A stretch of DNA of 64,000 nt, taken from NCBI RefSeq assembly GCF_015207655.1, contig NZ_JADEWN010000012.1, positions 1 through 64,000 on the forward strand, read 5' to 3'. The first letter of the stretch is position 1. The number at the start of each line of letters is the position of its first letter. Below are positions 1 to 64,000 of this stretch, in pieces. A program made the translations under genes and the position numbers. Under the pieces are notes generated by a model. The model was given only the letters and a program-made list of their open reading frames with translations. It made no database searches and had not been told where the DNA came from. The DNA is from Gloeocapsopsis crepidinum LEGE 06123. GTDB taxonomy: Bacteria; Cyanobacteriota; Cyanobacteriia; Cyanobacteriales; Chroococcidiopsidaceae.

Positions 1-166
1 CCCCAACTACTGCATTCAGGGTTGATCTTCTCATTGCCACTGCACTCGATTTAATTAATCCCGTGCATTTGAAAAACTGGTTTACTCACTGTTGCTACTG
101 TGCCTCATAAAACTGCAATAGGCTGTAAGATGTGGGGTAGATAACTTGCTCGCCTATACTTAACGA

Positions 167-1774
167 CTATCTTGCATTTGAATTAGGGTAACTTACATAT
201 ACTTCAGCCAATTTAAATACTACAGCTAATCCTAATAGTAAAGGTGTCAGCCAATCTCCCCAACGAACGTATAAAGTTTGTGTAGTACGCCGATAGATTG
301 TTTCTGCGTGTAATTCGTAAGTGTTTATGTCAGATATCCACAATGTTCTACCGTGCGGATCGACAATACCTGAGTAACCTGTGTTTGTTGCGCGTACTGC
401 CCAACGCTCTGTTTCTATTGCTCGCATGGTATCTTGAGCATGGTGTTGTGCTGGCATTGAAGGGCTGTAATGTGCGTTGTTTGCAGCACTGAGGATAAAT
501 TGTCCGCCTGCTGCTGCTTGATAGCGTACTTGTTCAGGGAACGCAGAACTATAACAAATTACGGCGATCGCACGTCCAAAAGGTGTGTCAAAGATTTGAT
601 CTGGCAAACCTGGTACTTGTCTAGCTTCTAGGGGAGACAACCGTTGAATAAATCCTCCTAAAACTTGCTCAAATGGAATGTATTCCCCAATCGGTACTAA
701 TTTGACTTTATCGTAACGACTGAATTCGCCTTTTTCAGTAAGAGTAAATATGCTGTTGGTGTAACTTTGTCCTTGTTCGCCAAATGCACCAATCCAAGCG
801 GTTACGCCTTTTTCTCGTACAGCCGAGTAGAAAGAGGTACGCAGCACTTCACTCCACATAAAAGGTAAAGCCCCTTCAGGTGTCAGAACTGCCTCAACTC
901 CTTGATCGACTAGCGTAAGATAGCCTTCAGTGTAACCTGCGATCGCTCGTCGCAGTCCTTCAGGATAAAGTTTGATCGTATTAGGAATATTACCTTGAAT
1001 AATTCCTACTCTCAAAGCAGTCTCTGGTTGTTGTACCAAAGGGCGATTATATAAACCAAACCCAACAAGATGTAACGTCACAAAAAGTATGCAGCCACTG
1101 GCAAATACTCTTATTGCAGCCCTCTGATCCTTGATCCCCGACCCCCAACCTCCGATCCCTGATCCCTCATATTTCATCCATGCTTCGGCTAATAAGGCGT
1201 TGACTGCAACGATTGCGGCTGTGACGGTGAGGGAACCAGAAAGTTGTCCTAGATGGAGAATGACTAAGTTATGAGGGCTTTGAGTGTAGGACAGTGAAGT
1301 CCAGTATAAAGGTCCTAAACTCCATAAACTTTCTAAACCACACCACAATGCAACGCCAATAAGAATGCGGGCGATGCCTGACCTTTGACTGAAAACAGTC
1401 ATTCCGACTGCCCAACTTGTCACTAAGACTGCACCCCAAAGTGTAATCGCAGCCCAGCAAAATAGTGCGATCGCAATACTTGCAAGCCACGGTACTCCCA
1501 TCCACATCATGGGGTGAACGCCAGCGATCCAAGCTAAAGCGATACCGTGATAACCAATTCCCCACAGTAATGCTGATAGTAATTTCGTTTTTCGTGGTGC
1601 AGGAGAGGCGACTAATACCCATAAAGGAACTAACGCGATCCATGCTAAAAACCACGCTTCGACAGGGGCGACAGTTAACCCCATCAGAATACCGCTAGCT
1701 AAAGCAAGAAAACCAAAGGCGGGTAATCCCCATCTTTGGTGTTGTTTACTTAATCTCGTTTTCACAATCGGCAT
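167..1774 (-). CDS. lnt: apolipoprotein N-acyltransferase
   Basis: 535 aa ORF; N-terminal TM helices followed by a nitrilase-like domain (GIIQGNIPN, LTPEGALPF, VKLVPIGEYIPFE, AVICYSSAFPE). Confidence 0.93.
   Translation of the reverse strand: MPIVKTRLSKQHQRWGLPAFGFLALASGILMGLTVAPVEAWFLAWIALVPLWVLVASPAPRKTKLLSALLWGIGYHGIALAWIAGVHPMMWMGVPWLASIAIALFCWAAITLWGAVLVTSWAVGMTVFSQRSGIARILIGVALWCGLESLWSLGPLYWTSLSYTQSPHNLVILHLGQLSGSLTVTAAIVAVNALLAEAWMKYEGSGIGGWGSGIKDQRAAIRVFASGCILFVTLHLVGFGLYNRPLVQQPETALRVGIIQGNIPNTIKLYPEGLRRAIAGYTEGYLTLVDQGVEAVLTPEGALPFMWSEVLRTSFYSAVREKGVTAWIGAFGEQGQSYTNSIFTLTEKGEFSRYDKVKLVPIGEYIPFEQVLGGFIQRLSPLEARQVPGLPDQIFDTPFGRAIAVICYSSAFPEQVRYQAAAGGQFILSAANNAHYSPSMPAQHHAQDTMRAIETERWAVRATNTGYSGIVDPHGRTLWISDINTYELHAETIYRRTTQTLYVRWGDWLTPLLLGLAVVFKLAEVYVSYPNSNAR
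1122..1168 (-). repeat. GGGATC/GGGGTCGG short tandem repeat inside the lnt coding sequence
   Basis: reverse complement reads tgagggatcagggatcggaggttgggggtcggggatcaaggatcagagg; translated in frame as a Gly/Ser linker (EGSGIGGWGSGIKDQR). Confidence 0.7.
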
Positions 1775-1792
1775 TTTGCTAGTTTTTAGCCC

Positions 1793-4378
1793 TTAGTTAT
1801 CCGACTCAGTTGCCTCACTAACATCAGGAGGAACTAAAGCAACAGCGGCGATCGCATCGTCTTCGTCTAAACGTTGAACGCGCACACCAGTGGCGGAACG
1901 CGATTGTGGAGATATTGCTTTTACAGCTTGACGAATGATAATTCCGCGAGTTGTCACAATCATCAGTTCGTCAACTTCGTTTACGATCCGCAATGCAGCA
2001 AGTTGATCTTTAAAGCCTTTGCGTGATTTAAACTTAGTCGCAATCTTGCCTTTTGTTGCCCGATTGTACAGTTTAAACTGCGTGACTGGTACGCGTTTAC
2101 CGTAACCGCCAGTTGTAATGATTAATACCCACGGTCCTTGCGTGCTATTTTCAAGTAATTCGGCATTTTCTTCTGTTTCATCCTCAATCTCGATATCTTC
2201 TTCAGTATCCGCAGTAACGCTGTCATTGATGTTTGCCAATACCGAACTAGGAAGAATATCCATACCGATAAGTTCGTCTCCCTCGCGCAGTTTCATCGCT
2301 TTTACGCCACGAGTTGCTCTACCAAGAGGACGTAATTGCTCGCGATCAGTTCTAAAATGGATTGCCATACCATAGCGAGAACCGATAATGATACTATCTT
2401 CTGCCCGCGCCCGTCTTACCCAACGTAGCTGATCGCCTTCTTCTAAGGAAATTGCAATTAGACCATTTGCCCGAATGTTACTAAAGGCACTGAGTTCAGT
2501 TTTTTTGATGTAACCACCCCGCGTCAGCATGACAAGATATTCATCACTACTAAATTCACTGACTGGAACAACCGAAGTAATTTTTTCTCCCTTGGGAATC
2601 GGTAGCATTTGCACAATTGGCGTACCGCGACTTGTGCGCGAACCAATAGGAATTTGGTAAGCTTTGAGGCAATAAACAACACCGCGATCGCTAAAGAATA
2701 AAACACTATCGTGGTCGCAACATGTTAAGAAATGCTCAATGCCGTCATCTTCTTTCATGCGGGTTGCGGCTTTGCCACGAGTTGCCCGACTTTGTGCCTC
2801 GAAGGCATTCACTGGCATTCTCTTGATGTAACCTTGCTCAGTAACAAGAATCAAAGCTTTCTCGTTTGCAATTAAGTCAGTATCGCCAATCTCACCTTCA
2901 TCAGGTTCAATGACTGTACGGCGCGGCGTTGCATGAGCTGCTTTAATGTGAGTAACTTCGTTTTCAATAATTTCTAAAACACGTTCGCGGCGTGCCAAAA
3001 TATCGCGCAAATCAGCGATCTGTATTTGTAATTCCTCGTGTTCTTGGCGAATTTTCTCAGCTTCTAATGCTGTGAGGCGTCGCAATTGCATTTGTAAGAT
3101 TGCATCTGCTTGTGCATCAGATAAACCATACCTTTCGATAAGTTCGTGGCGTGCAGTTGGTGCATCTGCCGCATGGCGAATTAATTCAATAATTCCATCC
3201 AAGTTGGCAAGAGCAATTAATAAACCTTGCAGTAAATGATCGCGTTCTTCGGCTTTGCGCAGTTCGTAGCGCGTTCTGCGACTAATTGCTTCAATGCGAA
3301 AGTCTAAGAAGACATTGAGAAATTGCTTGATAGTGAGTAATTGCGGTTCGCCATTCACTAGAGCCAGCATATTAGCTCCAAAGTTGGCTTGTAAAGGCGT
3401 TTGCTTATACAAGTTATTAAGGACAACACGGGGGTAAGCTGTACCTTTCAACTCAATAACAACTCGCATACCATCGCGATCGCTTTCGTCTCGGATATCA
3501 GCGATACCTTCTAACCGCTTTTCGTTAACCATTTCCGCAATGCGTTCGATCAGGGCGGCTTTATTGGTTTGATATGGCAGTTCAGTAATGATAATTGCTT
3601 CGCGATCGGGTCGTCCGCGTTGTTCAATTGTTTCTAGATTAGCAACACCGCGCATGGTAATTGAACCGCGCCCTGTCGTATAAGCTTCGCGAATTCCACT
3701 TGTGCCTAATACCTGTCCTCCTGTAGGAAAATCAGGTCCAGGAATGTATTGCATTAACTGGTTATCAGTAATTTCTGGATTGTGAATCAGTGCAACTAAT
3801 CCATCAATTAATTCACCCAAGTTATGTGGAGGAATGTTTGTCGCCATCCCCACCGCAATCCCTGAAGCACCATTGAGTAAAAGTTGTGGAACTCGTGCCG
3901 GTAGAACAATCGGTTCTTGTTGCGAACCATCAAAGTTATCGGTAAAGTCTACGGTTTCTGATTCAATATCTCGAAGGAGAGCATCACCTGTAAAGGCTTG
4001 CAAACGACATTCTGTGTATCGCATTGCTGCTGGTGGATCGTTGTCTACGGAACCAAAGTTTCCGTGTCCATTGATCAATGGCAATCGCATTGAGAAATCC
4101 TGTGCCATCCGTACCAGCGCGTCATACACCGATCCATCACCGTGAGGATGGTATTTACCTAGAACTTCCCCGACAACACGGGCACATTTCCGAAACGGGC
4201 GATCTGCGGTTAAACCCAATTCATGCATTGCATAAAGAATGCGGCGATGCACAGGTTTCAGACCATCCCTGGCATCCGGCAGCGCCCGACCTACAATGAC
4301 GCTCATAGCGTACTCTAAATAGGATCGGGACATCTCATTACGCAGATCAGTTGGGATAATCCTATCCTGACTTGTCAT
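1793..4378 (-). CDS. gyrA: DNA gyrase subunit A
   Basis: 861 aa; [33 protein letters not shown] and C-terminal beta-pinwheel repeats. Confidence 0.97.
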
Positions 4379-4524
4379 ATGGTGAAAAACTCCAAAAATC
4401 TTAGATTTTTAGTCGTTAAAGTGGAAAAACGCCAAATTACTCCACTTTCCTGCTAAATATTCGTTAAATAATGATACAATTCTAGCATATTTTCTCCATG
4501 ACTGGAGGAAGCACAAAGCTATGC

Positions 4525-4585
4525 AGCTTGGCAAATGAATTCGCTGCTAGATAAACAAAGTCCACAGATTTAGAGTCGTGGAGTG
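4525..4585 (+). repeat. dispersed two-hairpin intergenic element, copy 1 (partly decayed)
   Basis: agcttggcaaatgaattcgctgctagataaacaaagtccac...gtgga; shared with 34611 and 23919. Confidence 0.65.
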
Positions 4586-4769
4586 TTGAGTTATAAAACT
4601 TTTTTTTAATTCAAAACTCTTGAAACTTCGTTTGGGTAGTTCTGAAGAAAGTCGAAGGGCATCTGTGACTCATGCAGAAGATTTAGAGCATAAGAATTTA
4701 AGTCTCAAGGTAGTGTGTAGACTTGAAAAAAGCAGTTTAAGCTGTGGCAAGTTAACTTAGAAAGCTCCT

Positions 4770-4958
4770 ATGACAGAAAACGAACGCCCAGAAGATCTAC
4801 TATCACCAGAAGTGCTAGATAAGATCAAGCACCCACCAGCAATTGATGATGTCATGCAACAATTGCCAACAGAAGAAGTCACTGGTAATCCAGCAATGAC
4901 ACCACCAATGCATGATACGCCGATGGATGATAGAAGCGACTTGAAACGAGATGAGTAA
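4770..4958 (+). CDS. small acidic, probably disordered hypothetical protein
   Basis: 62 aa ORF with ATG start; Asp/Glu/Pro/Met-rich. Confidence 0.55.
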   Translation: MTENERPEDLLSPEVLDKIKHPPAIDDVMQQLPTEEVTGNPAMTPPMHDTPMDDRSDLKRDE

Positions 4959-5002
4959 GGCTACAATTTAGATTCAGTAGTCCATGCTGTTTTGTTTGTA
5001 AT

Positions 5003-5926
5003 ATGCTGCCAGTGATCTATTCGGATGAGTTTTTGGAACACAAAACTGGACGGTTTCACCCAGAAACACCTAAGCGATTAAGCGCGATCGCAACAGCACT
5101 ACAACAATCAGAGTTTGCCCACCATCTAGAGTGGCGATCGCCTACGCCGGTAAATGAATCTCCAGCATTAGCATTTGTAGAACGTATTCATACACCAAAG
5201 TACATCGAACTTGTTCGCTATATAGCAAACACTGGTGGCGGTTATTTAGAAGCAGATACACTCGTTTCGCCACGCAGCTATGACGTTGCCTTGTTAGCAG
5301 TCAGTGCGTGGCTAGATGGTGTCACAAGTGTTTTAGCGACTCATAATCCAGCTTTTGTTCTCACACGTCCTCCAGGACATCATGCTGAAAGCGATCGTGG
5401 TATGGGTTTTTGTCTTTTTTCCAACGCGGCGATCGCTGCACACTATGCTTTAGATCAACCTGATATTAACCGAGTTGCTATTCTTGATTGGGACGTACAT
5501 CATGGTAACGGCACTCAAGCGATCGTCGAAAATCATCCTCAGATAGCTTTTTGCTCACTTCATCAGTCTCCTTGCTACCCTGGAACTGGACAAGCATCTG
5601 AGCAAGGTAAATATAATAATGTTCTCAATTTACCTGTGTCTCCTGGTAGTACAATGGCAGTCTATCAACCTTTGTTTGAAGAGAAAGTTGTTCCTTTCTT
5701 GTCCAACTTTCAACCAGACTTATTAATTGTTAGTGCAGGATATGACGCCAATGCGGCTGATCCTTTAGCAGAAATCGCACTACAGCCTCACGATTACGGC
5801 AAGTTTACTGAATATTGTCTACAGCTGACTCCCAAAGTCGTTTTTGGCTTGGAGGGTGGCTACGACTTCGCAGCACTTTCTCAATCAGTTGTCGCTACGT
5901 TGGAAAAATGCTTGATTAGTGTTTAA
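5003..5926 (+). CDS. histone deacetylase family protein (class II/acetylpolyamine amidohydrolase-like)
   Basis: FHPETPKRL, TRPPGHHAE, ILDWDVHHGNGTQ, VSAGYDANAADPL, GLEGGYD. Confidence 0.93.
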   Translation: MLPVIYSDEFLEHKTGRFHPETPKRLSAIATALQQSEFAHHLEWRSPTPVNESPALAFVERIHTPKYIELVRYIANTGGGYLEADTLVSPRSYDVALLAVSAWLDGVTSVLATHNPAFVLTRPPGHHAESDRGMGFCLFSNAAIAAHYALDQPDINRVAILDWDVHHGNGTQAIVENHPQIAFCSLHQSPCYPGTGQASEQGKYNNVLNLPVSPGSTMAVYQPLFEEKVVPFLSNFQPDLLIVSAGYDANAADPLAEIALQPHDYGKFTEYCLQLTPKVVFGLEGGYDFAALSQSVVATLEKCLISV

Positions 5927-6160
5927 CTCGATTTGTAGCAAGACTATGCACGGCTTTCAAATATAAACGGTAATTCGATATACATTTGAGGTGAACTTAT
6001 CGAAAAAAACATTTTCTTTGAAAAGAAAAGCTTTTAGCCGTATAATTACAGGTGTAACAAATTGTTAAGTAGGTAGATATAGTAATTTCTCTGTGGAATT
6101 TAACCGCAATAGCGTGGAGAAATAAGAAAGATCTACCCTCTAAAGTTGAGTGTAAGAATA

Positions 6161-6325
6161 ATGGCAACGTATATTTTGTTCGAGAATGCCCTAGAAATGC
6201 TAAAAAACGCATACCTTGCATCTACGCTTGGATTAATTGCAGTTTCTGGGATTGGTTTAGTAGCGATCGCGCTTGTAGAGAAAGACACACCAGCTTCTAA
6301 AACACAGCAACATCATCACGTCTAA
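6161..6325 (+). CDS. small single-TM protein (54 aa), hypothetical
   Basis: ATG ORF MATYILFENALEMLKNAYLASTLGLIAVSGIGLVAIALVEKDTPASKTQQHHHV*; below the ORF-track length cutoff; one hydrophobic helix and a His tail. Confidence 0.5.
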   Translation: MATYILFENALEMLKNAYLASTLGLIAVSGIGLVAIALVEKDTPASKTQQHHHV

Positions 6326-6406
6326 ACATTTCATCCATCCTAGGGTACATTTTCCTCCTTCTTTGGATATACTTATCTGAACTAGATTTCTGCCATAGAA
6401 GGAACC

Positions 6407-6805
6407 TTGGGTATGACCTGCGTAGAGTTGGAAAGAGAAATTGCCAAAATAGTCATGGCGATGATGACTCGGAACATCCAAATTGGACATGATTTAATCA
6501 GTCATCTCAACTCCCAACTTTCTACAGAAGCAGCAGCAGGAGTCATAATTATCTGCATTGAACGTGTACTATGGTTTGATCCAAGTTCGGTAATTTGGAC
6601 AATAGATTATCTTTTACCTGTTGGCATCCGACAAGAAATTCAGAAAACCTTTCTTGTCCATTTCTATAAGCACTTAATTTTTCAAGGTTTTCTTCCTGGT
6701 AAAGACTTCAGTATTGATGCAAACAGTCATTTACTATTGAACTCGCAAGCCAAATCTGCAATCTTTAGTAACTCAAAACTGGAAAACAACACCAAAAGTG
6801 CTTAG
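6407..6805 (+). CDS. hypothetical protein
   Basis: 132 aa ORF in intergenic context, co-directional with murF. Confidence 0.5.
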   Translation: MGMTCVELEREIAKIVMAMMTRNIQIGHDLISHLNSQLSTEAAAGVIIICIERVLWFDPSSVIWTIDYLLPVGIRQEIQKTFLVHFYKHLIFQGFLPGKDFSIDANSHLLLNSQAKSAIFSNSKLENNTKSA

Positions 6806-6876
6806 TGACAGAATCGCTGTAAAGTGAGAAATAGGGAAATCTCCCAGAATTTTGATCTCTTCGCTCCTCTTAACCT

Positions 6877-8229
6877 ATGCCTTGTTGTGGCACGTTAAAT
6901 CAACTTATCCGAGTTTTAGCTGCTAAATCAGTTTTATCCGATACTGAGTTAACTTTCCAGTTTACGGGTGTTAATACAGATACTCGCATTATCAAACCAG
7001 GTGATATTTTTGTTGCACTACGAGGGGAAAAGTTTGACGGTCACGCATTTGTAACAGCAGCTTTAGACAAAGGTGCGATCGCCGCTATTGTTGATTCTAA
7101 ATTTCAAGCGCCAAACGAATCACTACCACTACTGCAAGTAGAAGATACTTTGGAAGCTTATCAAAAAATTGCGCATTGGTGGCGCCAGCAATTTTCAATT
7201 CCCGTCATTGCAATTACAGGTTCTGTCGGCAAAACGACAACCAAAGAGTTGATTGCTGCAGTTTTAGCAACTCAAGGTCATGTTCTCAAAACACAGGCAA
7301 ACTATAACAATGAAATTGGCGTCCCTAAAACCTTACTGGAATTGAGTTCTGAACACAACTACGCAGTTATTGAAATGGCAATGCGTGCGAAAGGAGAAAT
7401 TGCCTTACTAACACAAATAGCTTGTCCGACAATCGGCGTGATTACAAATGTAGGAACTGCACATATCGAAAGATTAGGTTCTGAACAAGCGATCGCTGAA
7501 GCTAAATGTGAATTATTAGCTGAAATGTCAAATTCAGCGATGGCGATCCTCAATCATGACAATTCTCGTCTTATAACAACTGCTGCGACGGTTTGGCAAG
7601 GTCAAACTCTTACCTATGGTTTAGGGGGCGGAGATATACGCGGTGAGGTAATTGATCGTCAAATATTAGTAGATGGCAGGTATTTGGCTTTACCACTACC
7701 AGGACGACACAACGCTGCTAATTTTCTAGCTGCTTTAGCTGTTGCCAAGGTTTTACAAATTGATTGGTCAAACTTAACTAATTTAGTTGTCGATATGCCA
7801 AGTGGGCGATCGCAGCGCCATGAATTACCCAATGATGTGGTAATCTTAGATGAAAGTTATAATGCTGCACCAGAAGCTATGAAAGCAGCACTGTATCTAT
7901 TAGCGGAAACACCAGGAAAGCGACGGATTGCGGTGTTGGGTGCAATGAAAGAATTGGGAGAGCGATCGCTGCAATTGCACCAAGAAGTAGGTGATTTAGT
8001 ACGTCAACTTAATATTGATTCACTCATAGTTTTAGTTGACAGTGGTGATGCAGAGGCGATCGCAACAAGTGCAGCAGGTGTTTCTACTGAACGTTTTTCT
8101 AGCCACGAAGATATCGTAAAACACTTGAGAGAGGTTGTCAAAGAAGGCGATCGTATTCTTATTAAAGCTGCACATTCGGTAGGACTCGATCGTGTCGTTA
8201 ACGATTTTCGTAACAAGTCAAATTTGTAA
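6877..8229 (+). CDS. murF: UDP-N-acetylmuramoyl-tripeptide--D-alanyl-D-alanine ligase
   Basis: AITGSVGKTTTKELIAAVL, NYNNEIGVP, DESYNAAPEAMKAAL, Mur ligase architecture. Confidence 0.95.
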   Translation: MPCCGTLNQLIRVLAAKSVLSDTELTFQFTGVNTDTRIIKPGDIFVALRGEKFDGHAFVTAALDKGAIAAIVDSKFQAPNESLPLLQVEDTLEAYQKIAHWWRQQFSIPVIAITGSVGKTTTKELIAAVLATQGHVLKTQANYNNEIGVPKTLLELSSEHNYAVIEMAMRAKGEIALLTQIACPTIGVITNVGTAHIERLGSEQAIAEAKCELLAEMSNSAMAILNHDNSRLITTAATVWQGQTLTYGLGGGDIRGEVIDRQILVDGRYLALPLPGRHNAANFLAALAVAKVLQIDWSNLTNLVVDMPSGRSQRHELPNDVVILDESYNAAPEAMKAALYLLAETPGKRRIAVLGAMKELGERSLQLHQEVGDLVRQLNIDSLIVLVDSGDAEAIATSAAGVSTERFSSHEDIVKHLREVVKEGDRILIKAAHSVGLDRVVNDFRNKSNL

Positions 8230-8260
8230 GTGATAAGATATCCATTTTTCTACTTAATTA

Positions 8261-8815
8261 ATAGAAATCTGTAATTTATCCCCTGGTAAATCAATTCTTA
8301 TTCAACAAACTGCTGCCTTATTATTTGATAGTTTTAAGGAACATTGGGGGACTGCGTGGGCAAACTTGGATATTGCTTTACAAGAAGTGCAAGAATCTCT
8401 AGAACCAGATAGAATTAGTCGTATTGCAGTTGATGACAATGGCACAGTTTTAGGATGGATTGGTGGAATTAGTCAATACAACGGTAATGTATGGGAACTT
8501 CATCCTTTAGTTGTCCATAGCAATTTTCGTCGTCAAGGAATCGGAAGGGCGCTTGTTTTAGATTTAGAGGATAGAGTGAGAGAACGTGGTGGAATTACAT
8601 TGTGGGTGGGGACAGATGACGAAGATCATATGACATCTCTTTCAGGCGTTAGTCTGTATCCTAATGTATGGGAACATATCGCTAAAATCAGAAACTTACG
8701 CAATCATCCTTACGAGTTTTATCAAAAGTTAGGTTTTGTCATTGTTGGCGTAATGCCTGATGCAAATGGCGTGGGAAAGCCTGATATTTATATGGCAAAA
8801 AGTTTAAGAAACTAA
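8261..8815 (+). CDS. GNAT family N-acetyltransferase (AAC(6')-like); start codon unclear
   Basis: WIGGISQYNGNVWELHPLVVHSNFRRQGIGRALVLDLE; family-like N-terminus (SPGKSILIQQTAALLFDSFKEHWGTAW) is in frame upstream of the TTG at 8366, but no ATG/GTG/TTG lies between the TAA at 8255 and 8366. Confidence 0.7.
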   Translation: MEICNLSPGKSILIQQTAALLFDSFKEHWGTAWANLDIALQEVQESLEPDRISRIAVDDNGTVLGWIGGISQYNGNVWELHPLVVHSNFRRQGIGRALVLDLEDRVRERGGITLWVGTDDEDHMTSLSGVSLYPNVWEHIAKIRNLRNHPYEFYQKLGFVIVGVMPDANGVGKPDIYMAKSLRN

Positions 8816-10551
8816 ATACCGTGACTTTTACCAATGACCCAGTGACGACGGAAAAAACGAGATAAAGCTGACTCTTCTAAAGATAAATAAATAGGGCGTC
8901 CATGCGGACAAGTACGCGGATTACGGGTACGTTGCCATTGATTTAAAAGCGTTTGCATTTCTTCTAAATTCAATTCTGTACCATTACGAATGGCACTACG
9001 ACAGGCGACAGCTACTTGTGCAGTTTGTAAGTCTCCACCCAAGCTAAGTTCTAATAATGCCTCGGCACAATCTTTTCGCGTTTGTAACATTGCTGGAATA
9101 TTGCGGATCGCCCACATTTGTTCGCCAAAAGTCTCTATTTCTATACCGATACGTTCAAGTTGCGATCGCTGTGTCGGTGAAAGATTATTTAAAATAACTG
9201 GTGGTTCTAAAGGAACAAGTTGCCAGTTATCAACTAATTGTTCGTACAAAACGCGTTCGTGCGCAATGTGTTGTTCGACTAACCATAATCCTCCTGGGTG
9301 TTCTGCCACGATATAAGTATTGTTAACTTGAGCAACAGCTTTAAGGATGTAAGTAGTAGGATTGCTGTTCTGAACGTCCTCAACATCCGATTGTATTTGA
9401 CGATTGAAACTGTAACTGCTGGTAGATTCTGCAGCTTTAATCAGTTTACCAACTCTAGAATTATGTAAAGATTCAGGAATCGTTGCAGGATTAATGCGTA
9501 ATGCTTGTTCAATGGCTTGCGCAACTTTTTCTTGCCAATAATCAAGATGATGTAAATAAATTTCTGCTTTTGCAGGGTGACGATTCCAATTAATTTGATT
9601 AGGAGAAACTTGTAAATGTAAAAAACATACTGGATAGCGATCGCGTGGTAGGGTTCGTGCAGTAGCAGTCAGTATTGTTTGCTCAATCTCTGGTAATTTT
9701 ACTCTGCGTCCATTTACTGCAACTTTGATCCAGTCAGGGCGATGACGATGACAGCGGTCTGGTAAACCTAAAACTAAGTTCAGAAAAGCATGTGTAGCAA
9801 TCTCATCTTTACAGTTGAATAAATTATCAGGATGAGGAACTTCAATTTTTAGTTCTTGCAAGTCGCTTAAATGCACTTGGCGGAGAATTTGTGGTAAGAC
9901 ATATTGAGATGATTTTCCAGCACTGAGAGTAAACCATTCGCGGTCATCGTGCCAAACTTGCCAAGTAACCTGGGGATGACACAACGCAATTTGCTGAATT
10001 GTCGTTTGTACTGCTTTCAACTGCTGTGCGATCGCGGGTAATCCTTCGCGGTAGTTTGGTAAATTACCAAATAGATCTGATACAGTCACAACTGTTCCAG
10101 GGGCGATCGCTGCTGTTGTCACTTCTACAATTTCTCCTCCTGTCGCATAAACAACACGCCATCCCTCAGATGTTAGGGCAGGGCGACTTAAGATTTCTAA
10201 CTGTGCTAGTTGTGTCAAACTATGTAATGCTTCACCGCGAAATCCTAAGCTGCTAATTTTCCATAAGTCATCAGAATTACGAATTTTACTAGTACTATGT
10301 GCGATCGCTGCTTGCTGCAAATCGGTTAATTTCATCCCGCAGCCATTATCTGACACTCGTACCCGCCACTGTTGTGTCCACAAAGCGACGACAATTCGTG
10401 TTGCACCTGCATCAAGAGAGTTTTCTACTAATTCTCGTACAACAGCTGCTATTGAGTCTATTACCTCACCAGCAGCAATTAAATTAATAACTTCTTCAGG
10501 TAGAGTGTGAATACTGGATAGCATAGAATCCAGTTTTTTATGAGTTAACAA
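8812..10551 (-). CDS. mutL: DNA mismatch repair endonuclease MutL
   Basis: IAAGEVIDSIAAVVRELVENSLDAGATRI, DNGCGM, GFRGEAL; C-terminal ACRSAIRNG and TCPHGRP; likely start at the internal Met (about 10524). Confidence 0.95.
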   Translation of the reverse strand: MLTHKKLDSMLSSIHTLPEEVINLIAAGEVIDSIAAVVRELVENSLDAGATRIVVALWTQQWRVRVSDNGCGMKLTDLQQAAIAHSTSKIRNSDDLWKISSLGFRGEALHSLTQLAQLEILSRPALTSEGWRVVYATGGEIVEVTTAAIAPGTVVTVSDLFGNLPNYREGLPAIAQQLKAVQTTIQQIALCHPQVTWQVWHDDREWFTLSAGKSSQYVLPQILRQVHLSDLQELKIEVPHPDNLFNCKDEIATHAFLNLVLGLPDRCHRHRPDWIKVAVNGRRVKLPEIEQTILTATARTLPRDRYPVCFLHLQVSPNQINWNRHPAKAEIYLHHLDYWQEKVAQAIEQALRINPATIPESLHNSRVGKLIKAAESTSSYSFNRQIQSDVEDVQNSNPTTYILKAVAQVNNTYIVAEHPGGLWLVEQHIAHERVLYEQLVDNWQLVPLEPPVILNNLSPTQRSQLERIGIEIETFGEQMWAIRNIPAMLQTRKDCAEALLELSLGGDLQTAQVAVACRSAIRNGTELNLEEMQTLLNQWQRTRNPRTCPHGRPIYLSLEESALSRFFRRHWVIGKSHGI

Positions 10552-11078
10552 GAGTATTTAATTAAATGTTAGATGTTTTCTTTTAACGTCAGCCATGAAT
10601 TTTTAAATACTGAAATTAGCCTGTTCTAATTTACTGAATAAACTGATTTCATTTGTAATACAATCTGAGCTAGAGTTGAATAGACGGAGCTAACTTTGCT
10701 TAGAGAGTATCTCATTTTTATTACTGTTTTCTTTTACAGTAACAACAAATCAAGTAAAACTTATGCGCTCAGTCAAATCAAGCAATGCACAAAATCAATA
10801 GTCAATTAAGTATTTACATAAAAATTAACATACATAGCCTCGAATAATTCATAAGTATCCGCTTTTCATTCTTCTCTCTATGCCTCTGTGGTAGCCTGCG
10901 GCAAGCTACTACGCGTCTATGTTTCAAAAAAATTTATAGCCCGAATGCGATCGCCATAGGTTTTAAAAATTCCAACTATTCCTAAAGAAAGATATTATAA
11001 ACGTTCATTCTAAAGAAGGATCGTATAGGTTGTATTACTTGATAAATTGCGAAAGAGCAGATAAGAGAGGATTAATGT

Positions 11079-11525
11079 ATGAATAACCCTTTAGGCGGTA
11101 TCATTCCAGACCAACCACCTATTGATCCCCAGTCTAACGTGCACGAACTTAAATCGCGTTTAGAATGGGGCGAGCCAGCATTCACGATTTTAGATATACG
11201 CGATCGCAACACATACAACGACGGTCACATTATGGGCGCTATGTCCATGCCAATGGAAGAGTTAGTGGATCGCGCTCAAAGTTCACTAGCTAAAAGTCGT
11301 GATGTTTATATCTACGGTGAAACTGACGAACAAACTACCCAAGCTGCACAACAGCTTCGTTCATCCGGATTTGAACACATATCAGAACTGAAAGGCGGAC
11401 TTCCAGCATGGAAGGCAGTAGGTGGTCCCACAGAAGGTATTTTGGAATCCAGAACTCCAGCAGGCGCAGATGACTATAATGTTGTTTCTCGCATGCAAAA
11501 CCAAGCAGAAACTCAACAAAAGTAA
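11079..11525 (+). CDS. rhodanese-like domain protein
   Basis: FTILDIRDRNTYNDGHIMGAMSMPMEEL, GGLPAWKAVGGPTE. Confidence 0.85.
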   Translation: MNNPLGGIIPDQPPIDPQSNVHELKSRLEWGEPAFTILDIRDRNTYNDGHIMGAMSMPMEELVDRAQSSLAKSRDVYIYGETDEQTTQAAQQLRSSGFEHISELKGGLPAWKAVGGPTEGILESRTPAGADDYNVVSRMQNQAETQQK

Positions 11526-11606
11526 GTCTTTGTGAATGTAAACTTATTCTGCAGAACTGACACTTATCATAATAGCCACATTAACTAATTCTTTGGATTA
11601 GAAACA

Positions 11607-11653
11607 CTCCTATCTCAGTAAGTATGTTTGAGGTAGGAGATTTAGTTTTTAAT
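11607..11653 (+). terminator. stem-loop terminator downstream of the rhodanese gene
   Basis: CTCCTATCTCA ... TGAGGTAGGAG followed by tttagttttt. Confidence 0.6.
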
Positions 11654-11677
11654 TTTCAATTATTGGTTTTTTAAAAT

Positions 11678-13174
11678 TCAAGGGAAACAAAAATCTGGAG
11701 CGCATAATTGTGGGAAATTTACAATATTAACTTCCCATGTATTAATGTCTGCACGCCGGATGATGTGATTATTAGTATCAGCAATGAAGAGGAATGAATC
11801 GATACCGCTTAACCCAGAAGGTTCTGAAAACTTAAAACTCTTTGTTTCATCTTCGCGATCGCCTGTACCACCTCCTAATACAGTTTCACAAATACCTGTA
11901 CAAGTATCGACTCGCTTGATTTTATTGTTATAAGTATCTGCTATCCAAAGATAATCTTGAAAGTAATCTACTCGTAAACAGTGTTGTAAGCGTACTTCTG
12001 CACCGCTACCATCAACATCACCAAAACCAAATAGCTCGCCGCTACCGCAGATTGTTCTTACTTGTTGTTCTGCTAAATTGATACCACGAATAGAACTAAC
12101 TTCACTATCTGCAATGAATAACTCTTTTCCATCAGTCGTAATTCCGCTAGGTTGAGCAAAAGCCGATTTAGTAAGACACCCATTAATACAAGCTTCTGCA
12201 CCTCTACCAGCATAAGTTGCGATCGTCAATATTTCTAGTTGTAATTCCCAAATTTGGTGTGCACCTGCCATTGCAATAAATAAAGAGTTACCTCTTAGTT
12301 GCACATCCCAAGGGGAGTTTAACTCCGTTGTTAATCCAGCACCTCCAAAAGGTTGACTATTCTGGTTTTGTTTGCCTGTACCAGCAATTGTTTTGACGAC
12401 TTGACGTTGCAAATCAATCTGGCGTATCGCATGATTTTCGGTATCAGCTAAATACAGTAACTGTTTTTTTGCGTCAAATGCCATTCCTTGAGGACTGGAA
12501 AACTGTGCTTCGCCAAAACAACCATCCATTAATCCTGATTGACCTGTTCCAATCAAATGCTGAACTTCTCCATCTAAAGAACTAATAACAAGCCGATGAT
12601 GACCCGAATCAGTAATAAATAAGCCTACTGTTGTGGCTAAAACCTTTCCAGGAAAAGCTAAGGGAGTTATCAGTGGTTGGCGTTGTTTCTCTAGCAGCAA
12701 ACTGAGATTTTGAGCAGAAAATGTCCCCTTTCCTTGATGTTTATGAATCAACTGCTCTACTATTTGCTCTAAATCATCGCGATGACCTTCACCAGAAACA
12801 TAGCTAACAATGTAACCTTCAGGATCGATTACTATTAAGGTTGGCCAAGCCCGTACAGCATATTGTTCCCAAACTCCAAAGCCACTATCGATAAGTACTG
12901 GATGCTCAATGTCATAGCGTAAGATTGCTTGACGAATATTCTCGACTTCCTTCTCGTTGTCAAACTTAGCCGAATGAATTCCAATAACCGTTAGCTGATC
13001 TTGAAATTTTTGTTCTAAGTATTTTAAATCTGGTAAAACATGTAAGCAATTAATACAGCAGTATGTCCAAAAGTCTAAAATAACAACTTGACCGCGTAGT
13101 TGCTGTAGTGATAAAGGACGATCTATATTTAGCCAAGCTTGATTAGAGGGAAGTTCCGGCGCTCTCACTCGCAT
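11678..13174 (-). CDS. thioredoxin-like domain plus NHL-repeat protein (NHLRC2-like)
   Basis: LDFWTYCCINCLHVLPDLKYLE thioredoxin motif; repeated YLADTENHAIR / WIADTYNNKIKRVD / FIADTNNHIIRR NHL blades. Confidence 0.88.
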   Translation of the reverse strand: MRVRAPELPSNQAWLNIDRPLSLQQLRGQVVILDFWTYCCINCLHVLPDLKYLEQKFQDQLTVIGIHSAKFDNEKEVENIRQAILRYDIEHPVLIDSGFGVWEQYAVRAWPTLIVIDPEGYIVSYVSGEGHRDDLEQIVEQLIHKHQGKGTFSAQNLSLLLEKQRQPLITPLAFPGKVLATTVGLFITDSGHHRLVISSLDGEVQHLIGTGQSGLMDGCFGEAQFSSPQGMAFDAKKQLLYLADTENHAIRQIDLQRQVVKTIAGTGKQNQNSQPFGGAGLTTELNSPWDVQLRGNSLFIAMAGAHQIWELQLEILTIATYAGRGAEACINGCLTKSAFAQPSGITTDGKELFIADSEVSSIRGINLAEQQVRTICGSGELFGFGDVDGSGAEVRLQHCLRVDYFQDYLWIADTYNNKIKRVDTCTGICETVLGGGTGDREDETKSFKFSEPSGLSGIDSFLFIADTNNHIIRRADINTWEVNIVNFPQLCAPDFCFP

Positions 13175-13242
13175 ACTTAAAGGTGCTTTTTGGGTTTATC
13201 TTAAGTTATATTGCTAACTGCAAATCGCTATTTCATATAAAT

Positions 13243-13287
13243 AACCTGGAATTGACTGTACAAAATACACAGTATCAACTCCAGGTT
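13243..13287 (-). terminator. inverted repeat downstream of the 13358 ORF
   Basis: AACCTGGAATTGA ... TCAACTCCAGGTT (one G-U). Confidence 0.4.
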
Positions 13288-13357
13288 ACACTAGCCCTCA
13301 AAGTAGATATTGCTTTCACAAAATACAGAAGCGCTAGAAAGCTTTTACCTATCTTGC

Positions 13358-13753
13358 TTAGTTTCTCTCAGCTTTGCTTTGAGCTTCTTCCATAGCAGCT
13401 TTCTTATCTGCCTCATTTGGGTTAAATGTAACACCTGTTTGACGTGCTTTAAGTTCCAAGGTTTCAGGAATGTTTTCTCCAAGCTTTTTCAGATTCTTTA
13501 AACCTGTATCACCAATAGGACGTTCTGCGCTATCACCAAAATCTTCAGCTTTTTCTTTAATGCGCTTTACTGTATCACGTGTAACAGGATTCTCGTCTAC
13601 TGACCCAGCAGATGCAGCCTGTGCTTGTGAAAATACACTTTCATTGAAGGCTGGAGCAACCAAAAATGTAATTGCTACCAATACAACTGTGATAACACGA
13701 CGTAATCCGCTGCTCTTCACCCAATCTATCATTGATTTCATTTCTCTCTCCAT
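13358..13753 (-). CDS. secreted/lumenal hypothetical protein (low-temperature-induced-like)
   Basis: signal-peptide-like N-terminus (VITVVLVAITFLVAPAF...SQAQAASA); charged helical remainder. Confidence 0.6.
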   Translation of the reverse strand: MEREMKSMIDWVKSSGLRRVITVVLVAITFLVAPAFNESVFSQAQAASAGSVDENPVTRDTVKRIKEKAEDFGDSAERPIGDTGLKNLKKLGENIPETLELKARQTGVTFNPNEADKKAAMEEAQSKAERN

Positions 13754-14058
13754 TAGTTTTGGATTCTAACTTTCTAACTCTTTACTTTTTTTGAGATAAC
13801 ATCTTCTCCCTAGGGTTAGAAAGTTTTGATCTTCAAACTCATGGTTTTCAGGAATTACGCAGTTGAATGTCTTGCGCCTCCTTAGACCCGTGAACAAGCG
13901 TTTTTCTTTATTTTCTCTTCAGAATTGGGAAGTCAGGCGAAAGGTGCGGGGTTCCCCTAGTTATAGGAACTAGCGTAGATTGAGAGGGCAAAAGGGGTTT
14001 ACTCTAAACTGTAAAAAGCTGCTTGCTCAACCTCGACAGCTTTCAAGTTAGAACTAAC

Positions 14059-15645
14059 TTAAGGCAGAACATTCTCTTGTAGACCTAACTTGAGTTCAAG
14101 TTCATCGTCTGCTGCATCTTCTTCCTGTGCTGATTCGACTGTTTCTGGCTGTGGTACAGGTAAATCAATCACTTCCGATTGTGGTGGTTCAGACGATGGC
14201 AGAATCACTGAACGACGGCGAAAACGATTAAAAAAACCCTCTGGCTGCTTTTCCAAGGGTTTTATACCTTCTAGTGCTGGTGTTGGCGCTGACGGTGATA
14301 TATCTGACGGAACTGCTTCAGGTGATGACGTTAATGGTTCAACATCAGAAGAATTTTGCGGTTCTGGAGGTTCAACAGGAATAGTTTGTTTCGGTGCAGG
14401 AATTAGAAGTTCTTCAGGAACTGCTTCTGTGTCTGGAATCTCACTTTCTTCAGGTACTTCTGGTATTAAAGGTGTCACGCTTGGTGCAGGTTCAACTTCA
14501 CGACGCCGAAAGCGATTAAACAAGTTATTTGGTTTAGTTTGTTCAGGTTTCTCTAAATCAGTTTCGAGTTCTTGTTCAGGTTGATTAACTTCTATTTTGT
14601 CTAATAGAGGTTGTTCTGGTTTAATTTCTTCTACAGAAGGTAGTTCAGGAACTGGACTAGGTGATGGTGTGGGAGTTGGTTCAATGATTGGAGATTTATA
14701 GACATAATTCTGTTCTACAATACCTCGTGCTTCAGCTACCGACAGTTGTCCTGTTACAAGTTTTCCTAAGCTATCTTTTGCAGGCGGCTCATAAGTGATT
14801 AACCGAATTGTGTTATTGAAAACGTTGGCTAAAGAGTTGCCTTGTTCGTCAATAAACTCTAACTGAACCCAATTTTTACCAGGTTGGAAACCTCGTAAAT
14901 AAAGTGGTTGCCAACGCTCAAGAATAAAGCTATCACCGTTAATTGTACAGCGGATACGCCAATCAGTAATGTCATTTTGTTGATGTTCTTGAGCAACTAA
15001 GTGTAGGGGTGCATTAGTCAAGTAGAAATCGAGAAGAACGGGTTCAGCACTGAATGTTCCTTGAGGAGCGTTATAGGTTAATAGTGGTTTATTAGATGCA
15101 GGACTATTGTTATTATCTTTCGCGAAGATATGAAAAGTTGTTTGGGTATAAGCACCTTCATTTTTAAAGCTTTCATCCCAAGGGTAAGTGGCAAAAACTC
15201 GCAAAGTATGCGTTCCAGGAGTTAAATCAGAAAAAACCAACGGTTCAGTTAGATTGTAAACATTTGTATAAGGTTGGTTGTCTAAAATAACGTTGAGATG
15301 AGGACCTAAATCGAGTTCCTGGTTTTTGAAAATAGGGAAATCTTGAACCTGTAAGCGGATATTAACTGTAGTATCTTGAAAAACTTCGTCTGGCTGTGGA
15401 CTCAATATTGTTACTTGCGGACGATGAATTTCTAAGCTCTGGTGTAGTTGCTGAATTACTTCTGGTGGAGAGACTTCAGCAATCTTAGTAGGACGTGGTA
15501 CAGAATTGAGTTGTGTATCATTGCGATTACGTGTTTCTTCAACTGAGCGATCGCTACAACCAATCAAGCCAGCGATAATAAGCCCTGTGACTAAAAATGA
15601 AACAATCGCTTTGATAAATTTTCGCCACCAATTTATGCCAAACAC
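14059..15645 (-). CDS. putative lipoprotein with Pro/Glu-rich C-terminal region
   Basis: lipobox LIGCS; duplicated FNRFRRR motif; low-complexity Pro/Glu tail. Confidence 0.7.
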   Translation of the reverse strand: MFGINWWRKFIKAIVSFLVTGLIIAGLIGCSDRSVEETRNRNDTQLNSVPRPTKIAEVSPPEVIQQLHQSLEIHRPQVTILSPQPDEVFQDTTVNIRLQVQDFPIFKNQELDLGPHLNVILDNQPYTNVYNLTEPLVFSDLTPGTHTLRVFATYPWDESFKNEGAYTQTTFHIFAKDNNNSPASNKPLLTYNAPQGTFSAEPVLLDFYLTNAPLHLVAQEHQQNDITDWRIRCTINGDSFILERWQPLYLRGFQPGKNWVQLEFIDEQGNSLANVFNNTIRLITYEPPAKDSLGKLVTGQLSVAEARGIVEQNYVYKSPIIEPTPTPSPSPVPELPSVEEIKPEQPLLDKIEVNQPEQELETDLEKPEQTKPNNLFNRFRRREVEPAPSVTPLIPEVPEESEIPDTEAVPEELLIPAPKQTIPVEPPEPQNSSDVEPLTSSPEAVPSDISPSAPTPALEGIKPLEKQPEGFFNRFRRRSVILPSSEPPQSEVIDLPVPQPETVESAQEEDAADDELELKLGLQENVLP

Positions 15646-16207
15646 CTAATCGAACTCCTCGTAAGTTAAGTATTAAAAATAAAATCTTTCTGCGCTTAGT
15701 GCTTAAATACCATCTCCATTTGATTTTAAGTGCTAGTGACTACTATGCCAGTACACAGAAGCGTACGATCAAATAGGTAGCAAATATCTATCAAATAGAG
15801 AAAAATAAATACTACTCAAAACTTGATGAGCAAAAGCTCTGAGCTTAATGAATTCATATTTATTTTTGCTACTTATCACTATTAATCTGACGCTAGTCTA
15901 AATGATAAATTTTACGAATCTTTGAGGTTTGTAAATTATATGAAGATACTCTTGACTTTTTTTCCATTGGTTTGAACTTACATAGTAGAACGGACTTACT
16001 CTCTAGACTTTTTGAATTATTGTTAAAAAACTTCCAACACTCTGGTAATCATGACCCTATAATTCATCAGAAAGCACTTTCCACGGGCGACCTTCATGAC
16101 TGGTTCAGCCTAGCTCCCTAAATTTTAGGAAGATTGGGCGACTCAGTCAGAAGACAGCTAGTGGTGTTCCACAAGTTCTGTTTCCTTGTCTAGAGAGGAG
16201 AGTCTAA

Positions 16208-18466
16208 ATGACGATGAGTCCTCCGGAGCGAGAGGAAAAAAAGGCAAGGGTTATCGTCGATAACGACCCGGTACCAACCTCATTTGAAAGATGGGGGCAA
16301 CCAGGTCATTTTGACCGCACCTTAGCTAAAGGTCCCAAAACCACTACTTGGATTTGGAACCTACACGCCCTCGCCCATGATTTTGATACTCATACCAGCG
16401 ACCTAGAAGACATCTCGCGCAAAATCTTTGCAGCGCACTTCGGTCAGTTGGCTGTGATCTTCCTCTGGTTGAGCGGCATGGAGTTTCATGGCGCTCGCTT
16501 TTCAAACTACGAAGCTTGGCTGAGCGATCCAATTGGTATTAAGCCAAGTGCGCAAGTTGTTTGGCCAATTGTTGGTCAAGACATTCTTAATGCTGATGTT
16601 GGTGGTGGTTTCCACGGCATTCAAATTACCTCTGGCTTATTCCAAGTTTGGCGTGCTGCTGGTTTTACAAACTCCTTCCAGTTGTACGTAACTGCAATTG
16701 GTGGTCTAGTGGCAGCAGCTTTAATGCTCTTTGCTGGCTGGTTCCACTACCATAAGCGCGCTCCTAAACTGGAATGGTTCCAGAACACAGAGTCGATGCT
16801 GAACCACCATTTGGCAGGGTTACTGGGCTTAGGTTGTTTATCTTGGGCTGGACACCAGATCCACGTAGCTTTACCAGTTAATAAGCTATTGGATGCTGGA
16901 GTAGCACCAAAGGATATTCCCCTACCTCATGAATTTATTCTGAATAGTAGCTTGATGGCAGAGTTGTATCCTAGTTTTGCCAAAGGATTAACACCCTTCT
17001 GGACGTTAAATTGGGGACAATATGCTGACTTCCTCACTTTCAAGGGTGGTTTAAACCCAGTAACAGGTGGTTTGTGGTTGACCGATACAGCGCACCATCA
17101 CTTAGCTTTGGCTGTGCTGTTCATCGTTGCAGGTCATATGTACCGCACAAACTGGGGCATTGGTCACAGCATTAAAGAGATTCTAGAGAACCATAAAGGT
17201 CCGTTCACAGGTGACGGGCATAAAGGTCTCTACGAAAACATGACCACATCCTGGCATGCGCAGCTAGGAACAAACCTGGCGATGCTCGGTTCGCTGACAA
17301 TTATCGTGGCGCATCATATGTACGCGATGCCTCCGTATCCGTACTTAGCAACTGACTACGCCACTGCGCTATCAATCTTCACTCACCATATGTGGATTGG
17401 CGGCTTCTTGATTGTTGGTGGAGCAGCCCACGCTACGATTTTCATGGTGCGTGACTACGATCCAGCAGTAAATCAAAACAACGTACTGGATCGGGTGATT
17501 CGTCACCGCGATGCGATTATTTCCCACCTGAACTGGGTATGTATGTTCCTGGGCTTCCACAGCTTTGGTCTATATATCCATAACGATACAATGCAAGCTC
17601 TGGGTCGTCCGCAAGACATGTTCTCGGACACAGCCATTCAGTTGCAACCCGTGTTTGCACAATTTGTTCAAAATATCCACACCTTAGCACCTGGTTCTAC
17701 AGCACCTAATGCTCTCGAACCTGTGAGCTATGCTTTCGGTGGTGGTGTGGTTGCTGTAGGTGGCAAAATTGCCATGATGCCGATCGCATTGGGTACGGCG
17801 GACTTTATGATCCACCACATCCATGCCTTCCAAATTCACGTTACAGTATTGATCCTACTGAAGGGCTTCCTATTTGCTCGCAACTCGCGTTTGATTCCAG
17901 ATAAAGCGAACCTAGGTTTCCGCTTCCCCTGCGACGGTCCAGGTCGCGGTGGTACCTGTCAAGTATCAGGTTGGGATCACGTATTCTTAGGATTGTTCTG
18001 GATGTTCAACACCATTGCGATCGCGGTTTACCACTTTAGTTGGAAGATGCAATCGGATGTGTGGGGAACCATTGACTCAGACGGTACGATAGCGCATATC
18101 ACTGGTGGTAACTTTGCCATGAGTGCAAATACCATCAACGGTTGGTTGCGTGACTATCAATGGGCACAAGCAGCTCAAGTGATTCAGTCTTATGGTTCGG
18201 CACTCTCTGCATATGGTTTGCTGTTCCTGGGCGCTCACTTTGTTTGGGCTTTTAGCTTGATGTTCCTCTTCAGTGGACGCGGCTATTGGCAAGAACTCAT
18301 CGAGTCCATCGTTTGGGCACACAATAAACTAAAGGTTGCACCAACAATTCAACCCCGCGCACTAAGTATTATTCAAGGTCGTGCGGTTGGAGTAGCTCAC
18401 TACTTGTTAGGAGCAATTGTGACAATCTGGGCGTTCTTCGAGGCGCGCATAATTTCAGTAGGTTAG
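16208..18466 (+). CDS. psaA: photosystem I core protein PsaA
   Basis: 752 aa; [19 protein letters not shown] Fx-cluster motif and typical N-terminus. Confidence 0.99.
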
Positions 18467-18469
18467 CAT

Positions 18470-18517
18470 TTAGCCATCAGTGACTCAGCGTTTAGAGCGA
18501 TGTGTTAGCTGATGGCT
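18470..18517 (+). other. stem-loop in the psaA-psaB spacer
   Basis: AGCCATCAG (18472-18480) pairs perfectly with CTGATGGCT (18509-18517). Confidence 0.5.
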
Positions 18518-18542
18518 TAAGGTCAGAGGATTCACTAAACCT

Positions 18543-20756
18543 ATGGCAACGAAATTTCCAAAATTTAGCCAGGATCTCGCGCAGGACCCAACAACACGGC
18601 GTCTGTGGTACGGGATTGCTACAGCGCATGATTTTGAGACCCACGACGGAATGACCGAAGAGAATCTGTATCAGAAACTCTTTGCAACTCACTTCGGTCA
18701 TGTGGCAATCATTTTCTTGTGGACCTCCAGCCTCCTGTTCCACGTAGCCTGGCAAGGTAACTTTGAACAGTGGATCAAAGATCCACTCAATATCCGTCCG
18801 ATTGCCCACGCAATTTGGGACCCTCACTTTGGTAAAGCTGCAGTTGATGCATTTACCCAAGCAGGTGCAACATACCCCGTTAACATTGCTTACTCTGGTG
18901 TTTATCACTGGTGGTACACGATCGGGATGCGGACAAACAACGATCTTTACAGCGGTGCAGTCTTTCTGCTGATTCTCGCTGGAGTGTTTTTGTTCGCAGG
19001 TTGGTTACACTTGCAACCAAAGTTCCGTCCTAGCTTGTCTTGGTTTAAGAGTGCGGAGCCTCGCCTCAACCACCACTTAGCAGGTTTGTTTGGCGTTAGC
19101 TCGCTTGCTTGGACTGGTCACTTGGTTCACGTTGCTATCCCCGAATCGCGCGGACAGCACGTTGGTTGGGATAACTTCTTAACAACACTTCCTCATCCTG
19201 AGGGCTTAAGACCATTCTTTACTGGTAACTGGGGTGTTTACGCTGCTAATGCTGACACTGCCAACCACGTTTTCGGTACATCACAAGGTGCAGGAACGGC
19301 AATTCTGACCTTCTTAGGTGGATTCCATCCCCAAACTCAGTCGCTGTGGCTGACTGATATGGCACATCACCATTTAGCGATCGCTGTGATTTTCATCATT
19401 GCGGGTCACATGTACCGGACAAACTTTGGAATTGGTCACAGCATCAAAGAGATGCTCAACGCCAAGAACTTCTTTGGTACTAAAACCGAAGGTCAGTTCA
19501 ACCTGCCACACCAAGGGTTGTACGACACAATTAACAACTCACTACACTTCCAGTTGTCCTTAGCACTTGCTGCATTGGGAACCATCACTTCTTTGGTAGC
19601 CCAGCATATGTATGCAATGCCCCCATATGCTTTTATGGGTCAGGACTTCACTACGCAAGCTGCGCTGTATACTCATCACCAGTACATTGCTGTATTTCTG
19701 ATGGTAGGCGCGTTTGCTCACGCAGGTATTTTCTGGGTAAGAGACTACGATGCTGAGCAAAACAAAGGCAACGTACTTGATCGCGTACTACAGCACAAAG
19801 AAGCGATTATCTCGCACTTAAGCTGGGTATCGCTCTTCCTAGGTTTCCATACCTTAGGTTTGTACGTTCATAACGACGTTGTTGTTGCTTTTGGTACTCC
19901 TGAGAAGCAGATTTTGATTGAGCCAGTATTTGCTCAATTCATTCAAGCTTCCCACGGTAAAGTACTCTACGGCTTGAACACCTTACTATCTAATCCAGAT
20001 AGTGTTGCTTCCACAGCTGGTGCAGCTTGGCTACCAGGTTGGTTAGATGCTATTAACAACACGACCAACTCGCTATTCTTAACGATTGGTCCTGGTGACT
20101 TCTTAGTACACCATGCCTTTGCACTAGGTATTCACACCACAGTTCTTGTTTTGGTTAAAGGTGCTTTAGATGCTCGTGGTTCTAAACTCATGCCAGACAA
20201 GAAAGACTTTGGTTATGCGTTTCCTTGCGATGGTCCAGGTCGTGGCGGTACTTGCGACATCTCAGCTTGGGATGCCTTCTATCTCGCCTTATTCTGGGCT
20301 TTAAATACAGTAGGATGGGTTACGTTCTACTGGCACTGGAAACACCTGGGTATCTGGCAAGGCAACGTAGCACAGTTTAATGAGTCTTCTACGTATCTCA
20401 TGGGCTGGCTGCGAGATTATCTCTGGTTGTACTCAGCACAGTTGATTAACGGTTACAACCCATACGGTATGAACAACCTAGCCGTTTGGTCTTGGATGTT
20501 CTTGTTCGGACACCTCGTTTGGGCAACCGGCTTCATGTTCTTGATCTCTTGGAGAGGCTACTGGCAAGAGTTGATTGAAACTCTTGTTTGGGCACACGAA
20601 CGGACTCCACTCGCAAGCTTGGTTCGTTGGAAAGACAAGCCAGTTGCTATGTCCATCGTCCAAGGTCGTTTAGTGGGTTTAGCTCACTTCACCGTTGGTT
20701 ATGTCTTAACATACGCAGCGTTTGTTATTGCCTCAACGGCTGGTAAGTTTGGTTAA
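18543..20756 (+). CDS. psaB: photosystem I core protein PsaB
   Basis: 737 aa; [55 protein letters not shown]. Confidence 0.99.
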
Positions 20757-20781
20757 CTAGCTTTCTAGAAGATTAACCACA

Positions 20782-20813
20782 TTCCCTCACGATTACAGTG
20801 GGGGATTTTTTTT
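20782..20813 (+). terminator. rho-independent terminator of psaAB
   Basis: CCCTCAC gattaca GTGGGGG attttttttt. Confidence 0.7.
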
Positions 20814-20944
20814 GGCAGAATACGAGTGCGAAATCTGGAGGAGTCAGCAAAATAGCTCCTGTGCAGCTTGTTACCAGCAGTAGTTCTGATCCCTTCGCTG
20901 TGTTTATGCTAGTTCTAGAATGAAAAAGTTATTTATATGCTTTA

Positions 20945-22690
20945 ATGGCAAAATCTAGGCTCGCTCAACTTGGTTCTTATCTACGTCCCCATTGGCGAAC
21001 GTGTACAGTGGGGATTTTGGCTTTATTAGTTGTTAATGCTTTAGGCGTTTATATCCCGCTACTGATTCGTAACATTATTGACACGCTTCAAGTTACATTC
21101 AGTTTCGGGCAAGTTATCCAGTATGTCGTACTTATTGTTGTTCTGAGTTCCGTCATGTGGGTAATCCGCATGGTGTCACGGGTTGCCCTATTTGGTGTCG
21201 GTCGTCAAGTTGAGTTTGACCTCAAACAGAAAATCTTTGAACACTTATTAAAACTTGAACCATCATATTTTGCGGCAAATACTGCGGGCGATCTCATTAA
21301 CCGAGCAACAAGTGATGTTGATAATATCCGACGGTTATTAGGATTTGCTGTTCTAAGCATAGCTAATACAATATTTGCTTACGCTTTAACACTTCCAGTT
21401 ATGCTGGCGCTTAGCGTGCAACTAACGCTAGCAGCGATCGTCGTCTACCCAATCATGATGTTTCTGGTGCAGTTGTTTAGCGATCGCCTCCGCAAAGAAC
21501 AACAACAGGTACAAGAAGAACTCTCAACTGTTAGCGAACTGATTCAAGAAGACATGAGTGGCATTGCCCTGATCAAAATTTACGCTCAGGAGCAAAACGA
21601 ACGCCGTGCTTTTCGTCACAAAAATCAGCAGTTACTCAACGCAAATCTAAAATTAGCAAAGACACGCAATACTCTGTTCCCACTCGTAAGTGGACTTGCC
21701 TACGTTAGCTTACTCATCCTCTTGTGGTTAGGTTCAGGACAGCTAATTGCTGGTACTCTCTCTGTGGGTGATTTTATTGCTCTGATACTATACGTCGAGC
21801 GACTTGTTTTTCCAACTGCCCTATTAGGATTTACAATTACAGCTTATCAACGTGGCGAAGTCAGTATTGATCGCATTGAGTCCATTTTGACCGTATCACC
21901 AAAAATTCAAGACACCAATGAGGCGATCTCAATACCTCAACAAGTCCGAGGTGAACTAGTTGCCAGAAACTTAAGCTTTACCTATCCTGGTTCGACAACA
22001 CCAGCATTAAAAGAAGTGAGCTTTAAGATTGCACCAGGAGAAACTGTGGCGGTTGTAGGACCAATTGGTGCAGGAAAATCAACGCTAGCAAATGCTTTGC
22101 CACGACTACTTGACATTGAACGAGGACAACTCTTTTTGGATGGCAACGATATTACTCAAATCAAACTACAGGATTTGCGCAGTGCGATCGCTTATGTCCC
22201 TCAAGATAGTTTTTTATTCAGCACCACGATCAAAAATAATATCCGCTACGGCGATCCTTTAAGCGAACAAACTGAAGTCGAACATAGTGCAAAACAAGCT
22301 CAAATTCATCCAGAAATTCTCAACTTTCCTCAACAGTATAAAACCATAGTTGGCGAACGCGGGATTACACTTTCTGGCGGACAACGACAACGTACTGCTT
22401 TAGCAAGGGCTTTATTAGTCGATGCACCTGTATTGATCCTCGACGATGCTTTATCTAGCGTAGACAACCAAACTGCAACCGAAATTCTCAACAACCTCTC
22501 ACACGGAACACAACGCAAAACGGTTGTCTTTATCTCACACCAAATGTCCGCTGCAGCAACTGCCGATCGCATCTTTGTCATGGATCAGGGTCGAATTGTG
22601 CAAACAGGGACACACGCTGAACTTTTGCAACAGCCAGGACTATACCGTACACTGTGGAATCAGCATCAGATGAAAGAATTACTGCAATAA
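20945..22690 (+). CDS. ABC transporter, fused permease and ATP-binding protein
   Basis: TM domain; Walker A GPIGAGKST; signature LSGGQRQRTALARALL; Walker B PVLILDDALSSVD. Confidence 0.93.
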   Translation: MAKSRLAQLGSYLRPHWRTCTVGILALLVVNALGVYIPLLIRNIIDTLQVTFSFGQVIQYVVLIVVLSSVMWVIRMVSRVALFGVGRQVEFDLKQKIFEHLLKLEPSYFAANTAGDLINRATSDVDNIRRLLGFAVLSIANTIFAYALTLPVMLALSVQLTLAAIVVYPIMMFLVQLFSDRLRKEQQQVQEELSTVSELIQEDMSGIALIKIYAQEQNERRAFRHKNQQLLNANLKLAKTRNTLFPLVSGLAYVSLLILLWLGSGQLIAGTLSVGDFIALILYVERLVFPTALLGFTITAYQRGEVSIDRIESILTVSPKIQDTNEAISIPQQVRGELVARNLSFTYPGSTTPALKEVSFKIAPGETVAVVGPIGAGKSTLANALPRLLDIERGQLFLDGNDITQIKLQDLRSAIAYVPQDSFLFSTTIKNNIRYGDPLSEQTEVEHSAKQAQIHPEILNFPQQYKTIVGERGITLSGGQRQRTALARALLVDAPVLILDDALSSVDNQTATEILNNLSHGTQRKTVVFISHQMSAAATADRIFVMDQGRIVQTGTHAELLQQPGLYRTLWNQHQMKELLQ

Positions 22691-22747
22691 AGCTTCTCAA
22701 AACTAAATCAGTTGCGGCTGCTTAACAGTGATACAATTATCTTCCCA

Positions 22748-22905
22748 TCGGTTCGGTTAAAAACCAGAGGTAACGGGGAAAGTCCGGTGTAAATCCGGTG
22801 CTGTCCCGCAACTGTGAAAGAAGTTATGAGTGAGTCAATCTAACTTCATAACTGAGAACCCAAAACTCAAAATCTAAAGTCAGAATGCCCGCCGAAGGGA
22901 GTCTA
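22748..22905 (+). promoter_or_regulatory. cobalamin riboswitch
   Basis: cggttaaaaaccagaggtaacggggaaagtccggtgtaaatccggtgctgtcccgcaactgtgaaag ... cagaatgcccgccgaaggga; B12-box core and flanking helices. Confidence 0.9.
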
Positions 22906-23008
22906 CACCAAGCTGCGATCGCCCAGAAAACAGAACATTTTGTTTTGAGTTTATTTCTGAAGAAATCAGCTAGGCATTAATCACGGATTTATCTGCGAGG
23001 TACAGAGT

Positions 23009-23659
23009 ATGTCCAGTCAGAATTTTGCGCCATTTCGGCAACTGAATCCTTTTATTTTGAGTGCTAGTCTAGGAATTCTATTTTTAAGCACAGCACAACA
23101 GGCTCTAGCACACCATGCATTAGGAAGTGAAACTCCGACTAATTTTTTTGAGGGATTTATCTCAGGGTTAGCGCATCCAGTCATTGGTTTAGACCATTTG
23201 GCGTTTGTTGTTGCCATTGGTTTAATCGCCGCAGGACAAATAAACGGTACTATCATTCCAGCAGGATTTGTTTTAGCCGCACTTGTAGGAACCGGAATTC
23301 ATGTACTCAACTTCGATCTACCAGCAGCAGAAATTGCAATCGCCCTATCAGTAGTTACCTTTGGCGTCATGCTAGCAATTCCGCGTAAACCTAATTGGAT
23401 TGTCTTGACTTGTTTGGGTGCGATCGCTGGTTTATTTCACGGCTATGCTTACGGAGAAGCAATTATCGGTGCAGGAATGATACCTTTAGTTGCTTACTTA
23501 CTAGGATTTAGCTTAATTCAGTATGGTGTAGCAATGTTAGCGCGTGCTGTAGGTAATCTGATCATTCATAAAATACCAAATCGACAAATCATGCGACTTT
23601 GTGGCTTAGCGATCGCTGCGATTGGTATTGTTTTTATGACTAATTTGTTATTTGGGTAA
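23009..23659 (+). CDS. HupE/UreJ family Ni/Co permease
   Basis: HALGSETPTNFFEGFISGLAHPVIGLDHLAFVVAIG; HGYAYGEAI. Confidence 0.9.
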   Translation: MSSQNFAPFRQLNPFILSASLGILFLSTAQQALAHHALGSETPTNFFEGFISGLAHPVIGLDHLAFVVAIGLIAAGQINGTIIPAGFVLAALVGTGIHVLNFDLPAAEIAIALSVVTFGVMLAIPRKPNWIVLTCLGAIAGLFHGYAYGEAIIGAGMIPLVAYLLGFSLIQYGVAMLARAVGNLIIHKIPNRQIMRLCGLAIAAIGIVFMTNLLFG

Positions 23660-23918
23660 AATGCTTGATGCGGTGGGATTGAGTATCTTATCAACTGTTT
23701 GAGCGATCGCCAGCTGCATCAAGGTTGATAATGGCAAAACCAGCAGTTTAAAGTGTAAAAAACCATATCGCACGCTAACCATAGCTCACACCAATAGATA
23801 ATTCTTCTCAAGAAGCCTGAAAAACAAAATACAGGCTGAGAAAACTTACCACCATACAGTAGAGCGGCAATTTTTATCCCTAGAGCGTCGATTTACAGTA
23901 TCCTACACAAATGCAAGT

Positions 23919-23962
23919 GCGAACGAATTCACTACTAAACAAACAAAGTCCTCAGTGGACTT
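23919..23962 (+). repeat. dispersed two-hairpin intergenic element, copy 2
   Basis: gcgaacgaattcactactaaacaaacaaagtcctcagtggactt. Confidence 0.6.
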
Positions 23963-24027
23963 ATACCAAATCAAAAATTAATTGCTACAAATGCACCCCA
24001 CCACCTACAGCACTTCCCCTTACCAAG

Positions 24028-24042
24028 CTGACAGGTGTAGGT
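24028..24042 (+). repeat. left arm of the 15-bp inverted repeat flanking the Rpn-like gene
   Basis: CTGACAGGTGTAGGT. Confidence 0.7.
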
Positions 24043-24093
24043 ATTTTCTGGCTAAAAGAAAGATAAATTGAAATTTTGAGTTTTTGCTAAATT

Positions 24094-24915
24094 TTAATTT
24101 TTGGGTTGATTTAACCATGCTTCTAAATCAGCTAAACTTGTCAAATCAAACAAAGCTTCTCCCAAAGTTTCTAATTGATTGGTAGATAAACTTCGTATAC
24201 GTTCTGTCAAAGATGAATCGATATCACCAAAACGACGATTTACGAGACGCAAAGTGTACGTGAAGGCTTCCCTTTGTTCTCCCTTCTGCAAAATATCTTG
24301 ATAAATCACTGATTCCTGCATAGTCTCCTCGCTCAATAACTGACGAATCAAACCTTTCTCAAATCGCAACCCAGCTAAAATCTCTGTATAAGCAGCAATA
24401 TTCTGCCTTGTCTCTCTATCGGCAATTTTAGCAAGACTTTGAGCCACCTGAGATAATAACCCTGGGGGTGAATCTGTTTGTGTCAATGGTGCTAACGCTA
24501 ATAATGCCGGATTCTCTAAAAATAATGTTGCCTCTTGCTCCCACATTCTGACAACACGATAGCGATGATTTGTCATCTCATTGACATAAGTTTCGGTAAA
24601 AGCAATGTCTTGAGTTGTCTGTTGCAAGAAAATCACTACCTGGGTAATGGGAAGATCGTATTTTCTGACTAATCTGACAAAATAATCCAACATTCGTAAG
24701 GGAATGGGAGTTAAGGATTTTTGTGTTGTTTGAAATTCCAAATGCAAAATCCGATTTTCTGTTTGTAAGAAGGTTACAGAATCGGCGCGAATTGGTTCGA
24801 TGCTTAATTCTGTTTTTAAAACTTTGATTGTTTGCGGTTCCTCAGTTAACAGCCACCGCGCAAAATCTGTGGGATATTTTTCGGCTAAGATTTTGCCAAC
24901 GTTGTCAAAAGCCAC
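24094..24915 (-). CDS. Rpn-type PD-(D/E)XK nuclease / putative transposase with DUF4351
   Basis: DFARWLLTEEPQTIKVLKTELSIEPIRADSVTFLQTENRILHLEFQT; C-terminal VNRRFGDIDSSLTERIRSLSTNQLETLGEALFDLTSLADLEAWL. Confidence 0.85.
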   Translation of the reverse strand: MAFDNVGKILAEKYPTDFARWLLTEEPQTIKVLKTELSIEPIRADSVTFLQTENRILHLEFQTTQKSLTPIPLRMLDYFVRLVRKYDLPITQVVIFLQQTTQDIAFTETYVNEMTNHRYRVVRMWEQEATLFLENPALLALAPLTQTDSPPGLLSQVAQSLAKIADRETRQNIAAYTEILAGLRFEKGLIRQLLSEETMQESVIYQDILQKGEQREAFTYTLRLVNRRFGDIDSSLTERIRSLSTNQLETLGEALFDLTSLADLEAWLNQPKN

Positions 24916-25063
24916 TCATTCTACTGAAATTGTTTCCGTTGTTAGTTTATCAGTATTGAGGAATGGCAATCTATTTACTCAACCATCTTCCGATTCCTCT
25001 TCATCGTTTATGCTTTCCCCCTAGTCCTGTTGACCATTTCTATAGTACCCATCCCTGTAAAAA

Positions 25064-25078
25064 ACCTACACCTGTCAG
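25064..25078 (-). repeat. right arm of the 15-bp inverted repeat flanking the Rpn-like gene
   Basis: ACCTACACCTGTCAG, exact reverse complement of 24028-24042. Confidence 0.7.
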
Positions 25079-25107
25079 CGGTGGAGGGGTTCAAAATCCT
25101 ATTGTAC

Positions 25108-26115
25108 TTAACCTAAAATCTGTTTTTTGCCAGCCCGACAATCTTTCGGTGTGATCCCAAACTTGCGCTTAAATGCCGCTGTAAAGTGTCCTAAATGCGA
25201 ATATCCTACTGCATGGGCAACTTCTGATATCCGTGTTTCCTTGCAACGTAACATGATCTGTGCCTGCTCCATGCGATGGTGGTGTAAGTAACCAAACACC
25301 GTTGTTCCAAAAAGTTCTCGGAAACCTTGTTGCAGTTTGCGATCGCTTAATCCCACTAATTGCGCTAGTTCCGTTAATGAAGGAGGATAGTTTAAGCGCT
25401 GGTGTAAAATTTCTTTAGCGTGGTGAAGTTGCTCAATTGTGTTTGGATGAAGTTGCGATCGCTGTCCATTATCTGCCAAAATTGGCTCTAGCTGCATCGC
25501 TAATAATTCAAACACTTTAGATTGAAGATAGAGGCGCTGGGCTGTTCCTTGAAAAGGAGCATTCAAAATTTGTCGAACGGCGGCTTGCATTGTCCAAGTC
25601 ACATCTGGAAAAAATGATACCTTCCACTCGTTCTCTTTAATAAATAGCTTGACAATTTGCTCTGGTTCTCCAGCCATGAAACCTTTAAGTAATTCTGGCA
25701 ATAGATGCACATTAATCGCAGTTATCGGCTGTAATTTCTGTATTTTTTGTACATACGCAGGTGAAATTCCACTTCCAGACAAGTAGCTGCATTTTCCACC
25801 ACTAGCTGGATAAACGTTGTTATAAGTGAATAACCCAGATGAAAGTATCAGAAATTGTATTAGATGATCGTGAACAGGTACCCGAACTTCTATGTCATCA
25901 TGCAATTCATAGTTAAAAATTTCCAGCCATAGCCCTGGTAGTAGTTCTATTTCTCGGCAATATCCCTGACCTATACGAGGAGACACGATAAATATCTCAC
26001 CATCAGGGTGATGTTCGCTGCTTTGAGCAGGTTCATACATCAATTCACCGAAGTTGGCTGCGGAAAGGATGAGAGTCATTAGAGAACTGGGTAACGTTGG
26101 GCTTGCTGCCAGCAA
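25108..26115 (-). CDS. AraC family transcriptional regulator (PchR-like)
   Basis: C-terminal double HTH: LTELAQLVGLSDRKLQQGFRELFGTTVFGYLHHHRMEQAQIML ... VAHAVGYSHLGHFTAAFKRKFGITP. Confidence 0.9.
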   Translation of the reverse strand: MLAASPTLPSSLMTLILSAANFGELMYEPAQSSEHHPDGEIFIVSPRIGQGYCREIELLPGLWLEIFNYELHDDIEVRVPVHDHLIQFLILSSGLFTYNNVYPASGGKCSYLSGSGISPAYVQKIQKLQPITAINVHLLPELLKGFMAGEPEQIVKLFIKENEWKVSFFPDVTWTMQAAVRQILNAPFQGTAQRLYLQSKVFELLAMQLEPILADNGQRSQLHPNTIEQLHHAKEILHQRLNYPPSLTELAQLVGLSDRKLQQGFRELFGTTVFGYLHHHRMEQAQIMLRCKETRISEVAHAVGYSHLGHFTAAFKRKFGITPKDCRAGKKQILG

Positions 26116-26173
26116 TTATCAATAATCTTACCGCGATCCTTCTTTCTATTAGCCTTTAAATTGAAATACCAAA

Positions 26174-26758
26174 TCACTTTATCGATGTCTTTTTAGCGAT
26201 CAAAACTGCCAAAATTAACCCTAATACGACGAGTGTAGATGCGATCGCTGGTATTATCCATTGATTTTCTGTTGGCTGTGGTTGTGATGGTAACTGCGCT
26301 ACAGTTGGTGATGGAGAAGGCGCGACTCCTGGTGCAACATTAACGTCATAACTTAATTCAAAAGCTTGAAAACTTCCTGCAACTTTGGGAGAACCAGTGA
26401 ACTGCAATCGATAAGCGCCAGATTGCGGAAAAACGATTTCAGCAGCAGGAATATTCTGAAAGCGTTCTGCTGAGATGGATTTTAAAGGTGGTTCTAGTAG
26501 CGGCTGAGATGACGATGATTCTGAATAAACGGCTAACTTGCAATCGCACTCAGCTAAAGGAATAATTTGTCCTCCCTTACGAGTCAGCGCAAACCAAGTC
26601 AGTGAAGATTCTCCAGCACGCGGATTATCATTTGGTTCGATATGTAAAGTTGCACCAACATCCGCAGCAGTTTGAACTTTGTGAGCGAAAACAGGTGATG
26701 CGATCGCCAGCGAAACTACTACAGCAAAACTACTGATTGTGGCGTAGCGGGGGAGCAT
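26174..26758 (-). CDS. exported, C-terminally anchored protein with predicted mature N-terminal His; possible metal-binding protein
   Basis: signal peptide ending SPVFA|HKVQ; beta-rich body; C-terminal TM helix IIPAIASTLVVLGLILAVLIA-KK. Confidence 0.65.
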   Translation of the reverse strand: MLPRYATISSFAVVVSLAIASPVFAHKVQTAADVGATLHIEPNDNPRAGESSLTWFALTRKGGQIIPLAECDCKLAVYSESSSSQPLLEPPLKSISAERFQNIPAAEIVFPQSGAYRLQFTGSPKVAGSFQAFELSYDVNVAPGVAPSPSPTVAQLPSQPQPTENQWIIPAIASTLVVLGLILAVLIAKKTSIK

Positions 26759-27971
26759 AAAACTTCTCCAATGATAATATTGACCAAAACCAACGCGATC
26801 GCACTAACAATACTCCTAGTGTTAGCAAGCCTAAACCAGCGACAAATAGATAATTACGCCACGTCTGTTGCAAAGTTCCTAAATAATGCGATCCAATCAG
26901 CACGACATGAATTGCGCATAAAACTAAAGCTGGAACACTTAACAAGTGAAGTTGTCGCCAGTGCTTACCCAAAGTTTTTTGCAGACGATCAAAACTCGTA
27001 AAAGCTGCTGGAGTTATTAATAGTAAAGCCATTATTCCACAAGCGATCGCAAATTGATGCTGTGGCAACATAAAAAATACGGCTTGCCAATTCCAACCCA
27101 AGGTATGCTGAATTGTGTGACCAACATGAACAAGTGCTAACACAAACGCTCCTACCCCCAAAGTCCGACGATATTTTAGGGGTTGCGCCCACACACGCCG
27201 TATCGGACGCGCAATCAACGCCAGCATCAAACACAACAATGCACCATGACCTGTAATATAAATTAACCCGTGACCATCACCCGTGCGCACCAGTGTCAAC
27301 ACGCCGATAAAAATCGTCAACCAACCTGCTAAACGATACAACTGACTGCGCTGATTTGTACCAATAACCGCAGTCGAGACACCCACACCTAACATCGTAG
27401 GTACTGTACCCAAACCAAAAGCAAACAGGATTGCCGCCCCACGCCAAAAACTTCCAGTTTCGGCAGCTTTAATTTGCGCCGCATACAAAAAACCACATGG
27501 CATTAAACCCCAAACAATCCCCAAAGCCGCTGGCGTCCACCATTTAGTATGAAACGACAGCCTTACCATCGCTGCACTTAAGCGATTATGCAAATTTCCC
27601 TGAGTTAACGGATGCAGAAACGGCAGACGCGGTAAAAATTGCGGTTTAACCTGAACAATGCCAAACCAGATCAGCATCAACCCTGTCAAAATGGCAATTC
27701 CTTGACGTAGCCAACTACCATCCCCCGCCATTTGTCCGCCAGCAATTAGAACAGAACCTAAAGCCCCAATTCCGGCACCCACCAAGGTGTAACTTAGCAA
27801 TCTACCCAAATTTAGTAAGAGATGAAATGTAAACTGTTGCTGCCAAGGGGGAAAAGTTTGCTGCTGCGTCAATGACAATGAAAACGCTGTCGTCAACGGC
27901 ACACACATTCCTACACAGTGCCCAAAACTCCCCAGAAATCCCAGGGTTATCATTAACAACAGGTCAACCAT
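26730..27971 (-). CDS. sulfite exporter TauE/SafE (DsbD-TM-like) family protein fused to a ferric-reductase-like TM domain
   Basis: N-terminal GFLGSFGHCVGMCVPL and WGLMPCGFLYAA; C-terminal LGKHWRQLHLLSVPALVLCAIHVVLIGSHY resembling haem-binding ferric-reductase-like domains. Confidence 0.8.
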   Translation of the reverse strand: MVDLLLMITLGFLGSFGHCVGMCVPLTTAFSLSLTQQQTFPPWQQQFTFHLLLNLGRLLSYTLVGAGIGALGSVLIAGGQMAGDGSWLRQGIAILTGLMLIWFGIVQVKPQFLPRLPFLHPLTQGNLHNRLSAAMVRLSFHTKWWTPAALGIVWGLMPCGFLYAAQIKAAETGSFWRGAAILFAFGLGTVPTMLGVGVSTAVIGTNQRSQLYRLAGWLTIFIGVLTLVRTGDGHGLIYITGHGALLCLMLALIARPIRRVWAQPLKYRRTLGVGAFVLALVHVGHTIQHTLGWNWQAVFFMLPQHQFAIACGIMALLLITPAAFTSFDRLQKTLGKHWRQLHLLSVPALVLCAIHVVLIGSHYLGTLQQTWRNYLFVAGLGLLTLGVLLVRSRWFWSILSLEKFYAPPLRHNQ

Positions 27972-27975
27972 TAAA

Positions 27976-28464
27976 TCATTTTTGCGATTGAGTCACTCCA
28001 GGAACATTAACAACTTCAGTATCAGAAATTCGCTTGCCATTATGAGCTAGAGCCATGTGGTTATTAGCATTTAAACTGACTGTAATTTCGTTTCTTCCTG
28101 GTTGTAAATTTTCCAAATAGTACCAAGAGCTATATAAGCGTGTAAGTTTTTGGTTATTAACATAAATGTGTCCGTGACCTTCTCCAGGTACAGCTACTGT
28201 ATTAACTCTTTCTGGTGCAAATTTAAAATTAGTTACTTTAACTTCTAAGTTATAGCCTTTCATGGTATCTTTATGCACTACTAAGTCAACTGTTGGTACA
28301 GCTTGTCTTGAAGGAATTTCCATGATTTGATCGTGGTTATCCGCATGATTATGGCTACTGGGGCTATGAGATATAACACTTTGCGGTTCTATATTTTGGA
28401 TATTATTACTAATACTAGTGAAATCAAATAATGTAGCTAATGTAATTAAAAAGTTGGAAATCAT
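27976..28464 (-). CDS. exported hypothetical protein with His-rich segment
   Basis: hydrophobic N-terminus; SHSPSSHNHADNHDQIM; VPGEGHGHIYVNNQK; 4-nt gap to the downstream TauE-like gene. Confidence 0.65.
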   Translation of the reverse strand: MISNFLITLATLFDFTSISNNIQNIEPQSVISHSPSSHNHADNHDQIMEIPSRQAVPTVDLVVHKDTMKGYNLEVKVTNFKFAPERVNTVAVPGEGHGHIYVNNQKLTRLYSSWYYLENLQPGRNEITVSLNANNHMALAHNGKRISDTEVVNVPGVTQSQK

Positions 28465-28660
28465 TTTTGAGAGAAAAACTCAACTAATTAGCCTAGAATA
28501 AGGTACTTAGACTGATACCAATTATCTAAATTCTGACAACAAATCCAAATCAAAAAAACTAGATAGGAATTGAAGCATCTTGATAATAAATTAGTATTAA
28601 TTCAACACTTATAACAATTGCTCAACTTTGTCAAAAGACAAGCTGTCATACTTGTTGGGA

Positions 28661-30004
28661 TTAAACTAAAGCAAGGCAAAGTTCACGAAAGCGATCGCCT
28701 CTTTGTTCAAAATTTTGAAATTGGTCAAAACTAGCACACGCAGGCGACAGCAATACAACACGCGCATTCGTTTGTGGAGCTAATTCAGCAGATCTTGAGA
28801 CAGCCCTTTCCATAGTTTCGACGATTTCGTATTTAGAATATCCTACAGTTTTCAATCGTTGAGCAAAAGTAGGTGCAGCATCGCCAATCAACAAAACTGC
28901 CGCAGCTTTTTCTTGAATTGTTTGTAGCCAACTTGTATCATCACCAGCTTTCGCTTCACCACCAGCAATCAAAATCACAGGGCTAGCTACCGCAGATAAA
29001 CCAACTTGTGCCGCATCATAATTAGTTGCTTTACTGTCATTAATAAAATCAACTCCGGCAACTGTACAAATGTGTTCCAAACGATGCGGAACACCAGGAA
29101 AATTAGCAATAGCTTGAGCGATCGCTTCTTTATCAATTCCCGCTAACCGTGCGGCTGCTACTGACATCAAAAGGTTTTGGTGATTGTGTTCTCCCACCAT
29201 GCGTAACGCTGAAACTGGTACAATGCGATCGCCTTGAAACACAACCCAACCATCTTCTATATAAGTTCCTTGGGTATTTCCAATTAAATGCGCCTTTCCT
29301 TTAACACTCGTCCAATAGGCATCTTGCCAATTTGCGCCAACTTCTCTTAAATACGCATCATCACCATTGAATACTTGTAACTCACTTTGACGCAAAAGAC
29401 GCGCTTTAATATTGTAGTAATTCTCCAAAGTGTAATGACGACTGAGGTGATCCGGTGTAAACGTTGTCCAAACCCCAATGCGAGGCGCGATTGAAGACGA
29501 AGACTCAATTTGATAGCTACTAATTTCTGCAACTACCCAGTCAAGCGGTTTAGCTGATTCTAAAGCTAATTCACACGCAGCATAACCGATATTGCCACAC
29601 GCGGGAGCATTCCAACCTGCGGTTTGAAAGATTGCTGCAATTAATGCCGTCGTTGTTGTTTTGCCATTTGTCCCTGTAATTACTACCCAAGGACACGATT
29701 GTAGGTTACGCCAAGCTAATTCCATTTCACCAATTGTTTCAATACCTTGCTCGCGCGCTGCAACTAATGCTGGAATATCCCAAGGAACCCCAGGACTGAC
29801 AACCACAAGTTGGGTTGAACCATCAGCGTCGGGATGCCAAGAATAACCAACTTTAACCGTAATTTCTTCACGTTCCAGTCGCGGTTGTTCTGGTGAAGCA
29901 GCAGAACTGCGATCGCTTAATGTTACCTCCCAACCTTGCCGTTTTAACAATCGTGCAGCGGCAATACCGGATTTTCCTAATCCGATGACATGAGCATTCG
30001 GCAT
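28661..30004 (-). CDS. murD: UDP-N-acetylmuramoylalanine--D-glutamate ligase
   Basis: [60 protein letters not shown]. Confidence 0.96.
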
Positions 30005-30058
30005 AAATTGAATGGTAATCCAAACTCAAGCAACCTTATCTTACAGTTTCTGTTGCAC

Positions 30059-30676
30059 TCATTCTTCCCATGCAGCTTGAAAAAAATCGCGTTCGCACAA
30101 CATAGCATAGCGGTATGTTGAGTGTACTAAAGGTGTCATGCTGGTATAGCGATCGCATAAACTTTCTAACTGCACAGCAAGTTGCTTAAACTCAGCACTA
30201 CTATAAGTCCGAATCCATTCACTATAAGAATGTTCTGCAATGCCATTTTGAGCTAGCTGCTGTCCTAAAAAACCGTATAAAACCATACAAGGCGACATTG
30301 CTACCGCAATCAACCCAACATCGCTACCCCAAGCAGTTGCCAATAAAAAATCTGTATAACGCCGTGTTGCAGGTTGTGGTTCTACATTGCGCAAGTCAAC
30401 ATCCCAAGCTGTTGCATAACTTTCGTGCAAACGCAGTTCTTCTAACACGCCATTCGCGAGATTATGAAAAATACTGAATCCTTCCCAATCAGGTGCTTTT
30501 GCGGCTGCAATACTATAAGCACGGGCAAAAGCTTCTAAGAAAAAAGCATCTTGTCCTCCATAAAACGCAAATTTATGTCGTGCCAGCGTACCATTAGCAA
30601 TACCTTGGACAAACGGATGTTCTAGACAAGCTTGAGCTAAATCCTGGTTTGCTTGCCACAATTGAGCAGATATCAT
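30059..30676 (-). CDS. TenA family protein (thiaminase II-like)
   Basis: HPFVQGIANGTLARHKFAFYGGQDAFFLEAFARAYSIAAAKAPD; MSPCMVLYGFLG. Confidence 0.85.
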   Translation of the reverse strand: MISAQLWQANQDLAQACLEHPFVQGIANGTLARHKFAFYGGQDAFFLEAFARAYSIAAAKAPDWEGFSIFHNLANGVLEELRLHESYATAWDVDLRNVEPQPATRRYTDFLLATAWGSDVGLIAVAMSPCMVLYGFLGQQLAQNGIAEHSYSEWIRTYSSAEFKQLAVQLESLCDRYTSMTPLVHSTYRYAMLCERDFFQAAWEE

Positions 30677-30708
30677 AAAAAATATTAGGTAATAAACGTA
30701 ACTGAAAA

Positions 30709-30775
30709 GCTGGTAACTGGTAATCGGTCATTGGTAATTGGTCATTGGAAAGTATACCTATTACCTATTACCAAA
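30709..30775. repeat. short A/T-rich tandem/inverted repeat (GGTAATTGGTCATTGG ... ACCTATTACCTATTACC)
   Basis: ggtaactggtaatcggtcattggtaattggtcattgg ... acctattacctattacca. Confidence 0.6.
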
Positions 30776-30782
30776 CAACCAC

Positions 30783-31547
30783 TTAAAACAAAAATCTCAA
30801 TAAAACAGAACCTACTGCTCCTAAAAAGTTCATAAAATTTGGTTTACTTTTTGGTAGAGATTCACTCGGAGGATTTTCTAACTCGGTAATGAAGATTTGT
30901 GTTGTTTGTAACCCATCGTTATTAGCTTGCGCCGCAAAAAGTTTTTCGGCTTGTTTAGCATCTTGAAGCGCACCAGGGCGATCGTAAAGTTGGTAACGCG
31001 CCACACCCCTTGCCAGATACGCCGCAGCATAATCAGGTTTAATACTTAATGCTTGATTGAAGTAAGCGATCGCACCTTCTGGATCTCCTTTCTTACCTTG
31101 CACGACACCCCAACCATAAAAATCTTCTGCATTCCCTATTTGCGGTGGTATCCCTACTGCACCTTGCAAATTAGCACCACCCAACTGCGCACCAGTTAAA
31201 TTAGCATTTACTAAAAAAGTATCTCGTAAGTCAGCCGCACTTAAATCCGAACCACTCAAAATAGCACCACTTAAATTAGCGCCAAATAAACTTGTACCAA
31301 CAAGATTTGCCCCAACCAGGTTTGCACCGCTAAGATTAGCACGGCTGAGATTAGCACCACTTAAATTAGCGCCACTCAAATTTGCACCCGCTAGATTAGC
31401 CAAAACCAAGCCAGCACCCTTCAAGTCACAGTTTTGGCACTCTTTTGTTGATAAAAGTTGTTGAATTTGCTCGGTATTAGCTGATGCAGGAAGTGTGACA
31501 GAAATTGCGAGCAGTGTAGTAATTGCTATAGGAGAAGCTTTCATCAA
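30783..31547 (-). CDS. exported pentapeptide-repeat protein with TPR
   Basis: signal peptide; ANLSGANLSGANLSRANLSGANLVGANL repeats; TPR segment GDPEGAIAYFNQALSIKPDYAAAYLARGVARY. Confidence 0.88.
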   Translation of the reverse strand: MMKASPIAITTLLAISVTLPASANTEQIQQLLSTKECQNCDLKGAGLVLANLAGANLSGANLSGANLSRANLSGANLVGANLVGTSLFGANLSGAILSGSDLSAADLRDTFLVNANLTGAQLGGANLQGAVGIPPQIGNAEDFYGWGVVQGKKGDPEGAIAYFNQALSIKPDYAAAYLARGVARYQLYDRPGALQDAKQAEKLFAAQANNDGLQTTQIFITELENPPSESLPKSKPNFMNFLGAVGSVLLRFLF

Positions 31548-31963
31548 AATTGGGATGGCAGAGATTAACTATGCGGCTTGAGAGTTATCAAACACGCAAC
31601 AACTGTAGAGTAATTTTTCTAAGCTTAATGTATCAGTTAAAAAATTGGTGTAAAAACCGTGCAAATGCGGAGACAAAGGTGCTAAATCAATTGCAATAGC
31701 CCAGTTTTTCTACTTATATTATTTTAAATTAGGATACCTAGCAACTAAAGTTGCAGCTTGGCAGACAAATTCCAGATGGTGCATAGACTAATTGAGCAGA
31801 GTTACTTTAGGTACAGAAGAGAATAAAGAATTACAAATGTTCCGAATTGGTATTGCCTTTCTTGGTCAAGCACTGCGGTAGTCTAGATCAAGTGATTTAA
31901 TTCTATGCTGCTACAACGCAACGCGCTGTCAGACATTTAAATTTTGAATTTTGAACTGCTTAT

Positions 31964-32944
31964 ATGTCCCCCAACGCTTCTCCCACAGTTTCAACTTCTA
32001 CTCGCACAATCCGTATTGGTTCGCGTAAAAGTCAACTTGCGCTAGTACAGACTTATTGGGTGCAAGAACAACTACAAAAAGCCTTTCCCGATCGCACCTT
32101 TGAAGTTCACACGATGTCTACTCAAGGTGACAAAATTTTGGATGTAGCTCTTGCTAAAATTGGTGATAAAGGATTATTTACCAAAGAACTCGAAGTCGGA
32201 ATGCTACAGCATGAAATTGATTTTGCGGTGCATTCGCTCAAAGACTTGCCGACGAACTTGCCTGAAGGCTTAATGCTAGGGGTTGTCACTGAACGTGAAG
32301 ATCCCGCTGATGCATTAGTTGTACATGAAAAGCATAAAGATAAACAAATCGATACATTACCCGCAGGCGCAGTTGTTGGAACTTCTTCTTTACGACGTTT
32401 AGCACAGTTGCGCCATCACTTCCCGCATCTAACTTTTAAAGATATCCGAGGCAACTTAAATACTCGTTTAGCCAAACTCGATGCAGGCGAATATGACGCA
32501 ATTATTTTAGCCGTAGCAGGGTTACGACGTTTAGGAATGGGCGATCGCATTCACCAAATTTTACCCGCAGAAGTTTCGCTACACGCTGTTGGACAAGGTG
32601 CGCTAGGCATTGAATGTCGTATTGATGATACTGAAGTGTTGTCCTTAATTAAGGCAATTGAACACGTACCCACACGCGATCGCACATTAGCCGAACGAGC
32701 CTTTCTCCGCTCTCTCGAAGGCGGTTGTCAAGTCCCTATCGGTGTCAACACTCAACTCGACGGCGATACTTTAACACTAACAGGTATAGTTGCAAGTGTA
32801 GACGGCACAAAGTTTGTCAAAGACACCGTAACAGGTAGCGCCAGCACTGCCGAACAACTAGGAACTGAATTAGCCCAACGCCTTCGTCAACAAGGTGCAC
32901 AAGAAATCTTAGAAGAGATCTTCCAAACCGTGCAACGCGGATGA
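31964..32944 (+). CDS. hemC: hydroxymethylbilane synthase (porphobilinogen deaminase)
   Basis: [57 protein letters not shown]. Confidence 0.97.
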
Positions 32945-33160
32945 AGAAAGCAGGGGAGACTAGGAGTTATGAGTTCTCAGTGTTGAGTGTTGAGTTAAAC
33001 AGGAGTATTCAGCTAATCGTACGAAGGTTGTGTATTCTTCAATTCAAAATTCAAAACTCAAAACTAACCACTCGCCCCACACTCCTCACCCCTTACATTT
33101 ATTACCCTTGCCCGTTATCATGATCTCGACGCAATACAAATAGGGGACATAGAAATTAAA

Positions 33161-34609
33161 ATGCGAATTCTGTTTGTTGCCGCAGAAGCAGCCCCCATCG
33201 CCAAAGTCGGTGGAATGGGAGACGTTGTTGGTGCTTTACCCAAAGTGTTAAGAGCAATGGGGCATGATGTTCGGATATTTATGCCATACTATGGCTTCTT
33301 GCCCGACAAAATGGAGATTCCTAAAGATCCAGTTTGGCATGGTAATGCGATGTTTCAGTCATTCGCAGTTTACGAATCTGTCCTTCCTGGTACCGATGTC
33401 CCCTTGTACCTATTTGGACATCCAACGTTTTCACCCCGTCGCATTTATTCTGGAGAAGATGAAGACTGGAGGTTTACATTCTTTGCTAACGGTGCAGCGG
33501 AATTTGCTTGGAACTATTGGAAGCCTGAAATTATTCACTGTCACGACTGGCATACTGGGATGATTCCTGTGTGGATGCATCAATCTCCAGATATCTCGAC
33601 AGTGTTTACTATTCATAACTTAGCGTATCAAGGACCGTGGCGCTGGTACTTAGAAAAAATTACTTGGTGTCCGTGGTATATGCAAGGACACAACACGATG
33701 GCAGCTGCCGTACAATATGCCGATCGCGTCACGACAGTTTCTCCTACCTACGCGCAGCAGATTCAGACAGTTGAGTATGGTGAAACGTTAGAAGGCTTGT
33801 TGTCGTTTATTAGTGGTAAGCTATCTGGCATCATCAATGGCATTGATACCGAAGTTTACGATCCAGTCACCGATAAATACATTGCTCAAACATTTACCAC
33901 TGATACATTAGACCAGCGCAAGGCAAATAAAGTCGCAATACAAGAAGAAGTCGGTTTAGAAGTTAATTCGGGTGCTTTTTTAATTGGTATCGTTACGCGG
34001 TTAGTCGAACAAAAAGGTATCGATTTGATTTTACAAACGCTCGATCGGTTCTTGGCTTATACTGATACTCAGATTGTCCTACTAGGAACAGGCGATCGCT
34101 ATTACGAAAGTCAATTGTGGCAAATGGCGTCACGTTTTCCTGGTCGGATGGCAACCTATTTACTCTATAACGATGCTCTAGCACGACGCATTTACGCTGG
34201 TAGTGATGCGTTCTTGATGCCAAGTCGTTTTGAACCTTGCGGTATTAGCCAGATGCTTGCGCTTCGTTATGGCTGTGTGCCAATTGTGCGCCGTACAGGT
34301 GGCTTAGTTGATACCGTATCGCACCACGATCCTATTAACCATGCAGGTACAGGCTATTGCTTTGACCGTTACGAACCTCTAGACCTTTATACGTGTATGG
34401 TACGAGCTTGGGAAAGCTTCCGCTATAAAGAATACTGGCAAGCCCTACAACAACGTGGAATGAGCCAAGATTTCAGTTGGACAACATCTGCAAAAGATTA
34501 CATCAAGTTGTATAAATCAATGCTTGGTTTGCCAGAGGAGGAAGTCATTGAACCAGATACTAAAGATTCTGACTCCAAAGAAGAATTAGCTTCTGTTGCT
34601 GCGGAATAA
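33161..34609 (+). CDS. glgA: glycogen synthase
   Basis: [59 protein letters not shown]. Confidence 0.97.
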
Positions 34610-34610
34610 A

Positions 34611-34664
34611 AGCTTGGCGAATGAATTCGCTGCTAGAAAAACTAAGTCCACCTGCGTGGACTTA
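34611..34664 (+). repeat. dispersed two-hairpin intergenic element, copy 3 (best preserved)
   Basis: agcttggcgaatgaattcgctgctagaaaaactAAGTCCACctgcGTGGACTTat. Confidence 0.75.
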
Positions 34665-34825
34665 TCAACAAAACTCGCACTTAAGAGTGTCCACTCGTCA
34701 GGCTTTGATTTGGAGTTGGGGAACCTCCGCACCGCAGTGGTTCCCGCGCGTGAGAGCAACTGGCGTGGATTTAGGGGCTAGAGAGGCTACAGTTACTTAA
34801 CGATTTAACCTGGATTAGCTAATGG

Positions 34826-36229
34826 CTAATTAAACACAGGCAATCCTGCTAGCGCCATCGCGACTTCTTCAGCATTGTATTCCGTATCGCGGAGTAACCC
34901 AGCTTGGTAATCCATATAAGCTTGCATATCAAAATGACCGTGACCGCAGAGATTGAATAAAATAGTTTTACTCGTTCCTTCCTCTTTACAGCGCAACGCT
35001 TCATCAATCGCAGCTTTTACCGCATGATTCGCTTCAGGTGCAGGAAGAATACCCTCAACCCTTGCAAATGTAAGCCCCGCAGCAAAACAACTAAGTTGTG
35101 GTTCTGCACGAGTTTCAATTAGTCCTAATTCGACAACATGACTCAGTAAGGGAGCCATGCCATGATACCGCAATCCGCCAGCATGAACGCCTTCGGGCAT
35201 AAAAGAATTACCTAAGGTGTGCATTTTTACCAAGGGAGTTAGATGCGCTGTGTCGCCAAAATCATAGGTGTATTTACCCTTGGTGAGTGTCGGACAAGCT
35301 GCTGGTTCGACTGCAACAAATCTGATATTATTTTGCTCGCCGCGTAGCTTTGCCCCGATAAATGGAAAAGCGATTCCTGCAAAGTTACTTCCACCACCCG
35401 TACAGCCGACAACAATATCAGGATAGTCTCCAGCTTGTTCTAACTGGGCGATCGCTTCATACCCAATAACAGTTTGATGAAGTAGTACGTGATTCAGGAC
35501 GCTACCTAAAGCATATTTTGTTTGCCGATCCTGTACAGCTTCCACAGCTTCACTAATCGCAATCCCCAAACTACCGTTGCTTTCAGGATACTGCGCGAGA
35601 ATTTTTCTACCTGCTGCTGTTTCTTCACTAGGACTTGCAATGACTTTGGCACCATAAGCCTCCATCAACGCCCGCCGATAAGGTTTTTGTTGGTAGCTGA
35701 CTTTCACCATATACACCACTACCTCTAACCCAAATAACGCCCCAGCAAAAGCCAGCGACGATCCCCACTGTCCTGCACCGGTTTCGGTTGTTAAACGTTT
35801 GACTCCGGCTTGTTTGTTGTAGTATGCCTGCGCGACTGCTGTATTCGGTTTATGGCTACCCGTAGGGCTAACACCTTCGTATTTGTAATAAATTTTGGCA
35901 GGAGTATCGAGGGCTTGTTCTAAACGTCGGGCGCGATAAAGTGGTGTTGGTCGCCATTGACGATAAATCGATTGCACTTGTTCAGGAATCTCGATCCAAC
36001 GTTCTTGACTCACTTCCTGCACGATTAACTCCATCGGAAACAGAGGTTCAAGATCGCTAGGAGTAATTGGCTGCCCTGTTCCAGGATGTAAAACAGGTGG
36101 CATTGAAGTCGGTAAATCAGCTTGAATGTTGTACCAAGCTGTCGGCATTTGGTCTTCTGTAAGCGTATATTTAATTGTTTCCATTAGTGGTTTTGTGGTA
36201 AGAAGCCACACATTATATCGGAAACGCAC
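34826..36229 (-). CDS. TrpB-like pyridoxal-phosphate-dependent enzyme (TrpB2 type)
   Basis: [43 protein letters not shown]; likely start at METIKY (about 36184). Confidence 0.9.
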
Positions 36230-36321
36230 TTAATAATCTAAGAAGGTTTCACATTTGGTGAAGCGCGATCGCACTTTGGCATTTTAAGAGAAGCTTGAGC
36301 AAAAGCTGTGGTTTCTAGCCG

Positions 36322-36636
36322 CTAAGCTGATGTTTTAAATTCACTAACCGTAGCTATAGATTCTAATATTTTAGATTCTTTTTTTTGAGCATCGTACAAG
36401 TTACAAGCTGTTTGGAGATTAAGCCAGAACTCTACAGAAGTACCAAAAAATTTAGCAAGTCTTAGCGCTGTACTTTCTGATATACCTCGCTTTTCATTGA
36501 CAATTTCATTGATTCTTTGATAAGACATCTTCAGCTGATTTGCCAATTCTTGTTGGGTGATGCCCATAGGGATAAGAAACTCTTCTTTGAGAATTTCTCC
36601 TGGATGGGTAGGTGGGCGGTTTGCAGGAATACGCAT
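36322..36636 (-). CDS. higA: HigA family addiction-module antitoxin
   Basis: PPTHPGEILKEEFLIPMGITQQELANQLKMSYQRINEIVNEKRGISESTALRLAKFFGTSVEFWLNLQ. Confidence 0.93.
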   Translation of the reverse strand: MRIPANRPPTHPGEILKEEFLIPMGITQQELANQLKMSYQRINEIVNEKRGISESTALRLAKFFGTSVEFWLNLQTACNLYDAQKKESKILESIATVSEFKTSA

Positions 36637-36659
36637 AAGTTGTTCTCTCGTTTTGCCAA

Positions 36660-36954
36660 TTAGTGATAATCTACTATTTCAACTTCCTCAGCGCCTTGTT
36701 CAGTCCAAACAAAGCAGATGCGGTACTGGATCATTAATTCTGATACTATGCTGTCCAAGGCGATCGCCACTCAGGGATTCTAAGTAGTTTTTTGGCAGAA
36801 CCCTTAAATCATTCAGATTCGCAGCAGCATCTATTGCATCTAGTTTCCACCTTGCTACTGCTAACAAATTTTGAGGGCAGACTTTTCTAGCTTTCTTTGT
36901 GTCTAACCCGTCAAACACATCCTTTGTGCCTTCGTCTTTAAAGCTTAATATCAT
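36660..36954 (-). pseudogene. higB: HigB/RelE-family toxin, frameshifted
   Basis: MILSFKDEGTKDVFDGLDTKKARKVCPQ...LESLSGDRLGQHSIRIND then an extra base at about 36728-36729; removing it restores QYRICFVWTEQGAEEVEIVDYH* ending at 36660. Confidence 0.85.
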
Positions 36955-37012
36955 GTATTACATTAACACGGATACCATGCTAACGCAGTGAGCTAAGCTT
37001 CTACAATCCGTA

Positions 37013-37555
37013 TCAAACCCGTTCAAGAGACTGGTGTGGTTTTTGTGGCAGTTCAACTTGGATTGTGTCGCCAGGTATTACCACGCCACCGATGACAACA
37101 ATGCCCATGACTCCGGCTTTACGAATAAGTTTGCCATGTTCGTTGCGTCCTAGAACCGCAGCCATTAATCCCGCCTGAAATTGCTCTAACTGCGCGCAAG
37201 GATTTCGCAAACCCGTCAATTGAACCACTGCTGTATTACCCAAGTACAGCCGTGTATCCACTGGTAAAGCAAGCAGATTGATACCGCGTGTCGTAATATT
37301 CTCTCCCATTTGTCCGGCTGATACAACAAAGCCAGCAGCTTGCAATTCGTCGTGTAGTTCAGCATGAATTAAGTGAACTTGGCGTAAATTAGGTTGAGTT
37401 GGATCAACTGCCACTCGCGATCGATGCTTGATCGTCTTGCCCATGTGTGAATCACCTTCGACACCAAACCCTGCTAGCAGCTGAATACTTTCCTGATTTT
37501 GCTTGCTGAAAGTATGTGTTGCACTGCGGCTGACTGCTAACACTACACCATCCAT
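37013..37555 (-). CDS. MOSC domain-containing protein
   Basis: GVEGDSHMGKTIKHRSRV, VSAGQMGENITTRGINLL, LRNPCAQLEQF. Confidence 0.88.
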   Translation of the reverse strand: MDGVVLAVSRSATHTFSKQNQESIQLLAGFGVEGDSHMGKTIKHRSRVAVDPTQPNLRQVHLIHAELHDELQAAGFVVSAGQMGENITTRGINLLALPVDTRLYLGNTAVVQLTGLRNPCAQLEQFQAGLMAAVLGRNEHGKLIRKAGVMGIVVIGGVVIPGDTIQVELPQKPHQSLERV

Positions 37556-37661
37556 TTCTACACAACCTCATTGGTTCTTGATCGCAGCTTATACTCGATC
37601 TCTTTTTTTTGTAATTTCCTTCCCTAGCGGAGTGTGTTCTAATATTACTGCGTTGGATTAC

Positions 37662-38249
37662 TCACAGTAACCAATCAAACAATGCTTTCACCGATAAACT
37701 AAAATCTTGGGCAAATGCTGGCATAGGTAGATGAATCTCTGGTTTATCAAAAACATCTGTCGGTTGATCAGATCGATAAACAAACACCGATCGCTCTTGA
37801 GGATCGATTAACCAACCCATCTGCGTGTTATGTTTCAGACAGTGCAAAAGATTCTTTGTGACTTTCGTTTGACTTTGATCTGGTGACAAAATTTCAATTA
37901 CCCAATCTGGTGCGATCGCAAACACACTAGCAACTCCACCATCTTCCTTGCGTGGAATTCGATTCCAGGTAAACACTGCAATATCTGGAACAATCGAGCG
38001 ATCGCCAAAAGTACAACGCAGTTCAGAAAATGCTCTAGCAACACGTCGCGGCTTGAGTGCTGCATTAATTGCAGTTGACAACTCAGTTTGAATCGCGCTA
38101 TGTTCTCCCTGCGGCATTGGCTTTTGAACAACTTGCCTATTAATATATTCGCTAGCAGGTTCTGTTTCTGGCAGTTGAAGGAACTCTGCTAGTGTCAAAG
38201 CTTTATTTGGTGTTTGTACCATACAGATCACCTGCGATTGCCACCACAC
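37662..38249 (-). CDS. Uma2 family endonuclease
   Basis: EYINRQVVQKPMPQGEHSAIQTELS; VPDIAVFTW; PDWVIEILSPDQSQTKVTKNLLHCLKHNTQMGWLIDPQERSVFVY. Confidence 0.9.
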   Translation of the reverse strand: MWWQSQVICMVQTPNKALTLAEFLQLPETEPASEYINRQVVQKPMPQGEHSAIQTELSTAINAALKPRRVARAFSELRCTFGDRSIVPDIAVFTWNRIPRKEDGGVASVFAIAPDWVIEILSPDQSQTKVTKNLLHCLKHNTQMGWLIDPQERSVFVYRSDQPTDVFDKPEIHLPMPAFAQDFSLSVKALFDWLL

Positions 38250-38252
38250 CTC

Positions 38253-39041
38253 CTAGCTTAATTGAGTCACAACTTGATTTACTTTTGGTCTACCAAAACG
38301 TTCCCACGCATTCCCACCGCGTAAGAATAACTCCATCCATCGTACTGGCTTACCGTCATTTCCTTGCCAACCGGAACTCCCTGGTGCAAAAGCTAAAGTA
38401 CCTTCAGGAACTCTAAAACTGCCATCAGAATAGACCGCGTCACTTACAACATCGCCGACGCGAATGATAACTTTATCTTCTGGATTGAGATTGACACTAG
38501 ACGCAGGAATTGTAGTTTTAATATTACCGTAGCCATCAATCCACGCAACGCGATCGCTTGGTGCATCAGGAATTTGCTCAGAACTTATCTCATCTCCCAA
38601 AAGGCTGAAATCATTTTGAGCGATCGCTGCTGCGGCTTGCGGAAAGACGTCTCGCGAACGAAACTGCGATCCTCCACGCGAAACCTTGACTATTTGAACA
38701 ACTTGTGAATGATTCTTGATAAAAGATAGTGTATATCCAGCATTAACACCGACAACTTTCACCCCATTTTCTAGCAAGGCATAAGTTAACCCTTCCCCTT
38801 CATTGTCTAATCTTGGTTCAGACTTGTCTTGACGAGGTGCGCAATTATGATAAACTAAACGTTCTTGTGGACCAGGATTAAGACCAAGTTGCGCTACCCA
38901 AAACCCAGTAGCTAAGGTGCTAAAGGGAGGAACAGACAATAAGCTAACTTGCGCTTTGGGTAAAGCTAACAATAAACGTTGAGTTACTTCAGCAAAAGCT
39001 GGATCGCCGTTTCCGTAATCTGCAATTAAGCTAATGAGCAT
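38253..39041 (-). CDS. SAM hydrolase/SAM-dependent halogenase family protein (DUF62)
   Basis: MLISLIADYGNGDPAFAEV; WIDGYGNIKTTIP; C-terminal LAFAPGSSGW ... MELFLRGGNA. Confidence 0.8.
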   Translation of the reverse strand: MLISLIADYGNGDPAFAEVTQRLLLALPKAQVSLLSVPPFSTLATGFWVAQLGLNPGPQERLVYHNCAPRQDKSEPRLDNEGEGLTYALLENGVKVVGVNAGYTLSFIKNHSQVVQIVKVSRGGSQFRSRDVFPQAAAAIAQNDFSLLGDEISSEQIPDAPSDRVAWIDGYGNIKTTIPASSVNLNPEDKVIIRVGDVVSDAVYSDGSFRVPEGTLAFAPGSSGWQGNDGKPVRWMELFLRGGNAWERFGRPKVNQVVTQLS

Positions 39042-39514
39042 AACGCCAGTTCATAGAGGCATGATTAGTCTAGACGATATTGCCTCATGTTTAAACTTAT
39101 TTTCTAGAGTTCTTTAGCTTTGGTGACAATCAAGGCGTTCTACTTAGCAAAAATCAGAGCTATTACTTGAGAAGAGCTACAACCTAAGATAGAGCTTGTT
39201 AGCAATTTCTCGCTCAAGCGATCGCAATTATCCCTAATCTCTATCTCTTAAATTCTTTCTTTCGCTGGATCGTTGCTGAAATATTAAGACTTAAAATCGA
39301 TTTACAAAACACGTCTTCATGGCTTGGTATCAATGAATGGTAGTACTCTATTACTACCGTTGCTGATCCCTGTTTATAGAGTTATCCTCTATAAGGCGAT
39401 CAATCTTTATTGAAGTGCAACGCTCGGGTTGTACGTTAGAAGTCCATAACGCACAAAACATAGAGCATTGTAAGTTTTCTATACTATTAAAAGACGACAG
39501 AAACAACAAAATCT

Positions 39515-39736
39515 ATGAGCAACATCCAAGAACAAATCGAACAAGAAAGAGAGCAAGCACGTTCTATCTGTGACACCAGTGGTGCTAGTTCTGGTGAATG
39601 CGCTGCAGCCTGGGATGCTGTAGAAGAACTACAAGCAGAAGCCTCTCATCAGAAGCAAACTAAACCCAAAAATTCTCTTGAACAATACTGTGATGAGAAC
39701 CCAGAAGCTGCTGAATGCCGCATTTATGATGAATAA
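39515..39736 (+). CDS. CP12 domain protein (Calvin cycle regulator)
   Basis: 73 aa; ICDTSGASSGECAAAWDAVEELQAEA ... LEQYCDENPEAAECRIYDE. Confidence 0.95.
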   Translation: MSNIQEQIEQEREQARSICDTSGASSGECAAAWDAVEELQAEASHQKQTKPKNSLEQYCDENPEAAECRIYDE

Positions 39737-39787
39737 ATCATTAATCAAGCGTAGTTCTGTACAACGTGCATAATGTACAATTCACAA

Positions 39788-39813
39788 GGACACTTGACAA
39801 AGTGTCCCTTTTT
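39788..39813 (+). terminator. rho-independent terminator of CP12
   Basis: GGACACTT gaca AAGTGTCC cttttta. Confidence 0.8.
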
Positions 39814-39937
39814 ATTATTTTTCTGAAATTAGATATCATAGCTATCTAATTGAAGATTAAAAAAACTGATTTGCTAAATCATTGTTTCTTATTACTGCAT
39901 CGCAAAAGAATTTTTTACTGCCTAAATCATCTGAGTT

Positions 39938-40534
39938 ATGCAAAATGAAGTTTGGTTACGTCCCCTAGTTTGGATGGACTATCGTTTAGCCGTACTATTT
40001 ACAGTTCTTGTTCCTTTGATATTGCTTGTATGGGCATTTGTCCAAAAAGCTGAAGCAATCCAACGCCTATTAACTATTTATTGGCGTGTATCAAGCCTCC
40101 TCGCAATCACTGTTTACCTCCTAATTGCAGCAATACCAGTAGGATATATCTCAGGGACAATCGCTCGAGTTCTAATTCCTATTGCACTCTGGTTTTGGAT
40201 AGATCTTAATGAAGAAATTGACGATCAACCAAGAGGAATATTAAAACTCACATTTAATTCTTGGCGCTGGGCTATGACTATATACAGTGTATTAGGAGCG
40301 ATCGCTAGCATACCCTTTCTTCAATGTGCCTTTTCTAGAGAAGCCTTAGCTACTCCTTTGTGTACAATACTAAGAGAGCCACCTTTACTTTTCAGAGAAT
40401 ACTTTCATGCTAATTCCACGCCTCAATTCCTGGGCTTTTTAGGCGTAGTTGGTTTAATCTTTTACGTTATTTGCTTAAGCTATTTTGTGCTATTTAAACT
40501 AGGTAAACAAGGACGTTCTGCTTTACCGCAATAA
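39938..40534 (+). CDS. DUF3177-like cyanobacterial membrane protein
   Basis: 198 aa multi-TM; VWLRPLVWMDYRLAVLFTVLVPLILLVWAFVQKAEAIQRLL. Confidence 0.7.
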   Translation: MQNEVWLRPLVWMDYRLAVLFTVLVPLILLVWAFVQKAEAIQRLLTIYWRVSSLLAITVYLLIAAIPVGYISGTIARVLIPIALWFWIDLNEEIDDQPRGILKLTFNSWRWAMTIYSVLGAIASIPFLQCAFSREALATPLCTILREPPLLFREYFHANSTPQFLGFLGVVGLIFYVICLSYFVLFKLGKQGRSALPQ

Positions 40535-40687
40535 TGAGGGTTGAAGTTACTTCAAGCAGTGCAGAGGTGAAGAGAGTATTCTTGATTTTGGGAAACTAGG
40601 AGACTAGAAGTTATCAGTTCTAAATGAGAAGATTCAACTCAAAACTAGCCATTAACTACTCTTTTACTCGCTCCTAGTCCCTCACTT

Positions 40688-41023
40688 GTGAATTTTTCTA
40701 GCACGCAACACTTTCAAGTCATGATGAATGATTCTGTAGAAAAGCGCTTAGAACAATATACTGCAAAGCGACCTCAAGAAGTATTGATTGTAACAGCAGA
40801 CATCTTTGGAGAAATAGACCAGATTGCAATATTTAAAGGTTTTTCTAGTTCATTAATGCGTGCAACAGCATTTGATCCAGAAATACCAGTGCTACCAGAT
40901 GATGCCAAAATTCTTGCCATTGATAGAGTAGCAAGTCCCTATAATCCTCAATCACCAAATTATATCCAGCAAGGACTTACGTGGAACAGCATTCAATCAC
41001 TTTTGTCAGAAGTTGGAGTTTAA
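40688..41023 (+). CDS. hypothetical protein
   Basis: 111 aa ORF; EVLIVTADIFGEIDQIAIFKGFSSSLMRATAFDPEIPVLPDDAKI. Confidence 0.65.
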   Translation: MNFSSTQHFQVMMNDSVEKRLEQYTAKRPQEVLIVTADIFGEIDQIAIFKGFSSSLMRATAFDPEIPVLPDDAKILAIDRVASPYNPQSPNYIQQGLTWNSIQSLLSEVGV

Positions 41024-41628
41024 AGTCTTAGATTAGTAACTAGCATTAATTTATTAGTATCTAAGTTAATTAAACGCAGGGTAGCCGTCCTTGCTGTGAA
41101 GCGTGGGTAGATAAGATACTTCTATTAATTGATCGTACTTAGCACCAACTAAGGAAACAACAATTTAATACTGGAACAGTGCTAAATTATTTGTAAGAAT
41201 TTCTTTTCATATTTTTTTTGCGTCACGTCATGATTTGCACGGCGGTATTTCCTTGGCGTGCTTTGTGGTTTCCCAGACAATCTTCCAACTTAAATAAGAC
41301 TGCCACAGATACTTAACTGTTTCTTCATACGTATATCTATTTACGTATTTTTCTCAGTTTGCCCTTGACGAAATCTTTGACTGCAAAAGTATAATTTATA
41401 ACATATATTACTGAATTACGAAATACCTTACATCGTAGGTTGTAGTGTCTATAAACTAAACCATCACAGAATTGTAAAGTATCTATAAAGAAATTGCGGA
41501 TTATACTGAGGTGAAACAAATATTCATACAATAAATTCTTTATATCTATTTAATAAAGCGGCAATAACATTAAAACAATATTAAGCATCAGATTAGAAAA
41601 TGATATTCTCCTAGCGTGAACTAGTTGT

Positions 41629-43110
41629 GTGAGGGGTAAAACTATGGTCTCGTCTCCTATTAGCATTCAAAGTGTCACAGACACAGCATCTACTCAGTTA
41701 GCATCACTGCAAACAGCAGCAGACTATCAATCATCAGCGATCGCTCTCCCAAATTCTCCTTTATTTGGTACAGATGGTATCCGTGGAAAAGTTGGAGATT
41801 TACTCACTGCATCCTTAGCGTTGCAAGTGGGGTTTTGGGCTGGAGTTGTGCTGCGTCAAAATTCTCAGAACTTAGGATCAGTCATTGTCGGGCAGGATTC
41901 GCGTAACTCAAGCGATATGCTAGCGATGGCAGTTGCCTCTGGGTTAGCGTCTTCTGGGCTAGAAGTGTGGCATTTGGGTTTGTGTCCCACGCCTTGTGTT
42001 GCCTACTTGACGAGTATCACCGATGCTGTGGGTGGAGTCATGATTTCTGCTAGCCACAATCCACCAGCAGACAACGGCATTAAGTTTTTTGGTAGAGATG
42101 GCGCAAAATTACCTCAATCTTGGCAAACTGAAATCGAAGCAGGAGTACGCAGCCAGACGAACCTTTGCATCGGTCAAAATGCTTGGGGACGTTCTTATCT
42201 GCGTTCAGACTTAGTACAAAATTACACAGAATCACTCAAAAAACCTTTGCTACAAAATCGCGACTTTGCTGGAATGCGTATTGTACTGGATCTAGCATGG
42301 GGCGCTGCAGTAAACCTTGCACCTGCAGTATTTCAAGATTTAGGTGCTGAAGTCATTTGTTTACACGATCGCGCTGATGGCGATCGCATCAATGTCGAGT
42401 GTGGTTCTACTTGCTTAACATCTTTACAAGCCGCTGTGCGAGAACATCGTGCTACGCTGGGCTTTGCATTTGATGGTGATGCAGATCGAGTTCTTGCTGT
42501 AGATGACAAAGGTAGACCTGTTGATGGAGATTACATTCTTTATCTGTGGGGTAAAGCTTTACAAACAAGGCAACAACTCCCAGAGAACTTGATCATTTCC
42601 ACAGTGATGGCAAATCTTGGCTTTGAGCGTGCTTGGGAAAAGATTGGTGGTAGAATGATTCGTACTCCAGTGGGCGATCAGTATGTGCAAGCAGAAATGG
42701 TAAGGACTGGAGGAATGTTAGGTGGTGAGCAGTCAGGACACATTCTCTGTCGTCACTACAGTATTACAGGTGATGGATTGTTAACAGCTTTGCATATTGC
42801 GGCTTTAGTTCAGTATGCAGGAGTACCGCTGTCAGAAATGGTCAGTCAAAGCTTTGCGACTTATCCTCAGTTGTTACGCAATGTTCGTGTAGAAGACCGC
42901 GATCGCCGCATGAGTTGGAATCAGTGTACAGCGATACAGCAAGCGATCGCACGAGCCGAAGCTGCAATGGGCAACCAAGGACGAATTCTTGTCCGTGCCT
43001 CTGGTACTGAACCAGTGATTCGCGTCATGGTCGAAGCTGCTAGTGCCGATTTAACTCAATATTGGACAGAAAACCTAGTACTTGCAGTTCAACAATACCT
43101 CAATAACTAA
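41629..43110 (+). CDS. glmM: phosphoglucosamine mutase
   Basis: [60 protein letters not shown]. Confidence 0.95.
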
Positions 43111-43239
43111 ATCTGTAGACTGAATTACCAAACCTAAAATTTTGTTGAAAACCGCTAAACTCCGACCGGAGAACTGGGGTTTTATGTCATGATCGCAAAG
43201 TAAACGAGTTAAAGACTTTCAGAGCATAGGAAACGAGTT

Positions 43240-43878
43240 ATGGCTCTTCGACTAGGTGACACAGTACCAAACTTTAAGCAGGCTTCTACCGCAGGAGAAA
43301 TCGATTTTTACGAGTGGGCAGGCGATAGCTGGGTGATTTTATTTTCTCACCCTAAAGACTTTACCCCAGTTTGCACCACAGAACTTGGTGAAGTTGCTCG
43401 TCTCAAACCAGAGTTTGACAAACGCAATGTCAAAGCACTAGCCCTTAGTGTTGATGATGTAGATTCTCACAAAGGTTGGGTTGGAGATATTGAAGAAACT
43501 CAAAGCGTTGGTCTGAATTACCCCATCTTGGCAGATCCCGACAAAAAGGTTTCTGACCTGTATGACATGATTCACCCCAATGCCAACGATACTCTGACAG
43601 TACGCTCAGTGTTCATCATTGACCCAAACAAAAAACTGCGTCTCAACTTTACTTACCCTGCCAGTACTGGACGCAATTTTGATGAAATTTTACGCGTCAT
43701 AGATTCACTGCAACTTACAGATAACTACAGCGTGGCTACCCCAGCAAACTGGAAAGATGGCGATGACTGCGTTATCGTTCCTTCTATCAAAGACCCAGAA
43801 GAAATCAAGCAAAAATTCCCCAAAGGTCATACCGAACTTAAACCTTACTTACGGATGACTCCTCAACCCAATAAATAA
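43240..43878 (+). CDS. 1-Cys peroxiredoxin (Prx6 type)
   Basis: FSHPKDFTPVCTTELGEVARL; long C-terminal Prx6 extension. Confidence 0.95.
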   Translation: MALRLGDTVPNFKQASTAGEIDFYEWAGDSWVILFSHPKDFTPVCTTELGEVARLKPEFDKRNVKALALSVDDVDSHKGWVGDIEETQSVGLNYPILADPDKKVSDLYDMIHPNANDTLTVRSVFIIDPNKKLRLNFTYPASTGRNFDEILRVIDSLQLTDNYSVATPANWKDGDDCVIVPSIKDPEEIKQKFPKGHTELKPYLRMTPQPNK

Positions 43879-43899
43879 TTTAATCTTGTGAGTGATTCT

Positions 43900-43925
43900 G
43901 GTGGGCTTGTACCCACCTTTTTTTT
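43900..43925 (+). terminator. rho-independent terminator of the peroxiredoxin gene
   Basis: GGTGGG cttgta CCCACC followed by TTTTTTTT. Confidence 0.85.
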
Positions 43926-43959
43926 AAGGTTTATAGACTTCCTGCATGAATCACAGATG

Positions 43960-44010
43960 CCCTACGACTAAAGTCGGGGCTATCCAGGCAAAGTGTACCT
44001 TCGTACACTT
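43960..44010 (+). repeat. two-hairpin intergenic element, variant copy (CGACT-AAAGTCG + AAGTGTACcttcGTACACTT)
   Basis: ccctacgactaaagtcggggctatccaggcaaagtgtaccttcgtacactt. Confidence 0.65.
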
Positions 44011-44063
44011 AAACAAAACTTTTACTAATGAGTCCACCTCAGCAAATTTTAGTTTAGATGGCA

Positions 44064-44077
44064 GCGAATGAATTCGC
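44064..44077 (+). repeat. partial copy of the dispersed element (first hairpin only)
   Basis: gcgaatgaattcgc. Confidence 0.5.
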
Positions 44078-44188
44078 ACTCGTATTTATGCTAACGGCTA
44101 ATAGCTAATTGCCAATCGCTATGCAAAAAGGCAGTATGAGAAAATAGACTGTGAGTAGTAATGTCAGAAAGACTGGAATTAAATCGCA

Positions 44189-45163
44189 GTGGATATTAAA
44201 AATGGTTTTGTAGATACCGTTGGTAACACACCATTAATTCGGTTAAAGCGCTTCAGTGAAGAAACAGGGTGTGAGATCCTTGGTAAAGCAGAGTTTCTCA
44301 ATCCTGGTGGTTCTGTCAAAGATCGAGCAGCACTTTACATTATCAAAGATGCAGAAGAAAAAGGATTGCTCAAACCTGGTGGTACTGTCGTAGAAGGAAC
44401 TGCTGGCAATACTGGTATTGGTTTAGCCCATATATGCAACGCCAAAGGCTACAAATGTCTAATTGTGATTCCTGAAACCCAATCACAAGAGAAAATGGAT
44501 GCTTTGAGAACTTTGGGTGCCCAAGTGCGTCCAGTACCAGCCGTGCCCTACAAAGATCCAAATAATTACGTCAAACTCTCTGGTAGAATTGCCTCAGAGA
44601 TGGAAAATGCTATCTGGGCAAATCAGTTTGATAATTTAGCAAACCGTCAAGCTCATTACGAAACTACAGGATTTGAGATTTGGCAGCAAACCGATGGTCA
44701 GGTCGATGCTTGGATAACTTCTACTGGCACTGGTGGGACTTTAGCTGGTGTTGCAATGTTCCTCAAAGAGAAAAACCCAGCAGTTAAAACTGTTTTAGCC
44801 GATCCTATGGGCAGTGCGCTATACAGTTACATTAAAACTGGTGAAACTAAAAGTGAAGGTAGTTCGATTACCGAGGGCATTGGGAACAGTCGTGTAACTG
44901 CCAATATGGAAGGTGCGCCGATTGACGACGCTATTAGAATTGAAGATCCTGAGTGTATCCGTGTTGTTTATCGATTACTGCGTGAAGAAGGAATCTTTGT
45001 CGGCGGTTCTTCTGGAATTAATGTGGCAGCAGCAGTCACCCTTGCTAAACAAATGGGTCCAGGACACACGATTGTGACAATTCTCTGTGATAGTGGAGGG
45101 CGTTATCAATCACGACTTTTTAACCAAGAATGGCTGGCAACAAAAGGGCTATCGCCCAATTGA
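44189..45163 (+). CDS. cysK: cysteine synthase A
   Basis: GTG start; TVGNTPLIRLKRFSEETG; GGSVKDRAALYI; EGTAGNTGIGLA; STGTGGTLAG. Confidence 0.9.
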   Translation: MDIKNGFVDTVGNTPLIRLKRFSEETGCEILGKAEFLNPGGSVKDRAALYIIKDAEEKGLLKPGGTVVEGTAGNTGIGLAHICNAKGYKCLIVIPETQSQEKMDALRTLGAQVRPVPAVPYKDPNNYVKLSGRIASEMENAIWANQFDNLANRQAHYETTGFEIWQQTDGQVDAWITSTGTGGTLAGVAMFLKEKNPAVKTVLADPMGSALYSYIKTGETKSEGSSITEGIGNSRVTANMEGAPIDDAIRIEDPECIRVVYRLLREEGIFVGGSSGINVAAAVTLAKQMGPGHTIVTILCDSGGRYQSRLFNQEWLATKGLSPN

Positions 45164-45225
45164 ATTAGCCGCCCAAGCATAACAATCACATCGTTATCCC
45201 TTTCCCTCATGACAACGCTTGAGTA

Positions 45226-45546
45226 TTGATGTCGAACACATTTTTTAACAGGCGATCGCACTCTCAACAAGACAATCTTTCCAGATGCGTCATGGTGTGC
45301 CAAAATCGCACTTGTCGTAAACAAGGCGCGGCAAAAGTACTTGCTGCTTTTCAATCTCATCCAGTTGCAGGGATTGATATTGTCAGCAGTAACTGCCTAG
45401 GACAGTGCGGTAATGGTCCTATGGTACTAGTGTTACCAGAACAAATTTGGTATAGTCGCGTTCAACCTGCTGAAGTACCAGCAGTAGTAAAAAGACATCT
45501 TCTTGGCGGATGTCCTGTAGCAGCAATGCTTTACTCACCTCGATAG
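45226..45546 (+). CDS. (2Fe-2S) thioredoxin-like ferredoxin domain protein
   Basis: VCQNRTCRKQGAAKVLAAF ... SSNCLGQCGNGPMVLVLPE; start may be MVCQ (45292). Confidence 0.85.
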   Translation: MMSNTFFNRRSHSQQDNLSRCVMVCQNRTCRKQGAAKVLAAFQSHPVAGIDIVSSNCLGQCGNGPMVLVLPEQIWYSRVQPAEVPAVVKRHLLGGCPVAAMLYSPR

Positions 45547-46595
45547 TATTCATGAGTAAGAAAGGGAACATCCACTACTTCTCCGACAATATCTCCTACT
45601 TTTACCTCTAAACCAAGTCCGCCTGCTTTGTTGCGGATGTAACCTAATCCAAAGTAACCTTTCTCAGTAGCAGTACAACTAGTAAGCTTGCCAACTTTTT
45701 CGTCTCCTACTGTAATGACACTTCCAGGTTCTACCTGCGAATCGAGACGAATACCCCACAGATGTTGTTTGACTCCTTTGTATGTGTTGAGACGGGCAAT
45801 AGTTTCTTGTCCGATGTAGCATCCTTTATCGAAGGAAATAGAGTGCCATAATCCTGCTTCTAAAGGGTTGTAGTCTTCGGTAAGTTCTTTTTCTGGTGTT
45901 GGGCGACCTTGGAGAATGCGTAGCTGTTCCCAAACGCGATCGCCTATCGGTTTTACTTCTGCTTGCATAATGCTGTTCCATACATTTGCCGCAGCTTCAA
46001 CAGGAATAATCAATGTGTACCCTGGTAACGCCAAACCACTACCGACTGCAATGCGCACTTCACTTTCTGCAAACTTCACAACTTGATGATGTGCATACGG
46101 CTGATTGATAATTGCACTTGCTCCCAATTGCTCTAAAACTGCATCACTTTTTGGTCCAATCAAACTAAATGTCGCTGTTGCATCTGTGATATCTGTTAAC
46201 TGCACTTTATCAGCAAAAAAGATATAGCGATCTAACCAGTCAATCAGAAACTCGCGGCGATTGGGTGAAACAAGTAACAAAACTGCATCTTCACCAACAT
46301 AAGCTGTGACTAAATCAATTGTCCGCGCAGTAGAAGTGATAAAAACAGTATCGCAGCCTTGTCCTGGTTTGAGTTGCTGAAAATTATTAGTACTTTGGTT
46401 ATGCAAAAACCGCAGGCGTTCTTCATCACTGACTTGAATTCGTCCCCAGTGTGAGCGATCGCATAAAACAACCTCCTCTTGAGAAGCCTGCAGTGCAGCT
46501 GCATCATCGCCAAAACTTACTGGAACATCACGATCTTGCGTGCTTTCAGCAAACTTTGCTCCAGTATGAAGCTGAATATTTCGCAGTTGCTGCAT
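45531..46595 (-). CDS. folate-binding YgfZ/GcvT-like protein
   Basis: RLRFLHNQSTNNF; KGCYIGQETIARLNTYKGVKQHLWGI. Confidence 0.9.
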   Translation of the reverse strand: MQQLRNIQLHTGAKFAESTQDRDVPVSFGDDAAALQASQEEVVLCDRSHWGRIQVSDEERLRFLHNQSTNNFQQLKPGQGCDTVFITSTARTIDLVTAYVGEDAVLLLVSPNRREFLIDWLDRYIFFADKVQLTDITDATATFSLIGPKSDAVLEQLGASAIINQPYAHHQVVKFAESEVRIAVGSGLALPGYTLIIPVEAAANVWNSIMQAEVKPIGDRVWEQLRILQGRPTPEKELTEDYNPLEAGLWHSISFDKGCYIGQETIARLNTYKGVKQHLWGIRLDSQVEPGSVITVGDEKVGKLTSCTATEKGYFGLGYIRNKAGGLGLEVKVGDIVGEVVDVPFLTHEYYRGE

Positions 46596-46623
46596 AAAAT
46601 TTACCTTTCTACTATTAGCTTAT

Positions 46624-47154
46624 TTATACATCTGGCAGGTTAGCAAACAACTGCGCAACTAACTCTCCTGCTTTTTCATCTAACTGTTGCCAGTCGATAT
46701 CGCCAGTTTCATCAATCAGACTCGTATCAATTTTAATGTCGTTTGAATGTGTTGTACCTGATGGGTCGTAGCTACAAAAGCAAATTTGATAACACAGTTC
46801 CCATAAATTCACCTCAACTTCTGGTACACCCTGATGATGTAAGCACAAGTGATATTCTGGCTGTGGTGTTGGTAAATGAATTAATCTTTGTTCTATCTCT
46901 GTCACTTGGTCTGGAGAAGCAGTATCCAAGTAGTGTACGAGTTGTGTTACAGTTCCTTTTACTTCTTCTGTTGTGCCTTCAGGCCAAACCATAACGTCTT
47001 TGTATGTTCCCCGCCATTTCGACGCTTCAAGTTGCTTACCAATATGATCAATAACTCGAATGAACGCTGGTTGCATTAATATTTCAGCTTGCTGCCAAGC
47101 CAGAGGATCTGTAATTTTGGGTAGCATAAGATGATTCTGTAGGACTAAATGCAA
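46624..47154 (-). CDS. hypothetical protein
   Basis: 176 aa ORF, coherent soluble protein, 28-nt gap upstream of the ygfZ-like gene. Confidence 0.7.
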   Translation of the reverse strand: MHLVLQNHLMLPKITDPLAWQQAEILMQPAFIRVIDHIGKQLEASKWRGTYKDVMVWPEGTTEEVKGTVTQLVHYLDTASPDQVTEIEQRLIHLPTPQPEYHLCLHHQGVPEVEVNLWELCYQICFCSYDPSGTTHSNDIKIDTSLIDETGDIDWQQLDEKAGELVAQLFANLPDV

Positions 47155-47669
47155 TAAAGCACAAGAGCTTTTCTGTATTCTTACAAAAATTTTGTTGGCT
47201 TTGCGATCGCCTTATACTGGTATAAATTAGTATTTGATACTACTGAAGAACGTTTATAAGTATCGATAGTATAAACTCGCTCTTCATTATTCATGTTTTA
47301 GCATGTATTTTTAGCTACCACCACTTTTAATACTAGTAAAGTTTCCTAATAAACTGCATGGCAAAAAAACTATGTCCTACGATAGGATACAAGGTTAGAA
47401 AATGCCATATAATAATTTTTAAGTATAGAGTTAAGTAAAAAATCTAAAGTATTTAAAATACTCGTTTTTAATTACTATATTAATTATTAAAAATAGGTCA
47501 AATTTTAATAATCTCGTTTACGTAGTAGTTAATAAATTGTTCTTAATAAGAAATTGCCTAAACGGCAGTAGTATATTAGATTAGACAGCCCTGACTTTAT
47601 TAATACCTTTCCTTTCAAAAAAATATATAAAGCAAAATTTCTTATTTTTGTGCAGATTTCAAACATTTT

Positions 47670-49976
47670 ATGAAAACGCGAGCAAGTCGTTCACTAAAAG
47701 CTACAGTAGAGGGAATCAAGCAAGCCAATAAAGCTGTACTGAAATTTGCGACAAAAACAGAGTTAGCAGTAGAACTAGAAGTTTCTCGTGCCACTGTACA
47801 AAATTTTTTTGCAGGAAAACCAGTTGCTAGAGAAAATTTCCATAAAATCTGTGAAAAGCTAGGGCTATCTTGGCAAGAAATAGCAGAACTTCCAGAACAA
47901 TATCTATTGTCAGAAAGCAAAGCAAATATATCCTGTCAAAACTTTTCAAGCTCTATTTCAAGAAACATACAGCAAAACATCCAAACTGTTATTCAGCAAA
48001 AATGCGGTAGCTTTAGAGTTTTAGATATGTCACAGCCTAGAACTCTACAGGAAGTTTATACTAATCTTAATATTTTAGAGAACATTAGCAATCGTAGTTG
48101 GCTAGAGATTGAGCAACTTCATCAAAATCTTAATTTAATAGATGATAACAAAATAGTCTCGAGCAATAGTAAACTACAGCATTTTTCAGCATTACAAGCT
48201 GTCAAACAATATTCCAAACTAATTCTTTTAGGGAAACCAGGTTCTGGCAAAACAACACTTCTCAAACACATTGCAATAGAATCTGTTTCAGAGAACTTAC
48301 CAATTCTAAAAATTCCTATCTTTATTACACTCAAAAATTTTGCAGAAAGCCGATATAAACTCAGCTTATTTACATATATTAAACAAGAGCTAGCTAGCTA
48401 TGGCATTAATAAATTATTTGCTACTCAAATATTAAATCAAGGTCAAGCACTAATTTTATTAGACGGACTAGATGAAGTATGTCAAAAAGATATTTATTGC
48501 GTCTTGCAGCAAATTAGCGGAATTAGTACTAAATATCACACTAATCAGTTTATTTTGACCTGTCGTATAGGATCAACAGAGTACAATTTAGAACACTTTA
48601 CCGAAGTAGAACTTGCTGATTTTAATCAACACCAAATTAGTAGTTTCGTACAAAAATGGTTTGCAGGGACAGCGGCTGGTAAAGGTAAACATTTTCTTCT
48701 CAAATTACAACAAAACTCACGCTTGCAAGAACTTGCGACAAACCCCTTACTATTAATGTTACTTTGTTTGGTGTTTGCAGAAGCCGGACATTTTCCTACC
48801 AATCGAATCAAGTTGTATCAAGAAGCATTGGATATTTTACTTAAGAAATGGGACGCTAAGCGCTATGTTGAGCGTGATGAAGTTTACAAACAGCTATCAG
48901 TATCGCGAAAGCATGAATTATTAAGCTACATTGCACGAAATACATTTGAGAAAGGAGAATACTTCTTTAAACAGCAGGATCTAGAACGGTATATTGCAGA
49001 ATATATCTATAACTTCCCAGATGTATGTGCATGTGGGCAGAGTTTATCGTTCAAACCCGAAGCTATACTTAAAGCAATAGAAGCCCAGCATGGTTTACTT
49101 GTAGAACGTGCTAAAGGGATTTACTCTTTCTCCCATCTGACATTTCAGGAATATTTTACTGCAAAAAATATTGTTTGTAACGCAGAAGCCCAAGGTGATA
49201 AAGCATTAACGCAACTTGCGAATTATATTACTGATAAGCGCTGGCAGGAAATATTTATACTATGTGTAGGAATGTTGCCACAGGCAGACTATTTATTACT
49301 GCTAGCAAAGAAATACATTGATTGCTTATTAGCCGATGACATCCAATTGCAACAATTTTTGAGGTGGCTAGGTGCTAAGTCATACGATACATCAAGTTCT
49401 TGTTCTTTTTTGAACTTGCGAGCCTTTTATTTTGACCTAGAACTTAGTCGGACTTGTGAAATTACAGAAGGCAAATTAGAGTTATCTAAAGCTTGTAATC
49501 CCGAATTTACTCGTTATATCAACTCCGAATTATCTCTCGATCTAGCTCTAGACCGTGTTCTTACAATTGACTATATTTTGAAACAAACCACTCAACCCGC
49601 ATTAGTTTATCATCGCGTTTTAGATCGAGCAATTGTGCGTGCTAGTCTTATTGCGCCTGAATTAAGACAAGTACTACAAGCACTTAAGCAACATACAATA
49701 AATTATTGTCAGAGTAATGACAGCTTTATTAAGTGGTGGATAGCTGCTGGTCAAGATGAAATAACATTATTGAGAAACGCGGTCATTCAGCAGCGCGACT
49801 TTGCTTACGATTGGCATTTTAATCCTCATCAACAAAACTTGTTGAAGCAATATTATGATTCCACTATACTATTGCTCAACTGCTTAAATTCTAACTGCGT
49901 TTCCATTGAAGTTCGACAGAGAATAGCAAATTCCATATTGCTACCTTCAGCAAAGCTATCTCAAGTTGCAGTATAA
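47670..49976 (+). CDS. HTH-NACHT STAND NTPase with NACHT C-terminal helical domain 2
   Basis: N-terminal HTH (TKTELAVELEVSRATVQNFFAGKPVARENFHKICEKLGL); Walker A LLGKPGSGKTTLLKHIA; LILLDGLDEV; FSHLTFQEYFTA; C-terminal LRQVLQALKQH...WHFNPHQQNLLKQYYDSTILLLNCLNS. Confidence 0.92.
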   Translation: MKTRASRSLKATVEGIKQANKAVLKFATKTELAVELEVSRATVQNFFAGKPVARENFHKICEKLGLSWQEIAELPEQYLLSESKANISCQNFSSSISRNIQQNIQTVIQQKCGSFRVLDMSQPRTLQEVYTNLNILENISNRSWLEIEQLHQNLNLIDDNKIVSSNSKLQHFSALQAVKQYSKLILLGKPGSGKTTLLKHIAIESVSENLPILKIPIFITLKNFAESRYKLSLFTYIKQELASYGINKLFATQILNQGQALILLDGLDEVCQKDIYCVLQQISGISTKYHTNQFILTCRIGSTEYNLEHFTEVELADFNQHQISSFVQKWFAGTAAGKGKHFLLKLQQNSRLQELATNPLLLMLLCLVFAEAGHFPTNRIKLYQEALDILLKKWDAKRYVERDEVYKQLSVSRKHELLSYIARNTFEKGEYFFKQQDLERYIAEYIYNFPDVCACGQSLSFKPEAILKAIEAQHGLLVERAKGIYSFSHLTFQEYFTAKNIVCNAEAQGDKALTQLANYITDKRWQEIFILCVGMLPQADYLLLLAKKYIDCLLADDIQLQQFLRWLGAKSYDTSSSCSFLNLRAFYFDLELSRTCEITEGKLELSKACNPEFTRYINSELSLDLALDRVLTIDYILKQTTQPALVYHRVLDRAIVRASLIAPELRQVLQALKQHTINYCQSNDSFIKWWIAAGQDEITLLRNAVIQQRDFAYDWHFNPHQQNLLKQYYDSTILLLNCLNSNCVSIEVRQRIANSILLPSAKLSQVAV

Positions 49977-50040
49977 AGTTAAGAGAAGAATCCCCTTACT
50001 TTATACTTAAGAATTGCGATCGCACTCTACGTCCAGCAGG

Positions 50041-50529
50041 CTATGCACTTTGATAGCTACTTGGTAGTGTATCTTTTAGTGGTGTCCATCGAAAATAGCG
50101 ATCGCCACCTCTTTCTAGCACAACTTTTACTCGTGGTTCTAAGCTTGCTAAATTTGCTAAGTATTCAATCTCTTGACTAGCAAGCAAATGTCCTTCAATC
50201 ATCCACAGAACTAATCCTTTTGATTTCGGTGGTAGTTGTTCTAGATGATACGTAACTATCGGTGGTGCGTAGTAAACGTTTCCTACTGCGGCGCCTTTGC
50301 CAACACTTTTTTTGCCTAAGTGTGGGGGACGTATTCCGTGAACTCTAGTCAAATATGCTGCTACATCACCCAAAGAGCGAGCTGTAATGTGTAAGGTAGT
50401 ATATCCTGCTGCTCGCAGTCGGCGTTGATAGCGACCTTCAAAACCTCCCTCCAGTGGTACATAAACTCCAAGTGCACCAGACTTTTCTAAGTCTTTGATA
50501 AATTTATTGCCAGTAATAATTAGTGCCAT
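50041..50529 (-). CDS. ndhN: NAD(P)H-quinone oxidoreductase subunit N
   Basis: MALIITGNKFIKDLEKSGALGVYVPLEGGFEGRYQRRLRAAGY; typical NdhN throughout. Confidence 0.95.
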   Translation of the reverse strand: MALIITGNKFIKDLEKSGALGVYVPLEGGFEGRYQRRLRAAGYTTLHITARSLGDVAAYLTRVHGIRPPHLGKKSVGKGAAVGNVYYAPPIVTYHLEQLPPKSKGLVLWMIEGHLLASQEIEYLANLASLEPRVKVVLERGGDRYFRWTPLKDTLPSSYQSA

Positions 50530-50975
50530 AAGTTTTTTGTTCTCATTGAAACGTCAACGCCTGCTATTGTGATATGTCAACCATCAGTTGATGGTTACTG
50601 CTATGACTTGCCAGCTTGTCTAGCAAGACTGTTCCTTGCTCGTGTATTATCTCTAATTTTAAGTATCTATGCTTATCTATAAGAATTCTCATTATTTTTT
50701 GGATTAATAAAAACAAATCATATTTTTGACTCTCAGTTTTATCGCACAAATCTAGGAGAACTCTATAGCACTTCAATTCTCAGCAAGATTCAAAGTAGAC
50801 AAAAAAATCATATTGGTTTATGATATTAGATTGTGACCAAAATGCCTCAGTCGTGAGCTAACAACTTTATTGCTAGGGTTGTCGGCAGCGTAAACTATTT
50901 GGCAGCACGGACGTGTTGATTGCTAGGTTTAAAGGGTAGCGTTATAATTTTTTATGGCGTTATGCTATTAAACTT

Positions 50976-51192
50976 TGCTCTCCAAATAGAGCAGACGGCA
51001 AAGCTAATTGTATTGGCTAGCGCCCAAAGTTGCATGAGGCACATACGCTGGAAGCTTGGGTATTTCCAAGCAGCTATTTAATTGAACCAAGGTTCAATAG
51101 GCGAGTAGTAAAGCAGAAGTAGACAGCAATGTGTTAACACCTGCGGTACGGTCTAAAGCTCATCAGCATAGATACTAAACGGCTTGCCGTTT
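50976..51192 (+). promoter_or_regulatory. hairpin-rich region upstream of the rplC operon, possible structured leader
   Basis: TGCTCT-ccaaat-AGAGCA (50976-50993); GCTTGG-gtattt-CCAAGC (51054-51071); ATTGAACC-aa-GGTTCAAT (51081-51098); GTGTTAACAC (51131-51140); AAACGGC-tt-GCCGTTT (51177-51192). Confidence 0.45.
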
Positions 51193-51394
51193 AAGTCTAG
51201 GTGAGGTCATTAACTGCAAGAGCGATCGCTCTAAATCTGAAGTGTATATCCATGCGTAGGCATTAAACCAAAAGTGACTTCTTTTTTGCTCCTAGTTTGA
51301 GTAGTAAGGAAGGAACCTTCTAGTGAAACCGGTTGCAGCGAATCAGCGTTATCCGGTGCTAATTCAACCTTGAAAAAAGGAGAAACCAGTTACT

Positions 51395-52033
51395 GTGGCT
51401 GTAGGTATCCTCGGCACAAAGCTGGGCATGACCCAAGTGTTTGACGAGGCAGGAAAAGCAATTCCTGTAACTGTAGTTCAAGCCGGTCCATGCACAGTTA
51501 CGCAAATCAAAACGAAAGAAACAGATGGCTATACTGCCATCCAAGTTGGTTACAAAGAAGTGAAGCCCAAAGCATTAAACAAACCGCTTCTGGGTCATCT
51601 TGCTAAATCATCTGCTCCATCTTTGCGTCACTTACGTGAGTATCACTTAGATAATCCAAGTGAATACGATCTAGGTCAAGAAATCAAAGCAGATATCTTC
51701 GCTTCTGGGCAGATGGTCAATGTCATTGGGACTAGCATTGGTCGTGGTTTTGCCGGTTATCAAAGACGGCATAACTTTGGTCGCGGACCAATGTCTCATG
51801 GTTCTAAAAACCATCGATTACCTGGTTCAATTGGTGCAGGGACAACTCCAGGGCGTGTTTATCCTGGTAAAAAGATGGCAGGTCGTTTGGGCGGAAAGCG
51901 CGTGACAATTCCTCAATTGACAGTAGTACAGGTAGATTCAGAGCGTAACCTACTCCTGATCAAAGGCGCAGTTCCAGGCAAGCCTGGTGCTTTATTAAAC
52001 ATTGTGCCAGCACGACGAGGTAGTCAAACGTAG
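51395..52033 (+). CDS. rplC: 50S ribosomal protein L3
   Basis: GTG start; [26 protein letters not shown]. Confidence 0.98.
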
Positions 52034-52116
52034 GGCGAAGCTATATAAATTGCCACTACAGGTGATTGGGGTAAATCTTTATACCCAACACCGAGCTACA
52101 AAGAAAGGATAAACAA

Positions 52117-52749
52117 ATGGTAGATTGTGTAGTAAAAAACTGGCAAGGAGAAGAGGTAGGACAAGCAACACTCGATTTGCGCGTTGCTAAAGAAGATAGT
52201 GCTGCTCATATTGTCCACCGAGCCTTGGTACGGCAGATAACCAACGCCAGACAAGGGACAGCAAGTACTAAAACTCGTGCAGAGGTTCGGGGCGGTGGTC
52301 GCAAACCTTGGCGGCAAAAAGGAACGGGTCGCGCGCGTGCTGGCTCAATCCGTTCTCCACTGTGGCGGGGTGGTGGTGTCATCTTTGGACCAAAGCCGAG
52401 AGATTATGAAATTAAGATGAATCGCAAAGAGCGGCGGTTAGCTTTGCGTACAGCTTTGACAAGTCGGGCTGCGGATATGGTAGTGGTAGAAGATTTTGCG
52501 AGTGAGCTACCAAGACCAAAAACGAAAGACCTCTTAGCAGCGATCGCACGTTGGGGAATTGACCCAGAAACAAAGGTTCTGTTAATTTTGCCTGAGCTTG
52601 TAGAAACTGTTTATCTCTCAGCACGAAACGTTGCTCAAGTCAAGTTAATTGCTGCCGATCGGTTGAATGTTTACGATCTATTAAATGCTGACCGGATCGT
52701 GACTACAGTAGCTGCCATTGAAAAGATTCAGGAGGTCTACGGTGCCTAA
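52117..52749 (+). CDS. rplD: 50S ribosomal protein L4
   Basis: [39 protein letters not shown]. Confidence 0.98.
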
Positions 52750-53056
52750 GATAGATCGGCGATCGCTACCTGATTTAGTACGTCGTCCCATACTAACTGA
52801 AAAAGCCACTCGGCTAATGGAGGAAAACAAATTCACATTTGAAGTGATTCCCCAAGCCACCAAGCCAGACATCAAAGCAGCGATCGAAGACTTGTTTCAA
52901 GTCAAAGTTATTCAAGTAAACACTCAGCAACAACCACGCAAGCAACGTCGAGTAGGGAGATTTATTGGCTTTAAATCTCAATACAAAAAAGCGATTGTCA
53001 CGGTAGCGACTGGGGAAGAAGACAAAATTAGAAAAGTCCTGTTCCCAGATGTTTAG
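52742..53056 (+). CDS. rplW: 50S ribosomal protein L23
   Basis: GTG start [35 protein letters not shown]; overlaps rplD by 8 nt. Confidence 0.96.
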
Positions 53057-53125
53057 TGCGTTGTCAGTTGTTATATAAACACTTCAATCAACAACTCGAA
53101 CTTTTAAACACAACAAACGAAACTT

Positions 53126-53989
53126 ATGGGTACACGTTCTTATCGTCCATATACACCCAGTACGCGCCAGCGTATTGTCTCTGACTTTAATGAAATTACT
53201 AAAACTGAACCAGAGCGATCGCTAACAACCTCAGTTCACCGTCCTAAAGGTCGGAACAATCGTGGTGTCATTACCAGTCGTCGCCGAGGTGGCGGACACA
53301 AGCGTTTATATCGGACGATCGACTTTAAACGCAATAAACATAATATTCCTGCCAAAGTAGCCGCGATCGAATACGATCCCAACCGCAATGCTCGCATCGC
53401 TCTGCTGTATTACCAAGATGGAGAAAAACGGTACATTATTCAACCTAATGGCTTGAAAGTGGGACAAACCGTAATTTCCGGTCCAGATGCACCTTTTGAA
53501 GATGGTAATGCTCTCCCACTCAGCAGAATTCCTCTAGGAACAACAGTTCACAATGTTGAACTCTATCCTGGTCGTGGTGCTCAAATTGTTCGTGCTGCCG
53601 GTGCTAGTGCGCAAGTAGTTGCGAAAGAGGGTAACTACGTTACACTCAAGCTTCCTTCGGGCGAAGTCCGGCTTGTGCGCCGCGAATGCTACGCCACAAT
53701 TGGGCAAGTTGGCAACATTGATGTACGCAACCTTAGCTCAGGAAAAGCAGGACGAAATCGTTGGAAAGGACGCCGACCTAAGGTCAGAGGTAGTGTAATG
53801 AACCCAGTCGATCACCCACATGGTGGTGGTGAGGGTAGAGCACCAATTGGTAGATCAGGACCTGTGACGCCTTGGGGTAAGCCAACTCTAGGAGCTAAAA
53901 CACGTAAGCCAAAGAAAGCGAGCAATGCTCTCATCATTCGTCGTCGTCGCAAGTCTTCCAAACGCGGTCGCGGTGGCAGAGAATCATAA
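53126..53989 (+). CDS. rplB: 50S ribosomal protein L2
   Basis: KPKGRNNRG-type core, [18 protein letters not shown]. Confidence 0.99.
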
Positions 53990-54018
53990 ATCTAAAATCC
54001 AACATCCAACATTGAGCT

Positions 54019-54297
54019 ATGGGTCGTTCTTTAAAAAAAGGTCCTTTTGTTGCTGATAGTTTGCTCAGCAAAATCGAAAAGCTAAATACAAAAGGCGAAA
54101 AACAAGTCATCAAAACCTGGTCGCGAGCATCTACTATCTTGCCCCAGATGGTTGGTCACACAATCGCTGTCCACAATGGACGGCAACACGTGCCGGTCTT
54201 CATCAACGAGCAAATGGTAGGGCACAAACTAGGTGAATTCGCTCCGACACGTACCTTTCGCGGTCATGCCAAAAGCGATAAAAAAGCAGGGAGATAA
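54019..54297 (+). CDS. rpsS: 30S ribosomal protein S19
   Basis: [23 protein letters not shown]. Confidence 0.99.
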
Positions 54298-54340
54298 ATA
54301 GCTGATAGCTGTGAGCTAACAGCTAAAGGAGAAATGTGTT

Positions 54341-54709
54341 ATGGCTAGTGATACTACAGAAGTAAAAGCAAGCGCCCGTTACATCCGGATGTCTCCCTAC
54401 AAAGTACGTCGCGTTCTCGATCAAATTCGCGGGCGATCGTACCGAGAAGCGTTGATTATTCTGGAATTTATGCCCTACAGAGCCTGCGATCCAATCCTCA
54501 AAGTGCTCAGAAGTGCAGTTGCTAATGCTGAACATAATGCTGGCTTAGACCCAGCAGAGCTAAAAATTACTCAAGCGTATGCAGATCAAGGACCAGTGCT
54601 TAAGCGTTTTCAACCAAGAGCACAAGGTCGAGCTTACCAAATTCGCAAGCCTACGTGTCACATTACAGTGGCAGTTGCGACAGACACAGCGTTAGCAGCA
54701 GAAAGTTAG
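54341..54709 (+). CDS. rplV: 50S ribosomal protein L22
   Basis: [27 protein letters not shown]. Confidence 0.98.
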
Positions 54710-54727
54710 TCACAAGAGGAAGTATTT

Positions 54728-55480
54728 GTGGGACAAAAAATTCATCCAATCGGGTTTCGCCTAGGAGTTACCCAAGAACATCAATCGCAGTGGTTTGCTG
54801 AACCAGGGCGTTATCCTGAAATTCTTAAAGAAGATCATAAACTACGCAATTACGTCGAGCAAAAGCTGGGCAGATTAGCGCAAAATAATAACGCAGGAAT
54901 TTCTGAAGTACGGATTGAGCGTAAGGCAGATCAAATCGACCTTGAAGTCCGCACAGCTCGTCCTGGAGTCGTCGTCGGTCGTGGTGGTACTGGAATTGAA
55001 TCACTGCGCACAGGATTACAAGAATTACTCGGTGGAAACCGTCAAATTCGGATCAATGTTGTTGAAGTACAGCAAGTTGATGCTGACGCTTATCTCATTG
55101 CTGAGTATATTGCACAGCAGCTAGAACGCCGCGTTTCCTTCCGTCGCGTTGTTCGGCAAACGATTCAACGCGCTCAAAAAGCTGGTATTCAAGGTATCCG
55201 GATTCAAGTCAGCGGTCGGCTCAATGGTGCAGAAATTGCTCGTACTGAGTGGACTCGTGAAGGCAGAGTACCGCTACATACATTAAGAGCGGACATTGAC
55301 TATGCCTATACGACGGCACGAACCATCTATGGAATTTTGGGAATTAAAGTGTGGATCTTTAAGGGAGAGATTATTCCTGGACAAGAGCAAACACCAACAC
55401 CGACAACAACTCAACCGCGCCGTCGCCAACCACAACAGCGCCGTCGTCAGCAGTTTGAAGACCGTTCCAACGAAGAATAA
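54728..55480 (+). CDS. rpsC: 30S ribosomal protein S3
   Basis: GTG start; [24 protein letters not shown]. Confidence 0.99.
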
Positions 55481-55523
55481 CAGCCGTTAGCAAGAATGCT
55501 AATTGCTTTAAAGGTACCCAATC

Positions 55524-55943
55524 ATGCTAAGTCCTAGAAGAACAAAATTCCGCAAACAACAGCGCGGACGAATGGAAGGAATCGCCACCAGAGGTAATAA
55601 TCTCAATTTTGGTGATTTTGGTCTCCAAGCTTTAGAACCCGCTTGGATCACTTCGCGTCAAATCGAAGCTTCACGTCGGGCAATGACTCGCTATATTCGT
55701 CGTGGTGGCAAAATTTGGATTCGCATATTTCCTGATAAACCTGTAACGATGCGCCCAGCAGAAACGCGGATGGGTTCAGGTAAAGGTTCTCCTGAATATT
55801 GGGTGGCAGTTGTCAAGCCAGGACGAATTTTGTTTGAAATTGCCGGCGTACCCGAAGCAACAGCACGGGAAGCAATGCGTTTAGCAATGTATAAGCTACC
55901 AATTAAAACCAAGTTTGTTGTGCGTTCAGAGGAGGAGGTTTAG
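55524..55943 (+). CDS. rplP: 50S ribosomal protein L16
   Basis: [25 protein letters not shown]. Confidence 0.99.
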
Positions 55944-55946
55944 AGT

Positions 55947-56174
55947 ATGCCACTTCCTAAAATTTCCGAAGCAAGAAATTTAAGTGATGAAGAAATAGTT
56001 GCCCAGATTGTGGCGCTAAAGAAGCAATTATTTCAACTACGCCTTCAGAAAGCCACGCGACAGTTGGAAAAACCACATCAGTTTAAGCACGCTAGACACC
56101 AACTAGCACAATTACTCACTGTGGAACACGAAAGAAAAGCAGCAGCACAATCTCAGTCTGGTGCAGAAGAATAG
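55947..56174 (+). CDS. rpmC: 50S ribosomal protein L29
   Basis: LKKQLFQLRLQKATRQLEKPHQFKHARHQLAQL. Confidence 0.97.
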   Translation: MPLPKISEARNLSDEEIVAQIVALKKQLFQLRLQKATRQLEKPHQFKHARHQLAQLLTVEHERKAAAQSQSGAEE

Positions 56175-56180
56175 GTAACT

Positions 56181-56432
56181 ATGGCAATTAAAGAACGAGT
56201 TGGAGTTGTAGTAAGCGACAAAATGGCAAAAACCGTGGTGGTTGCCGTTGAAAACCGCGCTTCTCATCCCAAATATGGAAAAATCGTCGTCCAAACGCGA
56301 CGCTATAAAGCTCACGACGAAGCAAATGAATGTAAAGAAGGCGATCGCGTCCGCATTCAAGAAAGTAGACCTCTCAGCCGCACGAAACGCTGGGTGGTTA
56401 AAGAAATCCTTAGTAGTGCCACTACTAGCTAG
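56181..56432 (+). CDS. rpsQ: 30S ribosomal protein S17
   Basis: [32 protein letters not shown]. Confidence 0.98.
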
Positions 56433-56450
56433 ACAATCGGGAGATTAGCT

Positions 56451-56819
56451 GTGATTCAACCCCAGTCTTACCTTAATGTTGCTGATAACAGCGGTGCGCG
56501 AAAATTGATGTGCATTCGCGTTATGGGTGCAGGTAATCGCCGTTATGGCGGTGTAGGCGATGTAATTATCGCTGTAGTCAAAGATGCCATTCCCAATATG
56601 GCAGTTAAAAAATCAGATGTTGTGCGTGCAGTGATTGTCCGGACACGCAAAGGATTGCGTCGCGATAGTGGCATGAGTATTCGTTTTGATGACAATGCAG
56701 CAGTCATTATTAATGCCGATGGTAATCCTCGCGGTACTCGTGTTTTTGGACCAGTTGCCCGCGAACTGCGCGACAAAAACTATACGAAAATTGTTTCCCT
56801 GGCTCCGGAGGTGCTGTAA
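56451..56819 (+). CDS. rplN: 50S ribosomal protein L14
   Basis: [26 protein letters not shown]. Confidence 0.99.
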
Positions 56820-57175
56820 TGGCTGCACAGAAGAATGGATCTGCACCGATTCGCTACAAAATGCACGTCAAAACCGGAGATACCGTACAAGTGATCTCAG
56901 GTAGCGACAAGGGCAAAGTCGGTGAAGTCCTCAAGACGTTTCCTAAATTAAGCAAAGTGATCGTTCAAGGCGTGAATGTCAAAACCAAGCACGTCAAACC
57001 CACACAAGAGGGCGAATCCGGTCGCATTGTAACTTCAGAAGCACCGATTCATAGCTCTAATGTCATGCTCTACTCGACAAAGCAAAACGTTGCTAGTCGC
57101 GTTTGCTACACCTTTAACGAGCAAGGTCGGAAAGTCCGAATGCTCAAAAAAACTGGTGAAATCCTTGATAAATAG
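56819..57175 (+). CDS. rplX: 50S ribosomal protein L24
   Basis: [28 protein letters not shown]. Confidence 0.98.
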
Positions 57176-57220
57176 CTTAATTTTCCTGACCAAGACCAGG
57201 AAGTAGTAGAAGTAAAAACT

Positions 57221-57766
57221 ATGACAGCACGACTCAAAAGCTTATACCAAGAACAGATAGTCCCGCAGTTGATGGAGCAGTTTCAGTATACAAATATCCA
57301 TCAAGTGCCAAAGTTGACAAAAGTAACAGTAAATCGAGGTTTGGGCGAAGCCGCACAAAACGCGAAAGCGCTTGAATCGTCTATTAACGAGATTGCCACA
57401 ATTACAGGTCAAAAACCCGTTGTTACGCGTGCCAAAAAAGCGATCGCTGGCTTTAAAATTCGCCAAGGTATGCCAGTTGGCTTGATGGTGACATTGCGTG
57501 GCGAACGGATGTATGCCTTTGTAGACAGACTTGTTAACTTGGCATTACCTCGTATTCGTGACTTTCGTGGTATCAGCCCTAAAAGCTTTGACGGACGCGG
57601 TAACTATACCCTTGGTGTTCGCGAACAACTGATTTTCCCAGAAGTTGATTACGACAGCATCGATCAAATTCGGGGTATGGATATTTCCATTATCACTACA
57701 GCAAAAAACGATGAAGAAGGTCGCGCATTGCTCAAAGCAATGGGAATGCCTTTTCGGGATCAATAA
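57221..57766 (+). CDS. rplE: 50S ribosomal protein L5
   Basis: [33 protein letters not shown]. Confidence 0.99.
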
Positions 57767-57785
57767 CGTTTATTAAGAGGAAACG

Positions 57786-58187
57786 ATGGCGGCTAACGAC
57801 ACAATTGCAGATATGCTGACGCGCATCCGCAATGCAAATATGGCGCGGCATCAGACAACACAGATACCAGCCACAAAAATGACCCGCAGCATTGCTCAAG
57901 TATTAAGGGAAGAAGGCTTCATTGCCGATTTTGAAGAGACAGGCGAAGGCGTTAAACGCAATTTAGTCATCTCACTCAAATATAAAGGCAGAAATCGCCA
58001 ACCTTTGATCACTGCCTTGAAGCGAATTAGTAAACCAGGTTTACGAGTTTACTCTAACCGCAAAGAGCTACCACGGGTACTCGGAGGCATCGGTATTGCG
58101 ATTATTTCTACTTCTAGCGGCATCATGACCGACCGAGAAGCCCGACGTCAAGGCTTGGGTGGTGAAGTGCTTTGCTATGTTTGGTAA
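57786..58187 (+). CDS. rpsH: 30S ribosomal protein S8
   Basis: [54 protein letters not shown]. Confidence 0.99.
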
Positions 58188-58228
58188 GACAGCTAGCTAT
58201 TAGCTGGTTGATTAGGAGTTAATAAGTC

Positions 58229-58768
58229 ATGTCTCGAATTGGTAAGCGCCCAATTACGATTCCCGCCAAAGTCCAAGTGACTATTGACGGGTCACAAGTT
58301 AAAGTCAAAGGTCCGAAAGGCGAACTCTCGCGCATGCTGCCAGCCACAGTAACAATCGCCCAAGAGGGTGAAACACTACTGGTTAAACGAGTTGATGACT
58401 CGCGCACAGCCCGTCAGATGCATGGTTTGGCTCGCACCTTGGTTGCCAATATGGTTGATGGAGTCTCGCAAGGATTTCAACGTAGGTTAGAAATTCAAGG
58501 AGTTGGCTATCGTGCTGCAGTTCAAGGTCGCAACCTCACACTTAACGTAGGATATAGTCATCCAGTTCAAATCGAGCCTCCTGAAGGAATTCAATTGGCA
58601 GTAGAAAATAATACCAACGTTATTGTTAGTGGTTTCGATAAAGAACTAGTAGGCAATACGGCAGCAAAAATTCGCGATGTTCGCCCTCCAGAACCTTACA
58701 AAGGAAAAGGCATTCGCTATTCTGGTGAATTTGTCAGACGTAAAGCTGGTAAGGCAGGTAAGAAGTAA
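58229..58768 (+). CDS. rplF: 50S ribosomal protein L6
   Basis: [21 protein letters not shown]. Confidence 0.99.
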
Positions 58769-59130
58769 TGAAGTTAGATCGCAGAGAATCTAAAAAGATT
58801 CGCCATCGTCGCATTCGTGGGAAAGTGAATGGTTCCTCAGAACGCCCTCGTTTAGCAGTGTTTCGTTCCCATCAGCATATCTATGCTCAAGTGATTGACG
58901 ATACACAACACCATACGCTTGTTTCGGCTTCAACGCTCGATCCAGATTTAAAACCATCCCTGAAATCTGGTGCTACTTGTGAAGCATCTACAGAGGTCGG
59001 TAAATTAATTGCGCAGCGATCGCTAGAAAAAGGTATATCAAAAGTCGTGTTTGATCGTGGTGGTAATCTCTATCACGGTCGCGTTAAAGCCTTAGCTGAA
59101 GCCGCACGCGAAGCAGGATTAGATTTTTAA
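58768..59130 (+). CDS. rplR: 50S ribosomal protein L18
   Basis: [31 protein letters not shown]. Confidence 0.98.
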
Positions 59131-59192
59131 TTGTGCTGGTGGCTAACCAATTATTAGCAACAAGCATAAAATTACTAGAAAGGATACAAAAT

Positions 59193-59720
59193 ATGGCAAC
59201 TGGTGGTCGTCGTAAAAGTAACCGTGTAAAAGAAAAAGAAACTAACTGGCAAGAGCGAGTTATTCAAATTCGCCGTGTTAGTAAAGTCGTAAAAGGTGGT
59301 AAAAAACTCAGCTTCCGCGCAGTTGTTGCTGTTGGCAACGAACGCGGTCAAGTCGGAATCGGCGTTGGTAAAGCTGGAGATGTCATCGGTGCTGTAAAAA
59401 AAGGTGTCGCTGATGGTAAGAAACACCTCATTGATGTGCCACTCACCAATTCCAACTCGATTCCACATCCGATCAATGGTGATGGCGGTGGCGCGCGAGT
59501 CATGATGCGTCCAGCAGCACCAGGAACCGGAGTAATCGCTGGTGGTGCAGTTCGTACTGTGCTAGAACTGGCTGGCGTGCGCAACGTCCTAGCTAAGCAA
59601 CTGGGTTCTAATAACCCGCTTAATAATGCTAGAGCAGCTGTTAATGCGCTATCAACTTTACGTACTTTCTCTGAAGTCGCAGAAGAACGTGGCGTTCCCA
59701 TCGAAAATCTCTACGCCTAA
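59193..59720 (+). CDS. rpsE: 30S ribosomal protein S5
   Basis: start at [11 protein letters not shown] (trimmed from the ORF start at 59133); [28 protein letters not shown]. Confidence 0.96.
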
Positions 59721-59768
59721 ACTCACAAGTTAAGTAATTTTGTCCAACTCAGAACTAGCATCAAGTCA

Positions 59769-60224
59769 ATGAGACTAACTGATCCTAAGCCTCAAGCAGG
59801 CTCAAAAAAACGCCGTCGTCGTGTTGGTCGTGGTATTTCTGCTGGTCAAGGAGCAAGTGCAGGTCTAGGTATGCGCGGGCAAAAAGCTCGTTCAGGTAGC
59901 AGTACAAGACCAGGCTTTGAAGGCGGTCAACAACCTTTATATCGCCGCATTCCGAAGCTAAAAGGCTTTCCGATCGTTAATCGTAAGCAGTACACTACGA
60001 TCAATGTATATAAGCTGGCATCACTTCCTGCCAACACAGAGGTAAATCTAGCTTCATTACGCGAAGCCGGAATCATTACTGCTGTAAAAGGACCACTAAA
60101 AATTTTGGGTGATGGGGAATTAAATGTTCCTTTACAAGTTCAAGCAGCAGCTTTCACAAAGCAAGCACGGGAAAAAATCACCGCAGCTGGTGGAAATTGC
60201 GAACTCGAATCGTCCAAAGTATAA
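59769..60224 (+). CDS. rplO: 50S ribosomal protein L15
   Basis: [31 protein letters not shown]. Confidence 0.98.
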
Positions 60225-60292
60225 GTATCCTGTTTTTTGGTAGACGAGTACCTTAAACAGCGCCAGCTAGATGACAAAAAAGGTACCTCTTT

Positions 60293-61606
60293 ATGATCAG
60301 TAGAGACAAAGCCCCAACGGCGCAAGAAACTTTTATGCAGATGGCACAAGCAGCTGGTTTACGAAGGCGGCTGCTTGTCACTGTTGGTATTTTAATTTTG
60401 GCTCGCCTTGGCGTTTTCTTGCCTGTTCCAGGAATTAATCGCGATTTATTTGCTCAAGCAAGTCAAACTGGCAATAATGCTTTATTTGGTTTCTTAGATA
60501 TTTTCTCTGGAGGTGGACTTTCTACCTTAGGAGTATTTGCTCTAGGAATTTTGCCGTACATTAATGCTTCCATTATCATCCAATTGTTAACCGCTGCTAT
60601 CCCAGCTTTAGAAAATCTTCAGAAAAATGAAGGTGAAGCCGGACGGCGGAAAATTTCCCAAATTACGCGTTATGTGTCTTTAGGTTGGGCAATTCTTCAA
60701 AGTATCTTTATTGCTGCTTTTTGGTTGCAACCTTATGCTTTTAACCCAGGACCTGTCTTTGTCGCCGAAACGGCGATCGCACTTGTAGCAGGTTCTATGT
60801 TTATCATGTGGGCATCTGAATTAATTACCGAACGAGGTGTTGGTAACGGAGCATCTCTTTTGATTTTTGTCAATATTGTTGCTTCCTTGCCAAGAGCCTT
60901 AGGAGACACAATCGCATTTGCTCAAACTGGCAGTCGAGAAGCAGTAGGAGGCGTCGTTGTCCTGCTATTAGTCTTTCTCGTTATGATTGTTGGTATTGTC
61001 TTTGTGCAAGAAGGAACCCGCAGAATTCCGATTATTTCTGCACGTAGACAAGTCGGTCGGCGCTTTTTTCAAGAACAGCGTAGCTACCTACCTTTACGAC
61101 TGAATCAAGGCGGCGTTATGCCGATCATTTTTGCTTCGGCTGTTTTAATATTGCCAGCGTCTTTAGCAAGTTTCACGCGCAATGAATTCCTTTTAAGAAT
61201 TGCTAATTATCTCAGTCCTAATGGTCCTACGCCTTGGGTTTACGCTCTAGCTTATCTGGTTTTAATTCTCTTTTTCAGTTACTTCTACGCTACTTTGATT
61301 GTTAATCCAGTAGATTTAGCACAAAACTTAAAGAAAATGGGAGCTACCATTCCTGGAATTCGCCCAGGTCGAGCGACAAGTGAGTATGTAGAACGAGTCT
61401 TGAACCGATTAACTTTTTTGGGAGCAATCTTTTTAGGTCTAGTAGCAATTGTGCCAACGGCTGTCGAAAGTGCAACTCAAGTCCGAACATTTCAAGGATT
61501 AGGTGCAACGTCTTTACTGATTTTGGTTGGTGTTGCTATTGACACAGCAAAACAAATTCAAACATACGTTATTTCGCAACGTTATGAAGGAATGGTGAAA
61601 CAATAG
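60293..61606 (+). CDS. secY: preprotein translocase subunit SecY
   Basis: [36 protein letters not shown]. Confidence 0.98.
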
Positions 61607-62163
61607 TGACGCGATTGATTTTCCTGGGAGCGCCAGGTGCTGGTAAAGGGACTCAAGCTGAAACTTTGGCTCACCACAGGAATATTCCTCATATATCAAC
61701 TGGTGACATTTTGCGCCAAGCCATGCAAAAACAAACGCCCTTGGGTGTTAAAGCGCAAGACTATGTTTCGCGTGGTGAATTAGTTCCCGACCAACTGGTT
61801 AATGACTTAGTCAAGGAACGCCTTTATGAACCGGATACTGAGCAAGGATGGATTCTTGATGGATTCCCGCGCAAAGTTAGTCAAGCAAGCTTCTTGGATG
61901 AACTGCTACAAGAAAAGCACAATCATCAAGTTGTGCGAGTTGTTAACTTGGAAGTACCTGATGATGTTTTAATGGCACGATTATTAGCACGCGGTCGTGC
62001 AGATGATAACGAGGAAGTTATTCGGCGGCGTTTAGAAGTTTACCGCGAACAAACTGCACCTCTTATCGATTTTTACCGCGATCGCCAACAACTTATTTGT
62101 GTAAATGGCGATCAATCTTTGGATGAAGTCACTGCTGAACTACTCGACGTGATTGATTCTTGA
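61606..62163 (+). CDS. adk: adenylate kinase
   Basis: GTG start overlapping the secY stop by 1 nt; [38 protein letters not shown]. Confidence 0.97.
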
Positions 62164-62384
62164 GAAGCATGTTGAATTTAGAAGCATCGGTAGTAATACA
62201 CTTAACTTCAAATTACAGCTTACTGCCAGCTTCTAGTTTTACATCTCAAATCCCAAGTCAATCTTTAATAAGATATATTAATAGTAATTTGGGATGTTTT
62301 AAGGTTTGTCATCGCTCAAAACAACGATGATGCTATTAGCTGCTTTGAATGACAAACAGCTTGTTGAGTTGAGGAAAATTCAAA

Positions 62385-62609
62385 TTGTCTAAACAAGATT
62401 TAATTGAGATGGAAGGCACGGTAACTGAATCCTTGCCTAATGCAATGTTTCGCGTGGATCTTGATAATGGTTTTAATGTTTTAGCACATATTTCGGGCAA
62501 GATCCGCCGTAACTATATCAAAATTTTACCTGGCGATCGCGTCAAAGTAGAGCTAACGCCATACGATTTAACAAAAGGAAGAATTACATACCGTCTACGT
62601 AAGAAATAA
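62385..62609 (+). CDS. infA: translation initiation factor IF-1
   Basis: [64 protein letters not shown]. Confidence 0.98.
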
Positions 62610-62718
62610 CTTCTTTTGTTGAGGATTAAAGGCGATTCCTGGCTGTCAACGGGCTCTTTGAGCCTTGCTTCACCCATAAAAATATTGATATAATATAGAG
62701 TTTGTAATAAAGGAAAAG

Positions 62719-62832
62719 ATGAAAGTTAGAGCATCAGTCAAGAAAATTTGTGAAAAGTGCAGCATTATTCGCCGCAAAGGTCGAGTTATGGTAATCTGCC
62801 AAAATCCAAAGCACAAGCAACGTCAAGGCTAA
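62719..62832 (+). CDS. rpmJ: 50S ribosomal protein L36
   Basis: 37 aa, not in the ORF track: [37 protein letters not shown]. Confidence 0.97.
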
Positions 62833-62908
62833 ACAGTAACTGAAACAATGTCCGTTAAGGCATTACTAATATTATCGTAGCGATCGCAGGAATAGGGAGA
62901 AGTTTATT

Positions 62909-63289
62909 GTGGCAAGAATTGCAGGTGTAGACCTTCCACGCGATAAGCGTGTCGAAATAGGTCTTACATATATATACGGGATAGGGCTGACTCGTTCAAA
63001 AGAAATTTTGGCTCAGACGGGCGTTAATCCGGATACTAGGGTAAAAGATTTAAATGACACAGATGTTGCAGCATTAAGAAGCACAATTGAAAGCAACTAT
63101 CAGGTCGAAGGAGATCTCAGGCGCTTAGAAGCAATGAACATTAAGCGCTTAGTTGATATTGGGTCTTATCGTGGTCGTCGCCATCGTATGGGCTTACCCG
63201 TACGCGGACAACGGACTCGGACAAACGCACGAACTCGCCGTGGTAGACGCCAGACTGTAGCAGGTAAGAAGAAAGCACCTGGTAAGTAA
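62909..63289 (+). CDS. rpsM: 30S ribosomal protein S13
   Basis: [34 protein letters not shown]. Confidence 0.99.
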
Positions 63290-63341
63290 GACTTGAATCA
63301 TCCAGATCCACAAAAAGTAAAGCCAATTATTTCTTAGTGTT

Positions 63342-63734
63342 ATGGCGCGACAACAAAAAAAATCCGGTGCGAAAAAGCAAAAACGCAATGTACCAAATGG
63401 TATTGCTTACATTCAATCTACTTTCAATAACAGTATAGTCACGATCGCTGACCAAAATGGAGACGTCATCTCCTGGGCTTCAGCTGGTTCGAGTGGCTTC
63501 AAAGGTGCCAAAAAAGGAACACCATATGCTGCACAGACAGCAGCAGAAAGTGCAGCCCGACAAGCAACAGATCAAGGTATGCGTCAAATAGAAGTCATGG
63601 TCAGTGGACCAGGCGCGGGCAGAGAAACAGCAATTCGAGCATTGCAAGGAGCAGGGTTGGAAATTACGTTAATTCGAGATATTACCCCAATTCCTCACAA
63701 TGGTTGCCGTCCACCAAAAAGACGTCGAGTTTAA
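63342..63734 (+). CDS. rpsK: 30S ribosomal protein S11
   Basis: [47 protein letters not shown]. Confidence 0.99.
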
Positions 63735-63912
63735 CTCAAAGCAAGCTTCTTAAACAAAGCTTAGACCATGTTGCAAGCAATATTAAGAGCAAATTGTCTC
63801 GTCTGCCTCCGCTGCAGTTCATAAACGAGTGACAACGGGGCATTTGCTCAATTTAAGTCAGGCAAACAACTTTGCCTAAATTGGCATCTAAATTACTAAG
63901 GGAGGTTACTCC

Positions 63913-64000
63913 GTGGCGCAGTTTCAAATTGAATGTGTCGAGTCTAATACTCTAGAGAATCAGAGTCAATACAGTAGATTTGTCCTGGAACCTCTTGATC
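63913..64000 (+). CDS. rpoA: DNA-directed RNA polymerase subunit alpha (partial, runs off the window)
   Basis: GTG start; VAQFQIECVESNTLENQSQYSRFVLEPL; follows rpsK. Confidence 0.93.
   Translation, partial: MAQFQIECVESNTLENQSQYSRFVLEPLD

Follow-up and report, generated by a model that had tools for sequence, protein, structure and literature searches.

An N-terminal-histidine copper protein accompanied by a membrane partner is an already known kind of system, of which CopC-CopD and YcnI-YcnJ are examples, with an exported beta-sandwich that starts with histidine in its mature form and a partner of multiple transmembrane (TM) segments. N-terminal-His domains carried by HupE proteins were described in 2025, and the anglerases Ang-1 and Ang-2, together with DUF4198 and DUF6702, are further N-terminal-His metal binders, the Ang domains being tied to membrane transporters (PMC12537917). 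The way in which cyanobacteria take up copper for their plastocyanin and oxidase remains ill-defined, and a 2025 review gives CtaA as the only well-characterised dedicated copper importer (PMC12292863). The petE/petJ switch is controlled by PetR, a protein of the BlaI family, and by the copper-activated protease PetP (PMC7896320, PMC13421787), and the PetRP regulon of Synechocystis has been reported as four proteins only (PMC7896320).

The locus considered here lies on the minus strand of a 64,000-nt stretch of the Gloeocapsopsis crepidinum LEGE 06123 genome (the window, i.e., the whole stretch of DNA that was analysed), and consists of gene A (27976..28464), gene B (26730..27971), gene C (26174..26758) and gene D (25108..26115). 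It had been described in a first-pass annotation as a co-directional, metal-handling module: its layout was confirmed (four minus-strand open reading frames, gaps of 4 nt between A and B and of 58 nt between C and D, and a 29-nt overlap of B and C), and the metal-handling theme is supported by the results below. A-B-C apparently has not been described before; it is an operon conserved widely among cyanobacteria, and encodes a secreted, predicted metal-binding protein and a membrane partner with a heme domain.

Conserved core and neighbours of the operon

The conservation of gene order that had been named as a check was found when the neighbourhoods were compared: B is the neighbour of C at 70 of the 79 named loci, which is more than chance would give. 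The 33 genomes, among 60 relatives, that encode a full-length B are precisely those that encode a full-length C (in G018 a contig end truncates the B match). The two genes lie on separate contigs in G033, G036, G039 and G048, and eight of the nine genomes that carry a C locus without B have B elsewhere. B and C are an obligate pair and form the core of the operon, and A, intact or partial in 8 of 20 relatives' loci and in 12 of the 80 named loci, is optional. In G010, A and the upstream operator are retained, B persists as fragments only, and C is absent.

Gene A encodes, as claimed from the outset, an exported, His-containing protein; it has no Pfam family above cut-off, and its export signal is clear in relatives but weak in the window copy. 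Its model is Ig-like (pLDDT 89), and a search of solved folds returned generic Ig-like matches only, none below 1e-3. On a Sulfitobacter plasmid (L133:6608-7366), a PCu(A)C domain is followed by an A-like domain within one protein.

Gene D is a lineage-specific neighbour outside the conserved core, encoding a regulator of the AraC family (PF12833, 2e-22). It had been called PchR-like, a description of which nothing further than the C-terminal helix-turn-helix was confirmed. Its reading frame was called from a TTG, and an in-frame ATG at 26079, giving a C-D gap of about 94 nt, is the more plausible start. The idea that gene D regulates the cluster had to be given up, since no more than 2 of 21 relatives carry it, while the conserved operator matches petR/petJ promoters instead.

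The membrane protein and its exported partner

B has 11 TM segments according to hydropathy, and was anticipated to join a TauE/SafE (DsbD-TM)-like half to a ferric-reductase-like half, which the profile search bore out: residues 7-225 match PF13386 (DsbD_2, 2e-46) and residues 242-352 match PF01794 (Ferric_reduct, 7e-9) in Pfam. The first half shows the profile match, the Cys pair in TM1 and the PCG motif in a later TM that mark DsbD_2/COG2836 proteins (Cys19, Cys23 and Cys159), the TM1 motif HCxxMC being kept in 19 of 19 homologues and the PCG cysteine in 18 of 19. Genes of COG2836 have been found in CsoR copper regulons elsewhere (PMC4938975). The second half is nearest to MsrQ/YedZ in NCBIfam (6e-15), at 55 bits against a curated cut-off of 130 for the MsrQ equivalog NF003831. 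It carries the three canonical histidines of YedZ/MsrQ-type FRD proteins, with an arginine in place of the first: Arg268 and the heme-ligand candidates His282, His342 and His355, all present in 19 of 19 homologues. In a survey of the FRD superfamily, this three-His-plus-Arg pattern is that of YedZ and STEAP1, and one surface-side heme is thought to be bound (PMC3591440). B agrees with the YedZ/MsrQ/STEAP branch in the spacing of these four residues and in its MsrQ profile, but differs from it by the fusion to a DsbD_2 domain; the terms "DsbD" and "SafE" are absent from the survey (PMC3591440), and the literature searched did not yield any account of a protein that fuses DsbD_2 to an FRD.

C is an exported, C-terminally anchored beta-sandwich, for which cleavage between SPVFA and HKVQ had been expected to leave a histidine as first residue. 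The family agrees with this predicted cleavage: His26 (codon at 26681..26683, minus strand), the predicted residue 1 of the mature protein, follows the signal region in all 79 homologues taken from named genomes of cyanobacteria, and the preceding residue is Ala in 74, Ser in 4 and Gly in 1. The CxC motif (Cys46/Cys48), Trp30 and the C-terminal TM are kept in all 79 as well, and His1, His14, Trp30, Cys46 and Cys48 are invariant among 58 aligned mature domains. The AlphaFold2 model (pLDDT 92) is an eight-strand sandwich in which strands 2-6 and 9-16 form a hairpin, and the strand register would place His1 opposite His14 across this first beta-hairpin, as predicted cross-strand neighbours. A histidine brace would bind Cu through the N-terminal amine, the side chain of His1 and one further ligand.

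Neither Pfam nor NCBIfam has a family for C, and none of its 58 aligned homologues matches CopC (PF04234) or YcnI (DUF1775), so that membership of either family, suggested at first, is ruled out by the profile search; weak YtkA-like matches occur in 6 of the 58 (best E 0.065). The suggestion fares better at the level of fold, as the nearest solved structure in Foldseek is the CopC-like CrdA of Helicobacter pylori (E 5e-5, TM-score 0.64/0.73, 11% identity), followed by DUF4426 and the copper-binding FetP/P19/FtrA, a likeness that is only one of Ig-like sandwiches (TM-score about 0.64, 11% identity). The metal site of CrdA differs, being Met-rich and without His (PMC9182242). Profiles of A, B and C gave no useful match against PDB sequences, and no CopC gene was found in the organism's own genome. 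The C-B pair therefore resembles CopC-CopD and YcnI-YcnJ in combining an exported N-terminal-His sandwich with a multi-TM partner, whereas C lacks their Pfam match and has His14 and CxC as candidates for further ligands, and the DsbD_2-FRD protein B takes the place of CopD. Ang domains, unlike C, form part of HupE/UreJ_2 fusions and are found in other phyla.

Four C paralogues (L145:6383-7027, L146:7126-7779, L147:14157-14684 and L151:357-977) have lost the first Cys of CxC and gained a new one at the Gly97 position, with His1 and His14 retained; this loss and gain in the sequences suggests that C needs two cysteines as a pair. All but one of the four are located in metal-resistance islands, alongside Zn/Cd/Co-type ATPases and/or ArsR/SmtB regulators. 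Directly 3' of the C gene at two other loci (L148:593-1372 and L154:6545-7309) is an exported protein without a Pfam family whose mature form would start at a histidine (AHEMRHIGG...), and at L149:7539-8430 the C gene is itself directly 3' of a DUF4399 protein.

The operator-like element upstream of gene A

A conserved block upstream of A was found by phylogenetic footprinting, and the same 19-mer was then recognised in petR/petJ and petJ promoters. The window copy, TGACAGCTTGTCTTTTGAC (28630..28648, minus strand), is a perfect match containing the dyad GACA-N3-TGTC plus TTTTGAC, and is presumed to be a PetR-type copper-regulon site. It overlaps a promoter (28606..28634, minus strand) in which TTGACA at 28634-28629 is followed by the -10-like TATAAGTG at 28613-28606, both conserved in 5 aligned genomes. 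The TTGAC(A) of the operator forms the -35 box, and a -10-like hexamer stands 17 nt after TTGACA in most of 50 homologous operons.

Sixty genomes were scanned for TGACAGCTTGTCTTTTGAC. The organism's own genome has four sites with up to 2 mismatches: before this operon (0 mismatches), between tonB and exbB-exbD, between petR and petJ, and before a TonB-dependent receptor. In G044 petJ is separated from petE, which encodes plastocyanin (PF00127), by a copy without mismatches, and target sets with petJ, exbB or a TonB receptor are also found in G001, G004, G009, G012 and G013. In the 80 named cyanobacterial loci (916 kb), all 50 sites immediately precede the leading gene of an A/B/C unit and are on its strand, compared with 0 sites for the reversed pattern, used as control. 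The 60 relatives have 85 sites, of which 18 stand before A/B/C units where random placement would give about 0.006; neither count (50/50; 18/85) is corrected for shared ancestry. Five Fischerella-type genomes in which B is unlinked have the operator before this gene as well. No Rfam match was found in front of the operon, and control of A-B-C by a riboswitch of its own was rejected.

A-B-C has the same operator as the petJ, petE and petR promoters, and copies of A and C are also found physically inside petRP/petJ loci: petP-petR/petJ...A-B-C in L124, C-petJ-petR in L144, petR-petP-C in L154, petJ-A/petR-petP in L161 and A/petJ in L162. Relatives of A elsewhere likewise adjoin petJ or petRP. 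The distribution of the operator (petR/petJ, petJ/petE and tonB/exbBD, with 50 of 50 sites before A/B/C units and no control sites) makes A-B-C a strong candidate, with high probability, for a copper-responsive regulon of the PetRP type. PetR itself would be the protein bound at 28630-28648, to judge from the position and the dyad symmetry of the site. By comparison with the four proteins of Synechocystis, the regulon here apparently extends to TonB-ExbBD, receptors and A-B-C. The tonB/exbBD genes and TonB-dependent receptors under this copper-type operator are a candidate cyanobacterial outer-membrane route for copper uptake. These copies of the operator before tonB/exbBD and TonB-dependent receptors are at L199:3305-9661, L201, L202, L203, L204, L205 and L206, one of them near FecB/FecC-type ABC genes.

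Metal and direction of flow

As the operator matches that of copper-controlled electron-carrier genes, A-B-C is probably part of copper acquisition, and "copper acquisition/reduction", named early on as the most likely theme, finds support in the copper-regulon operator. We give a probability of roughly 0.55 to the reading of A-B-C as the copper-acquisition operon of the cyanobacterial copper-limitation regulon, in which we infer both the metal and the direction of flow. Regulation through the operator could act in either direction.

How would such an operon work? When copper is scarce, PetR-type control would turn on petJ and, with it, A-B-C and a TonB route through the outer membrane. In the periplasm, copper would be captured by A and by C on its membrane tether, Cu(II) being bound by the N-terminal amine and imidazole of His1 together with His14. 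B may use its heme b and cysteines as a conduit to move electrons outwards from the quinone pool or the cytosol, either reducing Cu(II) to Cu(I) or keeping the CxC of C reduced, and this CxC would then receive Cu(I) and deliver it to an importer in the inner membrane or to apo-cuproproteins. This new import pathway, in which copper is taken up as Cu(II) and reduced on the tethered C by the heme/thiol reductase B, behind a PetR-type operator and a TonB route, is a more tentative proposal than copper acquisition as such. An operator common to the TonB system and the B-C reductase/receiver pair makes it a specific and testable pathway in many genera. It also provides an approach to the function of COG2836-FRD proteins, for which sulfite exporter is the usual annotation, and of a family of N-terminal-His proteins without a Pfam entry. 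The literature searched contained neither the architecture of B nor the C family, nor their placement in a copper regulon together with TonB genes.

An unlikely reading, if the best placed among the rivals to copper acquisition, is that cells starved of copper acquire iron: since cytochrome c6 takes the place of plastocyanin, the regulon would raise iron uptake, with B as a ferric reductase and TonB receptors carrying siderophores. It would make sense of the ferric-reductase domain in B, of the TonB receptors that, in G013, accompany FecB/FecC-type ABC genes close to the motif, and of a C gene (L150, G033) that lies beside an isiA-like gene with an IsrR antisense RNA, an iron-stress locus. FetP/P19 folds, which are among the nearest to C, also belong to iron-uptake systems. 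However, the N-terminal His and CxC form a ligand set for copper or other soft metals, and ferric reductase activity is not established for YedZ-type FRD proteins that lack a flavin domain (PMC3591440).

Less probable again is a role in cobalt/nickel handling, with C as an external metal catcher feeding HupE or CbtB, like the HupE/UreJ_2-fused N-terminal-His anglerase domains, Ang-1 providing the precedent (PMC12537917). Cobalt was considered seriously because of riboswitch neighbours: the operon converges with a HupE/UreJ transporter gene (23009..23659, plus strand; PF04955, 3e-41), which follows a cobalamin riboswitch (22732..22910, plus strand; RF00174, 57.5 bits, E 1e-11) and recurs, in convergent orientation, beside C genes. 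Twelve of 33 genomes have a C gene no more than 4 kb from HupE or CbtB, against about 0.05 expected and uncorrected for phylogeny, at several distinct loci that are mostly behind cobalamin riboswitches; this recurrence of C beside Co/Ni transporters has no account under a pure copper model. In G006, C and HupE converge a few nt apart, the old C copy beside B being a remnant, and in G012 a C paralogue stands beside HupE in a metal island. C paralogues are also grouped with ArsR/SmtB regulators and Zn/Cd/Co-type P-type ATPases, in resistance islands of the Zn/Co type, and A homologues directly follow CbtB-CbtA on Leisingera and Labrenzia plasmids. Yet the operator ties the operon to petJ/petE rather than to B12, the HupE/CbtB adjacency is absent from the majority of genomes with C, and the anglerases themselves bound Cu best (PMC12537917). 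Cobalt as the primary metal was accordingly ranked below copper once the petJ/petE operator had been found. A cobalamin-riboswitch HupE gene stands beside petP in G056 (L211), and in other genera CbtB and a 395-aa Ig-like protein occupy the slot taken elsewhere by such a HupE gene.

Copper detoxification, or salvage during plastocyanin turnover, with expression when copper is plentiful, is the least likely reading: CrdA, the nearest fold to C, is a resistance protein, and PetR represses petE, so that ownership of the motif alone does not set the sign of regulation, but the operator at A-B-C has the same orientation as in petJ promoters, with TTGAC(A) forming the -35 box, and is common to TonB uptake genes. 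Elsewhere, in G005, a copy of the operator lies directly upstream of a PepSY_TM membrane protein (L215:383-1653), a further candidate member of the regulon.
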